From Methylobacter sp. (lineage in GTDB: Bacteria; Pseudomonadota; Gammaproteobacteria; Methylococcales; Methylomonadaceae): a DNA stretch of 64,000 nt. Below the pieces are notes generated by a model. The model searched no databases and had not been told where the DNA came from. It saw only the letters and a program-made list of their open reading frames with translations. How positions within the stretch are numbered: the stretch's first letter is position 1; each line of letters opens with the position of its first letter. The position numbers and the translations under genes are program-made. Of the stretch, positions 1 through 64,000 are shown one piece after another. Where the stretch lies: assembly GCA_024636505.1 (NCBI GenBank), contig JAGXGY010000059.1, positions 1-64,000 on the forward strand, given 5' to 3'.

Positions 1-141
1 ACGATTTTTCCCGTGCTGATAATTCAGCCTGCCGGAGGGAATATCCGGTACTGCCAGTCGAGGGGACTTTAGACTCCGCATTATGCCGAGCATCGCCCCG
101 TTGAAGCTGGAAGCTCCTTCCTTTAGGTAGGAGTCATTCAC
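1..141 (+). mobile_element. Right end of an IS200/IS605-family (TnpB-type) element: tnpB C-terminal tail remnant plus omegaRNA-like 3' end
   Basis: Sequence ends in ...gttgaagctggaagctccttcctttaggtaggagtcattcac, matching the typical TnpB-element end (GAAGC-GGAAGC-hairpin-ag-TTCAC). Frame 23-127 reads ...SGTASRGDFRLRIMPSIAPLKLEAPSFR*, a TnpB-like tail; stops TGA/TAA at 17-22. Hairpin about 115-134. Confidence 0.6.
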
Positions 142-221
142 TTTGTTTCCCGGCAAAATCAGAAAAGATATATTTTACCTTGAGCGTTTGGCTTGTACCT
201 TTTTAATTTTTAAGCATAAAA

Positions 222-249
222 AAAGGGAGGGTTTTAAAACCCTCCCTTT
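222..249 (-). terminator. Rho-independent terminator, palindrome AAAGGGAGGGTTTTAAAACCCTCCCTTT with a T-run on the minus strand
   Basis: Perfect inverted repeat directly downstream of the minus-strand CDS ending at 282. Confidence 0.8.
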
Positions 250-281
250 ATGCCTTTTTCGGGTTTCGCTAAGTGTTTAAC

Positions 282-1178
282 TTAGAACTTGAAACCTAAA
301 GAGCCACCCAGGGTAAAGCCATCGGTATCAACGCCATCAACATCGTCAAAGGTGTGGTGATAACGACCGTCAGCGCCAATGACAATGCCTTTCAGCAATT
401 CATATTCAGCACCGGCGCCAAACTGCATGCCGGTGTTCAATACGGTTACCGCATCAGATGGAGGACTGATGATATTCAGATCCAAACCGACTGGAATCAA
501 CCAAGGCCTGAATTTGCTGCCGTGCATAAACTTGATTTTAGGCGAAGCATTAATGCGCAACATATTAACCGTTACACTTTGTTGTAAATTAACGGTTTGG
601 CCCAAAGCAGCGGTAGTGATGACATTATCAAGACCGCTGTCTTTTCTATCGCCTAATTCGGAATACTCAATGCCAAGCTCCATCAAAAATGAAGTATGAT
701 CCATCAAACCAAACAGGTTGTTGTTCATATTGAAATCAATCGCGCCGCCATAATAGAAAGCGTCTTTGTCTGTTGTGCTGGTCAGAACATCTGTACCTAA
801 GCCTGATCCGCCGAAACCTGATGTCGAACCACGATTATCATCAAAATGCATCCAGCCGCCACGAGCAGAGAATAAATGGTCTTTTTCTACTACGGCAACA
901 GGAGCACTCTTAACCGAAGTCATCCACTGATCCAGCTCCTGAACTTTATCGGCTTCTGCGCTAGAACGAGGACGGCTTGCTTCCGCTCTTAAGCGGCTTA
1001 TTTCGGCTTGCATGGCTTGCATTTGCGCTTCCAACGCATCAACTTTACTGCTCATGCCTGCGACTTCAGCGTGGTGTTGCGCCTTTGATCCGGCGACCGC
1101 TTCGGAAGAAACCACAGCACCGGTCATGGTTAATGTTGCTGCGGCAATACCCAGCGCTAATTTATTTTTATTGATCAT
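282..1178 (-). CDS. Outer-membrane beta-barrel protein with N-terminal coiled coil
   Basis: Signal peptide, coiled-coil segment (SSKVDALEAQMQAMQAEISRLRAE), C-terminal aromatic ending GGSLGFKF. Confidence 0.6.
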   Translation of the reverse strand: MINKNKLALGIAAATLTMTGAVVSSEAVAGSKAQHHAEVAGMSSKVDALEAQMQAMQAEISRLRAEASRPRSSAEADKVQELDQWMTSVKSAPVAVVEKDHLFSARGGWMHFDDNRGSTSGFGGSGLGTDVLTSTTDKDAFYYGGAIDFNMNNNLFGLMDHTSFLMELGIEYSELGDRKDSGLDNVITTAALGQTVNLQQSVTVNMLRINASPKIKFMHGSKFRPWLIPVGLDLNIISPPSDAVTVLNTGMQFGAGAEYELLKGIVIGADGRYHHTFDDVDGVDTDGFTLGGSLGFKF

Positions 1179-1813
1179 TTATCCCCCTCATGAGGTTATT
1201 ATTTTATAAAAATTTGCTTTAATACAACAAATCCTATCCTACAGCCATAATAGTAGCAGCTAAACCAATTCCCTACAAGTTTTAACGTCACTTTTTTAAT
1301 ATTAATTAATCCTTATTTATCAGCAAGTAAGACTAATTTCCAGTCATAAAAACTTAGCTGTATGTAAAAAACAACAAAACATGCTCTCTATACATTTAAG
1401 CCAAAATTAAAATCCTTCGTACCGTACTTAGCTAAGAATAAAATGCAAAAACCATCGTATCGATTGATGCGTGCTGAATTAGCACAGGAAAATAATGCTA
1501 TAAATATGGTATTCTTTCAGCAATATAAATACAGGTTTTTCTACTTAACAAGAGATTGCACAATAAACGGTTAGTTAGCCGCCTTTTATGTAACCTCTGA
1601 TGAAGTGCAGATAAATCCACAAAAAATCGATAGACCGGCTGCAAAAATCATACCCGCAAGAACACCCCGTTATCGCTCTTTTTGATGACGAATCTAAACT
1701 TAACTTGCCTGTAGCTAATGAGAATTTACCCGTTAATATGTCACATGAGCATCATTTCCTTAGCGATGCCCGACAACCCTATTCATTTTTTACTCTGATC
1801 TTTACCCGCATAC

Positions 1814-2914
1814 ATGAGCACAACCCCTGACATTACCCTGATTGGCGGCGGCATTATCGGTCTGCTAACTGCCCGCGAGTTTATTAAGGCTGGCGCTACC
1901 GTCGCGATTATTGATAAGAACCAACTGGGGCAGGAATCATCCTGGGCGGGCGGCGGTATTTTGTTGCCGCTTTATCCTTGGCGACAGCCGGATGCGATTA
2001 GCCGCCTGGTATTACAAAGTCTGAAGCTGTACCCGGCTTTGGCCGCGCAATTAACTGCCGAAACCTTGATAGACCCGGAATGGAATCCCTGCGGCTTACT
2101 GATCACTAAAAATCCCGACATGACTGCGGCGGTTAACTGGTGTGACGCTAACGCTATGTTATGCCAACCCGCTGATGCCGGTTTTTTGAACAATATTAAC
2201 ACCATCCCCGACCAGCCGCTTTGGCTACCTGAAATTGCCCAGGCACGAAATCCACGGCTGGTTAAATCGTTAAAACAAGACCTGATCAATAAAGGCGCCA
2301 CGCTAATAGAACATTGCGAATTGACCGGAATTACCCGCACTAATAGCCGCATTACCGCAATCAATACCTCATCCGGCCAGCTCGCCGTCAACCAATTGAT
2401 TATTGCTGCTGGCGCTTGGACCGGTCAGTTATTTCGGCAGCTTTTTTCGGCCGCTATCGACAATGCGCCGAAAATCGCTCCGGTTAAGGGTCAAATGCTG
2501 TTATTTGATGCACTGCCGGAAACGCTTAAGTTCATGGTTCTGGATGGCGATCAATACCTGATTCCACGACATGACGGTAAAATACTGGCGGGCAGCACCG
2601 TAGAGCGGGATGATTTCAACAAGACAACGACTGAAGAAGCCCGAGACCGGCTGCATGCATTTGCCGTAAACTTGTTGCCGTCGCTGAACAGCTTCCCGAT
2701 TGTTCGGCACTGGGCGGGATTAAGACCGGGCACTGAACATGGCATACCGTATATCGACCAACATCCCGAGATCGACAACTTGTACATTAATGCCGGCCAC
2801 TTCAGAAATGGCCTGGCGATGGGACCGGCATCGGCGCAACTGATGGTCGATCTTGTTTTAAAGCGCACAACGCAGGTAGCGCCGGAACCTTATGCATTAA
2901 CCAGCGAGCACTAA
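1814..2914 (+). CDS. thiO: Glycine oxidase ThiO (FAD-dependent)
   Basis: N-terminal FAD motif TLIGGGIIGLLTAREF, ESSWAGGGIL, C-terminal GHFRNGLAMGPASAQLM. Confidence 0.85.
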   Translation: MSTTPDITLIGGGIIGLLTAREFIKAGATVAIIDKNQLGQESSWAGGGILLPLYPWRQPDAISRLVLQSLKLYPALAAQLTAETLIDPEWNPCGLLITKNPDMTAAVNWCDANAMLCQPADAGFLNNINTIPDQPLWLPEIAQARNPRLVKSLKQDLINKGATLIEHCELTGITRTNSRITAINTSSGQLAVNQLIIAAGAWTGQLFRQLFSAAIDNAPKIAPVKGQMLLFDALPETLKFMVLDGDQYLIPRHDGKILAGSTVERDDFNKTTTEEARDRLHAFAVNLLPSLNSFPIVRHWAGLRPGTEHGIPYIDQHPEIDNLYINAGHFRNGLAMGPASAQLMVDLVLKRTTQVAPEPYALTSEH

Positions 2915-3019
2915 TATTTTGAAGACAACAGATGACAACGGGAGTGCAAGCTCTGTCTGCATTCTAATAGTTAATCGCCCTCGCAACCATCAACCTTGCC
3001 CAACAACACGATCGCCCTC

Positions 3020-4033
3020 ATGAATCTATACCCATTACTACGCCCGCTGTTATTTGCTCTGGACCCGGAAATCGCGCACGAAGTGACGCTAAAGCTGCTG
3101 AATGCGGCTTATAGGTCGGGCTTATCCAAACTGATCTACCCAAAAATTGACCACAAACCCGTCAAGATCATGGGACTGGAGTTTAAAAATCCGGTCGGTC
3201 TTGCCGCCGGTCTGGATAAAAACGGCGACTACATTGATGCACTGGCCGCATTGGGTTTCGGCTTTATCGAAATAGGCACAGTGACGCCACGTCCGCAACC
3301 GGGCAACCCAAAACCACGCCTATTCAGACTGCCCGAACACCAGGCCATCATCAACCGCATGGGCTTTAACAATTTAGGCATCGACCACCTGTTGACCCAG
3401 GTAAAACAAAGCGGTTATTCCGGCATTCTGGGCATCAATATCGGCAAGAATTTCGATACACCGATTGAGAATGCGGCAGACGACTATTTGATCGGTTTAC
3501 GCAAGGCTTATACATCGGCCAGCTACATCACCCTTAATATATCGTCACCGAACACCAAAAACCTGCGCCAATTACAGCAGGGCGATGACGTTAAAGCGCT
3601 TATTTCTACGTTAAAAGAAGAACAGCTGAAATTACAGCAGCAACACGGCAACTACGTGCCTTTAGCGCTAAAAATAGCGCCCGATCTGACAGCCGCTGAA
3701 ATAAGCCATATTGCTAAGCTGTTACTGGAATTTGAAATTGACGGCGTGATAGCGACCAACACCACCATTGCCCGCGACAGGATTGCAGGCCACCCGCTTG
3801 CCGATGAAGCAGGCGGTTTAAGCGGTGCGCCGGTTAAGGAACAATCCACTATAGTCGTGCGGGGCTTGGCGGAGGAACTCAATGGCAAGATTCCGATTAT
3901 TGCGGCAGGCGGAATTTTAACGGCCAACGATGCGCAGGAAAAATTAGCGGCTGGAGCCGCTCTGGTACAAATCTACAGCGGCCTTATTTATCGCGGACCG
4001 CAGCTGATCGAAGGTATTGTTAAGTCACTTTAA
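3020..4033 (+). CDS. pyrD: Dihydroorotate dehydrogenase (quinone), class 2
   Basis: [48 protein letters not shown]. Likely ATG at 3020; the tracked ORF starts at a TTG at 2996. Confidence 0.95.
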
Positions 4034-4067
4034 GTCACTGTAAAGCTTGCCGCCTTTTTACGCCAGA

Positions 4068-4104
4068 GCAAGCTCAGGACTCCAACGCAGGAGTTCAAAG
4101 CTTG
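4068..4104. terminator. Hairpin between convergent pyrD and pmbA
   Basis: gcaagctcaggactcc-aacgca-ggagttcaaagcttgc followed by tttaatttt. Confidence 0.55.
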
Positions 4105-4128
4105 CTTTAATTTTACCAATAGCTAGCC

Positions 4129-5460
4129 TTATTCCCCGGCAATCGACATCCGCTCTACCAGTATCGAACCGGTACGGACATTGCCGCGATAATCAATATC
4201 ATTGCCCACGGCGACAATATTTTTCAGCATGTCTTTCAGATTACCGGCAATGGTGATTTCCTCAACCGGATATTGAATTTCGCCGTTTTCCACCCAGAAC
4301 CCAGCAGCGCCGCGCGAATAATCGCCGGTCATTATATTGACGCCCTGCCCCATCAATTCGGTGACCAACAAACCGGTATTCAGCGCCTTTAACATCGCCT
4401 GAAAATCAAGTTCACCCGGATCGATGGTTAAATTATGCACGCCACCGGCATTTCCGGTGCTGCGCAGTCCCAGTTTTCGTGCGGAATAAGTGCTCAACAC
4501 ATAACCGCGCAAAACACCGTCGCTGACGATGTCTCGGGTTTGCGTGGCAACGCCTTCACCGTCATAGGCACTACTGCCCAAAGCGCCTTTTAAATAGGGC
4601 TGCTCGTGAATGCGGACAAATTCCGGAAAGACTTGGGTATCCAAGGCATCCAGCAGAAAAGTGGACTTGCGGTATAGATTACCGCCGCTGATTGCGCCGA
4701 TAAACGAACCCAGCAAGCCGGAAGCGACTTCCGCACAATAGAGCACCGGACACTGCCGCGTACTTAAGCTTCGAGCCTGCAAGCGCCGGAGCGTCCGCTC
4801 GGCCGCTTTATTGCCCACATCAACGGCGGCTTCCAGATTAAGCGCATCCCTTGCAACGCTATACCAATAATCGCGCTGCATACTGTCGCCGCGTTGCGCC
4901 AAAACCGAACAGCTCAGGGAATGGCGGGTTGAAGCGTAGCCCTGAAGAAAGTCCAGCGTATTGCCCATCACCCGGATGCTTTGATGGGTATCGACCGAAG
5001 CGCCTTCGGAATTACTGATTTCCGCATGGTAAGACCGCGCCGCATCTTCGCATTCAACAGCCAGCGAAATGGCTCCATCGACACCAATATCCCACGGATG
5101 ATTGAGATCAAGATCCGGGAATTCGGTAGCCAACAGCTCTTGTTCCGGTAGACCGGAATATTCGTCTTCACTGGTATAACGGGCAATACTGCAGGCCGCG
5201 CCGACTGTTTCCTTGATCGAAGCGAACGATAAATCCGTGGTACTGGCAGAGCCTTTGCGTTGACCAAAATAAACGGTCACGCCCAAGCCCTGGCTGCAAT
5301 GATGCTCTATGGTTTCGACATCGCCGAGACGCACCGCTACGGACAAGCCGTTTTCCTGGCTCAAACCGCCTTCTGCGGCGCTGGCACCCTGTTTTACCGC
5401 CTCGTCCAAGATGTCCTGAACGGTGTTTTTTAAATAGTTGATTTGTTCCTGATTTTGCAC
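4129..5460 (-). CDS. pmbA: Metalloprotease PmbA/TldE
   Basis: Family-typical GDYSRGAAGFWVENGEIQYPVEEITIAGNLKDML. Confidence 0.93.
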   Translation of the reverse strand: MQNQEQINYLKNTVQDILDEAVKQGASAAEGGLSQENGLSVAVRLGDVETIEHHCSQGLGVTVYFGQRKGSASTTDLSFASIKETVGAACSIARYTSEDEYSGLPEQELLATEFPDLDLNHPWDIGVDGAISLAVECEDAARSYHAEISNSEGASVDTHQSIRVMGNTLDFLQGYASTRHSLSCSVLAQRGDSMQRDYWYSVARDALNLEAAVDVGNKAAERTLRRLQARSLSTRQCPVLYCAEVASGLLGSFIGAISGGNLYRKSTFLLDALDTQVFPEFVRIHEQPYLKGALGSSAYDGEGVATQTRDIVSDGVLRGYVLSTYSARKLGLRSTGNAGGVHNLTIDPGELDFQAMLKALNTGLLVTELMGQGVNIMTGDYSRGAAGFWVENGEIQYPVEEITIAGNLKDMLKNIVAVGNDIDYRGNVRTGSILVERMSIAGE

Positions 5461-5480
5461 GGTGCTCTCTTAATTTGCTT

Positions 5481-5603
5481 TTATGCGATTTGACGATTTA
5501 TCTGCTGAAATGAGACCTCATTAATTTCTTTAGTCTCAAAAATCGGGCGCTCTGAAAACTCTAGTAATGCCGTATCGGTATCTTCAAAATATTTAATTTT
5601 CAC
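5481..5603 (-). pseudogene. DUF2283-like N-terminal fragment (VKIKYFEDTDTALLEFSERPIFETKEINE...)
   Basis: Own translation from GTG at 5603 to TAA at 5481 gives 40 aa; similar to the start of DUF2283 proteins but short. Confidence 0.45.
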
Positions 5604-5631
5604 GACTCTGTCCTAAAAAAGAAATAACTCA

Positions 5632-5739
5632 TTATTTTGATTCGTGATCCTTGAAATCTTGATAGGAATCCCAGGCAAAATAACTGATTAAAGCGACAAA
5701 AACCGTAGCGATTAAAAACATGATAATAGTATTAAACAT
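5632..5739 (-). CDS. Small single-TM protein MFNTIIMFLIATVFVALISYFAWDSYQDFKDHESK
   Basis: ATG at 5739, TAA at 5632; overlaps the restored stop of the upstream small membrane ORF (ATGTTTAA). Confidence 0.5.
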   Translation of the reverse strand: MFNTIIMFLIATVFVALISYFAWDSYQDFKDHESK

Positions 5740-5945
5740 CGATTAACTCCTTTATCAATTTCTTGATAATACGATACTGGTAAATAATAAAAATACTGAT
5801 GCCGACTATTGCCAGCAACGCCATAAATAACAGCCAGATAATTTGCTGCCGTCCAGCCGACTAAAGTAATCATAATCGCAACCGCTGCAAAAAGTATTTT
5901 CTCATGAAGCGAAAGATCGGCTTTTATACTTTCTAGTTTTGACAT
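5734..5945 (-). pseudogene. Small two-TM protein with apparent frameshift
   Basis: Frame 0 gives MSKLESIKADLSLHEKILFAAVAIMITLVGWTAANYL; the +1 frame continues as hydrophobic WLLFMALLAIVGISIFIIYQYRIIKKLIKELIDV*. Confidence 0.55.
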
Positions 5946-5954
5946 GAATTCCCT

Positions 5955-7406
5955 CTAAACGCTGGTCCCGCCAACCGTCAGGCCATCAATTTTTAGCGTA
6001 GGCTGACCGACGCCGACCGGCACGCTTTGCCCTTCCTTGCCGCAGGTGCCGACGCCGCTATCGAGTTCCAGATCGGAACCGACCATCGATACTTTGGTGA
6101 GCACATCCGGGCCGTTACCGATCAGCGTCGCGCCTTTAACCGCACAGGTAATTTTACCGTTTTCGATCAGATAGGCTTCGCTGGCGGAAAACACGAATTT
6201 TCCCGAGGTAATATCAACCTGGCCGCCGCCGAAGTTTTTGGCATACAGGCCTTTTTTGACCGATTTGATGATTTCTTCGGGATCATGCTGCCCCGGCAGC
6301 ATGTAGGTGTTGGTCATGCGCGGCATCGGCAGATGCGCGTAAGATTCGCGCCGACCGTTACCGGTAGGGTTAACGCCCATTAACCGGGCATTCAGATTGT
6401 CCTGCATATAGCCTTTGAGGATGCCGTTTTCGATCAACACGGTAAGTTCGGTCGGCGTACCTTCATCATCAATGCTTAACGAACCGCGCCGTCCGGCCAA
6501 GGTGCCGTCATCGACTACCGTGCACAAATCGGATGCTACCCGTTCGCCGACGCGACCACTGAATGCCGAGGTGCCTTTACGGTTAAAATCGCCTTCCAGA
6601 CCGTGGCCTATCGCCTCATGCAGTAAAATACCCGGCCAACCCGGTCCCAGCACTACCGTCATGTTGCCGGCAGGCGCATCGACGGCTTCCAGGTTAACCA
6701 GCGCCTGTCTTACCGCTTCGCGGCCATACTCCAACGCGGTATCCTGGTCGATAAAATAGCTGTAATCGCTACGTCCGCCGCCGCCCATGCTGCCTTGTTC
6801 GCGCTGGCCCTTTTGTTCGACAATCACGGTGACATTCATCCGCACCAAAGGGCGCACGTCGGCAACCAAGGAACCGTCCTGTCTTGCCACCAGAATATGT
6901 TCATGTACGCCAACCAGACTGACAATCACTTCTTCAATGCGACTGTCCAGTTTTCGTGTTTCGCTGTCGACCCGGCGCAACAAATCGATTTTTTGCTGAT
7001 CTTCCAGCGATTTTAACGAATTATGCGTCGCGTAATACGGAGTCCAATGGGCGGCCTTGGTAGAGACTTTGCAATGCAAGGGATCTGCATCCTGCCCTTG
7101 ACGAACAATGGCTTTAACGTTATTGGCCGCCTCCAGCAACACTGGCAATTCAATGCGGTCACTGTAAGCAAAGCCGGTTTTTTCGCCGCAAACTGCACGC
7201 ACACCGGCTCCCTGCTCAATGCTATGGCTCCCATTTTTGATGATGCCGCCCTCCATAACCCAAGATTCAAAATGGCTGGATTGAAAGTAAATATCTGCCG
7301 CATCAACCGGTGAGCTGAGCAATCGGCCCATAATTTTTTCAATATCGCCATCTTGTATACCGGCCGGTATCAGAATGGCTTGTCTGGCAAGGTTTAGTAT
7401 TTTCAC
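5955..7406 (-). CDS. tldD: Metalloprotease TldD
   Basis: [30 protein letters not shown] (HExxxH) and C-terminal [31 protein letters not shown]. Confidence 0.95.
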
Positions 7407-7409
7407 AGA

Positions 7410-7444
7410 TTCAGGGTTCAGGGTTCAGGGTTCAGGGTTCAGGG
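7410..7444. repeat. Heptanucleotide tandem repeat (ttcaggg)x5
   Basis: Directly visible ttcagggttcagggttcagggttcagggttcaggg. Confidence 0.95.
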
Positions 7445-7484
7445 TAATAACGTTCGGATAGCTTGCTTTAGCCTTTAGCATCAA

Positions 7485-8072
7485 TCATTTCTCTACCAAA
7501 TCATCACGAATAATTTTATATAACATATCTAACAGTTCCTCCGAAGCATCAACCGGCGCATCATAATAGCCGTCCTGATCGCCAGAGGCTCCACGTTGTT
7601 CGGTTTTATTGCTGATCGCAGCGGTTATCGCCGTTTCAGCGGCACCTTTTGTTACCGATACCAGGTAGTTGGATTCTTTAGGCTCTTCCTTTAAAAAAGA
7701 TAAGAATTTTTCAAAAAAACCACTTGAACTATAATTGATATATAAATGACCTTTATTGCGTTCATGATCGGTTATTTTGATGCCGCTTTGCTTCAATGCC
7801 CGATTCAAGGTATCCCAGGCTTGATCGAAGGGTTGTTTGATGTTCAGTTGTGCAGGGGTAACCAGGTAAACATCCGCACCTAAACCGGTATTGTCATTTT
7901 TCTTCGGAATCGAGCTGTTATCGACTATACGCTGTTCTCGGCTTGGACTGCCGCTCATCACAGTTGGCGGGCGCTCAAGATTTTCGGTGCTGCGATACCG
8001 GCCTTCCTCCGGGGTGACTGAACAGGAAGCCAGAAAACCGGCCAGCAATAAACTTTTAACGATTACGCGCAT
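7485..8072 (-). CDS. bamC: BamC-like outer membrane assembly lipoprotein
   Basis: Lipobox-like LASC; PFDQAWDTLNRALKQSGIKITDHERNKGHLYINY. Confidence 0.65.
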   Translation of the reverse strand: MRVIVKSLLLAGFLASCSVTPEEGRYRSTENLERPPTVMSGSPSREQRIVDNSSIPKKNDNTGLGADVYLVTPAQLNIKQPFDQAWDTLNRALKQSGIKITDHERNKGHLYINYSSSGFFEKFLSFLKEEPKESNYLVSVTKGAAETAITAAISNKTEQRGASGDQDGYYDAPVDASEELLDMLYKIIRDDLVEK

Positions 8073-8079
8073 ATTTTCC

Positions 8080-8883
8080 TCAAAAAAAACGACGATGGTT
8101 CAGCGCCGGAAATGCGCCCCGCACTTTTTCCAGGCGCTCCAGATCTATGTCAGCCGCTACAAAGCCGCCGCCGGTTTTGTAGCAATCCAGCACCACACCC
8201 CACGGATCGATAATCATGCTATGTCCGAAAGTCTTGCGTCCATTAACATGAAAACCGCCTTGATTCGGCGCGATGACATAACACAGGTTTTCCACGGCGC
8301 GCGCACGCAGTAATAATTCCCAGTGAGCCGCGCCTGTTTCAGCGGTAAATGCCGATGGGATAACCAGTATCTCCATGCCCATCTTGCGGAAAAACTCGGG
8401 AAAGCGTAAATCGTAACAAACGGCGACACCCACTCGGCCAAAAGGGGTATCAATCACCAACAGCTCAGTGCCCGCTTCAATAGAATCGGATTCTCGGTAA
8501 ACCTCATCGCTACCGGGAACGTTGACATCAAACAAATGAACTTTATCGTAGCGAGCAACGCGTTCGCCTTGATCGTTATAAATCAGACAAGCCGCCCGCA
8601 CTTTATTGCCGTCATTACCCGTTATCGGAATGGTGCCGCCAACGACCCAGACCGCATATTTTTTTGCAACTGCTGCCAAAAAACCTTGGATAGGCCCTGA
8701 ACCGTCGACTTCTTTTGCTTTAATTTTGTCTAATTCATGATCGCCCATTAACGCAAAATTTTCCGGCAAAGCCACCAGCTTTGCACCTGCTTTGGCCGCT
8801 TCCGCGATCAACTTGTCGGCTTCCAGCAAATTAGCGCTAACATTAGGACTTGATGCCATTTGTATGGCCGCACATCTGTTCAT
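8080..8883 (-). CDS. Carbon-nitrogen hydrolase (nitrilase superfamily)
   Basis: Glu-Lys-Cys context: LPENFALMG, YDKVHLFDVNVPG, GVAVCYDLRFPEFFR. Confidence 0.9.
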   Translation of the reverse strand: MNRCAAIQMASSPNVSANLLEADKLIAEAAKAGAKLVALPENFALMGDHELDKIKAKEVDGSGPIQGFLAAVAKKYAVWVVGGTIPITGNDGNKVRAACLIYNDQGERVARYDKVHLFDVNVPGSDEVYRESDSIEAGTELLVIDTPFGRVGVAVCYDLRFPEFFRKMGMEILVIPSAFTAETGAAHWELLLRARAVENLCYVIAPNQGGFHVNGRKTFGHSMIIDPWGVVLDCYKTGGGFVAADIDLERLEKVRGAFPALNHRRFF

Positions 8884-8997
8884 ATTATTCTCTCTTTAAT
8901 TTATCGCTACTCAGTCATCAAATACAATGGAACGCTGATGAATATGATGACGCAGAGTATTCAATGAATAATCTTAATTATCCGCATCATCCGCGTT

Positions 8998-11900
8998 CTA
9001 TTTTTCTAACTGCTGCGTAGTTTCTTCTTGCTGTAGCCATGGAAAGCCGACAATGCCATCCCAGGTTTTCTGCAGCAAGCCATTATTTTTATGCATCGGG
9101 ATGATTTGGGCATTATCCCAGGCACCTTTTACCAGATACTGAGAGCCAAAGAAAAACCCTTCCTGATTTTTGCCGGTCAAAGACTTGCCAATCAAGGCAG
9201 CCATTTTTCCTATAATTGTACCAGCAATAGGTACCGCATCGGCACTTTTAGGGGTGACATTGACGATATGATCAACCGTTTGACTGACAAGATCCGTATC
9301 TCCGCTGATGGCAATTTTAGCAGGGACGGCATCGACAACTAAATCATATGTCGATGCGATTCCGCCGGCTAAATCAAAATGCCCTTGAATGCTGTTAAAC
9401 GTTAATCCTTCCTGATAAATATCGCTAAAATCCAGCTGTGCCCGTTTTATCCACTGAGCCATGGCCAGCATTCCGAGCACCCGGCCAAATCCCGGCTCTA
9501 TACTTAAAATACGCCCGTTTTTGAGTTTAATATCGATGCCGCCTTGCAAACCGGCTAACGAGAATTGGTGCGGTGCCGCATTCCAATTAATGCTGAAATC
9601 AACGACAGCAGTAGTTTCGGTGATATCTTTAGTAATACCCAGTTTCTCCAGCAGCTGCCCTGTACGAGGTGCGTCCAAGTGACCCTGGATATGCGTTACC
9701 GACTTTCCTCCGATTGTCTGCCAGTCGCCCGACAAGCTGAGCTTTTGATTTGCTCCGATCAGTTGTGCATTGTTAAAACTCATACCGCCCGGAATACGCC
9801 GGGTTTCTAATGATAAGCGGCCTAAATCGACTGACTGCCACAGCGTTTTATCACTGGCGATGGTCAATAAAGGCATAAGTTCTGGCGATAATATCGGTGA
9901 AACTAAAGCGCCTTTCGATCCCAGTTGCTTTAATGCCGAAAGATCCAGTCGCGCCATGTCCAGAATGATTCTGTCGGTACGGTTAAAATCGACAGGAATC
10001 TGGATGCTTCCTGCCGCGAATGCGCTGACTATGACTCCAGCCCAGTGGTTGCCATCTCGCTTTAAATCCAGATTGAAAAGACCTACATCGGTTTTCTGCC
10101 ATAACGCATGATCGCTATGAATGCTCAGCTCCCTAACAGCATCTCCTGCACCTTGAGCCGCCGCCAAACCCAGCCAATCCTGCAAGGCCAAATGGTCGCG
10201 ATTGATCTCCAGCTTTATTCCCGGCTCCTGGCGCTGGGCAACTTCACCGGCACCGAGCAGCACATGTCCTGAAAAAACAGTCTTTTTTTTGCTATCTAAC
10301 TGGAGCGCCGCTTTCAGTTTATTATCATAATTTAACAGTACCGGCACTAACGGTTTATCGCCTAAACTGAATGTCAATGACATCGGCACCCTTTGTTCTC
10401 GGGTCTTAGCCAAGACCCCCGGCAAATCCAGGGATACGCCGGATAACGTCGATTTGACAACAAGCTCTGAAGATATATCGCCATAAGGCAACCCCAGTTT
10501 TAGCTGGTATTCTGTCGCCCCGGCAGCGATGCGCCACCAGGGCAGATCAAATTGCGCCTGTAGATTGTCAATACTGGCTTTACCCGCGACGTTGACGGTG
10601 GTTTGGCTATCCGAACTTTCAATGTTAATGCGTATCGGCTCATCCAAGGCCGTTGCCTGGATATCATCGCTAAAAATACCCTGTTCGTCGAATTTAAGTT
10701 GACCGCGAATGTTGCTGACCGGCAGATCCAGCGATTTCACCATCAGTCTAGCACCGTTGAATTGGGCCGTGCCATCTACCCTAGTAGGCGCATCGTCAAC
10801 TAAAGGGATTTTAAGGTCCAGCGCTATGTGGGTATTTCCTTGAGGGGCAATCGCTTCCAGCAGCGAATCCACCGGCGAACGCAGCGGCGTATGTTGCATA
10901 AAAGCTAAAACCTGAGCAATCCCCGCTTCTGCTTCGCCCTGTATCAGCAAATGTTTGCTTTTACTCAGCGATGGAATGGTCACCCTGGCTTGTTTAATGA
11001 CCACCTTATCGGACTGTCCTTGCAGGACATTAACCTCCAGACCTCCCTGCGAAAACATGACCTCGGCATTCATGCCGGTTATCTGCGGCCATTCCGAATC
11101 ATAAGACAGATCAAACTGTTCGCCGTTAAATACTGCTTCAAAAACCCCCGGTGCATCGGTAAACGGAAAGTCGTTCAGATTGCCGTAGACCAATACCCCG
11201 CCATTGGTCATGCTTCCGCGGGCAAAGGCACGATCCAGCCAGGCAACGACACCGTCACTCATAATACCCACCGGAAAATAACGGGTAACCTGCCGCGCAT
11301 CCTCCCCTGCAAATGAACTTTGCAGATCCATAAAAATAGGCTCGCCTGTTTCGGGAATATCGATGCGGAACCGGCTTTTGCTTTGAAAACTCAAGGAATC
11401 CAATTCGATCATTTGACTGGATACAGACCAGACATTGTCTGCCTGCTGCCAGCTCAATGCGCCTTGAAGACGGTCAACCGGCAAAACGTCACGAAACAGA
11501 TCCGGTACGGACAGCCGGGCATCTTTGGTCGTCAGACGCATAGTGCCCTGCTGTTCACTGCCCTTTATTCGACCGGTCAGGTTCTCTATACCGGGTATTG
11601 ACAGTATCGGCGCCATAGCGATTCCGGAAAAACCGCCATTCAGGGCAAACGACTTTGTATCCTGATCGGTAAACAGAGAAAAATTCTCCAGCACCCCTTT
11701 TATCTGGGCTTGCGCCAATAATTTAAGCGGTTCATCAGCCAGGGGAGCAAAAAACTGCACCAGCCGGGATGCTTGTTGCAAGTCCAGTCGTTCAATAAAC
11801 AGCGCTATTTTAGATAAGGCATTATCATCCCGGTGTTGGCCGGAAACACTAAACACTGCCGCAGGCCATTTTTTAACAGCGCCTTGGGGACTATCCCGGG

Positions 11901-12963
11901 TTTCCAGCGAAAAATCACCCAGATCAAGTTGCCACTGCTTGCCTGTATTATTTAACCCCCAGTGAAGCCGAGTATTCAGCCGATTGACAAAAAATTCCTG
12001 CTTATCCTGCCGAACCACTGCCACCTGTTGAAGCTGTGCTTCCACATCCATAGCCGCCAGTTGCGATTGCCGCCAATCGCCCCAGATTTTAAAATCACCG
12101 GTACCGGCGTTGATTTTAAATCGTTGCCAAACTGAGGCCTGACCAAGTGCCGCCAATTCGGACAACAAAACGGCTTTCCCTTCTATATAAACGCGACCCT
12201 GAATGGTTGATGGCTCAAAAATATTGCCGTTAAAATCCATGGATAATCTTAGGGTATTGCCTGTTTTTTCCGGCAAGTCAGCTAGCATATTCAGCCGGTG
12301 ATGCCCGCCCCTATTACTGATGGCAAGATTCACCCCGCTAAACAATAGCGGCTTGCTATGGCTGATGTCGTCTTGCCAGGTAATCTCGCTTTGCAAGACT
12401 TCGTATTTTCTACCCTGGAGCAGCCACTGAGGCTGCCCATCGCTGGATTTTAAGCCGACAATAGCGATGCTTCCATCCTGTTTCCGTTTAATGGAAAGCT
12501 TAGCGCCTACCAAGGTAACCCAGGACGACGACAATAAATCCCTGCGAGCCAGCAGTTCCAGCAAGTCAATACCCAAACGGATTTCATTAAATTCGACAGC
12601 CGGTTTTTGCTTGTCTTCAGCCGCAACCGATGAAGACGGGCGGACGGGCAGAGCCGGGGATGAAATGGCGATGTCTTTTAACACCAGCTGCGGATTAAAT
12701 CCGCGCATATTTGCACCTAAGCCGCCTATGGTTACCGGCGTACCGATAACCTCGCTGATATGGGATACCAGGTCAGACTTATAGTATTCGATCCCTGACA
12801 ACAGCAGGCGCACCCCGGTCAAACCGATAGCGACGGCGATCAAAGTCCAGAAAATAAGATGCCGCGTTGCCCGCTTAATATGATGGATCACTAAATCAGC
12901 TTCAAAGTGAAAGGCTAAAAATTGTAACCGCATTTCAACTTTGCCATAAAAATAAAGCTGCAA
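8998..12963 (-). CDS. yhdP: YhdP family AsmA-like protein (TIGR02099 type)
   Basis: 1321 aa, N-terminal TM, C-terminal AsmA-like region; likely start slightly downstream at VIHHIKRATRH. Confidence 0.85.
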   Translation of the reverse strand: MQLYFYGKVEMRLQFLAFHFEADLVIHHIKRATRHLIFWTLIAVAIGLTGVRLLLSGIEYYKSDLVSHISEVIGTPVTIGGLGANMRGFNPQLVLKDIAISSPALPVRPSSSVAAEDKQKPAVEFNEIRLGIDLLELLARRDLLSSSWVTLVGAKLSIKRKQDGSIAIVGLKSSDGQPQWLLQGRKYEVLQSEITWQDDISHSKPLLFSGVNLAISNRGGHHRLNMLADLPEKTGNTLRLSMDFNGNIFEPSTIQGRVYIEGKAVLLSELAALGQASVWQRFKINAGTGDFKIWGDWRQSQLAAMDVEAQLQQVAVVRQDKQEFFVNRLNTRLHWGLNNTGKQWQLDLGDFSLETRDSPQGAVKKWPAAVFSVSGQHRDDNALSKIALFIERLDLQQASRLVQFFAPLADEPLKLLAQAQIKGVLENFSLFTDQDTKSFALNGGFSGIAMAPILSIPGIENLTGRIKGSEQQGTMRLTTKDARLSVPDLFRDVLPVDRLQGALSWQQADNVWSVSSQMIELDSLSFQSKSRFRIDIPETGEPIFMDLQSSFAGEDARQVTRYFPVGIMSDGVVAWLDRAFARGSMTNGGVLVYGNLNDFPFTDAPGVFEAVFNGEQFDLSYDSEWPQITGMNAEVMFSQGGLEVNVLQGQSDKVVIKQARVTIPSLSKSKHLLIQGEAEAGIAQVLAFMQHTPLRSPVDSLLEAIAPQGNTHIALDLKIPLVDDAPTRVDGTAQFNGARLMVKSLDLPVSNIRGQLKFDEQGIFSDDIQATALDEPIRINIESSDSQTTVNVAGKASIDNLQAQFDLPWWRIAAGATEYQLKLGLPYGDISSELVVKSTLSGVSLDLPGVLAKTREQRVPMSLTFSLGDKPLVPVLLNYDNKLKAALQLDSKKKTVFSGHVLLGAGEVAQRQEPGIKLEINRDHLALQDWLGLAAAQGAGDAVRELSIHSDHALWQKTDVGLFNLDLKRDGNHWAGVIVSAFAAGSIQIPVDFNRTDRIILDMARLDLSALKQLGSKGALVSPILSPELMPLLTIASDKTLWQSVDLGRLSLETRRIPGGMSFNNAQLIGANQKLSLSGDWQTIGGKSVTHIQGHLDAPRTGQLLEKLGITKDITETTAVVDFSINWNAAPHQFSLAGLQGGIDIKLKNGRILSIEPGFGRVLGMLAMAQWIKRAQLDFSDIYQEGLTFNSIQGHFDLAGGIASTYDLVVDAVPAKIAISGDTDLVSQTVDHIVNVTPKSADAVPIAGTIIGKMAALIGKSLTGKNQEGFFFGSQYLVKGAWDNAQIIPMHKNNGLLQKTWDGIVGFPWLQQEETTQQLEK

Positions 12964-13176
12964 AGATAAAGGCGCGGAAAGCAGATATTGACTAAGTCGT
13001 TACGCAAAAGTGACTCGGAATTTCTCACCGATGTCACTCAGAATTTATTGACACCCTCCAAGAAAAACGGCTTACTCCTCAACCGTTCAGCGTACAGGAT
13101 TAACGACCGCTTTGTGAACAAAGCGTAAAACCCTATTAATTTGTCTAACCATGAGCTGACGGTCTAATGCCGGGAC

Positions 13177-14631
13177 TCAAAGCAAAACCACATCATACTG
13201 CTCCTGATTGTATTCCGCCTCGGCTCTGAACTTGATGCGCACACTCAAAAAGACTTCCAATTCAGCCAGCATATCCGCTTCCTCATCCAGCAGCATTTCC
13301 ACCACTTCATTGGAGGCCAAAACCAATATTTTCTGAACCTTGTACTGCCGGACTTCGCGAATAATCTCCCGAAATATTTCCAGGCACATGGATTCCGGCG
13401 TCTTCAAAACGCCTCGCCCGCCGCAGGCGCTACAAGGTTCGCACAGGATATGCTCTAGGCTTTCGCGGGTTCTTTTTCGCGTCATTTCTACCAAGCCCAA
13501 TATCGAGACTTCGGTAATATTGGTTTTGGCGTGGTCTTTTTCCAGATGCCGCTCGAATGCTTGCAACACCTGCTTTCTGTGATCTGCACTTTGCATATCG
13601 ATAAAATCGATAATGATGATGCCGCCAAGATTCCGGAGTCTAAGTTGCCTGGAAATGGTCTGCGCCGCTTCAAGGTTGGTTTTGAATATCGTCTCTTCCA
13701 GGTTACGGCCACCGACATAGCCGCCGGTGTTGACATCAACAGTGGTCATCGATTCGGTCTGATCGAATACCAGATGCCCGCCCGATTTCAGATTGACTTT
13801 GCGTTCCAGCGCTTTTTGAATTTCATCTTCGACGCTGTAAATATCGAATACCGGACATTCACCGGTGTAATGCTCGATAACCGGCACGATTTCCGGCACA
13901 AAAATTTCCGCAAATTCAACTAAACGGTGATAAGTTTCCCTTGAATCCACTCGAACCCTTTCAATCCCTTCCCGATATAAATCCCTTAAGGTTCTAACGC
14001 TCAGCGGCAAATCCTGATGGATAAACTGCTTAGGCTTGGCGTCGCTAATCTTGGCTGAGATCGATTCCCACAGTTTTAACAAAAACGTCATATCGGCAAT
14101 CAACACCGCCTCATCGACGCATTCAGCCGCTGTTCTTGCAATAAAACCGCCGCATTGATGCTCGCGCCTGAAAGCGTCAAGACAGGCTCTTAGGCGGGCG
14201 CGCTCTGCCTCGCATTCAATCCGCTGGGACACGCCGGAATTATGCGCATAGGGCATATAAACCTGAAACCGCGACGGAATCGATATTTCCGTGGTGAGCC
14301 GCGCACCTTTGCTGCCCAGAGGATCTTTGAACACTTGCACGATAATGTGCTGGCCCTCATGTAAATAATGTTCAATGTTTTCCGACGCTTTTTTTTCCAG
14401 ATCCTTAGCGCACAAATCGGAAAGATGCAAAAATGCCGCCCTGGGCAAGCCAATATCGACGAAAGCCGCCTGCATACCCGGCAGCACTCGACAGACCTCA
14501 CCTTTATAGATATTACCGACCAATCCCCGTTGCCGGGTTCTTTCAATAATTAATTCCTGCAACACACCATTTTCAATGACGGCAACTCGCGTCTCAGGCG
14601 GAGTCATGTTGATTAAAATTTCTTCACTCAT
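13177..14631 (-). CDS. rng: Ribonuclease G
   Basis: MSEEILINMTPPETRVAVIENGVLQELIIERTRQRGLVGNIYKGEVCRVLPGMQAAFVDIG and VDVNTGGYVGGRNLEETI. Confidence 0.95.
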   Translation of the reverse strand: MSEEILINMTPPETRVAVIENGVLQELIIERTRQRGLVGNIYKGEVCRVLPGMQAAFVDIGLPRAAFLHLSDLCAKDLEKKASENIEHYLHEGQHIIVQVFKDPLGSKGARLTTEISIPSRFQVYMPYAHNSGVSQRIECEAERARLRACLDAFRREHQCGGFIARTAAECVDEAVLIADMTFLLKLWESISAKISDAKPKQFIHQDLPLSVRTLRDLYREGIERVRVDSRETYHRLVEFAEIFVPEIVPVIEHYTGECPVFDIYSVEDEIQKALERKVNLKSGGHLVFDQTESMTTVDVNTGGYVGGRNLEETIFKTNLEAAQTISRQLRLRNLGGIIIIDFIDMQSADHRKQVLQAFERHLEKDHAKTNITEVSILGLVEMTRKRTRESLEHILCEPCSACGGRGVLKTPESMCLEIFREIIREVRQYKVQKILVLASNEVVEMLLDEEADMLAELEVFLSVRIKFRAEAEYNQEQYDVVLL

Positions 14632-15203
14632 TTGAATAGCCCTATCCCTTGCCTGGATAAAAGTTCTGCGGTTTCAAATAACGGCAAACCGACCACGCCG
14701 GAAAAACTGCCGTTTATCGACTCGACAAAAATACCGCCCATGCCTTGAATGGCATAACTACCTGCTTTATCCAATGGCTCTTTGCTCTGCCAATAGGCCG
14801 CTATTTCTGATTCCGTCAACGGCCTGAAAACGACTTCGGTAATACTGACCGCCTGACCATGCTCCCGCCCCCTCAGCGAAACCGCACTATAAACCCGGTG
14901 CACTTTACCGGACAACAGCCTTAACATGGCAAGCGCGTCATCCCGATCTTTGGGTTTCCCCATAATCAGATCATCCAAAACCACGGCGGTATCCGCAGCC
15001 AAAACCGGTAAACTATGGCCCCGCTGTGCGATACAGGCTGCAGATTTTTCGGCGGCCAATCGCTGCACATAGTCTAGCGGTAATTCATTGGGCAAAGACG
15101 TTTCATCAAGATCGACCGGATGAATGCTGTAAGTCACCTTAATTTGATCGAGCAATTCCTTGCGACGGGGAGAGGCTGAAGCAAGAACAATCTGTGGGGT
15201 CAT
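14628..15203 (-). CDS. maf: Maf-like nucleotide pyrophosphatase
   Basis: IVLASASPRRKELLDQI, YAIQGMGGIFVESINGSFSGVVGLPL. Confidence 0.93.
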   Translation of the reverse strand: MTPQIVLASASPRRKELLDQIKVTYSIHPVDLDETSLPNELPLDYVQRLAAEKSAACIAQRGHSLPVLAADTAVVLDDLIMGKPKDRDDALAMLRLLSGKVHRVYSAVSLRGREHGQAVSITEVVFRPLTESEIAAYWQSKEPLDKAGSYAIQGMGGIFVESINGSFSGVVGLPLFETAELLSRQGIGLFK

Positions 15204-15670
15204 TAGCGATGATAGGGATGGTTATGAAGAATACTCCAAGCCCGATAAAGCTGTTCGGCAACAACGATACGCGCCAACGGATGAGGAAAGGTCAAATTAG
15301 ACAAGCTCCATGATTCCCGCGCCAATTGCTTAGCCGAGTCCGCCAAACCTTCCGGTCCGCCGATTAATAAACAAACATGCTGACCGCAATGCTGCCAGCG
15401 TTGCATCGCTTGTGCCAATTGCGGTGTCGTCCATGATTTTCCGGGTATGTCTAATGTTACAACATGAGAGCCTTGAGGGATGGCTGCAATCATCCGCAGA
15501 CCCTCCTCTTTAACGATGCGGCCGACATCGCTGTTCTTGGTACGCTTTCCCGGCGGGATTTCCTTAAGCACCAGCTCACACTCACGAGGCAAGCGTTTGG
15601 CATACTCATCATAACCCTGCTGAACCCAACACGGCATACGATTTCCTACTGAAATAAGATTTATTTGCAT
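15203..15670 (-). CDS. rlmH: 23S rRNA (pseudouridine1915-N3)-methyltransferase RlmH
   Basis: [28 protein letters not shown] ... [26 protein letters not shown]. Confidence 0.95.
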
Positions 15671-15813
15671 TCGGTGCAGCATACAGAGAACAGGCTGATG
15701 ATGCAATGCAGTCTAATCACAGGCATATCTTACAACAAAATAGCTGACTAAAAACTTAAGAAATAGACTTATCAGCCGCTAAACACGGATAAATCAATAC
15801 AGGAGTTAGTACT

Positions 15814-16524
15814 GTGAAAATTAAATATTTAAAATCCATATTTACCGCAGCTATTTCAGACAAGCGTACGGCATACACACCATCCCTGGCGATCGCCGCG
15901 CCTGTTCCCGACAAGCGTACGGCATACACACCATCCCTGGCGATAACAGGTTTAGCTGTCGGCTTATTGATGACCGCCTGCACTACTGCCAAAACACCGC
16001 TACCGACACCATCGCTTGCCTCTTTTCCCAATAAAACCATCAGCGCAACAGGCTATGGCACCGTGGAAAAATCCGATCGGTATTCACGCTCGCAAATCAA
16101 ACTGATGGCGATGCGCGCCTCCAAAATGGATGCTTACAGAAGCTTGGCCGAGCAGCTTAACGGTATTCAATTACGCGGCCAGACTACTGTCGAAAATATG
16201 CAAGTTACCCATGACAGCTATCAGATTTATCTCAATGCCTATTTGCGCGGAGCCAGAGTCAAAAGAACCTCAGCTATTGGCAGCGACATCTATGCCGGCG
16301 ACGATACCTTTGAAACGGTTGTGGAACTGGATCTGACGCCAAGATTCTATGAATGCATTAACGGTTCCAGCGAATTAATTCATCAGTGTCTTCAACAAAA
16401 CCCGGAAACTTCGACACCCGGCTCTGAACATGTCGCACCTACAACCGTATCGAGTATTGATTCGGGATGTAATGCTGCCGATTGTTATAGCCATCCGGAT
16501 ACTAAAGGGTTCAGTCGAAAATGA
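15814..16524 (+). CDS. LPP20/FlgP-like lipoprotein
   Basis: Lipobox GLLMTAC, TGYGTVEKSDRYSRSQIKLMAMRASKMDAYRSLAEQLNGI; next to flgT and fliW. Confidence 0.65.
   Translation: MKIKYLKSIFTAAISDKRTAYTPSLAIAAPVPDKRTAYTPSLAITGLAVGLLMTACTTAKTPLPTPSLASFPNKTISATGYGTVEKSDRYSRSQIKLMAMRASKMDAYRSLAEQLNGIQLRGQTTVENMQVTHDSYQIYLNAYLRGARVKRTSAIGSDIYAGDDTFETVVELDLTPRFYECINGSSELIHQCLQQNPETSTPGSEHVAPTTVSSIDSGCNAADCYSHPDTKGFSRK
15859..15944 (+). repeat. Two identical 35-nt copies (15859-15893, 15910-15944), 51-nt period, in frame
   Basis: gacaagcgtacggcatacacaccatccctggcgat twice, both encoding DKRTAYTPSLAI. Confidence 0.95.
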
Positions 16525-16651
16525 TCCGGTCAAATATGACGGCATAAACCGTTTACAGCGATGAAGCACACTTTTGCGAATTATCGTAAATAGTATGTAA
16601 AAGCTATCATGCAGTCTCGTAATTATTGTCAACAACAAACCGGTTTGATGA

Positions 16652-17878
16652 ATGACCAACATATTAGTCAAATGCCTATTGGCATCGCTGTTTCTGTCGA
16701 TACTATCGTGCGCCACTGTTCAGCCTCAGACGCGTACTCATGCAGTCACCGTTGAAGGCCAGGCTGCCATTAGCAGCGGCATGCCGTTATTAGCGAAAAA
16801 ACAGGCCCTACAAGATGCCATCCGCCAAGCATCCATGCAATCGGCCGTTAATATTCACAGCCGGACTTTAGTCAATCAACATAACATTTCGCTAGATACG
16901 CTTTCAATGCGCACTGCGGCCACTGTGGATAATACTCAAATTATCAAAGAATGGACCGCCGATAACATCTATCATGTTGTCGCCAGGGTGGAGTTATCGC
17001 CTGATAACGCCTGCACACCCCACTATCGCAAACGCATGATCGCCACCGCCTTTCCTTTAGTTAAGCAAGAACAGGTCATTGGCTACGAAACACAAGATTT
17101 ATATGGCGGCATTCCACGGGAACTTAACAATATTTTAATGGAATCCGGCGAATTTATAAGCAGTAATGCCACTCACATCAATCTATATCCAAGAGCCGAT
17201 CTGGCTCCGGAATTACAAGAGCATACCGCCTATCGTCCGTCAAAAGTCATGCAAATAGCCGCATCAAACGGCGTGCAATTTGTGTTATCCGGCGTCATTA
17301 GAGATCTGGAGGTCGAATCCAGCGAATACATGAGAGGCGCGGGACCTTTGGCATTTGTCAGAAGTTTGGCTCGCGATGTCGTCGCCAGGCGGGGCATAGG
17401 AATTGATGTTTATATCCATGACGGCTATACCGGTGCATTGCTGTTTCAGCAGCGTTATGTTGATCATGTCATCGGCGATGTATTCATACCCGCAACTTAT
17501 TCGGTAGGCAGCGAGCGTTTTAACGCCACCTCGACCGGCGGAAAAATAGCTCAAATTATACATCAGGCAAGCACCGATATTCGCCGGTCCTTAAGTTGTT
17601 ACCCGTTTGCAACGCGGATTATTGACATTAAAGAGGATACTGTTTTTATTGATGCAGGTGCCCAGGAAAGACTGAATATCGGCGACCGACTGGTGGTTTA
17701 TAGTGCCACGGGTAATGACTTGCATCTTGATGGCGGCCTTAACTTTATAGGCAAGGACAAGCAACCCGTCGGCATATTAACCATCGACAATATCATGCCT
17801 CGTTACGCGACAGGCAAATTAGAAGTCCCTGCGCGTGAACTGGGCATCAAGACTGGCGACTGGGTGAAATCCCGGTAA
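16652..17878 (+). CDS. flgT: Flagellar assembly protein T-like (FlgT)
   Basis: VEGQAAISSGMPLLAKKQALQDAIRQASMQ; C-terminal GLNFIGKDKQPVGILTIDNIMPRYATGKL. Confidence 0.75.
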   Translation: MTNILVKCLLASLFLSILSCATVQPQTRTHAVTVEGQAAISSGMPLLAKKQALQDAIRQASMQSAVNIHSRTLVNQHNISLDTLSMRTAATVDNTQIIKEWTADNIYHVVARVELSPDNACTPHYRKRMIATAFPLVKQEQVIGYETQDLYGGIPRELNNILMESGEFISSNATHINLYPRADLAPELQEHTAYRPSKVMQIAASNGVQFVLSGVIRDLEVESSEYMRGAGPLAFVRSLARDVVARRGIGIDVYIHDGYTGALLFQQRYVDHVIGDVFIPATYSVGSERFNATSTGGKIAQIIHQASTDIRRSLSCYPFATRIIDIKEDTVFIDAGAQERLNIGDRLVVYSATGNDLHLDGGLNFIGKDKQPVGILTIDNIMPRYATGKLEVPARELGIKTGDWVKSR

Positions 17879-17963
17879 ACTGCTTATGCCAAGGCAGGCC
17901 TTGCTATACTGATAGTTATAGACTATACATTGATATTCCCATTCATTTTCACCCGAGTTTATT

Positions 17964-18422
17964 ATGGAAATTAAATCCAGTTTTTTAGGCGAACAATCGA
18001 TCGATTCCAACACCATCATTACTTTTCCCTACGGCATACCCGGCTTTGAAGACCAAACTCGTTTCAAGCTATTTCATCAGGAAGGCGACAATCCCCTGAT
18101 TTTCTGGCTGCAATCTTTAGATGATGAATCTCTTACTTTTTCAGTTGCACAGCCGTCTATTTTTAATATCAATTACAATTTTGCATTAACCGATGCAGAA
18201 GAAGCCACGTTGGAAATTGAAGATACCGCTGACATACTTATCTTGGTAATTCTGCACAAAGACGAAACCGATCAAGCGACGATTAAAGGCGCGATTAAAT
18301 CGCCATTAGTGATTAACGGCACAAAAAGAATAGGTTTGCAAAAAGCGCTGGCGCAAGTTGCGCAAAGTATAACGCTGACTGAAACCAGCAATGAACTTCA
18401 TCAAATTTCTTCGCTGGCCTGA
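17964..18422 (+). CDS. fliW: Flagellar assembly factor FliW
   Basis: ITFPYGIPGFEDQTRFKLF, FWLQSLDDESLTFSV. Confidence 0.9.
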   Translation: MEIKSSFLGEQSIDSNTIITFPYGIPGFEDQTRFKLFHQEGDNPLIFWLQSLDDESLTFSVAQPSIFNINYNFALTDAEEATLEIEDTADILILVILHKDETDQATIKGAIKSPLVINGTKRIGLQKALAQVAQSITLTETSNELHQISSLA

Positions 18423-18457
18423 AACCTCGCCTTTCAGGGGGATTATTTGAGTTTGAC

Positions 18458-18477
18458 AACGATGCATTGGCATCGTT
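18458..18477 (+). terminator. Hairpin terminator downstream of fliW
   Basis: aacgatgc-attg-gcatcgtt then atccttttt. Confidence 0.7.
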
Positions 18478-18543
18478 ATCCTTTTTGGTAACCTCCTCGT
18501 TCACGGGGAAGAACAATCCACCGACCTCTATCCGTCGGCGGTT

Positions 18544-18579
18544 GTCACTCGACGAATGAGGTCGGGTGCGGATTGAAAC
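18544..18579 (+). repeat. Solo CRISPR-repeat-like element A, 36 nt
   Basis: GTCACTCGACGAATGAGGTCGGGTGCGGATTGAAAC with stem CACTCGAC/GTCGGGTG; related copy at 39932-39967 minus. Confidence 0.6.
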
Positions 18580-18810
18580 ATGTTTCTGAAAACGTATAAA
18601 GCCCATAGCTAGCGAAAAAAGGGCGTTGTTGGATTTTTCACATACTTGAATTGTTATATTGTTACTCCCGCTAAAAAGCGGAAGTAACAATTAAGATGGT
18701 TATTAACCAAGACCTCACCTGACTGGTAAGACTACCTATTGATTTGAACTATGAGTTGCTCTATTCTGCAAACATTCAAAACAACATCCCCCAGTATAAA
18801 CGCATGTGAT

Positions 18811-19200
18811 TTACTCAGCAGAGGCCGCCTGAACAGGAATGGAACTGGCTGAACGTTGAACTTCGTTGTTTCCATTAAAATAAATCAGAGTAGGCTTATG
18901 GCTTTCCGCTTCCTGTTGATCCACTATGGCAAATGCACAAACAATAATCAGATCGCCAGGACACGCCAAACGGGCGGCCGCGCCATTCACTGAAAACAAG
19001 CCCGATCCTGCTTCGGCACGAATAGCATAGGTGGTAAAACGCGCACCATTATTGACATTATAAATCTGTATCTGCTCATACTCTCTGATACCCGATAAAT
19101 CCAGAAGATTGCCGTCAATTGCACAAGAGCCCTCATAACCCAATTCTGAATGGGTCACCGTAGCTCTATGTAATTTCGCTTTAAGCATCGTGATTTGCAT
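18811..19200 (-). CDS. panD: Aspartate 1-decarboxylase
   Basis: [44 protein letters not shown] with GSCAID processing site. Tracked ORF begins at 19239. Confidence 0.93.
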
Positions 19201-19262
19201 AATAAAAAAACACTCTAAATACCCTTGAGAACCGCGCATTATCCATTAATAGCGACAATGCA

Positions 19263-20171
19263 TCAACTTTTAGCCTTTAAATCCCCTCCGCCTCCCTTTG
19301 ACAAAAGAGCCTCTGAGCGGGATTGGGGATTTCTGGAAAAACAAATATTATCGATTAACCGCGTTTTACTTAAGCGCGCCGCCGCCAATAAAACCAGATC
19401 GCTATCATCCTTATCTGCTTTTTTTAAATCACTCACCCTGCACACACTAAAATAATCCGGCTGAAAACCGGATGCCTGCAAAAACAGCATCGCCTTGCGC
19501 TCTATTTCCTCATAAGATGACTGTCCGGCCAAAATTGCATCACGCGCGACACATAAAGTTTGATACAGTTTTGCGGCTGTCGTTTTCTCCTCGGCACTTA
19601 AATAGCCGTTTCTGGAACTCATTGCCAAGCCGCTTGCCTCACGAACCGTTGCTACGCCGACTATTTCAACAGGAATATTCAAATCCCTGACCATCGTCCG
19701 TATCACCGTCAACTGCTGAAAATCTTTTAGTCCGAATAAGGCAACATTCGGCTGCACTATATTGAACAACTTACAAACAACTGTGGCAACGCCGTCAAAA
19801 TGACCCGGCCTAAACGCGCCGCAATACCACTCGGACAGCCCAGATACCGATACCAGCGTTTTGGCGCCAGACCTATAAACCTCGGACACAGCAGGTTGAA
19901 ACAACAAGTCCGCACCGCAAGCAGTGAGCTTTTGCCTATCCTCAGCTTCGGTACGAGGATAAGCCTCAAAATCCTCGCCAACACCAAATTGGGTAGGATT
20001 GACAAAAATACTGACCACCACCCGATCTGCGTTGTTTTGGGCTTCATTCACCAACGCCAGATGCCCGGCGTGCAGATTGCCCATGGTCGGCACCAAGGCA
20101 ACGCTTTGTCCTGCCGAGCGCCATGCTTTAACGGTATCGCGTAATTCTGCTACAGTATTAACCCGCTGCAT
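19263..20171 (-). CDS. panC: Pantothenate synthetase
   Basis: VALVPTMGNLHAGHLALV, VSIFVNPTQFGVGEDFEAYPRT, AMSSRNGYLS. Confidence 0.95.
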   Translation of the reverse strand: MQRVNTVAELRDTVKAWRSAGQSVALVPTMGNLHAGHLALVNEAQNNADRVVVSIFVNPTQFGVGEDFEAYPRTEAEDRQKLTACGADLLFQPAVSEVYRSGAKTLVSVSGLSEWYCGAFRPGHFDGVATVVCKLFNIVQPNVALFGLKDFQQLTVIRTMVRDLNIPVEIVGVATVREASGLAMSSRNGYLSAEEKTTAAKLYQTLCVARDAILAGQSSYEEIERKAMLFLQASGFQPDYFSVCRVSDLKKADKDDSDLVLLAAARLSKTRLIDNICFSRNPQSRSEALLSKGGGGDLKAKS

Positions 20172-20176
20172 AAGTC

Positions 20177-20992
20177 TTAAAAGCTATGTTCGGGCGCTGG
20201 AAACAGCGATTGCTTGATCGCCTGATGATAGTCATAAATAGCCCCTTCAATATTCGCTGCGTCGCTGATAAAATTTTTGGAAAAACGTGGGCGCTTGATA
20301 GTGCCGATATTGAGCATGTCATAAAGCACCAGCACCTGCCCGTCGCAATCTGCACCGGCACCGATACCGATAACGGGGATCGTTAACTGTGAGCTGATGT
20401 CTTTGGCCAAGGTTGCCGGGACGCACTCCAATACCAACAGACCTGCCCCCGCTTGCTGCAATTGATGGGCATCGGCAAGCATTTTTTCGGCAGCCGCCTG
20501 TTGCTTGCCCTGAACTTTATAACTGCCCAATTGATTAATCGATTGCGGCAACAAACCCAAATGCCCGCAAACCGGAATGCCCTGATCGACAAGAAAACTG
20601 ACGCAATCGATTCTCGGTCCTTCCAGCTTAACCATTTGCGCGCCGCCAAGCTGCATTAATTTGGCCGCATTTTTGGCCGCGCTGACAGGCGTTGAATAAC
20701 TCATAAACGGTAAATCAGCGATAATAAACGCCCGCTGTCTGGCATTGCTAACGCACCGGGCATGGTAAACCATGTCCCTAATGGTGACCGGAAGCGTTGT
20801 ATCATGCCCCTGAACAACCATACCCAGAGAATCGCCCACCAGCATCATATCGACACCTACCTTGTCGATTAATGCGCTAAAACTGGCATCGTAGGCGGTT
20901 AAGCAAGAGATTTTCTCGCCGCGTTGTTTCATCGCCGCCAGATCGGTAATCGATAACGGTTTTAGCGTTGCGGCCGAAGGATATTGATTCAT
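20177..20992 (-). CDS. panB: 3-methyl-2-oxobutanoate hydroxymethyltransferase
   Basis: ISCLTAYDASFSALIDKVGVDMMLVGDSLGMVVQGHDTTLPVTI. Confidence 0.95.
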   Translation of the reverse strand: MNQYPSAATLKPLSITDLAAMKQRGEKISCLTAYDASFSALIDKVGVDMMLVGDSLGMVVQGHDTTLPVTIRDMVYHARCVSNARQRAFIIADLPFMSYSTPVSAAKNAAKLMQLGGAQMVKLEGPRIDCVSFLVDQGIPVCGHLGLLPQSINQLGSYKVQGKQQAAAEKMLADAHQLQQAGAGLLVLECVPATLAKDISSQLTIPVIGIGAGADCDGQVLVLYDMLNIGTIKRPRFSKNFISDAANIEGAIYDYHQAIKQSLFPAPEHSF

Positions 20993-21024
20993 TAATGAAA
21001 AGACAAAAGACGACGCATAATTTT

Positions 21025-21537
21025 TTAGCCTTTAGCCTTTAGCTTTTTCAGTTCATGGGCGGGGCATCGCTCAAGCAGATCGGCAACACTGCCTTTTCCG
21101 GGCACCTGCAACTGCGGAGCAATCTGATATAAGGGGTACAACACAAAAGCGCGTTCAGCAATGCCTACATGAGGCACGATTAAATCAGGCAGTTCAATAA
21201 GCTGATCGCCGTAGATCAATATATCCAAATCCAGCGTTCTTGCTCCCCAGCGCTCCGATTTTCTGACTCGCCCCTGATTATTTTCGATGCGCTGCAGACA
21301 ACGTAATAAATCTATCGGCGGTAAATCAGTTTTGACCGCCATCACCGCATTAACGTAATCAGGCTGATCCTGCGGCCCCATAGGCGAACTGCGATACAAA
21401 TCTGAAAAAGCCAACTCCTGCACGTCGGCCAGCTGCGTTATTGCAATACGTGCCGCCTGTATTTGTTCTACAGGGTTTGCAAGATTACTGCCTAAACCTA
21501 TATAAACGACTACCCCATCAGTCACTGGATTTTTCAT
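21025..21537 (-). CDS. folK: 2-amino-4-hydroxy-6-hydroxymethyldihydropteridine pyrophosphokinase
   Basis: YIGLGSNLANPVEQIQAA, SSPMGPQDQPDYVNAV, RWGARTLDLDILIYG. Confidence 0.95.
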   Translation of the reverse strand: MKNPVTDGVVVYIGLGSNLANPVEQIQAARIAITQLADVQELAFSDLYRSSPMGPQDQPDYVNAVMAVKTDLPPIDLLRCLQRIENNQGRVRKSERWGARTLDLDILIYGDQLIELPDLIVPHVGIAERAFVLYPLYQIAPQLQVPGKGSVADLLERCPAHELKKLKAKG

Positions 21538-21549
21538 GATTCAATACAT

Positions 21550-22920
21550 TTAAGATTCTGTTTTTGGCGCGCTGCCTTTAGGCTTTCTATGATAACTTCG
21601 TTTGCGTCCCGACTTGCCACCCGGTGAATTCCTCGGCGGTTGAGTCATTTTTCTTTGTTCATTTTCGCTGGCGTGCTGATATCGAGTCCACCACGCAGCC
21701 AACTCGGGGTCCGCCCCTCCCGTCTCTGAACGCAACAGCAAAAAATCATAAGCCGCTCTAAAGCGAGGGTGACCGATTAAGCGACTGGGTTTGGAGCCAA
21801 TACGCGCATTAAACTTAGGCTGCATATTCCAAAGCTCACGCATAGCCATACTGATATGGCGCGGCAGAGCCGTACTTTTAATCTGCCTGGCAATGATTTC
21901 ACTCGCGGCATCCTGATAGGCAACATATTCGACTTCGCCTTGCTTCATTTTTTCTTTGGCCAGTATCTGCACCGACTCCCATAAAAAAGCCGCCCATAAA
22001 AAGTAAGCAGTAACCGTTTTACCTTCGGCGATCCTGTTATCCGAGTTTTCCAGCGCTTTAATCAATAACAACCGGGGGAAACCGTTTTCCTCAATCGCCA
22101 AACTGTTCTCTGTAGATGGAAACAGCACCTGGAAAAGCCGGTAATGCCTGAGCATTTCAAAAGTTTGCAGCGCATAGCCGGATAAAAACAACTTTAAGGC
22201 TTCATCGTAAAGCCTGGCAGACGGTATGCTGGCCAGCAATTGCGCATCATTGTGTATCGCTTTTTCGCAATCGCGATCCAGCTTGAAGCCTAGTTTAACA
22301 GCAAAACGCACTGCCCTCAGCATACGGACCGGGTCTTCACGAAAACGCATTTCCGGATCACCGATCAGCCGGAGGATGCCGGCTTTATGGTCAGCCATGC
22401 CGCCGACAAAATCCACCACCGAAAAATCTTTGATATTGTAATAGAGTGCATTAACGCTAAAATCCCTACGCCAAACATCTTCCTCAATGGTGCCGTAGAC
22501 ATTATCCCTTAACAATCGCCCTTCATTATTGAGCACTTGTTTATCGCTTTGCTCTTCTCCCGCACCTCGAAAAGTCGCAACTTCAATAATTTCCCGACCA
22601 AAGTGCACATGCGCCAAACGAAATCGGCGTCCGATTAACCGGCAGTTACGAAATACTTTTCTAACCTGATCAGGATCGGCATTAGTGACCACATCAAAAT
22701 CCTTAGGCTCTCGTCCCAACAACAAATCACGTACGCAACCGCCAACCAAATAAGCGTCAAAACCCTCATTTTGCAACCGATACAAAACTTTCAGTGCATT
22801 TTCACTGATTTGGGATCGAGAAATATTATGTTCCGCACGCGAATATATTTTGACCTGCGCTGTGACCGGTTCAGTTTCATTTTTGACTGAACTAATAATT
22901 TTTTTAAAGAAATTTAAAAT
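21550..22920 (-). CDS. pcnB: Poly(A) polymerase I; start inferred at a non-canonical ATT codon
   Basis: FDAYLVGGCVRDLLLGREPKDFDVVTNA. Conserved frame continues upstream of the tracked TTG (22785) as ...LNFFKKIISSVKNETEPVTAQVKIYSRAEHNISRSQISENALKVLYRL with no ATG/GTG/TTG before the in-frame stop. Confidence 0.85.
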   Translation of the reverse strand: MLNFFKKIISSVKNETEPVTAQVKIYSRAEHNISRSQISENALKVLYRLQNEGFDAYLVGGCVRDLLLGREPKDFDVVTNADPDQVRKVFRNCRLIGRRFRLAHVHFGREIIEVATFRGAGEEQSDKQVLNNEGRLLRDNVYGTIEEDVWRRDFSVNALYYNIKDFSVVDFVGGMADHKAGILRLIGDPEMRFREDPVRMLRAVRFAVKLGFKLDRDCEKAIHNDAQLLASIPSARLYDEALKLFLSGYALQTFEMLRHYRLFQVLFPSTENSLAIEENGFPRLLLIKALENSDNRIAEGKTVTAYFLWAAFLWESVQILAKEKMKQGEVEYVAYQDAASEIIARQIKSTALPRHISMAMRELWNMQPKFNARIGSKPSRLIGHPRFRAAYDFLLLRSETGGADPELAAWWTRYQHASENEQRKMTQPPRNSPGGKSGRKRSYHRKPKGSAPKTES

Positions 22921-23179
22921 AGTCTTTATACCTTATATTATTTTTCGAATTGCATTTAATTATATCATTGCTAATGTTTCAATCCAGCAGGGAAATTTGA
23001 TCAATTCTAACCCAATCCGCAAGTTTCTTTTACATTCCCCTTTTGAATGGAGTAAAATTATTGTTCTGAATTTTTTGCCTGCAATTCTAATTTAGATCAT
23101 ATTGCACGCACCAGACAAATATCAGACAACCATTTTTTAAACATGCGCACAAACATTAGCGTGCTTGACTGGAATTGTT

Positions 23180-23359
23180 ATGTTCAAAAAGATTCTTAAT
23201 GGCTTAATTGACCAACCTTTGTTCACCAGCCTTTTTGTAACAGATTTCTTCATTCTTCTGTTTCATAGGCCGCCATTTTTATTTTCTCTGGTAATGCTGG
23301 GAGCGCTGATGGCGATGTGCATGTATTTTGGCCAAAAACTCGCTTTATTTAAAATTTAG
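23180..23359 (+). CDS. Small two-TM hypothetical protein
   Basis: MFKKILNGLIDQPLFTSLFVTDFFILLFHRPPFLFSLVMLGALMAMCMYFGQKLALFKI; adjacent to the RDD ORF. Confidence 0.4.
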   Translation: MFKKILNGLIDQPLFTSLFVTDFFILLFHRPPFLFSLVMLGALMAMCMYFGQKLALFKI

Positions 23360-23833
23360 TTGCCCCCTCTATCACTAAAAAGCACACAGCAAAAATCAGG
23401 TAATCATCTCATTGCCAAGCCTGGTTTTTTACGTCGCCTAGCAGCTATGTTTTACGACCTCTTGTTGCTAATCGCTGTGTTATTTGTTGCAACCGCACTG
23501 TTGTTACCTCTGAATGCCGGAAAAGCTTTCACCGCCGAACAATTCTTTTTTCCCCTGTATCTACTGTTAGTCAGCTTCTGCTTTTACACCTGGTTTTGGA
23601 TGCATGGAGGGCAAACATTAGGGCTGCGCGCATGGAAAATCAAAGTCCTCACACTGGATAGAAAACCCATCACCTGGAAACACGCCTTGCTCCGTTTCTC
23701 TGCCGCCATGCTTTCATGGCTTTTTTTCGGACTGGGCTTTTTATGGATTCTTATCGATAAAAACCAGCGCAGCTGGCACGATCATCTATCCCAAACAGCC
23801 CTGTTTTTTGATACTCACGGCGCAGATCATTAA
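23360..23833 (+). CDS. RDD family membrane protein
   Basis: GFLRRLAAMFYDLLLLIAVLFVATA ... GQTLGLRAWKIKVL ... ILIDKNQRSWHDHLSQT; apparent TTG start. Confidence 0.85.
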   Translation: MPPLSLKSTQQKSGNHLIAKPGFLRRLAAMFYDLLLLIAVLFVATALLLPLNAGKAFTAEQFFFPLYLLLVSFCFYTWFWMHGGQTLGLRAWKIKVLTLDRKPITWKHALLRFSAAMLSWLFFGLGFLWILIDKNQRSWHDHLSQTALFFDTHGADH

Positions 23834-23899
23834 TTCATTATCGTTAGAAATACCCTATCGCATACTTTCCAGCCAACTCAATTTCTTAGTGACGCCATC

Positions 23900-25267
23900 A
23901 TGAACTGGTTTACCCAACTATTTTCCAAGCACACCAAGACTATTGCCGCTATTGCCCCGGAAAAAAAATCAGACATCATTTCCCCCGATCATCCAAATAG
24001 CTCAGTCGGCTGTTCGGAGCCGGTCTTCGTCGAACATAAAAAACTGTCGCTGACCGCGCTAAAAAAACTGGCTCCGCTTCGAGACATGGACGACGCCTAT
24101 GTAGAGCAGCTAGATCACACGACGCTAAATTATGCTCAGGGTTCAGTCATTTTCAGACTCGGCCAGAAAACCCGTTCGGTTTTTTATTTGCTGAAAGGCA
24201 GCGTTGATCTTCAGCCGACTAGCAGCAACGGCTACACTCTGTCCGCCGGGTCGTCGCTGGCCAACCTGCCCCTTAATAGCGGCAAGCTTTGCGGAGCAAC
24301 CGCTTTCGCTAAAACAGACATCACCATTCTGGCGATTTCAGGGGAATTTATCAGTCAATGGTCCGGCAAAAGTCGCCAACAATCCGTTTGCATTGAACTT
24401 ATTGACATTGAACTGCCCGAACAAATTGCCGACAACCGTTTTTTTACCCGTTTTTCGAAAGCTTATCGGGAAAACAAATTAAGCCTACCCTCATTACCCA
24501 ATGTCGCGTTAAAACTGAAAGAAGCTATGGATCGGGATGTAGGCATCAATGAGGCTGTTAAAATTATCAGCATCGACGCAGCCATCGTCGCTAAACTGAT
24601 TCAACTTGCCAATAGCCCGGTATACTCACCCATCTCACCGATTACTAACTGCCTTACGGCGGTTACCCGCTTAGGCCTGGATCAAACACGCAAACTGGTC
24701 ATGAGCCTCAGTCTAAAACAATTATTCCACTGCGATAACCCGCAACTGATAACCAAAATGCAACGCTTGTGGAAAAACAGTCTCTATGTATCCAGCTTAA
24801 GCTTTATCCTTGCACTGGAGGACGGTACGATCAACCCCGAAGACGCCTTACTGGCCGGACTGATCTGCGACATAGGGACAATACCGCTATTGCATTTTGC
24901 CGAACAGTATCCGGATGAATACCCGAACTGGGAGGTATTAGAATCGGCTATTCCGTTTTTAAGCCCCCCGGTCGGCTCATTGGTGCTGAACACCTTAGGC
25001 TTTGCCGCGGAATTAACCATCATCCCCAAGCTTGCCGAAGACTGGTTCTACGAAAGTGACAGCGATCAGTTGAATCTAATCGATATAGTCATATTAGCCA
25101 AATTGCATAGTTATTTCGGCACCAACAGAGCCAAGGAAATACCGTATATGAACTCGATACCCGCCTACACTAAACTCAAAAATAACAAACTAACCCCGGA
25201 CTTTTCTTTGGACGTATTGCATAAAGCCAAGCATCGCATCCATGCAATCATGAACTTTCTTTCCTGA
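23900..25267 (+). CDS. Cyclic-nucleotide-binding-like plus HDOD domain protein
   Basis: VIFRLGQKTRSVFYLLKGSVDL (cNMP-like); LPSLPNVALKLKEAM, IVAKLIQLANSPVYSP (HDOD). Confidence 0.8.
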   Translation: MNWFTQLFSKHTKTIAAIAPEKKSDIISPDHPNSSVGCSEPVFVEHKKLSLTALKKLAPLRDMDDAYVEQLDHTTLNYAQGSVIFRLGQKTRSVFYLLKGSVDLQPTSSNGYTLSAGSSLANLPLNSGKLCGATAFAKTDITILAISGEFISQWSGKSRQQSVCIELIDIELPEQIADNRFFTRFSKAYRENKLSLPSLPNVALKLKEAMDRDVGINEAVKIISIDAAIVAKLIQLANSPVYSPISPITNCLTAVTRLGLDQTRKLVMSLSLKQLFHCDNPQLITKMQRLWKNSLYVSSLSFILALEDGTINPEDALLAGLICDIGTIPLLHFAEQYPDEYPNWEVLESAIPFLSPPVGSLVLNTLGFAAELTIIPKLAEDWFYESDSDQLNLIDIVILAKLHSYFGTNRAKEIPYMNSIPAYTKLKNNKLTPDFSLDVLHKAKHRIHAIMNFLS

Positions 25268-25275
25268 TACTACTT

Positions 25276-27315
25276 ATGAACAATCCTTTATTAGCCGACG
25301 CCACTCTGCCGCTGTTTTCACAGATTAAACCGGAACACGTGGTTCCGGCTATCGACCAATTACTGACCGAAGCCCGCTCGTCGATAGCGCATCATCTCCA
25401 GGCCACGCAACACTACACCTGGAAAAACCTGATCGAACCGTTGGAAGAAATGGACGACAAGCTGAACAAAGCCTGGTCACCCGTCAGCCACATGAATTCA
25501 GTGGTTAACAGCGACGAGCTGCGCGACGCCTACAACGCCTGCCTGCCCAAACTCAGCGCTTATTCAACCGAAATCGGGCAAAACGAAGCCTTATTTAAAG
25601 CTTATCGCTTTATTGCCGACAGCGATGAATTTGCGACGCTGGACATCGCCCAGCAAAAAATCATCCTCAATGCGTTAAGAGATTTCAAATTATCCGGCAT
25701 CGATCTGGATAATGAAAAAAAGCAACGCTACAAGGACATCAGCCAGGCATTATCGGCTCTTGCCAGCAACTATGAAGAAAACCTGCTCGATGCAACCAAC
25801 GCCTGGAGCAAGTTAATCAGAGACGCACAGGATCTGGCCGGACTACCTGAATCCGCTTTGGCCCAAGCCAAACAGACCGCCGCAAGCCATAACGAAGACG
25901 GCTGGATGATCACTCTGCAATTTCCCTCGTATATTTCGGTGATGACTTACGCCGATAACCGGCAATTGCGCCGCGAACACTACGAAGCTTTCGCCACTCG
26001 TGCATCAGAGTTAGGCCCGCATGCAGAACAGTGGGATAACAGCGAAAATATGGAAAAAATCCTGGCCTTGCGCTACGAAAAAGCCCGTTTGCTGGGCTTT
26101 GCCAATTACGCGGAACTGTCGCTGGCAACCAAAATGGCTGAAAAGCCAGATGACGTGACCGATTTTCTGGAAGATTTGGCTGACCGATCCTGGCGACATG
26201 CGCGCAAGGATTTAGCCGAACTGCGCGAGTTCGCTAAACAGCACCACGGTATTAATGATCTGCAATCCTGGGACATGGCCTATTATTCGGAAAAAATGCG
26301 TCAGCATTTTTACCGGTTGTCGCAAGAAGAAGTAAAAGCCTATTTTCCGGTAACCCGCGTGTTGCCGGGACTGTTTGCCATTGTCGACAAATTGTACGGT
26401 TTGCAAATAGCAGAAATCAGTGATTTTGACAGCTATCATCCCGATGTGCGTTTTTTCCAGATCCATGACCAGACAGGCCAACTGCGCGGCCAGTTTTATC
26501 TCGATCTTTACGCCCGCGCCAAAAAACGCGGCGGCGCCTGGATGGATGATTGCGTCGGCCGCAAGCGATTCGACGATAGCATTCAAACGCCGGTCGCCTA
26601 CTTGACCTGCAACTTTACTCCGCCTCATGGAGACCAACCGGCACTACTGACCCATGACGACGTTACCACCTTGTTTCATGAATTCGGTCACGGTCTGCAC
26701 CATATGCTTACCCAGGTCGATCATCTGGGCGTTTCCGGCATTAATGGCGTGGAATGGGATGCAGTCGAGCTGCCCAGCCAGTTTATGGAAAACTGGTGCT
26801 GGGAAAAGGAAGCGCTGGCGCTGATGTCCGGGCATTATCAAACCGACGAAAAATTGCCGGATGATTTGTTCGATAAAATGATTGCCGCCAAAAACTTCCA
26901 GGCCGGCATGATCATGGTCAGGCAACTGGAATTCAGCCTGTTCGATTTCAGGATTCACCGCGACTACCACCCGGAAAAAGGCGGGCGTATTTATGAAACG
27001 CTGGAGCAAGTCCGGGAACAGGTCGCCGTTGTCCGTCCGCCTAAATTCAACCGTTTCGCCCACAGCTTCTCGCATATTTTTGCCGGCGGTTATGCGGCAG
27101 GGTATTACAGTTACAAATGGGCGGAAGTGCTGTCCAGCGATGCGTTTTCGCTATTCGAAGAAAAAGGCATTTTCGACCGGGACACCGGCAAAGCCTTTTT
27201 AACCAACATACTTGAAAAAGGCGGCAGCCAAAACGCAATGGAATTATTTATCAGTTTCCGAGGCCGCAAACCCAGCATTGATGCTTTACTCAGGCATAAC
27301 GGCATAGCCGCATGA
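25276..27315 (+). CDS. prlC: Oligopeptidase A
   Basis: M3 zinc motif [13 protein letters not shown]; full-length M3 peptidase. Confidence 0.93.
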
Positions 27316-28772
27316 TCTACAAAGACTTGCGCGATTTTATCAAACAGCTGGAAAAACAAGGCGAACTCAAACGCATCACCGTTGAAGTTGATCCCTACCT
27401 GGAAATGACCGAAATTTGCGACCGTACCTTAAAAATGGGCGGCCCCGCATTGCTGTTTGAAAATCCCAAAGGCGCAAATATTCCGGTGCTGGCCAATCTG
27501 TTCGGTACGCCGCGCCGTGTCGCAATGGGTATGGGCGCAGATTCCGTCACCGAATTACGCGGCATCGGCGAATTATTGGCTTATCTGAAAGAACCCGAGC
27601 CGCCCAAAGGCATGAAAGACGCCTGGGAAAAATTCCCGGTATTCAAGCAAGTGCTGAATATGGCGCCCAAAATAATCACCTCCCCGCCGTGTCAGGAACT
27701 GGTCCGTGAAGGCGATGAGATTGATCTCGGCGTCTACCCTATCCAGACCTGCTGGCCGGAAGATGCCGCACCGTTAATTACCTGGCCGCTGGTAATCACC
27801 AAAGGCCCGAACAAAGAACGGCAAAATCTCGGCATATACCGGATGCAAGTCATCGCCAAAAATAAAGTCATCATGCGCTGGTTGGCGCATCGTGGCGGCG
27901 CACTGGATTTTAAGGAATTTCAGGCCGCCCATCCCGGCCAGCCGTTCCCGGTTTCCGTAGCTTTAGGCGCAGACCCGGCGACGATACTTGCCGCCGTCAC
28001 GCCGGTGCCGGATTCCTTGTCCGAATACGCATTTGCCGGTTTATTGCGCGGCAGCAAAACCGAAGTCGCCAAATCGCTGCTTAACGATTTGCAGGTTCCG
28101 GCCAGCGCTGAAATCGTGCTGGAAGGCTTTATCTATCCCGGTGAATTCGCTGCAGAAGGCCCTTATGGCGACCACACCGGCTATTACAACGAAGTTGCCG
28201 ATTTTCCGGTGTTCACCATCGAACGGATCACCCAGCGCCAAGCGCCGATCTATCACAGCACCTATACCGGCAGACCGCCCGACGAACCGGCCATTCTGGG
28301 CGTTGCATTAAACGAAGTCTTCGTACCGATCTTGCAAAAACAATTCCCGGAAATCGTCGATTTTTACCTGCCGCCGGAAGGCTGCTCGTACCGCATGGCC
28401 GTGATCAGCATGAAAAAGCAATACGCCGGTCACGCCAAACGCGTGATGCTGGGCACCTGGTCGTTCCTGCGCCAATTCATGTACACCAAGTTTGTCATCG
28501 TCGTCGATGATGATGTCGATGTCCGCAACTGGCAGGATGTCATCTGGGCGATGACCACCCGTATGGATCCCGCGAGAGACCTAACCATACTGGAAAACAC
28601 GCCGATCGATTATCTCGATTTCGCCTCGCCGGTTTCGGGCTTAGGCTCCAAGGTAGGATTCGACGCAACCAATAAATGGCCCGGAGAAACCAACCGGGAA
28701 TGGGGCAGGACTATTGTGATGTCGCCAGAAGTGGTCAAGAAAGTGGATCAGATGTGGGATACCTTATTTTAA
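27312..28772 (+). CDS. ubiD: UbiD family 4-hydroxy-3-polyprenylbenzoate decarboxylase
   Basis: [54 protein letters not shown]. Confidence 0.95.
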
Positions 28773-28868
28773 ACATATAGAAAGTCCCCTTCCTCGTAGG
28801 ATATGCTAAACGCAGTGCATTATTCGCGATCTGGATAATAATTTGTTAGTCATAAATTAGGATTAAAT

Positions 28869-30335
28869 ATGGAACTTAAGGAAATTCTTCTTAGAAAGCT
28901 GGATTCGATTTTACATCCAAAGCTCGATAATAAATTCATTCTTGGTTTTTTGTCATTGGGAATCCTCCTTGTAGGTGTCCCATCTCTCAGTGCTGCATTC
29001 TCGATTAAATATGGAGATACAACTTTTACTGCCGAAATTAATAATGGCCAAAATTGGTTTTTTATCTTTTTAGGCGTGATTTGCCTTGTAGTATCTGTTT
29101 ATTTTTATAACAAAAAGCTAAGTACCGAAAAGCTTAGCTATCAAAATTCAGAAGCAAAAGATTCTTCAGTTATATTCCAGAAGGTGCTCAAAGAAGGAGA
29201 AATCGGAAGAAGATTATTAGTCTATGGACGTGATCAGGTATTGATCCTTGGCGAACTCAATGAACAAAACTCCTCCTCAAAAAAAATCACTATTTCTCGA
29301 ATAAACAAAGATGGCAGTAGAGACTTTCACTTTGGAAACTCAGGAAAAGTAACCCTTGATTTTGGAGGGAGCGACAACTCACAAGTCGGTCAAATCATGT
29401 CAGACCGTAACGGAAATATTTACGTTGTCGCACATTCATTGTCAGAAGGTCAGTTTAAGATCGTAATATGCAAACTGCTGGCAAACGGTTACTTTGATCA
29501 AGCATTCGGCACGAACGGCATTTCGAGTGCAGTCATGGGTGGAGGTGGTCACGAATATGCCATGTCAGCGGTCAGGAACACTGACGGCAATATTATCTTG
29601 ATTGGTCACCAGTTCGAATCTAAGAGTTTATTAGTTGCCAAGTTTAGGTATAACGGACAGTTAGATCATACTTTTGGTGAAAAGGGTTTTGTTTCACTAT
29701 CAATTACAAACGAACATGACTGGGGGGTTGATCTTATTGTTACAGCTCCAGAAAACAAGATCATCGCACTATTCAATTCCGGCATGTATAAATCATCTAT
29801 CATTCGTTTAAATTATGACGGTACGATAGATACAAGCTTTGGCGAAAAGGGCGTGGCTGCCTTGCATCAATTCATTTCCCAAAGTGATTTAATGAAAGCA
29901 ACAAGTATGACACTCCAAAATGATGGAAAAATATTAGTTGTCGGTTACGGTAACCAAGGGATAGTTCTCAGATTAACCGCTGATGGAAACTTAGATTCAG
30001 ACTTCGCTCAAAGTGGAAAAAAAATCATACGAGGTCAATTTCGAACTGATTTACATAAAATCATCACCAGGAAAGATGGCCGGATCTTTGTAGCTGGAGG
30101 GCAAAGTGATGGTAACAGCTTAATGAGTGGATTAATCGCTTCTTTAGATAATGAAGGCACACTGATTTCCAATTTCGGTGAAGGCGGCTTTGTCTTTCTG
30201 AAAGGAGACACGAAGCAAAGAGTCACAGATATTGGACTAATAAGCGACTCAGAATTAGCAATAACTGGTGAAGAAAGCGTAATATCAGACGGATTTGAAA
30301 CCACATTTCTTGGAATTCTACCATTCAAAGGCTAA
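28869..30335 (+). CDS. Membrane-anchored delta-60-repeat protein
   Basis: Repeating G-D-FG-G-V units (DFHFGNSGKVTLDFGG, DQAFGTNGISSA, DHTFGEKGFVSL, DTSFGEKGVAAL); two N-terminal TM segments. Confidence 0.7.
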   Translation: MELKEILLRKLDSILHPKLDNKFILGFLSLGILLVGVPSLSAAFSIKYGDTTFTAEINNGQNWFFIFLGVICLVVSVYFYNKKLSTEKLSYQNSEAKDSSVIFQKVLKEGEIGRRLLVYGRDQVLILGELNEQNSSSKKITISRINKDGSRDFHFGNSGKVTLDFGGSDNSQVGQIMSDRNGNIYVVAHSLSEGQFKIVICKLLANGYFDQAFGTNGISSAVMGGGGHEYAMSAVRNTDGNIILIGHQFESKSLLVAKFRYNGQLDHTFGEKGFVSLSITNEHDWGVDLIVTAPENKIIALFNSGMYKSSIIRLNYDGTIDTSFGEKGVAALHQFISQSDLMKATSMTLQNDGKILVVGYGNQGIVLRLTADGNLDSDFAQSGKKIIRGQFRTDLHKIITRKDGRIFVAGGQSDGNSLMSGLIASLDNEGTLISNFGEGGFVFLKGDTKQRVTDIGLISDSELAITGEESVISDGFETTFLGILPFKG

Positions 30336-30417
30336 ATCCTATAGATCGGCCGTAACGGAGTAAGCCTGCTCAGGCATCAGCCTATGCGATGGTTTCGCGT
30401 TGCTCTAGCCATCCTGC

Positions 30418-30465
30418 TGGACTGACGGCGATGCCTTTGATGTTGAAATTGTCGATTACCACTGA
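30418..30465 (+). pseudogene. higB: HigB toxin C-terminal remnant (WTDGDAFDVEIVDYH*)
   Basis: Frame directly upstream of higA matches the typical HigB C-terminus; no HigB body upstream. Confidence 0.65.
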
Positions 30466-30476
30466 GGAGAAAAAAC

Positions 30477-30779
30477 ATGATGAATAACGGCATGCGCCCC
30501 ATTCACCCCGGCGAAATCCTGCGTGAAGACTATCTGGTTCCGCTTGGGCTGAGCGTAAACGCATTGGCTAATGCGCTGCGCGTTCCTGCTACCCGGCTGC
30601 ACGAAATTGCCAAAGAACGCCGTTCCATTACGCCCGATACCGCACTGCGCTTGGCGCGTTACTTCGGTGGCGATGCCCAATCCTGGCTGAATCTGCAAAC
30701 CGCTTACGACTTGCGCGTGACTGAGCAACAAGCCTTACCCGTTATTGAGCGGGAAGTTTTGCCACGCGAGGCGGCCTGA
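30477..30779 (+). CDS. higA: HigA-type antitoxin
   Basis: MRPIHPGEILREDYLVPLGLSVNALANALRVPATRLHEIAKERRSITPDTALRLARYFGG. Confidence 0.92.
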   Translation: MMNNGMRPIHPGEILREDYLVPLGLSVNALANALRVPATRLHEIAKERRSITPDTALRLARYFGGDAQSWLNLQTAYDLRVTEQQALPVIEREVLPREAA

Positions 30780-30796
30780 CTCTCATCCTTATAACT

Positions 30797-32320
30797 TCAA
30801 CCTATTTTATCAAGAATAAGCCTTCCCGCCGCTGCCGCCTGCTTCCGCCATTGCTTCCAGTAATTTTCAGATTGCTGTTGGCGCAAACAGCGTAAATAAC
30901 GCACCCGTTGGGCCGCGTTAAGATGTTCGTGGATCAGCGGCATCAAGCCGTCTTCGATATTGTAGGCGGATTTATCAGCGGCAAGACAAACGGGGACGAT
31001 GCAGTCCGGCGGTAAACTCAAATCGTGGGCCAGCGCGTCGCAAGCCTGTCGAATGCTGTGCGCTTTGGCGTTGTCCGGTTGCTGGATATTGTATGGGGGA
31101 TTCCATTCACGGACCGGGCGCAAACGGTCGCAATGCGTAGCCACCGCTATGATGACCGGCAAGGCTTGATTAGGGCATTGTTCCTGGAAATACTGGCGAA
31201 TGGCATTCAGTTGCTCTGTATCAATTTGGCGGGCGGCTTGCGCGGCATTGCACACCATTAAAATTACATCGACTTTTGCCCATTCCTGCATCAACGCCTC
31301 AGGCGCTTGGCCGTGCATTAAACCGCCGTAACCGGCGCTGTCCAGTATGATGGCTTGCTGCAGGCCATCGCGTTCAAGCAGGTAAGGGGTAATTGCCGAG
31401 GTGGTGGGCAAAACGCCTTCCGCGCTTTTTATTTCGCCGAATAAGGCGTTAATCAAACTGGATTTACCGCTGCTGACTTGGCCTACAACAAGCAGACGAA
31501 GCGGCTCTATCGACTGTTCATGCGCTTTACTTTCCGCAATATCTTGTTGTGAGGCGGCGGTTAATACCTCGGTCGGGGCAATATCGTCCAGGGTTAACTG
31601 CCCGCTGTAGAGTTGGATCGCGTAATAGCCGAGCTTGTTAATATAGGCGCTGATCAGCCGTTGCGATATTTCACGGGTAACGGTATTCAGCCCTTTGTCG
31701 ATCAATAGACTGCGTGCTTTAGCCAGCGCCGCGCCCGCCCAATTAAACAGCCAATTGCCGACACCGAAAACCGATCTAAATTTATTCAAGGTATCGACCG
31801 CCTGCTTGGCGCGCAATAAATCGCCGACTCTGACCGCATGACTGCCGGGAATTTTGTCTAATACGTCATGTTGAATATCTTCACAGACCAGTACAATCAG
31901 TTTCAGCAAATACGGCAGCGGAAATTCTAAAATCGGGTATTTGGAATCGGCATGAAAGTGCCTGGCAACCCGCGCCAATACTTCATTAGTCAGTTTTAGG
32001 GCTTTGCTTGAGTTCGTCAATACATCCCTCTCTGTTTGCCAGCGTTCGGTTAACGGCTTAAGTTCCTGCCACGCCAGTTGCGCTCTATCCGGCCAATTTG
32101 GATTAGGCTGAATCTCGATGGGTTCTACCAACAGCGGCTTTGCGCTATGACTGCGCCAGCGCAGCAGGCCATAGACCAGTGCCATGTTCGCCGATAAAAT
32201 GCCCAAACCCTGATAAAGCCAACCGTGTTGCCATAACCAGTAGCCGCCCAAGCCTATTAACGCCAGCCAGGGTATTAGAAACACCACCGCCAACAACCTG
32301 CCAAAGCGCGTTACCAGCAT
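30797..32320 (-). CDS. Membrane-associated Era/dynamin-like GTPase
   Basis: P-loop VVGQVSSGKSSLINALFG, DSAGYG; N-terminal TM pair. Confidence 0.75.
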   Translation of the reverse strand: MLVTRFGRLLAVVFLIPWLALIGLGGYWLWQHGWLYQGLGILSANMALVYGLLRWRSHSAKPLLVEPIEIQPNPNWPDRAQLAWQELKPLTERWQTERDVLTNSSKALKLTNEVLARVARHFHADSKYPILEFPLPYLLKLIVLVCEDIQHDVLDKIPGSHAVRVGDLLRAKQAVDTLNKFRSVFGVGNWLFNWAGAALAKARSLLIDKGLNTVTREISQRLISAYINKLGYYAIQLYSGQLTLDDIAPTEVLTAASQQDIAESKAHEQSIEPLRLLVVGQVSSGKSSLINALFGEIKSAEGVLPTTSAITPYLLERDGLQQAIILDSAGYGGLMHGQAPEALMQEWAKVDVILMVCNAAQAARQIDTEQLNAIRQYFQEQCPNQALPVIIAVATHCDRLRPVREWNPPYNIQQPDNAKAHSIRQACDALAHDLSLPPDCIVPVCLAADKSAYNIEDGLMPLIHEHLNAAQRVRYLRCLRQQQSENYWKQWRKQAAAAGRLILDKIG

Positions 32321-32323
32321 AAG

Positions 32324-33499
32324 CTAAGTTCCCTTGTTTTTGAGCAATTGACGCGCATGGGCGAAGGCTTGGTCGTAAGCCTGTTTTAACGTCGCATGGT
32401 CGGGTAAAGCGCCGCGTTTGACGCCCTGCAGATACACGCAAAAAGCCTTGCCCAGCGCATAGGTCATCGCTCCCGAATAAACGCCCGCCACCGCCGAGCC
32501 GTAGACAGGGACGAATTTAAGCAGTTCCCGCCCTAATAATCCGATACCGACGCTGACGCCGATCAGGCTGGTAAATTCGGCATAAAGCCTGCGGGTCAGC
32601 TCCAGGCCGTAAATCGAAGCGATGCTGTGAAACAGTTTGGCCTGCACGGCCAGCACTAACGGCAAACCGGCCAGCGGAACCGCGCCCATGCCGGCATTGA
32701 GTAGCGCATAGCCGATCAGGTGCGGATGGGCTTGCCTGGCATAAAAATCCAGTAATTCCTTATGCGGCTCGGTACCGCGCAATAAGCCGATCACGCCTGT
32801 CGGCAATACGCTTTCAATGGTGTTCCACAACGCATCCAGCCCGTAATCGACAGGCTCAAAACCGTCTTCCGGCAGGGTGAAATCGACCGGCAAAAAATGC
32901 ACCGGCACCGACTTAAACCAGTCGCGCTGATGCAACAGCGCCTGCGCTAAAGCATGAGACACTTGCGGCGGAAAGGGTGTTTGTTGATAAGGATAAGCTT
33001 GAATATGTCCGGCACCGTCGGCATAGCCTTCGTGCAAGGCGGTTTGCACCACGATGATGGGCCAGTCCGAGTGCTGCTTATGAATGGTCAGCACTGTATT
33101 AACCACTTCTGCCTGATTCATGTCCAAAGCCCGGAGCACCACAATTAATACATGCGACTGCTCGGCGCACCAGGCCAGGTCTTCGCCGGGATTGTAAGCG
33201 GTTTCGCCCAGGCCCCGCGTATCAAGAAAACGCAGCATCGGATGGCTGGATGATGGAAAATCATAAAACCGCGAGCGTTTGGTACATGCCTGGAAACCAT
33301 TGCCGATTTCTGCCGTATCGCTGCCGGTTAATGCCCGAATCAGCGAGGTTTTGCCGGCTTGCGTTTTGCCCAGCAGCCAAAAAACAGGAATCGGCAAGCG
33401 TTGCTTGACTTCGTTTATCTTGACCTCTATGCCGATCGCTTTGGGACTGAATAGCGCATCGCCTAAACCTTTCCACGACCAACTGCCGAGGATATTCAT
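32324..33499 (-). CDS. GTPase with DUF697-like C-terminal region
   Basis: P-loop LLGKTQAGKTSLIRALTG, DTRGLGE; C-terminal hydrophobic GMGAVPLAGLPLVLAVQAKLFHSIA. Confidence 0.7.
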   Translation of the reverse strand: MNILGSWSWKGLGDALFSPKAIGIEVKINEVKQRLPIPVFWLLGKTQAGKTSLIRALTGSDTAEIGNGFQACTKRSRFYDFPSSSHPMLRFLDTRGLGETAYNPGEDLAWCAEQSHVLIVVLRALDMNQAEVVNTVLTIHKQHSDWPIIVVQTALHEGYADGAGHIQAYPYQQTPFPPQVSHALAQALLHQRDWFKSVPVHFLPVDFTLPEDGFEPVDYGLDALWNTIESVLPTGVIGLLRGTEPHKELLDFYARQAHPHLIGYALLNAGMGAVPLAGLPLVLAVQAKLFHSIASIYGLELTRRLYAEFTSLIGVSVGIGLLGRELLKFVPVYGSAVAGVYSGAMTYALGKAFCVYLQGVKRGALPDHATLKQAYDQAFAHARQLLKNKGT

Positions 33500-33639
33500 A
33501 GAGATTACATAAGAAAAAGGATCGTCATATTCTGCCCTGATTAAATGGAGGCCGGGCTATCGATTCGTAGCATCGAACCTTTGCCGAAAGGCTATTGCAT
33601 AGATGGGTTTCGCTCAGCTCTACCCATCCTGCCGCCTAC

Positions 33640-34872
33640 TCAAGATATTGAATCGATTCGGCTGACAAGCGCGCTGGACGCTAACTCCAAACCCAGTTTA
33701 TAACATTCGCTGGCTCTGTCTTTATCGCCTTGGGCAAACAGCAAATCACCGAATAGTTGATAAGCGGAAACGGTGGGCTCTATTGAAATGCTTTTGTTCA
33801 GGTAGGTTTCGGCTTTTTGCTTATCGCCGCATTTGATGCTCAATTTACCCAATACGGCGAGGAATATGGCATCCCGCGGGTGCATAGGCAACCACTGCTC
33901 GGCAGTTTCAAGCTGCCTTGCAACATTAAGCGACTGTACATTGCCGAATAGCACTACCAGCGTTTGATCCCAGGCTGTCGACAGGGCTCTGGACAAGCCG
34001 CCTTCAACCTTGGCACCGGCTCCCGCGTCTATCATCGCCGCAAAATAAATCGCCGAAACACCTTTCATCTGTCTTATGTAACCGGGAATTTCCGACCATA
34101 GCAATTCAATTTCCGCCACACTGCCTCGCTCGGCGGCCTGCTTTAACAATTTACTGAATACTTCGGTTTCCAGCAGTTTTATTTCGGCTTCCATCAACAC
34201 CTTATTGGTATTCAATGACGGAAGCAGTTTGCGGATGCCTTCCCAATCGCCGGCCTGTTGATAGGTCTGATGTAATAATCTTAATACACTGGCATGACTT
34301 GGATCGATCGAATGTAGGCGTGTCAGCGTTTCCAAGGCTTGACCGAATTGCTTTTCCGACAAATGCAATTCTGCCTGGGTCAGCCCTATTGCCACATCGG
34401 AACCTTGTGCGCCATCTGCTGCTTTTTTCAGATATTCATCTCTTTTATCGAGCGCACCACGAGACTGTGCGGCCCTTGCCGCAGTCAAATAGTGAATCAA
34501 CGGAGCACCGCTTTGCGAGGCATGCTTGATCAATACTTTTTCGGCTTTTTCCCAGTTACCCTCTGCAGAATCCACTAAACCAGCAATCAGCGCTTCCTGG
34601 GAGCGGTTAAATTTAATACTTTTTCCACGATTTTTAACATGGCCTGGCAATCTGAGCAGCCAACCTAAAAACCGGAAGAAGATATAAAACACAAAAAAAC
34701 CCATGATCAGGCTAACCACAAAAACGATTAGCGATGTTTCCAAGGACCAATGTCCTATACCGATCAACACATAACCGGGATTCTCAAATCCGCCCAACCA
34801 TTTATTGGCTAAAAAAGCGGCAACAATGGCAACAAGCAGCGAACCCAGAAAATACATTATATTTTTCATCAT
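33640..34872 (-). CDS. hemY: HemY, heme biosynthesis-associated TPR protein
   Basis: N-terminal TM pair, TPR-like body, adjacent to hemX/hemD/hemC. Confidence 0.88.
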   Translation of the reverse strand: MMKNIMYFLGSLLVAIVAAFLANKWLGGFENPGYVLIGIGHWSLETSLIVFVVSLIMGFFVFYIFFRFLGWLLRLPGHVKNRGKSIKFNRSQEALIAGLVDSAEGNWEKAEKVLIKHASQSGAPLIHYLTAARAAQSRGALDKRDEYLKKAADGAQGSDVAIGLTQAELHLSEKQFGQALETLTRLHSIDPSHASVLRLLHQTYQQAGDWEGIRKLLPSLNTNKVLMEAEIKLLETEVFSKLLKQAAERGSVAEIELLWSEIPGYIRQMKGVSAIYFAAMIDAGAGAKVEGGLSRALSTAWDQTLVVLFGNVQSLNVARQLETAEQWLPMHPRDAIFLAVLGKLSIKCGDKQKAETYLNKSISIEPTVSAYQLFGDLLFAQGDKDRASECYKLGLELASSALVSRIDSIS

Positions 34873-34884
34873 GTATTCTCTAAA

Positions 34885-36171
34885 TTATTGCGCGGCAGGC
34901 GCTGCTTCAACAGGCTTGGGCGTTTCAGCTGCGGGTGCCGGTTCAGCAGGTTTTACGGCTTCAACAGGCTTTTCGATTGGCTCAAGTTTGGCTTTTTCAT
35001 CCGGCGGCATTGATTTATCGGCATCCAATCTCAGCTTGGTAATATCTCTAAGCATTTTCAACGACAGACTGATGTCAGGAAATTCGCTGCGAATCTTAAT
35101 GGCATTAAATTTGTCCAACTCGGCAATAAAATTATTGGTCTGCGCATCTTTGGCAAAGTTTTTTTCTGCCCATTTTTTTGCATCAGCCAGACTCGATTGA
35201 TACAGCTGCTCATGCTGCTGAACCAGCGCAATTTTGGCCATTTCCAGCTTTACTCTTAACTGCTCGCGAATAAACCGGGCTTGTTCCGGCGTCAATATTT
35301 CTTTAATGGGATGCTCGGTGTGCCTGATAGTGACTATCTCTTCGAGTTGATCTATTGCCGAATCAAGCAGGTTGTGAGCGGCCTTATCGCTTGACTCTTG
35401 TTCTGTTGAAGACGGCGTCAATTCTTTTCCGATATACGGCAAAAACAAGACCAACTTATCAACCTGATTTTGCAGCGATTGAATCGATGCGTAAATACCT
35501 ACGGTATCGGCAACGTCAACGCTACGGATGGCTGCAATATCCTGGGCGATTTGTTCGCGTATTTTAAATACCCCGGCATCGCCGCTTTCTCTCAGGCGTT
35601 GATCCGCCGCTTCCAAGGCTTCGTAAGTGGCATGCACATCGCCGACTAAATGCAGGCGTTGATTGGCTACGCTTAACAGATATTCGGCATCGGCAATTAA
35701 CCAGTCGCTACGGGTCTTGCCCAATTGACGCTGTACTTGCGAAATTGCGCTGCTTAATTCATTCTGCGTACTATCGAGCTTTTCGTTATGCTGCTGAGAA
35801 AAATCCGCCAGTATTTTGGTAAAATGGGCCTCTTTTCCGGCAACATCCGCTTCTACCGTTGCCAGTTGCGATTGCATCGCGGCAAGCTGCATCTGATAGC
35901 CGCTAATCTGTTTTGACAACTCGATTAAATGCATATCGCCTTTATTGACTTCGCCGCCCAAATCAGCCTGTTGAGAACGTAATTGCTGAAAAAGATAAAA
36001 ACCGATACCGGTGACACTGATAATAATAAGCAACATAATGATACCGAACCAAAGTCCGCTACGCGACTTGCGAGGTTGGCCTGCAGGAGCTAGCTGAGGA
36101 GCATTAGCCGACGCGGAAGCTTTGCTGTTTTCGCTCACATTCTGTTGTTGTTGTTCACTCAATTCGGCCAC
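34885..36171 (-). CDS. hemX: HemX-like protein
   Basis: Single TM, coiled coil, DWLIADAEYLLSVANQRLHLVGDVHATYEALEAADQRL. Confidence 0.88.
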   Translation of the reverse strand: MAELSEQQQQNVSENSKASASANAPQLAPAGQPRKSRSGLWFGIIMLLIIISVTGIGFYLFQQLRSQQADLGGEVNKGDMHLIELSKQISGYQMQLAAMQSQLATVEADVAGKEAHFTKILADFSQQHNEKLDSTQNELSSAISQVQRQLGKTRSDWLIADAEYLLSVANQRLHLVGDVHATYEALEAADQRLRESGDAGVFKIREQIAQDIAAIRSVDVADTVGIYASIQSLQNQVDKLVLFLPYIGKELTPSSTEQESSDKAAHNLLDSAIDQLEEIVTIRHTEHPIKEILTPEQARFIREQLRVKLEMAKIALVQQHEQLYQSSLADAKKWAEKNFAKDAQTNNFIAELDKFNAIKIRSEFPDISLSLKMLRDITKLRLDADKSMPPDEKAKLEPIEKPVEAVKPAEPAPAAETPKPVEAAPAAQ

Positions 36172-36940
36172 TCTGTTCCCCTGTCACACACGTTATTACT
36201 GTCTCAAGAATTGCTGTATCGATAGGACTATCGCTCACAGCAATTCGATTAAACCCCATATCGAAGGCTTGTCGCCTGATTCTGTCGCTAACTACCACCA
36301 AGGGTATTAATGACAATAGATTGTTGTTTTTTCCACCCAGCATCAAATGCAAATTTTGTAAGGCTTCGGCACTAGTCACGGTAATGACATCCAGGCGATG
36401 TTGCGCAAGCAACTCGACAACCGGTGAATTATCAATACGGGGAATTATTCTTTTATAGACTTCCAAATAGCTAACTGCGGCGCCTCTGCTACGTAATGTA
36501 GTCGCCAGCTGTTCGCGTCCGCCTTCTCCACGAACGATTAAAAAATCCAGGCCTTCGGCCTGCTGCAGGGGCGGCATCGCCAGCAACGCTTCACCGTTAT
36601 AACCTGTTTCAGGCACTAAATCGACGGGTAAGCCGACCATTTTCATGGCTAGCGCCGTTGACTGACCCACTGCGGCAAAACGCACAGATTTCATCGATGT
36701 TATTTTGCCATCATTCGCCTTTAGCGCAAAATTTACTGCATTGGCACTGATAAAAATAACCCAGTCAAAGCCATCCAGATTCTCCAGTGCGGTTTTTATC
36801 GGTTCGGCATCATCCGGCGAAACAATCTCCAGCGTTGGAAACCGAACAGCTATGCCGCCTTGCTGTTCAATTAACCGGCACAGGTTCTGCGCCTGATGCT
36901 CAGGCCGCGTCACTAAAACATGTGCGCCGCTTAATATCAT
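36155..36940 (-). CDS. hemD: Uroporphyrinogen-III synthase
   Basis: HVLVTRPEHQAQNLCRLIEQQGG; position after hemC. Confidence 0.88.
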   Translation of the reverse strand: MILSGAHVLVTRPEHQAQNLCRLIEQQGGIAVRFPTLEIVSPDDAEPIKTALENLDGFDWVIFISANAVNFALKANDGKITSMKSVRFAAVGQSTALAMKMVGLPVDLVPETGYNGEALLAMPPLQQAEGLDFLIVRGEGGREQLATTLRSRGAAVSYLEVYKRIIPRIDNSPVVELLAQHRLDVITVTSAEALQNLHLMLGGKNNNLLSLIPLVVVSDRIRRQAFDMGFNRIAVSDSPIDTAILETVITCVTGEQSGRIE

Positions 36941-36942
36941 GA

Positions 36943-37869
36943 TCAGTCGAACAGCGCTTGCAGAATTTTATCGGCGCCTTGCGCCAATAAGTCTTCGGCA
37001 ACCATTGTGCCGAGAGCTTTTGCCTTGTCCAATCCACCGGTTCGCTCGGCTCGATAGATTACGCTGCCATCAGGACTGCCGACCAAGCCGCGCATCAACA
37101 ATTGTTCCCCGTGACGCTCTGCAAAACCGGCAATCGGCACTTGGCAGCCGCCGTTCAAACGTGCGTTCATGGCCCTTTCCGCCGCTAAACACAGCCCGGT
37201 TTCGCTATCATGCAACACGCTCAGCATCTGATTGAGTTCCGGATCATCAATCCGGCATTCTATGCCGATAGCACCCTGACCGATCGCAGGCAGACTGATG
37301 CCGGTATCCAGACATTGGCTAATACGCGCAGCCATACCCAGTCTTTTTAAACCGGCTGAAGCCAGAATAATGGCATCGTATTCGCCGACATCCAGCTTGG
37401 ACAGACGGGTATTTACATTGCCCCTTAACGGCAATATTTCTGCATCGGGATAACGTTCTTTAATCTGGCATTGTCTGCGCAAGCTGCAGGTACCGATTCT
37501 GGCATTAGCCGGTAAATCCTGTAAGGTCGGATAATGATTGGAAACAAACGCATCGGTCGGATCTTCACGGGGTAAAATAACCGCTAAATGCAAACCTTCC
37601 GGAAACTCTACCGGCACGTCTTTCATGGAATGCACAGCAATGTCGGCCGAACCGTCCAACATACCTTGCTCCAGTTCTTTAACAAACAAACCTTTACCGC
37701 CAATTTTGGCTAAAGGCGCATCAAGAATCTTATCGCCTTGAGTAGTCATTTTAACCAGCTCAGTCCGGCATCCCGGAAACGTCCGCTCTAACAGCGTTGC
37801 AACGTGCTCCGCCTGCCACAACGCCAGCGGACTCCGGCGCGTTGCAATACGAATAATTTTTTCAGTCAA
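36943..37869 (-). CDS. hemC: Hydroxymethylbilane synthase
   Basis: [38 protein letters not shown]. Confidence 0.96.
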
Positions 37870-38064
37870 AAGAACACCCTTTATTTTCTAACAATAAATG
37901 GCTTTATTGTAACCCGTGTCAGTTAATGACGGTTAATCGAAGTTGAATTCCCTTACCACTTGTCCGTTTCCGATAAGCTCGCTTGAACAACGAAACCAAG
38001 CTACGACAAAGTTAAGCAGGTCGAGTTACGGCTAATGTCTACCCCGTATACGGCTGAATATTGC

Positions 38065-38085
38065 GGGCGCGAATTTATTCGCGCC
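38065..38085. repeat. Palindromic repeat unit gggcgcgaatttattcgcgcc
   Basis: 8-bp arms ggcgcgaa/ttcgcgcc; related arms at 42912-42970. Confidence 0.7.
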
Positions 38086-38251
38086 AGGTAACGCCAAGCC
38101 CTTAACTTATGGCGGTGACGTCACCCGCCCGGGAATGCCGGAATATTTTTCTTAAATGGGCGCATCAGCGGCAGGCTCATTGCGGATGTAGCCACTTACG
38201 TCAATAGCTATGTCCATTGCACAGCGGTATCCGTTATTAAATTTTGCCGGC

Positions 38252-39697
38252 TTAAACCGTGTAAGTTGTTGATGCGGTTTTTCCGCCATGCCCGGTCCAG
38301 TCGGTATGAAAGAATCGGCCTCTGGGCTGATCGGTCCGCTCATAAGTATGGGCACCGAAATAATCCCGCTGCGCCTGTAGCAGATTAGCCGGCAATCTTT
38401 CACTGCGGTAGCCGTCGTAATACGCCAGCGCGGAAGACAAGGCCGGGGTCGGAATGCTCAGCTCTATGCCTAGAATAACGGCTCTACGCCAACCTTCATC
38501 GGCTTGCTTCATCGCATCGATAAAAAAGTCGGCTAACAGCAGATTTTCCAAATCGGGATTGGCATCGTAGGCTTGCTTGATGTCGGTTAAAAACCGGCTG
38601 CGAATAATACAGCCGCCGCGCCACATCAGCGCAATATCGCCATAATTAAGTGCCATGCCATATTCTTTCGAGGCTTCGCGCATCAAGCGAAAGCCTTGCG
38701 CATAAGAAATAATCTTGGCGGCGTACAAGGCATCGCCAATCGCAGTAATCATGGCTTTCTTGTCACCGATAAATTTCAGTGGCCGTTTAGGCAATACCGA
38801 TGCCGCTTTAAGCCGTTCTTCTTTTTGAGCGGATAAACAGCGGGCAAATACCGCTTCGCCAATCAGGGTTAACGGGATGCCGAGATCCAAAGCATTGATA
38901 CCGGTCCATTTGCCGGTGCCTTTTTGTCCGGCAGTGTCGAGAATTTTTTTCAGCAACGGCTGACCATCGCTATCTTTGTACGCCAAAATAGCCGCAGTGA
39001 TTTCAATCAGATAGGAGCTTAACGCCCCCCGATTCCACTCGGTGAATATCGCCTGCATGTCATTAGCGCTTAAGCCCAAGCCGTCGGACAGCAGCTGATA
39101 AGCTTCGCCGATCAATTGCATGTCGCCGTATTCAATACCGTTATGCACCATCTTGACGTAATGTCCGGCACCATTATCGCCGACCCATTCGCAGCAAGGC
39201 CTGCCATCAACTTGCGCACTGATGGACTGGAAAATGGTTTTGACCGCAGGCCATGCATCCTTGTTGCCGCCGGGCATGATAGACGGTCCGTGTCTTGCGC
39301 CTTCCTCGCCGCCGGAAACGCCCGCGCCTATGTAGAGGATATTTTGTTCTTTTAGGGCAATAGTACGACGTTGAGTGTCAGTGAACAGTGAGTTGCCACC
39401 GTCGACAATAATATCGCCGGGTGACAATAGGGGGATTAACTTGTCGATGTACTGATCGACCACCTCGCCCGCTTTAACCATCAACATAATGATGCGCGGC
39501 GATTCCAGTTTGTCGATCAATGCTTCCAGCGAGTGGGTACCGATAATCCGGGTATTTTTGCCAGGGCCAGCCAGAAACTCATCAACTGTACGGGTCGTGC
39601 GGTTAAATACCGCCACGGTAAAACCATGGTCGTTCATATTAAGAACCAGATTTTGTCCCATGACCCCTAGGCCGATTAAGCCGATGTTTGCTTTCAT
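38252..39697 (-). CDS. gnd: 6-phosphogluconate dehydrogenase (NADP-type)
   Basis: IGLIGLGVMGQNLVLNMNDHGFTVAVFNRT, GGEEGARHGPSIMPGG. Confidence 0.95.
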   Translation of the reverse strand: MKANIGLIGLGVMGQNLVLNMNDHGFTVAVFNRTTRTVDEFLAGPGKNTRIIGTHSLEALIDKLESPRIIMLMVKAGEVVDQYIDKLIPLLSPGDIIVDGGNSLFTDTQRRTIALKEQNILYIGAGVSGGEEGARHGPSIMPGGNKDAWPAVKTIFQSISAQVDGRPCCEWVGDNGAGHYVKMVHNGIEYGDMQLIGEAYQLLSDGLGLSANDMQAIFTEWNRGALSSYLIEITAAILAYKDSDGQPLLKKILDTAGQKGTGKWTGINALDLGIPLTLIGEAVFARCLSAQKEERLKAASVLPKRPLKFIGDKKAMITAIGDALYAAKIISYAQGFRLMREASKEYGMALNYGDIALMWRGGCIIRSRFLTDIKQAYDANPDLENLLLADFFIDAMKQADEGWRRAVILGIELSIPTPALSSALAYYDGYRSERLPANLLQAQRDYFGAHTYERTDQPRGRFFHTDWTGHGGKTASTTYTV

Positions 39698-39931
39698 AGT
39701 TATCTTCTGTAATTAAGTGATAGGGAGATAATGTCAGTATTCTCGTTCCTGCGTGCTACGTCGCTGCCATTAAGATAGGATTTACTCTATTGTGATTGTG
39801 GGCGCGAATGTAACCATAACTATTTCGGTCATTCATTTAATGGCAGTGGCGTGCGGTGACCAAAAGCACTATAACCCCTGACAGAGTTTTTTTCATGGCT
39901 TTCGTGGACGATGGATTTTTTCAGGCTACAT

Positions 39932-39967
39932 GTTTCAATCCACATTCGACCTCATCTGCCAAATGAC
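39932..39967 (-). repeat. Solo CRISPR-repeat-like element B, 36 nt
   Basis: Minus strand GTCATTTGGCAGATGAGGTCGAATGTGGATTGAAAC; stem CATTTGGC/GTCGAATG; related to 18544-18579. Confidence 0.6.
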
Positions 39968-40003
39968 TTGTCTTACGACAATCCATCGACAGATAGAGGT
40001 CAA

Positions 40004-40408
40004 TCAATGCTTGCCCGGCTCCAGTTTTACCCCTCGCCGTTCATAAGTCACATAGGCCTGTAGCGCAGTCATTTTTGGATCATCGGCGGCTAACGGTTGT
40101 CCTTCCAGCGGATTTTTAAGACACCAGTTGATCATTTGCCAAAGCGGTATGACTTTACCTAGCTGCTTTTGAAATTTCGGATAGGTTTCCGGATGGGTAT
40201 TGGCCGCATTCGGATGGCATTGGGCGCAGGCAACGCCATTAGTACCCAGTTTGGGACTGGTCCATAATTTGCGGCCTTCAGAGGCAACATCCATAAACTG
40301 CTGCTGCCAGCGCTGCACATCGGCATCGGTGAATTCATCGGCCAGCGCTGAACCGGTGGCCGCTAACGCCAAACACAGCGCTATTGTTGTTTGTTGATAA
40401 GTGGTCAT
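40004..40408 (-). CDS. Periplasmic monoheme c-type cytochrome
   Basis: Signal peptide and CAQCH heme motif. Confidence 0.8.
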   Translation of the reverse strand: MTTYQQTTIALCLALAATGSALADEFTDADVQRWQQQFMDVASEGRKLWTSPKLGTNGVACAQCHPNAANTHPETYPKFQKQLGKVIPLWQMINWCLKNPLEGQPLAADDPKMTALQAYVTYERRGVKLEPGKH

Positions 40409-40430
40409 GGTCTTGCTCCTGTACGGACGA

Positions 40431-41513
40431 CTAATAGTGTGTTTGCGGGATAATCCGCGCTTTTTCGTCCTGATAGACGGTATCTTCCGGATGTTTCAAT
40501 GTCTTGTTATAGCGGACAATGCGGTTGCTGTTGTTATACAAGGTAAAATTCAGGTCGGCGTTGCCATCGGCCAGGTTGATAAACTGCCAGCCGGTAGCGT
40601 CGCGCTCGAAAAACGGATCGGCGCGGTTCATCGGCACGGTCAGTTTCGGCAGATATTGCTCGGCTTGGGCATAGGATTGCGGATACGGCCACGGCCAGGC
40701 GGTTGCCATCACCGAGTTGAAACTGATGTTGCCGATCTGGTTGTACTGAATCTGGTGGACGTGGCCGTAAATAACCGACACTTTATTAAACGGTTTTAAC
40801 AGCGCCTGAACCTGCTCGGCGTCTTCAGTCCAGAAATTCCAGCCTTTATAAATTTTCTGCAACGGCGAATGCGAAAACACCACCACCGGCGTGTCTTTTT
40901 TGACCTTGTCCAAATCTTTTTTCAGCCATAGTCGCTGCTCGTCGCCCACCATGAACGGTGAGCTGTTCGGGTTGTCGAGCCCGGCCATTTCCCGCATCCG
41001 CTGTTCAGCGGTTGGCCAGCGGTTGAAAGTCCAATCATCATAGGTTTTGATGCTGTTCAGTACCACGAAATGCACGCCTTTATGATCGAAACTGTAGTAT
41101 TGCGGGCCGAACAGTTTTTCCCAATATTCGCCCAAGTCCAGATAATAATCGTGTTCGCCCATCACATAACGGACATCGCCCTTTAGCGCCGACAGGATTT
41201 CGGCGCCATGATCCAGTTCAGGCTTGCTGCCCAGTTGCGCCAGATCGCCGCCGTACATCACAAAATCCGGTTTGGGCACCAGCAGATTGGTTTCCGCGAC
41301 GGCGCGAATCAGGCCGCGATCCCAGTTTCTGACGAAACGGTTGTCTTTAATATGCTGGATGTGTGAGTCGGAAATATAGGCGAAGCTGAAGTTTTCGCGG
41401 CTGCCGGCAAACGCCAATTCGACCAAGCTGATCGGCAAAGTTGCGCCGAGGGCTAACGCGCCAGCGCTTTTGATGAAACTCCGGCGACTGTTGTTGATGA
41501 TGTTCATAGTCAA
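40431..41513 (-). CDS. Tat-exported metallophosphoesterase
   Basis: RRSFIKSAGALALG Tat-like signal; DSHIQH, YGGDLAQLGSK, GEHDYY, FSHSPL, YGHVHQ. Confidence 0.85.
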   Translation of the reverse strand: MTMNIINNSRRSFIKSAGALALGATLPISLVELAFAGSRENFSFAYISDSHIQHIKDNRFVRNWDRGLIRAVAETNLLVPKPDFVMYGGDLAQLGSKPELDHGAEILSALKGDVRYVMGEHDYYLDLGEYWEKLFGPQYYSFDHKGVHFVVLNSIKTYDDWTFNRWPTAEQRMREMAGLDNPNSSPFMVGDEQRLWLKKDLDKVKKDTPVVVFSHSPLQKIYKGWNFWTEDAEQVQALLKPFNKVSVIYGHVHQIQYNQIGNISFNSVMATAWPWPYPQSYAQAEQYLPKLTVPMNRADPFFERDATGWQFINLADGNADLNFTLYNNSNRIVRYNKTLKHPEDTVYQDEKARIIPQTHY

Positions 41514-41521
41514 TTCCTGTT

Positions 41522-42697
41522 TCAGTTAGCCGCTTGGGCAGGTTTTGCAGTCAATTTCGAACTGGTCAGCGCATTCATGAAAGCCACCAGATCATCCAGC
41601 TGCGCGTCGGTCAGATTAAGCGGGCGGATGCCGCCGCTCAGGAAATCGTTAACCGGATCACCCGCATTAGTGACGCCGCCATTGTTATAATGGATCATGA
41701 CTTCTTTCAGGGTTTTCAGGCTGCCGTCGTGCATATAGGGCGCGGTCAGCTCGACATTGCGCAAGGTTGGCGTTTTGAAAGCGCCGATTTTGCTCAAGTC
41801 ATCGGTCACGGCAAAGCGCCCCAATTCCGACGACTTTTTATTAGTCAACACCATCACATCGACCTCGCCGCCTTTGTTTTTAGCTTTGAGAAAGGCCTGG
41901 ACCAGTCGGGGAATGTCTTGCTGGATTCGATTAATGCCGATACCGATATTGTGAAAACGGCTGTCGGTAAACAGCGCTTGATCCTGCTCAATGGTATGGC
42001 AGGAAACGCAACGGCCCTGCCCGATAAACAGTTCGAATCCGCGATTCTGGGCCGCAGTCATCGCATCGGCCTGGTCGTTGAAATGATAACGGTCGAAAGC
42101 GGAGTTGCCCGAAATCAGGGTACGCTCGAAGCTGGCAATCGCCTTGGCGACATGGTCTATGGTTATTTTTTTGTCGCTGACCCCGAATACGGACTGGAAT
42201 GCAGCAGAATAATAAGGATCTGTGCGGGTAATTTCGAGTATCGGTTCGTGATTGGCTAGGCCGCCTTCTACCGGATTAATCGGAGGTTGCTTGGCTTGGC
42301 CTTCCAGATCCGCTTCACGCCCATCCCAGAACTGCGACTTGTTGAATGCGGCATTGAGCACGGTGGGAGCGTTGCGCGTTCCGGTCAGTCCGTGATGACC
42401 GACCGAGACCGGCAGACCGTCGGTAAATGCTTTCTTATCGTCGTGGCAATTTGAGCAGCTGACCGTGCCGTCGACAGAAAAACGCTTGTCGTGAAACAGC
42501 TTGTCGCCCAAGGCAATTTTGGCCGGAGTTTGCAGATTGTTTGTCGGTATCGGAACCGGCGGCAAACCTAACAAATTATTTTCGTCGGTGACTGAGGGCG
42601 ATTGACTGGCGGCGGGTTCAGCCAAGGGCTTGGTGTCGGCTTGTTTATAGGTCAACAAAGTGCACAGAACAAGGGCTAGCAATACTGCATGTCGCAT
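41522..42697 (-). CDS. Diheme cytochrome c peroxidase/MauG family protein
   Basis: Two heme motifs CSNCH and CVSCH; FKTPTLRNVELTAPYMHDGSLKTL. Confidence 0.9.
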   Translation of the reverse strand: MRHAVLLALVLCTLLTYKQADTKPLAEPAASQSPSVTDENNLLGLPPVPIPTNNLQTPAKIALGDKLFHDKRFSVDGTVSCSNCHDDKKAFTDGLPVSVGHHGLTGTRNAPTVLNAAFNKSQFWDGREADLEGQAKQPPINPVEGGLANHEPILEITRTDPYYSAAFQSVFGVSDKKITIDHVAKAIASFERTLISGNSAFDRYHFNDQADAMTAAQNRGFELFIGQGRCVSCHTIEQDQALFTDSRFHNIGIGINRIQQDIPRLVQAFLKAKNKGGEVDVMVLTNKKSSELGRFAVTDDLSKIGAFKTPTLRNVELTAPYMHDGSLKTLKEVMIHYNNGGVTNAGDPVNDFLSGGIRPLNLTDAQLDDLVAFMNALTSSKLTAKPAQAAN

Positions 42698-42911
42698 GAC
42701 AGGCCTCCTGACGAATCGTAGAGAACAGACGTTGTTTTTTATCGTCCAACCCTGACTCAGGCGGCATGATAATAACAGCTGGACTTTGAGATTAGATGAA
42801 GCGTGTCATTCGTGCAATAAGTAGAATCACTTAATTTGCTGGTTGGCAAGTCTTGAGATACGCATGACGTACCTTGATTGATCTGGGTGTGACGGTATTA
42901 GCGCATGGTGG

Positions 42912-42970
42912 TGTGGGCGTGAATTTATTCGCGCTTTTTAAGCTACAGCGCGAATAAATTCACGCCCACA
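42912..42970. repeat. Perfect 23-bp inverted repeat with 13-nt loop
   Basis: tgtgggcgtgaatttattcgcgc (42912-42934) and gcgcgaataaattcacgcccaca (42948-42970). Confidence 0.9.
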
Positions 42971-42973
42971 TTA

Positions 42974-43477
42974 TTATTCGGGACTGGGATTATTCATCCG
43001 AACTCTGGCGCGTACCAGCGCGGTAATCACCACTATCAACAATGCCGCCAGCGAAAGTTCCAGCACCACGAACGCGGCAATTTTAAACCAGGCAAAGAGC
43101 GGATCGACAAACCTGACCAACCAGCCGCCGGCTTCATCGGCCAATGCGCCTCCGTAAGTCAAACAGCTCAGCCAGATCTTTAGCCGTATCGAGAACTCGG
43201 TCATCAGCATTAAATGGGTTAAAGTCAACACCAGCATGCCCATTGAGAATAGATGAAAATGCGAGACTTCCAGCATGCCCTGATAGCTGCGCGGCTGGGT
43301 AAACTGTTGTTCTGAACCCAGATAATAAGCAATCACCGAATCCGGCGTTAAGTCCATGTGATTAAAATACATCATGCCGTTACTGAACCATAACAGGGCG
43401 ATATATACCAGGAACATTAACACCAGCATGTTTAACAAGGATTTACGATGCTGCTCTCCGGTCACAAAATAACGCAT
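42974..43477 (-). CDS. Four-TM His-rich membrane protein (possible b-type heme)
   Basis: LEVSHFHLFSMGMLVLTLTHLMLM; overlaps the FMN-binding gene. Confidence 0.5.
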   Translation of the reverse strand: MRYFVTGEQHRKSLLNMLVLMFLVYIALLWFSNGMMYFNHMDLTPDSVIAYYLGSEQQFTQPRSYQGMLEVSHFHLFSMGMLVLTLTHLMLMTEFSIRLKIWLSCLTYGGALADEAGGWLVRFVDPLFAWFKIAAFVVLELSLAALLIVVITALVRARVRMNNPSPE

Positions 43478-44031
43478 TAATGCTTACCCTGATTTTTTAT
43501 CATAACTTGATAAATGGCCATGACCTTACGGATACTACTGACGGTCGCCCTTGTGCTTAAGGTCGCGCCGCTGATGCCGTCAATACCCTTATTAAAATCC
43601 ATGTCGGCCAACGGGCGTTTATAGAGCTGTCCAAACCAGCGTTCCGGCGGCATATATTCCGGCGGTTCGTGGAAGGCGAGGGTAGTGACGTTGCGTAATT
43701 CGCCGTCTGGGTTTAACACGATCATCAAGGTTTCCGGTTTGGTTCTGACCGTGACGGTTTCTATAGCGGCATAACCTAGCACTTTGCCCTGATTTTTACC
43801 GACATAAAAAGTAAACAGGCCGGAATCGAGTTTAACCCTGGCTAGTTGTTCTATTGTGGCGGTTTGTTGTTTATCGGGAAATAACGATAACTGTTCGACT
43901 TGCGCCTCTTTGCCGAAGGCCAGTTCCAGCGCCTCATTCTTGCTGTAAAAAATGGTGGCGTAGCTGAGAGTTGCGGCGCTGAGCAGCGATAAAAAGAGAA
44001 TAAAAAATCCCCATTGCCTGGTTGTTTTCAT
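43477..44031 (-). CDS. FMN-binding domain protein
   Basis: GISGATLSTRATVSSIRKV (S-G-A-T covalent FMN motif), signal anchor. Confidence 0.8.
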   Translation of the reverse strand: MKTTRQWGFFILFLSLLSAATLSYATIFYSKNEALELAFGKEAQVEQLSLFPDKQQTATIEQLARVKLDSGLFTFYVGKNQGKVLGYAAIETVTVRTKPETLMIVLNPDGELRNVTTLAFHEPPEYMPPERWFGQLYKRPLADMDFNKGIDGISGATLSTRATVSSIRKVMAIYQVMIKNQGKH

Positions 44032-44123
44032 AGTGACTCGTGTGCGGAATTTAAGTAGATAAATGCAAATAGTTTACCACTACCTATAAACAGGCGGCCA
44101 TTAAGTTAAGGCATGAATAAGAT

Positions 44124-44184
44124 TGTGGGGGTGACTTGAGTCGCCCAGTCAGTCGTTCAATCGGCGACTGAAGTCGCCCCCCAC
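44124..44184. repeat. Imperfect palindromic repeat pair (gggggYgacttSagtcgcc type)
   Basis: tgtgggggtgacttgagtcgcc and ggcgactgaagtcgccccccaca arms. Confidence 0.7.
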
Positions 44185-44210
44185 ATGCATCATTTATTGT
44201 TAGGTCGAAA

Positions 44211-45605
44211 CTAGAAGATAAAACCGAAGCCCAGATTGAAATCGTCCGGCACGCTGCCCCGTTTCGCGGTGAAATTGCGATAATCCGCTTTAATCACGAC
44301 ATTCGGAATGGGCTTGTATTGCAAACCGAACTGATAAATTTTTCTGTCTTTGGTTTCATCGTCAGAAAAACCGGTTGGTGCGCTGGCGATAGTATCCATC
44401 TGTTCATAACGAAAAAAAGGCGCCAGATATTGGGTGGTGTTGGGATTTAGCAACGGCAATATGTCATAACCGACCTCGCTGTACCAGCCGTAGTTTTCTT
44501 CGCCAATGGTTTGTCCTTTGGCTGCACTAAGCACACCGGCATCGTCGATATGTCCCCATGAACCTAAAGTACGGAACTCCAGTCCACGATATTTCCACTG
44601 CATGTGCCCTTCATACAGCTGGATAAAGGCGTCGACATTCTGCTGGGCTTTTGTGGTTAGATTGGTAAAGGTTTGGTTTTGCCCGGCATTGCCGACATAT
44701 CCGGAACCTCCGAATGATAAGCCAGGCACCACGGCAGGCGTATAATCCAGTCGTCCGACGAAGGCCAGATTTTCGGCTTTGGCCTGACTGCCTTGCTGTC
44801 TGCCGGATCGGATGCCGTCAGCATTAAAATTGGCGGCATTCAAGCCATTTACGACATAAGCAGTATAAGTCAGATTCGGCAACACTTCGCCAAACAGACC
44901 AACACCAATATCACGCCAGGTGCTCGGGAGGATCTGACGCTCTACTTCCGGGCGATTGTTGCCAAAATAAAATGGCGGCTCGTGAATCAGGTTGACAAAA
45001 CCCATCGGCATCAACACCATACCGGCACGAACATTAGCCATAGGATCGATAAAGAAATCCAGCGCCGCAAACTCGACCGATACTGAGCCGCCCTTCTCGG
45101 TCGAACCATGTTCAAATTCAAGTTCACTGTTGAACAGAATGTTGTCGGTAAACTTGTAACCGGCATATAACACCATTCGTTCAAAATCGGCATTATTGTT
45201 TTTGCCTTTTTTATCGCCGACTATTGCCTGATAATTAGCCTCGCCGTAACCGCCAATCGACAGACCTTTACCTACCTGATAGACCTTGGATGCAGCAGGC
45301 CCCAGGCCATAAGCGCTTTTATACTGCACTTCGTCAGGAATGCTCAGGTTGGTGCGCAATTTTTCAACTTCCTGGCTTAACACATCGGTTTTTCGTTCCA
45401 AGGTTTTTACATCGCTACCGGCGGTTTTGACTGGAGCTTGCGCCTGCATTCCTGATTTCATTTCGTCAATTTGCTTTTGCTGCGCCTGGATTATTTTCCA
45501 CATATCTTCCATGGTTTGCGGCTTTTCCAATGCGCTGACAGGCGCACTCAAAGCGGCCAGCGCTGTCAGTATGGCACCTTTTAATAAGGTTTTATTGTTG
45601 TTCAT
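44211..45605 (-). CDS. Outer-membrane porin-like beta-barrel
   Basis: Signal peptide, coiled coil, GGYGEANYQ, C-terminal FNLGFGFIF. Confidence 0.75.
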   Translation of the reverse strand: MNNNKTLLKGAILTALAALSAPVSALEKPQTMEDMWKIIQAQQKQIDEMKSGMQAQAPVKTAGSDVKTLERKTDVLSQEVEKLRTNLSIPDEVQYKSAYGLGPAASKVYQVGKGLSIGGYGEANYQAIVGDKKGKNNNADFERMVLYAGYKFTDNILFNSELEFEHGSTEKGGSVSVEFAALDFFIDPMANVRAGMVLMPMGFVNLIHEPPFYFGNNRPEVERQILPSTWRDIGVGLFGEVLPNLTYTAYVVNGLNAANFNADGIRSGRQQGSQAKAENLAFVGRLDYTPAVVPGLSFGGSGYVGNAGQNQTFTNLTTKAQQNVDAFIQLYEGHMQWKYRGLEFRTLGSWGHIDDAGVLSAAKGQTIGEENYGWYSEVGYDILPLLNPNTTQYLAPFFRYEQMDTIASAPTGFSDDETKDRKIYQFGLQYKPIPNVVIKADYRNFTAKRGSVPDDFNLGFGFIF

Positions 45606-45737
45606 TGATACGATCTCTCACAAATAATGGGTGGGAGAAGTATAAATCAAATAGGGATGTTAATACAAACGATTCCTATTTAAAACTTAAGGTGGGGTTT
45701 TAATGTAGCCACTCACCCCTCGTGGCATAGCTATGCC

Positions 45738-46790
45738 CTAACAGGAAACAACCTTGTTTTGTAACTGCGAGATCAGGCGCTTAATCGCCGGTTGCTGCGC
45801 GATGATGCTCTCACATAAGTGGAATTGATCAACTGCACGGTGTAAGTTCTGCTCGGGCTCGGCCACCTTGAAATAGCGGTTGCCTTGCAGATAATCGGTA
45901 TAAAAGCGAAGGCCTAATTCAAAAGGAATCAGGCGGATGGCGGGGTACAAATAGTGATAATCGTGTTCGGTAAAAAATGCGCCGGCCTCGCTTAGGTAGC
46001 TTTTTAACAGCGCGGCGCAAATGTCCAGATCAAACCTGACAGGTTTAACGGTATAGCAGCAAGAGCGCAGACAATCGCCAATATCGTAATGAACCAGCCC
46101 CGGTTTGACGGTGTCCAGATCGACAATACTGACAATTTTTTTGCTGTGTTTATCGAACAGAAAATTGTTTAATTTGGGATCGCCGTGAATCACCCGCAAA
46201 GACAGCAAACCCTGTTTTTTAGCCGCTTCCAGATCATCGGCGATGCCCTGAAACCGGGCGATAAATTCGGCGCAATAGCGGTTTTTGGGCTGATCCGATA
46301 ACGGTAAAACCTGATGATAATGTTTCAAATATTGAGGCGTTATATGAAAGCCGGGCAGGGTGTCATGCAAAAGCACCGAGTTAAGATCGCTAAGCAGGCG
46401 ATGAAAATGCCCCAGCGCAAACCCGGCCTGCTCGGCATCACTGATAGTTTCTATGGTCTCTACGCTTTCGCTGTTGTTGATAAAGCTCAGCGCCCGCCAG
46501 CAATCGCCGTTTTGATCCCGATAAAGCGCGTCGTTAGCGATAGTCTTTACAATTTCCGGAATGTGCAGTTTAACGTTGTTTTTTTGCGCTATATGCCGGT
46601 TAAGCATACCTAAGTTGGCCATGATTTGCTCGGGCGTCGTAAAAACCGCTCGGTTTATGCGCTGCAGAACAAACGGGGATGATGGCGTTGTGGCCAGATA
46701 AGTATCATTAATCAGACCATTGCCGAGCGGGGTTATTTCGGTAACGGTGCTGGCGAATTGCTTGGCGATGGGGAGTAGCGTGCTCAGCAC
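45738..46790 (-). CDS. Aminoglycoside phosphotransferase-family sugar kinase-like protein
   Basis: PLGNGLINDTYLATTPSSPFVLQRINRAVF, VIHGDPKLNNFLFD, SIVDLDTVKPGLVHYDIGD. Confidence 0.75.
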   Translation of the reverse strand: MLSTLLPIAKQFASTVTEITPLGNGLINDTYLATTPSSPFVLQRINRAVFTTPEQIMANLGMLNRHIAQKNNVKLHIPEIVKTIANDALYRDQNGDCWRALSFINNSESVETIETISDAEQAGFALGHFHRLLSDLNSVLLHDTLPGFHITPQYLKHYHQVLPLSDQPKNRYCAEFIARFQGIADDLEAAKKQGLLSLRVIHGDPKLNNFLFDKHSKKIVSIVDLDTVKPGLVHYDIGDCLRSCCYTVKPVRFDLDICAALLKSYLSEAGAFFTEHDYHYLYPAIRLIPFELGLRFYTDYLQGNRYFKVAEPEQNLHRAVDQFHLCESIIAQQPAIKRLISQLQNKVVSC

Positions 46791-46791
46791 A

Positions 46792-47403
46792 TTAAGCGGC
46801 TTCCCTGGCCTTAATTAATGCCGTTAAATGCCCCAAAGCCTGACCTCGGTGACTCAGCGTATTTTTTACCGCCGCCGGTAATTCTGCCGAGGTGCAATGA
46901 TGGCTGGGTACCCAGAACACCGGATCATAACCGAAACCGTTTTCGCCGACCGCATCATCTAAAATCCGGCCCTCCCAAACGCCTTGGGCAATCACCGGAC
47001 AAGGATCGTTCGCATGTTCCATAAATACCATCACGCAAATAAAGCGCGCAATACGCTGTTCGGCCGGTATGTCTTTAAGTTCATGCAGCAGCTTGTTGAG
47101 ATTGTCCCGATCGCTGGCGCCAACCCCGGCATATCGGGCGGAAATCACGCCCGGCGCACCGTTTAACGCATCAACCACCAGCCCCGAATCATCGGCTATT
47201 GCCGGCAGCCGGCAATGCAGCGCGGCATTTCTGGCTTTCAAAATGGCATTTTCTACAAAAGTAGAGCCGGTTTCTTCCACATCGACAACATTAAACGCAG
47301 ACTGCGGAACAATAGGATGTTCCGCCAGTATCGCCTGAATTTCGCTGATCTTGCCGGGATTGCTGCTGGCCAGCACGATTTTATTTAGGGTTGAAAAGGT
47401 CAT
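46792..47403 (-). CDS. rdgB: XTP/dITP diphosphatase (RdgB/HAM1)
   Basis: [44 protein letters not shown]. Confidence 0.95.
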
Positions 47404-48122
47404 TTATGCTCTTCTATGGCGATGCGCTGCTTTTCCAGCAATTGCCTGATGCCATTACCTGCCAACTCCAGCATCGCGTCCAGCTCTTCTTTTCTGAACG
47501 CATGTCCCTCGGCCGTACCCTGCACTTCAATAAACGCAGCCGCATCGTTCATCACCACATTCATATCGGTTTCCGCATTGCTGTCTTCGGCATAATCCAG
47601 ATCCAGCACCGGCACCCCGTTATAAATACCGACGGAAACCGAGGCAACCTGCCCATGCAACGGATTGGTCTTGATTTGTTTGCGTCTGAGCATTTTTTGC
47701 ACCGCCAGCGACAGCGCGACAAAACCGCCGGTAATCGCCGCAGTACGGGTTCCGCCATCCGCTTGCAGCACGTCGCAATCGATCATGATGGTATGTTCGC
47801 CCAGCGCCTTTAAATCAATGGCCGCCCGTAAGGAACGGCCGATCAAGCGCTGAATTTCCTGGGTACGTCCGCCCTGTTTGCCGTTACTGGCTTCGCGACC
47901 CATGCGGGTATGGGTCGAACGCGGCAACATGCCATATTCGGCGGTAATCCAGCCTTCGCCTTTGCCTTTCAGAAAGCGCGGCACACTGCGGTCTACACTG
48001 GCGGTACACAGCACCCGAGTATCGCCGAATTCAACCAGGACAGAGCCTTCTGCGTGCTTGGTAAAACCGCAGGTAAATTTTATCTCTCTCAGTTGATCCG
48101 GGTTACGTCCGCTTGGTCTCAT
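47400..48122 (-). CDS. rph: Ribonuclease PH
   Basis: [43 protein letters not shown]. Confidence 0.96.
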
Positions 48123-48445
48123 AGTTGTTCCGCTAAATTGAAAAACCGAACAGTATACCTGATCGGCGCGCTGTTCGGCTGTTCAATTGTAACTATTCAG
48201 CACCAATAAATATAATGGAACGCCGATGAATATGATGAACGCCGATAATCCTAAAAACCGCAGTCAACTGATTTTTCCGGGATAATTCAAAAAAATCTTA
48301 TTCAATCATCATTATCAGCGTTCTCGGCAACCGCTCCCTGCGTTGCTCTACCTCCTGCATAAGCCACATGGATGTGGTGAATGCAGATATTGCAGGAGCA
48401 AATATTTGTCCATGCAGTCGTATTTTTTAGCTGCTGAAACAACTA

Positions 48446-49345
48446 TCAACCATCAGCAAGCGCTTGCTGTAACTCGGCAACCGATTGCGGACGATTTTCC
48501 GGCTGCAATTCCATTGCCCAGTCTATGGCTTGAAGCAGATGCACCGGAAGTTTTCGTTTAAGCGCCTTGACGGCGGGTACCAGCGTGTCCTGGCGCACTC
48601 TATCCAATGCTGAAACCGGTGTTTTCCGCTCCAGGCAATTGCGCATACTCGCACCCACCGCATAAATATCAGTCCACGGCCCGAGTTGAGCGCTCAGATC
48701 ATGCTGCTCTATCGGCGAATAGCCTTTGGTCAACACTTTGCTCTGCTTGTTAAGGCAGGATTTCGGAAAGTTCTGAATAGCGCCAAAATCCAGCAATAAC
48801 GCATCATTACCGGGCCGCACCAGAATATTAGAAGGTTTAATGTCCAGATGAATGAACTGTTGACTGTGAATATGGCTTAATCCCGCCAATAGAGTGCGGA
48901 ACAAACTCAAGAAAAAATCTTCGGAAACAGGCAGTATTTGCTTACTCAGCAGTTTATCCAGCGTAACGCCATAGTCATAAGTCATGACCATATATACGGT
49001 AGAATTGGCTTTAAAAAAACCGATAACTTCGACAATATTGGGATGCTTTAATGTTGATAACACCTTAGCTTCTTCAAAAAATAAAACTCTGCCGCGCTTA
49101 AATAAAGCGGCGGTTTCTTCACTGTTGGCGACAACGGCGTTGTTCCAGGTGCGGTGGGCAAACTTTCTAGGCAGGTATTCTTTAATGGCAACCTGAACCT
49201 GATCGGCTGTTTGTCTGGCCAGATAAACGGAACTAAAGCCGCCATGCGCCAAGCTCCTCTCAATCACATACTGGTCTATAATAGTACCCGTTTGCAGGTA
49301 GTTCCAATCTTTGGGATAAGTATGCGGATCGTAATATTCAGCCAT
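48446..49345 (-). CDS. Serine/threonine protein kinase
   Basis: Kinase motifs GGFSSVYLA, VAIKEYLP, FIHLDIKPSNILV, LLDFGAIQ. Confidence 0.9.
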   Translation of the reverse strand: MAEYYDPHTYPKDWNYLQTGTIIDQYVIERSLAHGGFSSVYLARQTADQVQVAIKEYLPRKFAHRTWNNAVVANSEETAALFKRGRVLFFEEAKVLSTLKHPNIVEVIGFFKANSTVYMVMTYDYGVTLDKLLSKQILPVSEDFFLSLFRTLLAGLSHIHSQQFIHLDIKPSNILVRPGNDALLLDFGAIQNFPKSCLNKQSKVLTKGYSPIEQHDLSAQLGPWTDIYAVGASMRNCLERKTPVSALDRVRQDTLVPAVKALKRKLPVHLLQAIDWAMELQPENRPQSVAELQQALADG

Positions 49346-49389
49346 TGTGTTGTTTTTGGATACCAGAGCCCATTAATTATAGGTGAAAA

Positions 49390-50256
49390 ATGATTAGAAG
49401 TATGACCGCATTTGCCGGCAATGAGATAGAAATCGGTGACTTAACCCTCAGCTGCGAACTGCGCTCGGTCAATCATCGTTATTGCGATATTAGCTTAAGA
49501 CTGCCGGAGCGTCTGCGTTTTGTCGAAGCCGGACTGCGTTCGGCTATCGCCGCAAAAATCAGTCGAGGCAAAGTCGAATGCGCATTAAACTACAAAAAAC
49601 AGACTAAAAACGGACAAGGTTTCATCATTAATACCGATGCCGTCACCGCATTGCTTGCCGCAGCTAACACTATAGAGCAGCAAATGTCCGGTCCTTTATC
49701 GTTTTCAGCGCTGGATGTGCTGGCATTTCCCGGCATTCAGCAGGAGCCGGATATTGACAAAGAGCAACTCGAATCGGGCATCACCACCCTGATTGATCGA
49801 ACCTTGGCACAATTGCTGGAATCACGGCAAAGAGAAGGCGCTCAACTTAAAGTTCTGCTTGAAGAGCGCTGTACAAAAATGCAGGGGTTTGTCGCCTTGG
49901 CGAGCAAACGTATGCCGGAAGTCTTGTTGCTGATTCGCAATAAACTGAAAGACCGGATCAGCGAACTGGTAGCAGAGCCCGATTTTGACCGTCTGGAGCA
50001 GGAGCTGGTGCTGCTGGCTCAAAAACTGGATATTACCGAAGAACTCGACAGACTGGAAACGCATATCAATGAAGTATTGCGGGTACTCCAGCAAAAAGAT
50101 CCGGTAGGCAGGCGACTGGATTTTTTAATGCAGGAATTGAATCGCGAAGCCAATACCTTGGGATCCAAATCGGCCGACAAGGAAATGACCCGGATAGCGA
50201 TAGAACTTAAAGTACTGATCGAGCAAATGCGCGAGCAAGTGCAAAATGTCGAATAA
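49390..50256 (+). CDS. yicC: YicC family protein
   Basis: MIRSMTAFAGNEIEIGDLTLSCELRSVNHRYCDISLRLPERLR. Confidence 0.95.
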   Translation: MIRSMTAFAGNEIEIGDLTLSCELRSVNHRYCDISLRLPERLRFVEAGLRSAIAAKISRGKVECALNYKKQTKNGQGFIINTDAVTALLAAANTIEQQMSGPLSFSALDVLAFPGIQQEPDIDKEQLESGITTLIDRTLAQLLESRQREGAQLKVLLEERCTKMQGFVALASKRMPEVLLLIRNKLKDRISELVAEPDFDRLEQELVLLAQKLDITEELDRLETHINEVLRVLQQKDPVGRRLDFLMQELNREANTLGSKSADKEMTRIAIELKVLIEQMREQVQNVE

Positions 50257-50302
50257 TTTTTCACGCGACTGCCGGTGCAGTTCCTGAGCTAATTTGCTAA
50301 AC

Positions 50303-55990
<5,688 letters not shown>

Positions 55991-56166
55991 CTGCAGATGC
56001 CTAACTCATTGAATTTAATAGCCGAAAAGCCAATAACTTGCGAACCAGTCAAAACCGCTGCGAAAACATTATAAATCATTCAGCTGAAAATAAAAAATAA
56101 CCATAAAATCAATCCATTAAGCAAGCTGCGGAATCTTGATGTTTTTATGCGCGCTTAGGGTTCGCA
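55991..56166 (-). promoter_or_regulatory. CRISPR leader with TATAAT -10 (minus strand, 56068-56073)
   Basis: AT-rich segment between cas2 and the first repeat; minus strand reads GATTTATAATG; -35 weak. Confidence 0.6.
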
Positions 56167-56457
56167 TTACAACAAGAGTAAGCCGTTTAAATCTAATACC
56201 GCCTTGGCGCCAATATGCTCAATACGACGCTCCCAGTTATCGCCTAAATAATAAAACCGTAAACTATCGATTGATTCATCCATGACGGCTATTAAATCAT
56301 TTTTTAATTTCGTCCATTGCGCCATATCCACTTCAATTTCAAAAACCGAATACTGTACCCGCTGTCCGTAGACAAGACATAATTTGGCTATTCTACGCAG
56401 ACGTTTCGGCCCGGTTTCACTCTTAAAACTAACATCGTAAGTCACTAAAATCATCAT
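56167..56457 (-). CDS. cas2: CRISPR-associated endonuclease Cas2
   Basis: MMILVTYDVSFKSETGPKRLRRIAKLCLVYGQRVQYSVFE. Confidence 0.96.
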   Translation of the reverse strand: MMILVTYDVSFKSETGPKRLRRIAKLCLVYGQRVQYSVFEIEVDMAQWTKLKNDLIAVMDESIDSLRFYYLGDNWERRIEHIGAKAVLDLNGLLLL

Positions 56458-56460
56458 GGT

Positions 56461-57495
56461 TTATTTCCACAAAAACGGTACATAACTATCGCAATCACCC
56501 CGTAAAAACCGCGCCAGCACTTGCGCTTGCAACCAGGGCAGTAAACCCACCGGTACTGTTTCTTCAAACCACGGGTGCATTAAGGTGTCCTGTTTACGAT
56601 CTTGCCATGCGGCCAATAAGGTTCGGCGCGGTTCATCTTTTAAGGTCACCGAACCATTGGGCCAGGTTTCAAAATCCTTAATGACCAGTTGCCGTTTGTT
56701 AATCAACGACAACACAAACCGGTCAACCATGGGTCTAAATTCTTCCGCCAAATCTAACGCTAATGACGGCCTGCCACTGCGTAATTGATGCAAAAAACCG
56801 CTGGCCGGATCAAGTCCCGTGGTTTCCAGCGCCGAACGGCAATCATGGGTCAGCAAGGTGTAACAAAATGATAACAAGGCATTAACAGGATCAGTCGGCG
56901 GCCTGCGTCTTCGGGTATCGAATTCAAAATCAGTTTGGCGTATCAAATGCTGAAACGCGCCGAAGTAGACTTGCGCTGCTTCGCCTTCGCGCCCCATCAG
57001 GGTGTCGATAGCCTTGCAATCCGCTAGCTGGGTTAAACAGCGGGTCAAACGTTTTTCAGCGGTTTGCAGCTCTTTAAGCACGCTATCGTCGGTGATTTTT
57101 TCGCCATGATCGCGCAGATAGCGCCGGAGCACATAGCGTTGGTTATAGAGCTTGCCGGTCAACATAGCTTGGGCAATGGCAACGCTTTTTTCGACATTAT
57201 GCCCGGTTAGATGCTGAGTTCTGCGTAACAATACATTACCGCTGACAGGACCCTCTACCCGCGCCAGATATTTGCCGAACATATTTAAAAAAGTAATGGT
57301 AATGCCGTTTTCAGCGCAATGCGCCATCAGGTAAGGCGAAATAGTCACTTGCCCGAAGCAAACCAATCCTTGTAATTTATGTATCGGGACACGGGCTTTG
57401 GTTTCCTTCTCAACTTTTAAGACCAGATTGTCATTGTCTTTATGCAGCCAGGCATTTTGCGTTTGAATGTAAATGACGTTTCGTAAGGGGCGCAA
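56461..57495 (-). CDS. cas1: CRISPR-associated endonuclease Cas1 (I-C)
   Basis: 344 aa; NVIYIQTQNAWLHKDNDNLVLKV; DPASGFLHQLRSGRPSLALDLAEEFRP. Confidence 0.97.
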   Translation of the reverse strand: MRPLRNVIYIQTQNAWLHKDNDNLVLKVEKETKARVPIHKLQGLVCFGQVTISPYLMAHCAENGITITFLNMFGKYLARVEGPVSGNVLLRRTQHLTGHNVEKSVAIAQAMLTGKLYNQRYVLRRYLRDHGEKITDDSVLKELQTAEKRLTRCLTQLADCKAIDTLMGREGEAAQVYFGAFQHLIRQTDFEFDTRRRRPPTDPVNALLSFCYTLLTHDCRSALETTGLDPASGFLHQLRSGRPSLALDLAEEFRPMVDRFVLSLINKRQLVIKDFETWPNGSVTLKDEPRRTLLAAWQDRKQDTLMHPWFEETVPVGLLPWLQAQVLARFLRGDCDSYVPFLWK

Positions 57496-57497
57496 GG

Positions 57498-58127
57498 TTA
57501 ATCCTCAGTGAGTTGTGCGGCCAACCAGGCGGCAGCCGATTTATGAAAACCTTTCGGGTGGCAGGGGTCGATCAGCGAGCAAGCCTTGCACTTTTTTGCC
57601 TTGTAGATAGCTTTAGGCGTGGCTTTAGTTTGCACGATGGTTCGACAGGCTAGAATAGTTTGCGCGGTTAAGTCGCGTAATTCAGCATCAAAAATAACCG
57701 GATGCCGACGACGAACTTCACCATAAAACAACGCGCCTTCCGGCACTGATACGCCGTGCATCTCTTCCAAACACAGTGCCTGGGCGCACAGTTGCACCTC
57801 ATCGGCACGGTGGGTCTTGGGCTTGCCGCGTTTGTATTCAATCGGATAGGGGATTTCTGTCCCATCCGCTTGTTTATGATATTCCACCACGTCGGCAACG
57901 CCTTCAATGCCCAGTTCTTCGTTTGCCAAACGCAATGCCCATACGGTACGAACGTCACCACGCTTTTGCTGATCGGCCTGATTGACTTTTTGATGCAACA
58001 CTTGACCTTCTGCCGTCCATTGGTTTTCCGTCCAGATATCTTCGAGTTCGATGAGGGCAAATTGGCGCGGGCAAAAAAGATAATGTTGTAGTTGTGAAAG
58101 ATAAATCGATTCCAGCGTTGACATCAT
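57498..58127 (-). CDS. cas4: CRISPR-associated exonuclease Cas4
   Basis: LSQLQHYLFCPRQFALIELEDIW; C-terminal cysteines CKACSLIDPCHP. Confidence 0.95.
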   Translation of the reverse strand: MMSTLESIYLSQLQHYLFCPRQFALIELEDIWTENQWTAEGQVLHQKVNQADQQKRGDVRTVWALRLANEELGIEGVADVVEYHKQADGTEIPYPIEYKRGKPKTHRADEVQLCAQALCLEEMHGVSVPEGALFYGEVRRRHPVIFDAELRDLTAQTILACRTIVQTKATPKAIYKAKKCKACSLIDPCHPKGFHKSAAAWLAAQLTED

Positions 58128-58188
58128 GCGTTCCCCTCTATAAATAAAAAAACCTTTCAGGTTTTAAAAACCTGAAAGGTTTAGGCGA

Positions 58189-59079
58189 TTAGAAACCGTC
58201 AATTATTTCAACTTTTAAATCTTTAAATTCCAAATTTATTTTTTCAGCATTTAAGTTTTCTAGCCGATTTAATGTTCCTTCCTTTTTCCATTCATCTATC
58301 AATTTAATCAATAATCCATGTACATTTGCTGAAGAATATTGCCCCGATTTACAGTTATGTTGCCACCAAAGGACTTTTTTCACTGCCATTGAACCTTCGG
58401 GTCTGGCTGAAGAGGCATCGCCTTCAAAGAGTTTGGGCAGAATTGCTTTAATGCTTTCTGCATCGTCATCGCTAAAGCCTGTTTTTTCGGCGAGTTGTGG
58501 GGTGATTGCGCCGTAAGTGACATAGATGGCATGGTCTACGCGGTGTTTCATACCCATGGTGTCTGAGCCTTTTTTGCTACCATCACCTTCACCGCTGACA
58601 CTTTTAGTAATTTGCGTGCTGGTGATGCTGACAGGTTCTAAGCTAAAGGCCGATTGAATGGTGACAGGGCCGCGAATGGCAATAGAAACCCCAGCAGCAT
58701 CGGCTTCTTTGCCAAAAGCAAACACTTGACCAAAGGCGCGAACATCAAACCAGTGTTCGCACGCCTTTTTAGCAGTATCGTCTTTGTTGGTTTTTTTAGC
58801 ATTAAACGCTTCTTTGCCTAAACCCACTTTGTCATCATAGGCGCGGTTTTGTAGGCTGGTCATGCCATCGGTTTTTTTCTCATCGGATTGAACAAAAATG
58901 GAATGTCCTTGTTCTTGCAAACGGTCTCGGATTTTGCGTTTTAAACAAACATCAGTCACTTCGCCATAACCGTCATAATCGGTGCGGGGGCGGTTGCCGT
59001 TTAACGGATCGCCGTTAGGATTGGCGTGATTGACGCTAAAGATGATGGCAAAGTCTATTTTGTGGCTAAGTGTGGTCAT
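58189..59079 (-). CDS. cas7c: Cas7c (Csd2)
   Basis: IIFSVNHANPNGDPLNGNRPRTDYDGYGEVTDVCLKRKIRD. Confidence 0.95.
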   Translation of the reverse strand: MTTLSHKIDFAIIFSVNHANPNGDPLNGNRPRTDYDGYGEVTDVCLKRKIRDRLQEQGHSIFVQSDEKKTDGMTSLQNRAYDDKVGLGKEAFNAKKTNKDDTAKKACEHWFDVRAFGQVFAFGKEADAAGVSIAIRGPVTIQSAFSLEPVSITSTQITKSVSGEGDGSKKGSDTMGMKHRVDHAIYVTYGAITPQLAEKTGFSDDDAESIKAILPKLFEGDASSARPEGSMAVKKVLWWQHNCKSGQYSSANVHGLLIKLIDEWKKEGTLNRLENLNAEKINLEFKDLKVEIIDGF

Positions 59080-61118
59080 TATGCATCTCCTGCTGATGTG
59101 GTTTCGTCGAAGTTTTTCGTTTGTTTGGCTTTGTAGTTTGCTGCATTTTCCGCGCTGTCTTGTTTCATTTTCTGCCGCTGGCAGTAATAGCCTAATAAAA
59201 ACTCACCTGATAACGGCGCGTTATTATTGAAATCTTCAATGGTAAAGGCACTGCTAATGGTTTCGAGTTCTTCGCGTTGATTGTTTAAAAAGCCAGTGCG
59301 TGAAACTTGTAGGCGTTGCATATAAGGGTCTAGGGCTTTGTGAATCAGCAGCCATGTTTGCGCTGGACGGTCAGCAAAACGTTGCATTAAACGGGCGGCG
59401 TTGGTTGGGCGATTTTCATCGGTGACACTTAATGCAACGCTTTCTATGCGTTCAGCAACGGCAAGCAAGCGTCCGTAAAGGTAATCACGGGAATGGTAGT
59501 TTTCATCGAGTGCCATGTTGTAAATTCTCCGTTGGGTTGAATCAGGGTTTCTGGCGTAATAGCCTTTGTAAAGAGCGCAGGTAATACCTAGGTTTTTTTC
59601 CCATAACCATTGTTCATCATTGGCGTAAGCTACGCGATTGGTGGCTTTACGCACGCAACTTTGTACTAAATCGAATGGAAAGGGATAACCATCGACAATG
59701 CACGGCATCAAGCGTTCAATGACTTTTTTCTTTAAGTTGTCCGTAACATTTTCACCATAAGCGGCTTTGGCAATGTCTCTGGGTACAGGCGAGCTAATGG
59801 GATAAATGACTTTGATTTTTGGTTTTTTGCCTGTGTCATTTTTAATTTCTTGGGTATGGCGTTGATACCATGCAAATTCGGCGTGCCATTTTTTTAAGCG
59901 TTCAAGAAAGTCATGGCTGAGTAATTCGCGGTAATACAAAATACCCATGCGCCCTGGGGTCGCAGAATCTAAGCCCATGATGATGATTTGGTCAGTTTCA
60001 TCTAGTTTTGCCGCGTAACCTGCGATGTATTTTTTTAATTTCAGTGCGTAAGCCGCGCCTAAATCTGTGCCATAGTCCAAAACCGTTTGAGTCGGTTCTT
60101 GCGTTTCTTCAACTTCGCTAAAATCGGCTTCTTCATCAAATTGTTCGCTCAGGTCTGCTAAGGGTTCGGGAATGTCTTTGCCTGAAACTGCCCATGAGAC
60201 ATAGACTTGATCGCCGTTTTTGTAGCCTTGTTTTTGAATTAACCAACTTAAAGCATTGTGGGCTTTTTGGGTGACAGTGAAACCAATGCCATTGGCCTGT
60301 TTGTCATCTAAAAATTTGCCGCGATAGGTGTAGCCACCTGAATCATTAGCAGAAATGAGTTTCGCACCATCCCCCGAATGGCGGATTTTTTTCGGGTGAT
60401 TGCTGGCTAAGACTTGTTGCTTGCCTGTGATGTAGCACAGCCCTTGTTCAGTATTGGTTGAGCTATCGAAGTCTATCCATTTTTGCTGAATTGTTTCATC
60501 CTTCCATGTGTCTATTGCAGGGTCGCCGGTTAATTCAACTGACCAACACACCAAGGCAGAGCCTTGGTCTAACACGCCTTTGTCTTTGGGTAGCAGTTTA
60601 AACAATATAGGGGCTTCGCCGTTGTCGCTGTTCCATTGGGTGAGTAACACATTGTCAACATCAACATAAACAATGTTTGCGGCGATTAAATCTTTAATCA
60701 CTGTGCCTTTTTCAATGTACTGCAAAACGGCTTTGACTTTGGCATGGCCGTATTCTGAGTCGCACCATTTTTTTAATAAATCGTGATAACTGTTGAAATA
60801 GGGCTTTTTCTTGCCGCCATACGCTTCATAATCTTTAGCGACATATTGCAATTTATCTGCTAATGGATGCGGCTCTTCCCCACTGGTTCGCCCCGCCGAT
60901 TTTTCGGTGGCGGGTAAAACAACCTGTGTTTTTTCTAACACTACCGCTTTTAGAAATTTGCCCTCGCCATCAATAGTGATGTTGATATGGGCATTTTGTT
61001 GCGTGTGGCTAATCGGCACTAATGGCGAGTATTTTTTCTTGTCATCATCAGAAGGCGGTGGTTCATCAAGCAATACCGCTGCTTCGTAAGTCTGATAGAG
61101 TTTTTCCATCCAGCTCAT
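59079..61118 (-). CDS. cas8c: Cas8c (Csd1)
   Basis: 679 aa, position between cas7c and cas5c; Csd1-like SDDDKKKYSPLVPISHTQQNAHINITIDGEGKF. Confidence 0.93.
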   Translation of the reverse strand: MSWMEKLYQTYEAAVLLDEPPPSDDDKKKYSPLVPISHTQQNAHINITIDGEGKFLKAVVLEKTQVVLPATEKSAGRTSGEEPHPLADKLQYVAKDYEAYGGKKKPYFNSYHDLLKKWCDSEYGHAKVKAVLQYIEKGTVIKDLIAANIVYVDVDNVLLTQWNSDNGEAPILFKLLPKDKGVLDQGSALVCWSVELTGDPAIDTWKDETIQQKWIDFDSSTNTEQGLCYITGKQQVLASNHPKKIRHSGDGAKLISANDSGGYTYRGKFLDDKQANGIGFTVTQKAHNALSWLIQKQGYKNGDQVYVSWAVSGKDIPEPLADLSEQFDEEADFSEVEETQEPTQTVLDYGTDLGAAYALKLKKYIAGYAAKLDETDQIIIMGLDSATPGRMGILYYRELLSHDFLERLKKWHAEFAWYQRHTQEIKNDTGKKPKIKVIYPISSPVPRDIAKAAYGENVTDNLKKKVIERLMPCIVDGYPFPFDLVQSCVRKATNRVAYANDEQWLWEKNLGITCALYKGYYARNPDSTQRRIYNMALDENYHSRDYLYGRLLAVAERIESVALSVTDENRPTNAARLMQRFADRPAQTWLLIHKALDPYMQRLQVSRTGFLNNQREELETISSAFTIEDFNNNAPLSGEFLLGYYCQRQKMKQDSAENAANYKAKQTKNFDETTSAGDA

Positions 61119-61825
61119 AATTCAGCCTCCTCGGTTTCGACATCTTTTAAATTGGTGCCGATACCGAACGGTTTAACCGACATGGGGCGCACAATGCGGC
61201 GGCGGGTGCATTCATCTGGTCTGGGGAATTCCAAAATGCCTTTTTTTAAGGTCGCTTGCCAAAACAGGCTTTCTAAATTCTCCCCGCCCGTCTCGTCTGG
61301 ATAAGCGAAACTATGAAACATTAAACCAAAGGGTATGTCAGGCGTTTCATCATAAACACCTTCGCCTGTTCCAAATTCACACGGTTCAACGTAGGCTTGG
61401 CAATCGCGTGTGCCTAAAAAAATATCTTGTCTGCCACCTTTTACTAAGGCACGTTGACTCATGCTAGAATGTTTTTTTTCGTTCCGATCTTGTTGTAATT
61501 CGGGGCGGTGTTCATTCCATTCAAAATGGGCTTCAACCTGGTATTCAACATCGCGTAAAAAGGTATAAATCGCCAAGCTATTGCCGCTTGCATTCCAGAG
61601 CAACGGTTTTGTGCCTTTGGTTTGAGTGCGTAAAGGCTTCATGATTCGTACTCTATCAACGTGCCAAATCAGCGTTGGTTTCCAATAAATGGATTTGAGC
61701 ACGCCTTTGAGGGCTTCGTAAGTGGGCAGGTGATAAGAGCATTTTTCACCGCCGACTTTGGTGATGGGGTCGGTAAATAATGCGTACCGTCCTCGTAATT
61801 TAAAACTAATGCGGTTGTTATCCAT
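61115..61825 (-). CDS. cas5c: Cas5c (Csd5)
   Basis: FKLRGRYALFTDPITKVGGEKCSYHLPTYEALKGVLKSIYWKPTLIWHVDRVRIM; AAGGAG SD upstream. Confidence 0.95.
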   Translation of the reverse strand: MDNNRISFKLRGRYALFTDPITKVGGEKCSYHLPTYEALKGVLKSIYWKPTLIWHVDRVRIMKPLRTQTKGTKPLLWNASGNSLAIYTFLRDVEYQVEAHFEWNEHRPELQQDRNEKKHSSMSQRALVKGGRQDIFLGTRDCQAYVEPCEFGTGEGVYDETPDIPFGLMFHSFAYPDETGGENLESLFWQATLKKGILEFPRPDECTRRRIVRPMSVKPFGIGTNLKDVETEEAEL

Positions 61826-61912
61826 TGAAACTCCTTGAGGGCGTTATTTGTTTTCACAACTGAATAATGTTGCAAAATAATGGTTATTTATGGATGAGTG
61901 CAGATGTTGATT

Positions 61913-62050
61913 GATACTGCCGATTTAACATCGGCAATATCAGTTTTAAATAAGCACTAACCCTAACCACAAATGGTTTCAATCCACGTCTTCATGTTTC
62001 AATTTACATCTTCACAAGAAGAACGACATCACCTTTAAATTAAAGATGAT
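61913..62050 (-). ncRNA. Candidate crRNA-like RNA: psiR1 (62027-61996), psiR2 (61995-61976), 34-nt spacer-like (61975-61942), 12-bp hairpin (61941-61913)
   Basis: Minus strand: GTCGTTCTTCTTGTGAAGATGTAAATTGAAAC-ATGAAGACGTGGATTGAAAC-CATTTGTGGTTAGGGTTAGTGCTTATTTAAAACT-GATATTGCCGAT-GTTAA-ATCGGCAGTATC. Confidence 0.55.
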
Positions 62051-62056
62051 GAATTA

Positions 62057-62085
62057 AGAATACGTTAGCCAATTACCGCAGTCAA
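62057..62085 (-). promoter_or_regulatory. Sigma70-like promoter TTGACT-17-TATTCT
   Basis: Minus strand TTGACTGCGGTAATTGGCTAACGTATTCT, about 30 nt upstream of psiR1 and upstream of cas5c. Confidence 0.6.
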
Positions 62086-62114
62086 TTTATTTCTTTCATT
62101 TATGGTTATGGTTA

Positions 62115-64000
62115 TTACAAACAATCAAGCCCGCGTTTACTGACAAGTTCAGTTGACAAGCCAAACTCAGGGCTGTAATAGCATTCATCCAAATAAAACA
62201 CGCCTTCACCTTGAATTTCAACAATAGCACCCTGTTCACGCAATTTCTGCCAAACATTCGGAAATACATTGACGCTGTATTTTTGCGCTTTTCTCAAACA
62301 GCTATAAAAAGCCTTGGCTTCAAATTTTTTTGATAGGCCACACAATTCGGTAATCAAGGATTGCCCTTCTTCATAAGGCACAATCACTGAATAAGTCGGC
62401 GCATCTATGGCTTTAAAGGCTTTGCCTGCGGTCATGAAGGATTGCTTTAAATACAACGGCGCGCTTATGCCGTTATTCCATTTATTTTCACTGAGCAGAT
62501 TTAATAAAGTGTCGTTTCGTTCTGCTACATTGTTTGACACGGGATAGACCATTTGATCCGCACGTTCATAAAAATAGTAGTTGAAATATAACGCGATGGC
62601 TTCGGGGGCTAATAAATCTTGTCCTTTGTATTGTCTAAAGACGGTTTCAGTTTTCTTTTTCCCTTCTTTAATATCAATCAATTGGTCAATGGGTTCTTCG
62701 GCAGGGTTAATGACATGAACTTCGGCTTTATCTAACATAGCATTGCGATTGCAACGTCCCGCCGCTTGGGCAATGGAATCCAACCCTGCCAGAAAGCGAA
62801 TTACGCTGGCAAAATCTATATCGACACCTGCTTCAATCAATTGGGTACTGAAACACAACACAGGTTTTTTATCTATTAAACGGGCTTTGATGGTATTAAA
62901 AATATCGGTGCGGTGTGCGGAACATTGATGGGTGCTGAGGTGAAATACGCTGTCTTTATCTACTTTACTTTCACAATCCCGATACAGGGCTTCTGCCCAT
63001 GCTTTGGTATTGACGATGACTAAACAACTACCTTTTTCTGCGAATTCAGAAAGCGCGAATTCAGCAATTTCTTCTTTTGACCAACCTTCGGACTTCGTTT
63101 TATCCAAAATATCAACGCGCTTGAGTTGTTCAAAAAGTTTTTTAACGTCACCTATTAATTCATTTCCTTCGGGAATGATGAGCTGACCTTTTTCCGGCGT
63201 TTTGAGTTTGTCCAATAACGGTTGGGTTGCTGTGCATAACACAGCGGTTGTGTGGGTATAAGTCGTTAAAAAATTCAGGGCGTTACAAAATAAATGCGTG
63301 CAGTTAATCGGTAAAGTTTGAATTTCATCAAAAATAATTACGCTGTTTGCTAATTGATGCAAACGCCGCACGCCGCGTGTGCCGCCGTCAAATAAGGTTT
63401 CTAAAAATTGCACCATCGTTGTCATGACGATAGGCGCGTCCCAATTTTCAGCGACTAATTTACTGTGCCACGTTTGCTGTTCGGGTTCTAAATTGGAATG
63501 ATGTTCAAGTACCCACGCATAATCTTCACCAACACGTTGAATCGCTTTACGAATCGCCTCGGCATTTTGTTCAATAATGGAGGTGTAAGGAATAATATAG
63601 AAAATACGTTCTAATTTATGCTCTTTGGCATGATGCAGCGCAAAGCGCAAACTAGCGTATGTTTTACCACCGCCTGTTGGAACAGTTAAGCTATAAATGC
63701 CTTGCGGCTGTTCAGATCGGTTTTTGCAAGTGTCGGAAATGTCGCGGCGTATTTGATTTAATCGAAGCGTTTTTTCGGGTAACTGTTCGTGCTTACTTTC
63801 GATCTCATTTTGTTGTTCAACCAAGAAAAGTTCCAAGCGATTTATCGCAACATCCCAAGCTACAGGTTGATTACGATGATTTTTCTTTTCTGGCATTTCA
63901 AAATCAGCACTGTCAATACGGTCAGCATCAATCAAGCAACTGAATAAAAAACGAGTTAAAAAACCGAAATAAAATTGCCTGATGATTTCACTTTGCTGAG
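62115..64000 (-). CDS. cas3: Cas3 helicase-nuclease (partial; N-terminus beyond window)
   Basis: VPTGGGKTYASLRFALHHA, IFDEIQTLP, ATQPLL, AAGRCNRN; frame open to the window end (FGFLTRFLFSCLIDADR). Confidence 0.95.
   Translation of the reverse strand, partial: QQSEIIRQFYFGFLTRFLFSCLIDADRIDSADFEMPEKKNHRNQPVAWDVAINRLELFLVEQQNEIESKHEQLPEKTLRLNQIRRDISDTCKNRSEQPQGIYSLTVPTGGGKTYASLRFALHHAKEHKLERIFYIIPYTSIIEQNAEAIRKAIQRVGEDYAWVLEHHSNLEPEQQTWHSKLVAENWDAPIVMTTMVQFLETLFDGGTRGVRRLHQLANSVIIFDEIQTLPINCTHLFCNALNFLTTYTHTTAVLCTATQPLLDKLKTPEKGQLIIPEGNELIGDVKKLFEQLKRVDILDKTKSEGWSKEEIAEFALSEFAEKGSCLVIVNTKAWAEALYRDCESKVDKDSVFHLSTHQCSAHRTDIFNTIKARLIDKKPVLCFSTQLIEAGVDIDFASVIRFLAGLDSIAQAAGRCNRNAMLDKAEVHVINPAEEPIDQLIDIKEGKKKTETVFRQYKGQDLLAPEAIALYFNYYFYERADQMVYPVSNNVAERNDTLLNLLSENKWNNGISAPLYLKQSFMTAGKAFKAIDAPTYSVIVPYEEGQSLITELCGLSKKFEAKAFYSCLRKAQKYSVNVFPNVWQKLREQGAIVEIQGEGVFYLDECYYSPEFGLSTELVSKRGLDCL

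Follow-up and report, generated by a model that had tools for sequence, protein, structure and literature searches.

A candidate CreR-like guide RNA in the leader of a type I-C cas operon of Methylobacter, predicted to repress its own promoter

Type I-C is one of the commonest CRISPR subtypes, and Cas5c processes crRNA in it (PMC7684278). The window analysed here, a stretch of 64,000 nucleotides from Methylobacter sp. (contig JAGXGY010000059.1), carries a locus of this subtype, with cas3, cas5c, cas8c, cas7c, cas4, cas1 and cas2 all present according to PADLOC and Pfam models. The array lies downstream of the cas operon; its repeat, GTCGCGCCCCGCGTGGGCGCGTGGATTGAAAC, is invariant across 88 copies, and its 87 spacers are 32–35 nt long. 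On the minus strand, the gap that runs from the cas3 stop (62115) to the cas5c start (61825) contains, in order, a promoter, a 5' hairpin, a degenerate repeat, a second handle, a spacer, and a hairpin. The features of the locus were as follows.

62115–63998, minus strand: cas3, 3' part, with its start outside the window (profile matches)
62094–62118, plus strand: target, comprising PAM TTT (62094–62096) and protospacer CATTTATGGTTATGGTTATTAC (62097–62118), 18/22 identical to the spacer
62057–62085, minus strand: promoter of sigma-70 type, TTGACT-17-TATTCT, serving both the guide RNA and the cas5c operon; same element in the related loci L012 and L011
62027–62051, minus strand: 5' hairpin of 11 bp at the predicted transcript start (folding)
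61996–62027, minus strand: degenerate repeat (psi-repeat) GTCGTTCTTCTTGTGAAGATGTAAATTGAAAC, matching the array repeat at 19/32 positions and forming a 5-bp stem of its own, TCTTC/GAAGA
61976–61995, minus strand: second handle ATGAAGACGTGGATTGAAAC, ending in CGTGGATTGAAAC, a duplicated 3' half of the repeat (sequence)
61943–61975, minus strand: guide (spacer) CATTTGTGGTTAGGGTTAGTGCTTATTTAAAAC, 33 nt (sequence)
61912–61942, minus strand: 13-bp hairpin replacing the second repeat (RNAfold)
61115–61825, minus strand: cas5c, first gene 3' of the guide RNA; encodes the I-C Cascade subunit that processes crRNA (PADLOC Cas5c, 6.8e-72)
56167–61118, minus strand: cas8c, cas7c, cas4, cas1 and cas2, downstream of cas5c and on the same strand (PADLOC)
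50303–55990, minus strand: CRISPR array, 88 identical repeats of 32 nt (sequence)

A first-pass annotation had described a crRNA-like RNA gene in this gap, beginning with a repeat-like 32-mer. That 32-mer is present at 62027–61996; its raw identity of 19/32 ties with the best chance 32-mers of the window, and it is distinguished by its exact ATTGAAAC end and its kept stem. Because the raw identity of this first repeat is indecisive, the case is carried by the target and the relatives. The partial repeat sharing the end of the array repeat was confirmed at 61995–61976. The 13 nt at its end agree exactly with the array repeat; the genome assembly has 89 copies of this 13-mer, of which the array accounts for 88. 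This second handle is a near-tandem copy of the 20 nt preceding it, and it is likely the 5' handle of the mature RNA. The unique stretch that follows (61975–61943) has the length of an array spacer, as had been claimed, although it measures 33 nt and not 34. The strong hairpin was also recovered (61942–61912; −18.9 kcal/mol, z −6.9), with 13 bp by RNAfold instead of 12; the fold of the whole guide RNA had a z of −5.3. An Rfam search of the element gave no match. We rejected an intrinsic terminator as the identity of the hairpin, because no U-tract follows it in the window, L012, or L011.

The proposed resemblance to a mature crRNA holds for the order of handle, spacer, and hairpin, but the hairpin is not simply equal to a 3' repeat stem. 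One solved I-C Cascade was reported without a 3' crRNA stem-loop (PMC7684278), and one repeat-spacer unit with no second repeat suffices for I-C repression (PMC10865793). It is plausible that the hairpin substitutes for the 3' repeat stem, but no substitute is needed. Ordinary array units have conserved repeats on both sides of the spacer; here the first repeat is 19/32 identical and the second is a hairpin of unrelated sequence. What lies beside the cas genes, outside the array, is a crRNA-like unit with degenerate repeats, as in CreR.

Both the promoter (62085–62057) and the target (62094–62118) lie beyond the region that the first-pass annotation covered (61913–62050). Type I Cascade tolerates a mismatch at every sixth position, for example position 6. 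The start of the spacer, CATTTGTGGTTAGGGTTAGTGC, was identical to the protospacer, CATTTATGGTTATGGTTATTAC, at 18 of 22 positions, with mismatches at 6, 13, 19, and 21. A full 33-nt protospacer would extend to 62129, and past 62118 just 3/11 positions match, which is the chance level. The target overlaps the cas3 stop codon; its PAM faces the promoter and ends 8 nt from the −35 box. The targeted promoter reads into the guide unit and then into the cas5c operon, so the guide has partial complementarity to the promoter of the operon it belongs to, with a PAM adjoining, which is another trait of CreR. Several details count against a CreR-like reading: the PAM of the window is TTT and differs from the TTC of the other loci, the target sits just upstream of the −35 box, not over it, the first repeat is very degenerate, and the nearest Cas5c relative lacks the unit. 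The I-C system of Neisseria lactamica accepts both TTC and TTT (PMC10865793).

The first 17 nt of the guide matched the target at 15/17 positions, the best match in the neighbourhood. Within the window locus, 300 dinucleotide-preserving shuffles of the guide reached at most 14/17 and the guides of six other loci at most 13/17, and none of the 87 array spacers exceeded 12/17 within 61100–63000. The seed pattern had one zero-mismatch match in the whole genome, namely the target at the promoter.

The Cas5c relatives came from genome contigs as well as from the order and class. Comparison of related cas3-cas5c regions had been named in the first-pass annotation as a check. Two loci of Methylococcales, L012 and L011 (identical in L038), keep the layout of the window, with different spacers and matching targets: the L012 guide is TATTAATGGTTTGGGTT and its target TTC-TATTATTGGTTTGGGTA, and the L011 guide is ACTATTGATAGTATTTA and its target TTC-ACTATAGAAAGTATTTA. 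A TTGAC[TC]-17-TATT[CA]T element stands at the corresponding place in both. In all three loci the promoter is on the PAM side, the distance from PAM to −35 box is exactly 8 nt, and position 6 is mismatched. Guide and target were altered together in these relatives, which is the outcome predicted by selection on pairing. The loop-proximal part of the hairpin, GCCGA..TTAAATCGGC, is common to the window and L012, and the segment TCAAATCGGC to the window and L011; on sequence, the three hairpins look homologous. A DNA search with the whole element in 311 genomes of the order found only the genome of L012 clearly related (1.7e-6), and the remaining matches were mostly weak and scattered. The nearest Cas5c relative (L037/L117, Methylocucumis oryzae, 90% identical) has a cas3-cas5c gap of 17 nt and no guide unit. 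Therefore, the unit is not universal, and the element comes and goes quickly. In L011/L038, a ParD-like antitoxin ORF (PF11903, 8e-15) lies between the guide RNA and cas5c, inside the cas operon; no toxin partner was seen between this ORF and cas5c.

I-C loci were then surveyed more widely. In a first scan of 126 loci, freeing positions 6 and 12 recovered 7 loci, and most other pairs of free positions recovered 2. Without a PAM requirement, a repeat-like handle (judged by eye) with a local target was found in 15 loci; the PAM was TTT in the window and TTC in the remaining 14. Among the 14 loci that had three mismatches or fewer, 13 of the 20 mismatches at positions 1–12 fell at 6 or 12 (P 2e-6; tally made by hand), tolerated positions that agree with the regulatory role suggested for the guide by the first-pass annotation. 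The true handle with a local target and PAM TTC occurred in 13/144 distinct loci, and six control handles gave 0–1. Scan matches in L015/L040, L045, L051, and L104 were set aside, as they had no repeat stem and their PAM was not TTC. The cas3-cas5c gap is usually <60 nt. Setting aside L072 (1932 nt), every first-clade locus with a gap >200 nt contained a guide unit.

Most such loci have a small, mostly hydrophobic ORF under the targeted promoter (e.g., L023, L076, L113, L030, L031, and L142), and these units therefore resemble CreTA/CrePA. Repeat-like guides were found in the I-C loci L023 (=L050, Ca. Methylobacter oryzae), L064 (Alteromonas sp. a30), L076 (Burkholderiales UBA6064), and L113 (Neisseria elongata, with the unit between cas4 and cas1). 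Their TTC-flanked target abuts the promoter of an ORF of 33–63 aa, none with a trustworthy Pfam match, and the four units are putative CreTA/CrePA-like modules in type I-C. In a second, distant I-C Cas5c clade (L030, L031, L125, L136, L142, L148, L150, and L168), the guide-plus-small-ORF arrangement occupies the cas3-cas5c gap. The ORFs there apparently form two groups, one with ..GK.PR.. and a hydrophobic tail and one with ..RF[YW]..L, hydrophobic. L030/L031 also carry a further degenerate repeat, which reaches the cas5c start. In L023, about 120–330 nt upstream of cas5c, the loop of a degenerate repeat is apparently interrupted by an inverted-repeat element of about 200 nt, with both stem arms (GTCCTTTCT / AGAAAGGAC) intact. 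L118 (G285) has two degenerate repeats at 260–415. The second stops a single base short of the cas5c start codon, and cleavage by Cas5c there could therefore affect the translation of cas5c itself. No target for the L118 guide was present on the contig, whose end is 414 nt upstream of cas5c.

Considering these neighbours, the window unit might be a CreTA-type addiction module, in which the guide represses the promoter of a small-RNA or mini-ORF toxin and cas5c is merely downstream. A degenerate-repeat guide RNA with a promoter target is common to both, the small, mostly hydrophobic ORF accompanies the targeted promoter in L023, L064, L076, L113, and the eight second-clade loci, and a five-codon ORF (ATG TCG TTC TTC TTG TGA) lies within the first repeat of the window. 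Since small ORFs seem to be what most I-C Cre-like units guard, the unit may have a toxin-type origin or function. However, the five-codon ORF is not conserved, and the −10 box is just ~30–50 nt from the repeat in the window, L012, and L011, with no conserved ORF there. Between promoter and guide, no ORF of at least 20 aa was found except ones inside or overlapping the guide, none of them conserved. The three loci have no small ORF of the kind described above; their promoter leads first into the guide and from there into the cas operon. A targeted promoter with no toxin gene under it is characteristic of CreR, whereas CreTA/CrePA has a toxin there. The spacing differs as well: the three CreR-like units have 8 nt between PAM and −35 box, versus 0–1 nt in the first-clade units with an ORF (n=4), and 98–118 nt between PAM and guide, versus 224–454 nt in co-directional ORF units. 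With few cases to compare, this difference may correspond to tight repression for toxins and looser feedback on cas genes. On this evidence, we consider an addiction module in the window unlikely.

Other origins appear less probable still. Degenerate repeats, a single spacer, and a closest relative without the unit are what a decaying fragment of an ordinary array would leave, its spacer resembling nearby DNA by accident. But the PAM-flanked local target co-varies in relatives, the position in the cas3-cas5c gap recurs in unrelated loci, control handles were found in 0–1 of the 144 loci, and the hairpin is stable, which makes decay quite improbable. We give slightly less credence to an RNA-level attenuator, in which the end of cas3 would pair with the guide region in cas3 read-through transcripts; one possible transcript would indeed carry target and guide as inverted copies at a distance of about 120 nt. 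This would leave the PAM, the repeat handle, and the mismatches at positions 6 and 12 unexplained, position 6 would give an A-A pair in the RNA of L012 and a U-U pair in that of L011, and L064 and L076 arrange guide and target differently yet keep the PAM. It is hardly credible that the unit works as a spacer directed at a mobile element and matches its own locus fortuitously: the spacer length is in the normal range, but its first 17 nt had no exact match in the viral contigs of one viral collection, and chance would not put self-matches at one and the same site in relatives.

Taken together, the unit is probably a CreR-like cas-regulating guide RNA of type I-C, through which Cascade would repress its own effector operon. 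As the guide matches the operon's own promoter and not a virus, the defence machinery very probably lowers its own production. The first-pass suggestion that the RNA regulates rather than defends is consistent with the PAM-flanked target at the cas promoter, its co-variation in relatives, and the lack of an exact match to the first 17 nt in that viral collection. Transcription from 62085–62057 would yield a leader with the degenerate repeat, guide, and hairpin, followed by cas5c-cas8c-cas7-cas4-cas1-cas2. Cas5c probably cuts this leader at the repeat stem, and Cascade would load the released RNA and bind the DNA just upstream of the −35 box, where the target lies by sequence. Bound Cascade should hinder RNA polymerase at the promoter and perhaps block cas3 read-through. 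Because the match is short, ending at about 22 nt, it should favour binding over cleavage by Cas3, giving repression without cleavage. By analogy with CreR, this negative feedback would keep Cascade low when free Cascade is plentiful, and relax when crRNAs or anti-CRISPRs occupy it. cas3, upstream of the promoter, would escape the loop.

Our confidence is evenly balanced on a wider hypothesis, that the cas mRNA leader is the guide precursor and Cas5c cuts its own messenger to free a promoter-silencing guide, coupling Cascade level, mRNA processing, and transcription, with the cas3-cas5c gap of I-C as a recurrent site for guides that are CreR-like (cas) or CreTA/CrePA-like (small membrane toxins). 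If true, a leader guide of the Cascade operon would explain low effector levels and a response to anti-CRISPRs. The proposed circuit is compact, with a known PAM, a defined promoter, and a predicted seed. The case also cautions against annotating ectopic repeats between cas genes as array debris, and other I-C loci of the survey offer a set of guarded small ORFs. The first-pass annotation knew of no I-C example in this position, and we likewise found no report of CreR, CreTA, or natural RNA-guided autoregulation for I-C in the open literature, subscription papers being outside this coverage.

CreR (cas-regulating RNA) was reportedly described by Liu et al. 2023 in Cell Host Microbe. It is crRNA-like, arises from a degenerate mini-CRISPR next to cas genes, is partly complementary to a cas promoter, and has no toxin (PMC13131331, PMC12948488, PMC12737573); it is reported for I-B, I-E, and V-A (PMC13131331). 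The window unit is alike in these general traits, being degenerate, crRNA-like, beside cas genes, partly matched to a cas promoter, and without a toxin. It differs in its subtype, I-C; in the guide, which lies in the leader of the targeted operon, inside the cas cluster after cas3; and in the unrelated hairpin that takes the place of the second repeat, its repression being predicted from sequence. CreTA/CrePA, in which a CreA antitoxin guide is paired with a CreT RNA or CreP protein toxin, shares the ectopic degenerate repeats and the short PAM-flanked promoter match, and its layout fits several I-C relatives of the survey. In contrast, the window appears to have neither a toxin-like ORF nor a separate toxin transcript, and its promoter reads into cas5c. 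Tracr-L is a natural guide through which Cas9 represses its own promoter. The combination of a CRISPR effector and a natural guide that represses the effector's own promoter is the same as that predicted for the window, but tracr-L is of type II and tracrRNA-based, unrelated in sequence and machinery. In I-C CRISPRi, one repeat plus a spacer, PAM TTC/TTT, and engineered Cascade without Cas3 give repression at promoter sites (PMC10865793). The window has the same Cascade type, accepted PAM, and one repeat plus spacer, but is natural and has Cas3. Compared with known CreR, this CreR-like unit would therefore be new in its subtype, its leader-embedded guide, and its single repeat with a hairpin.
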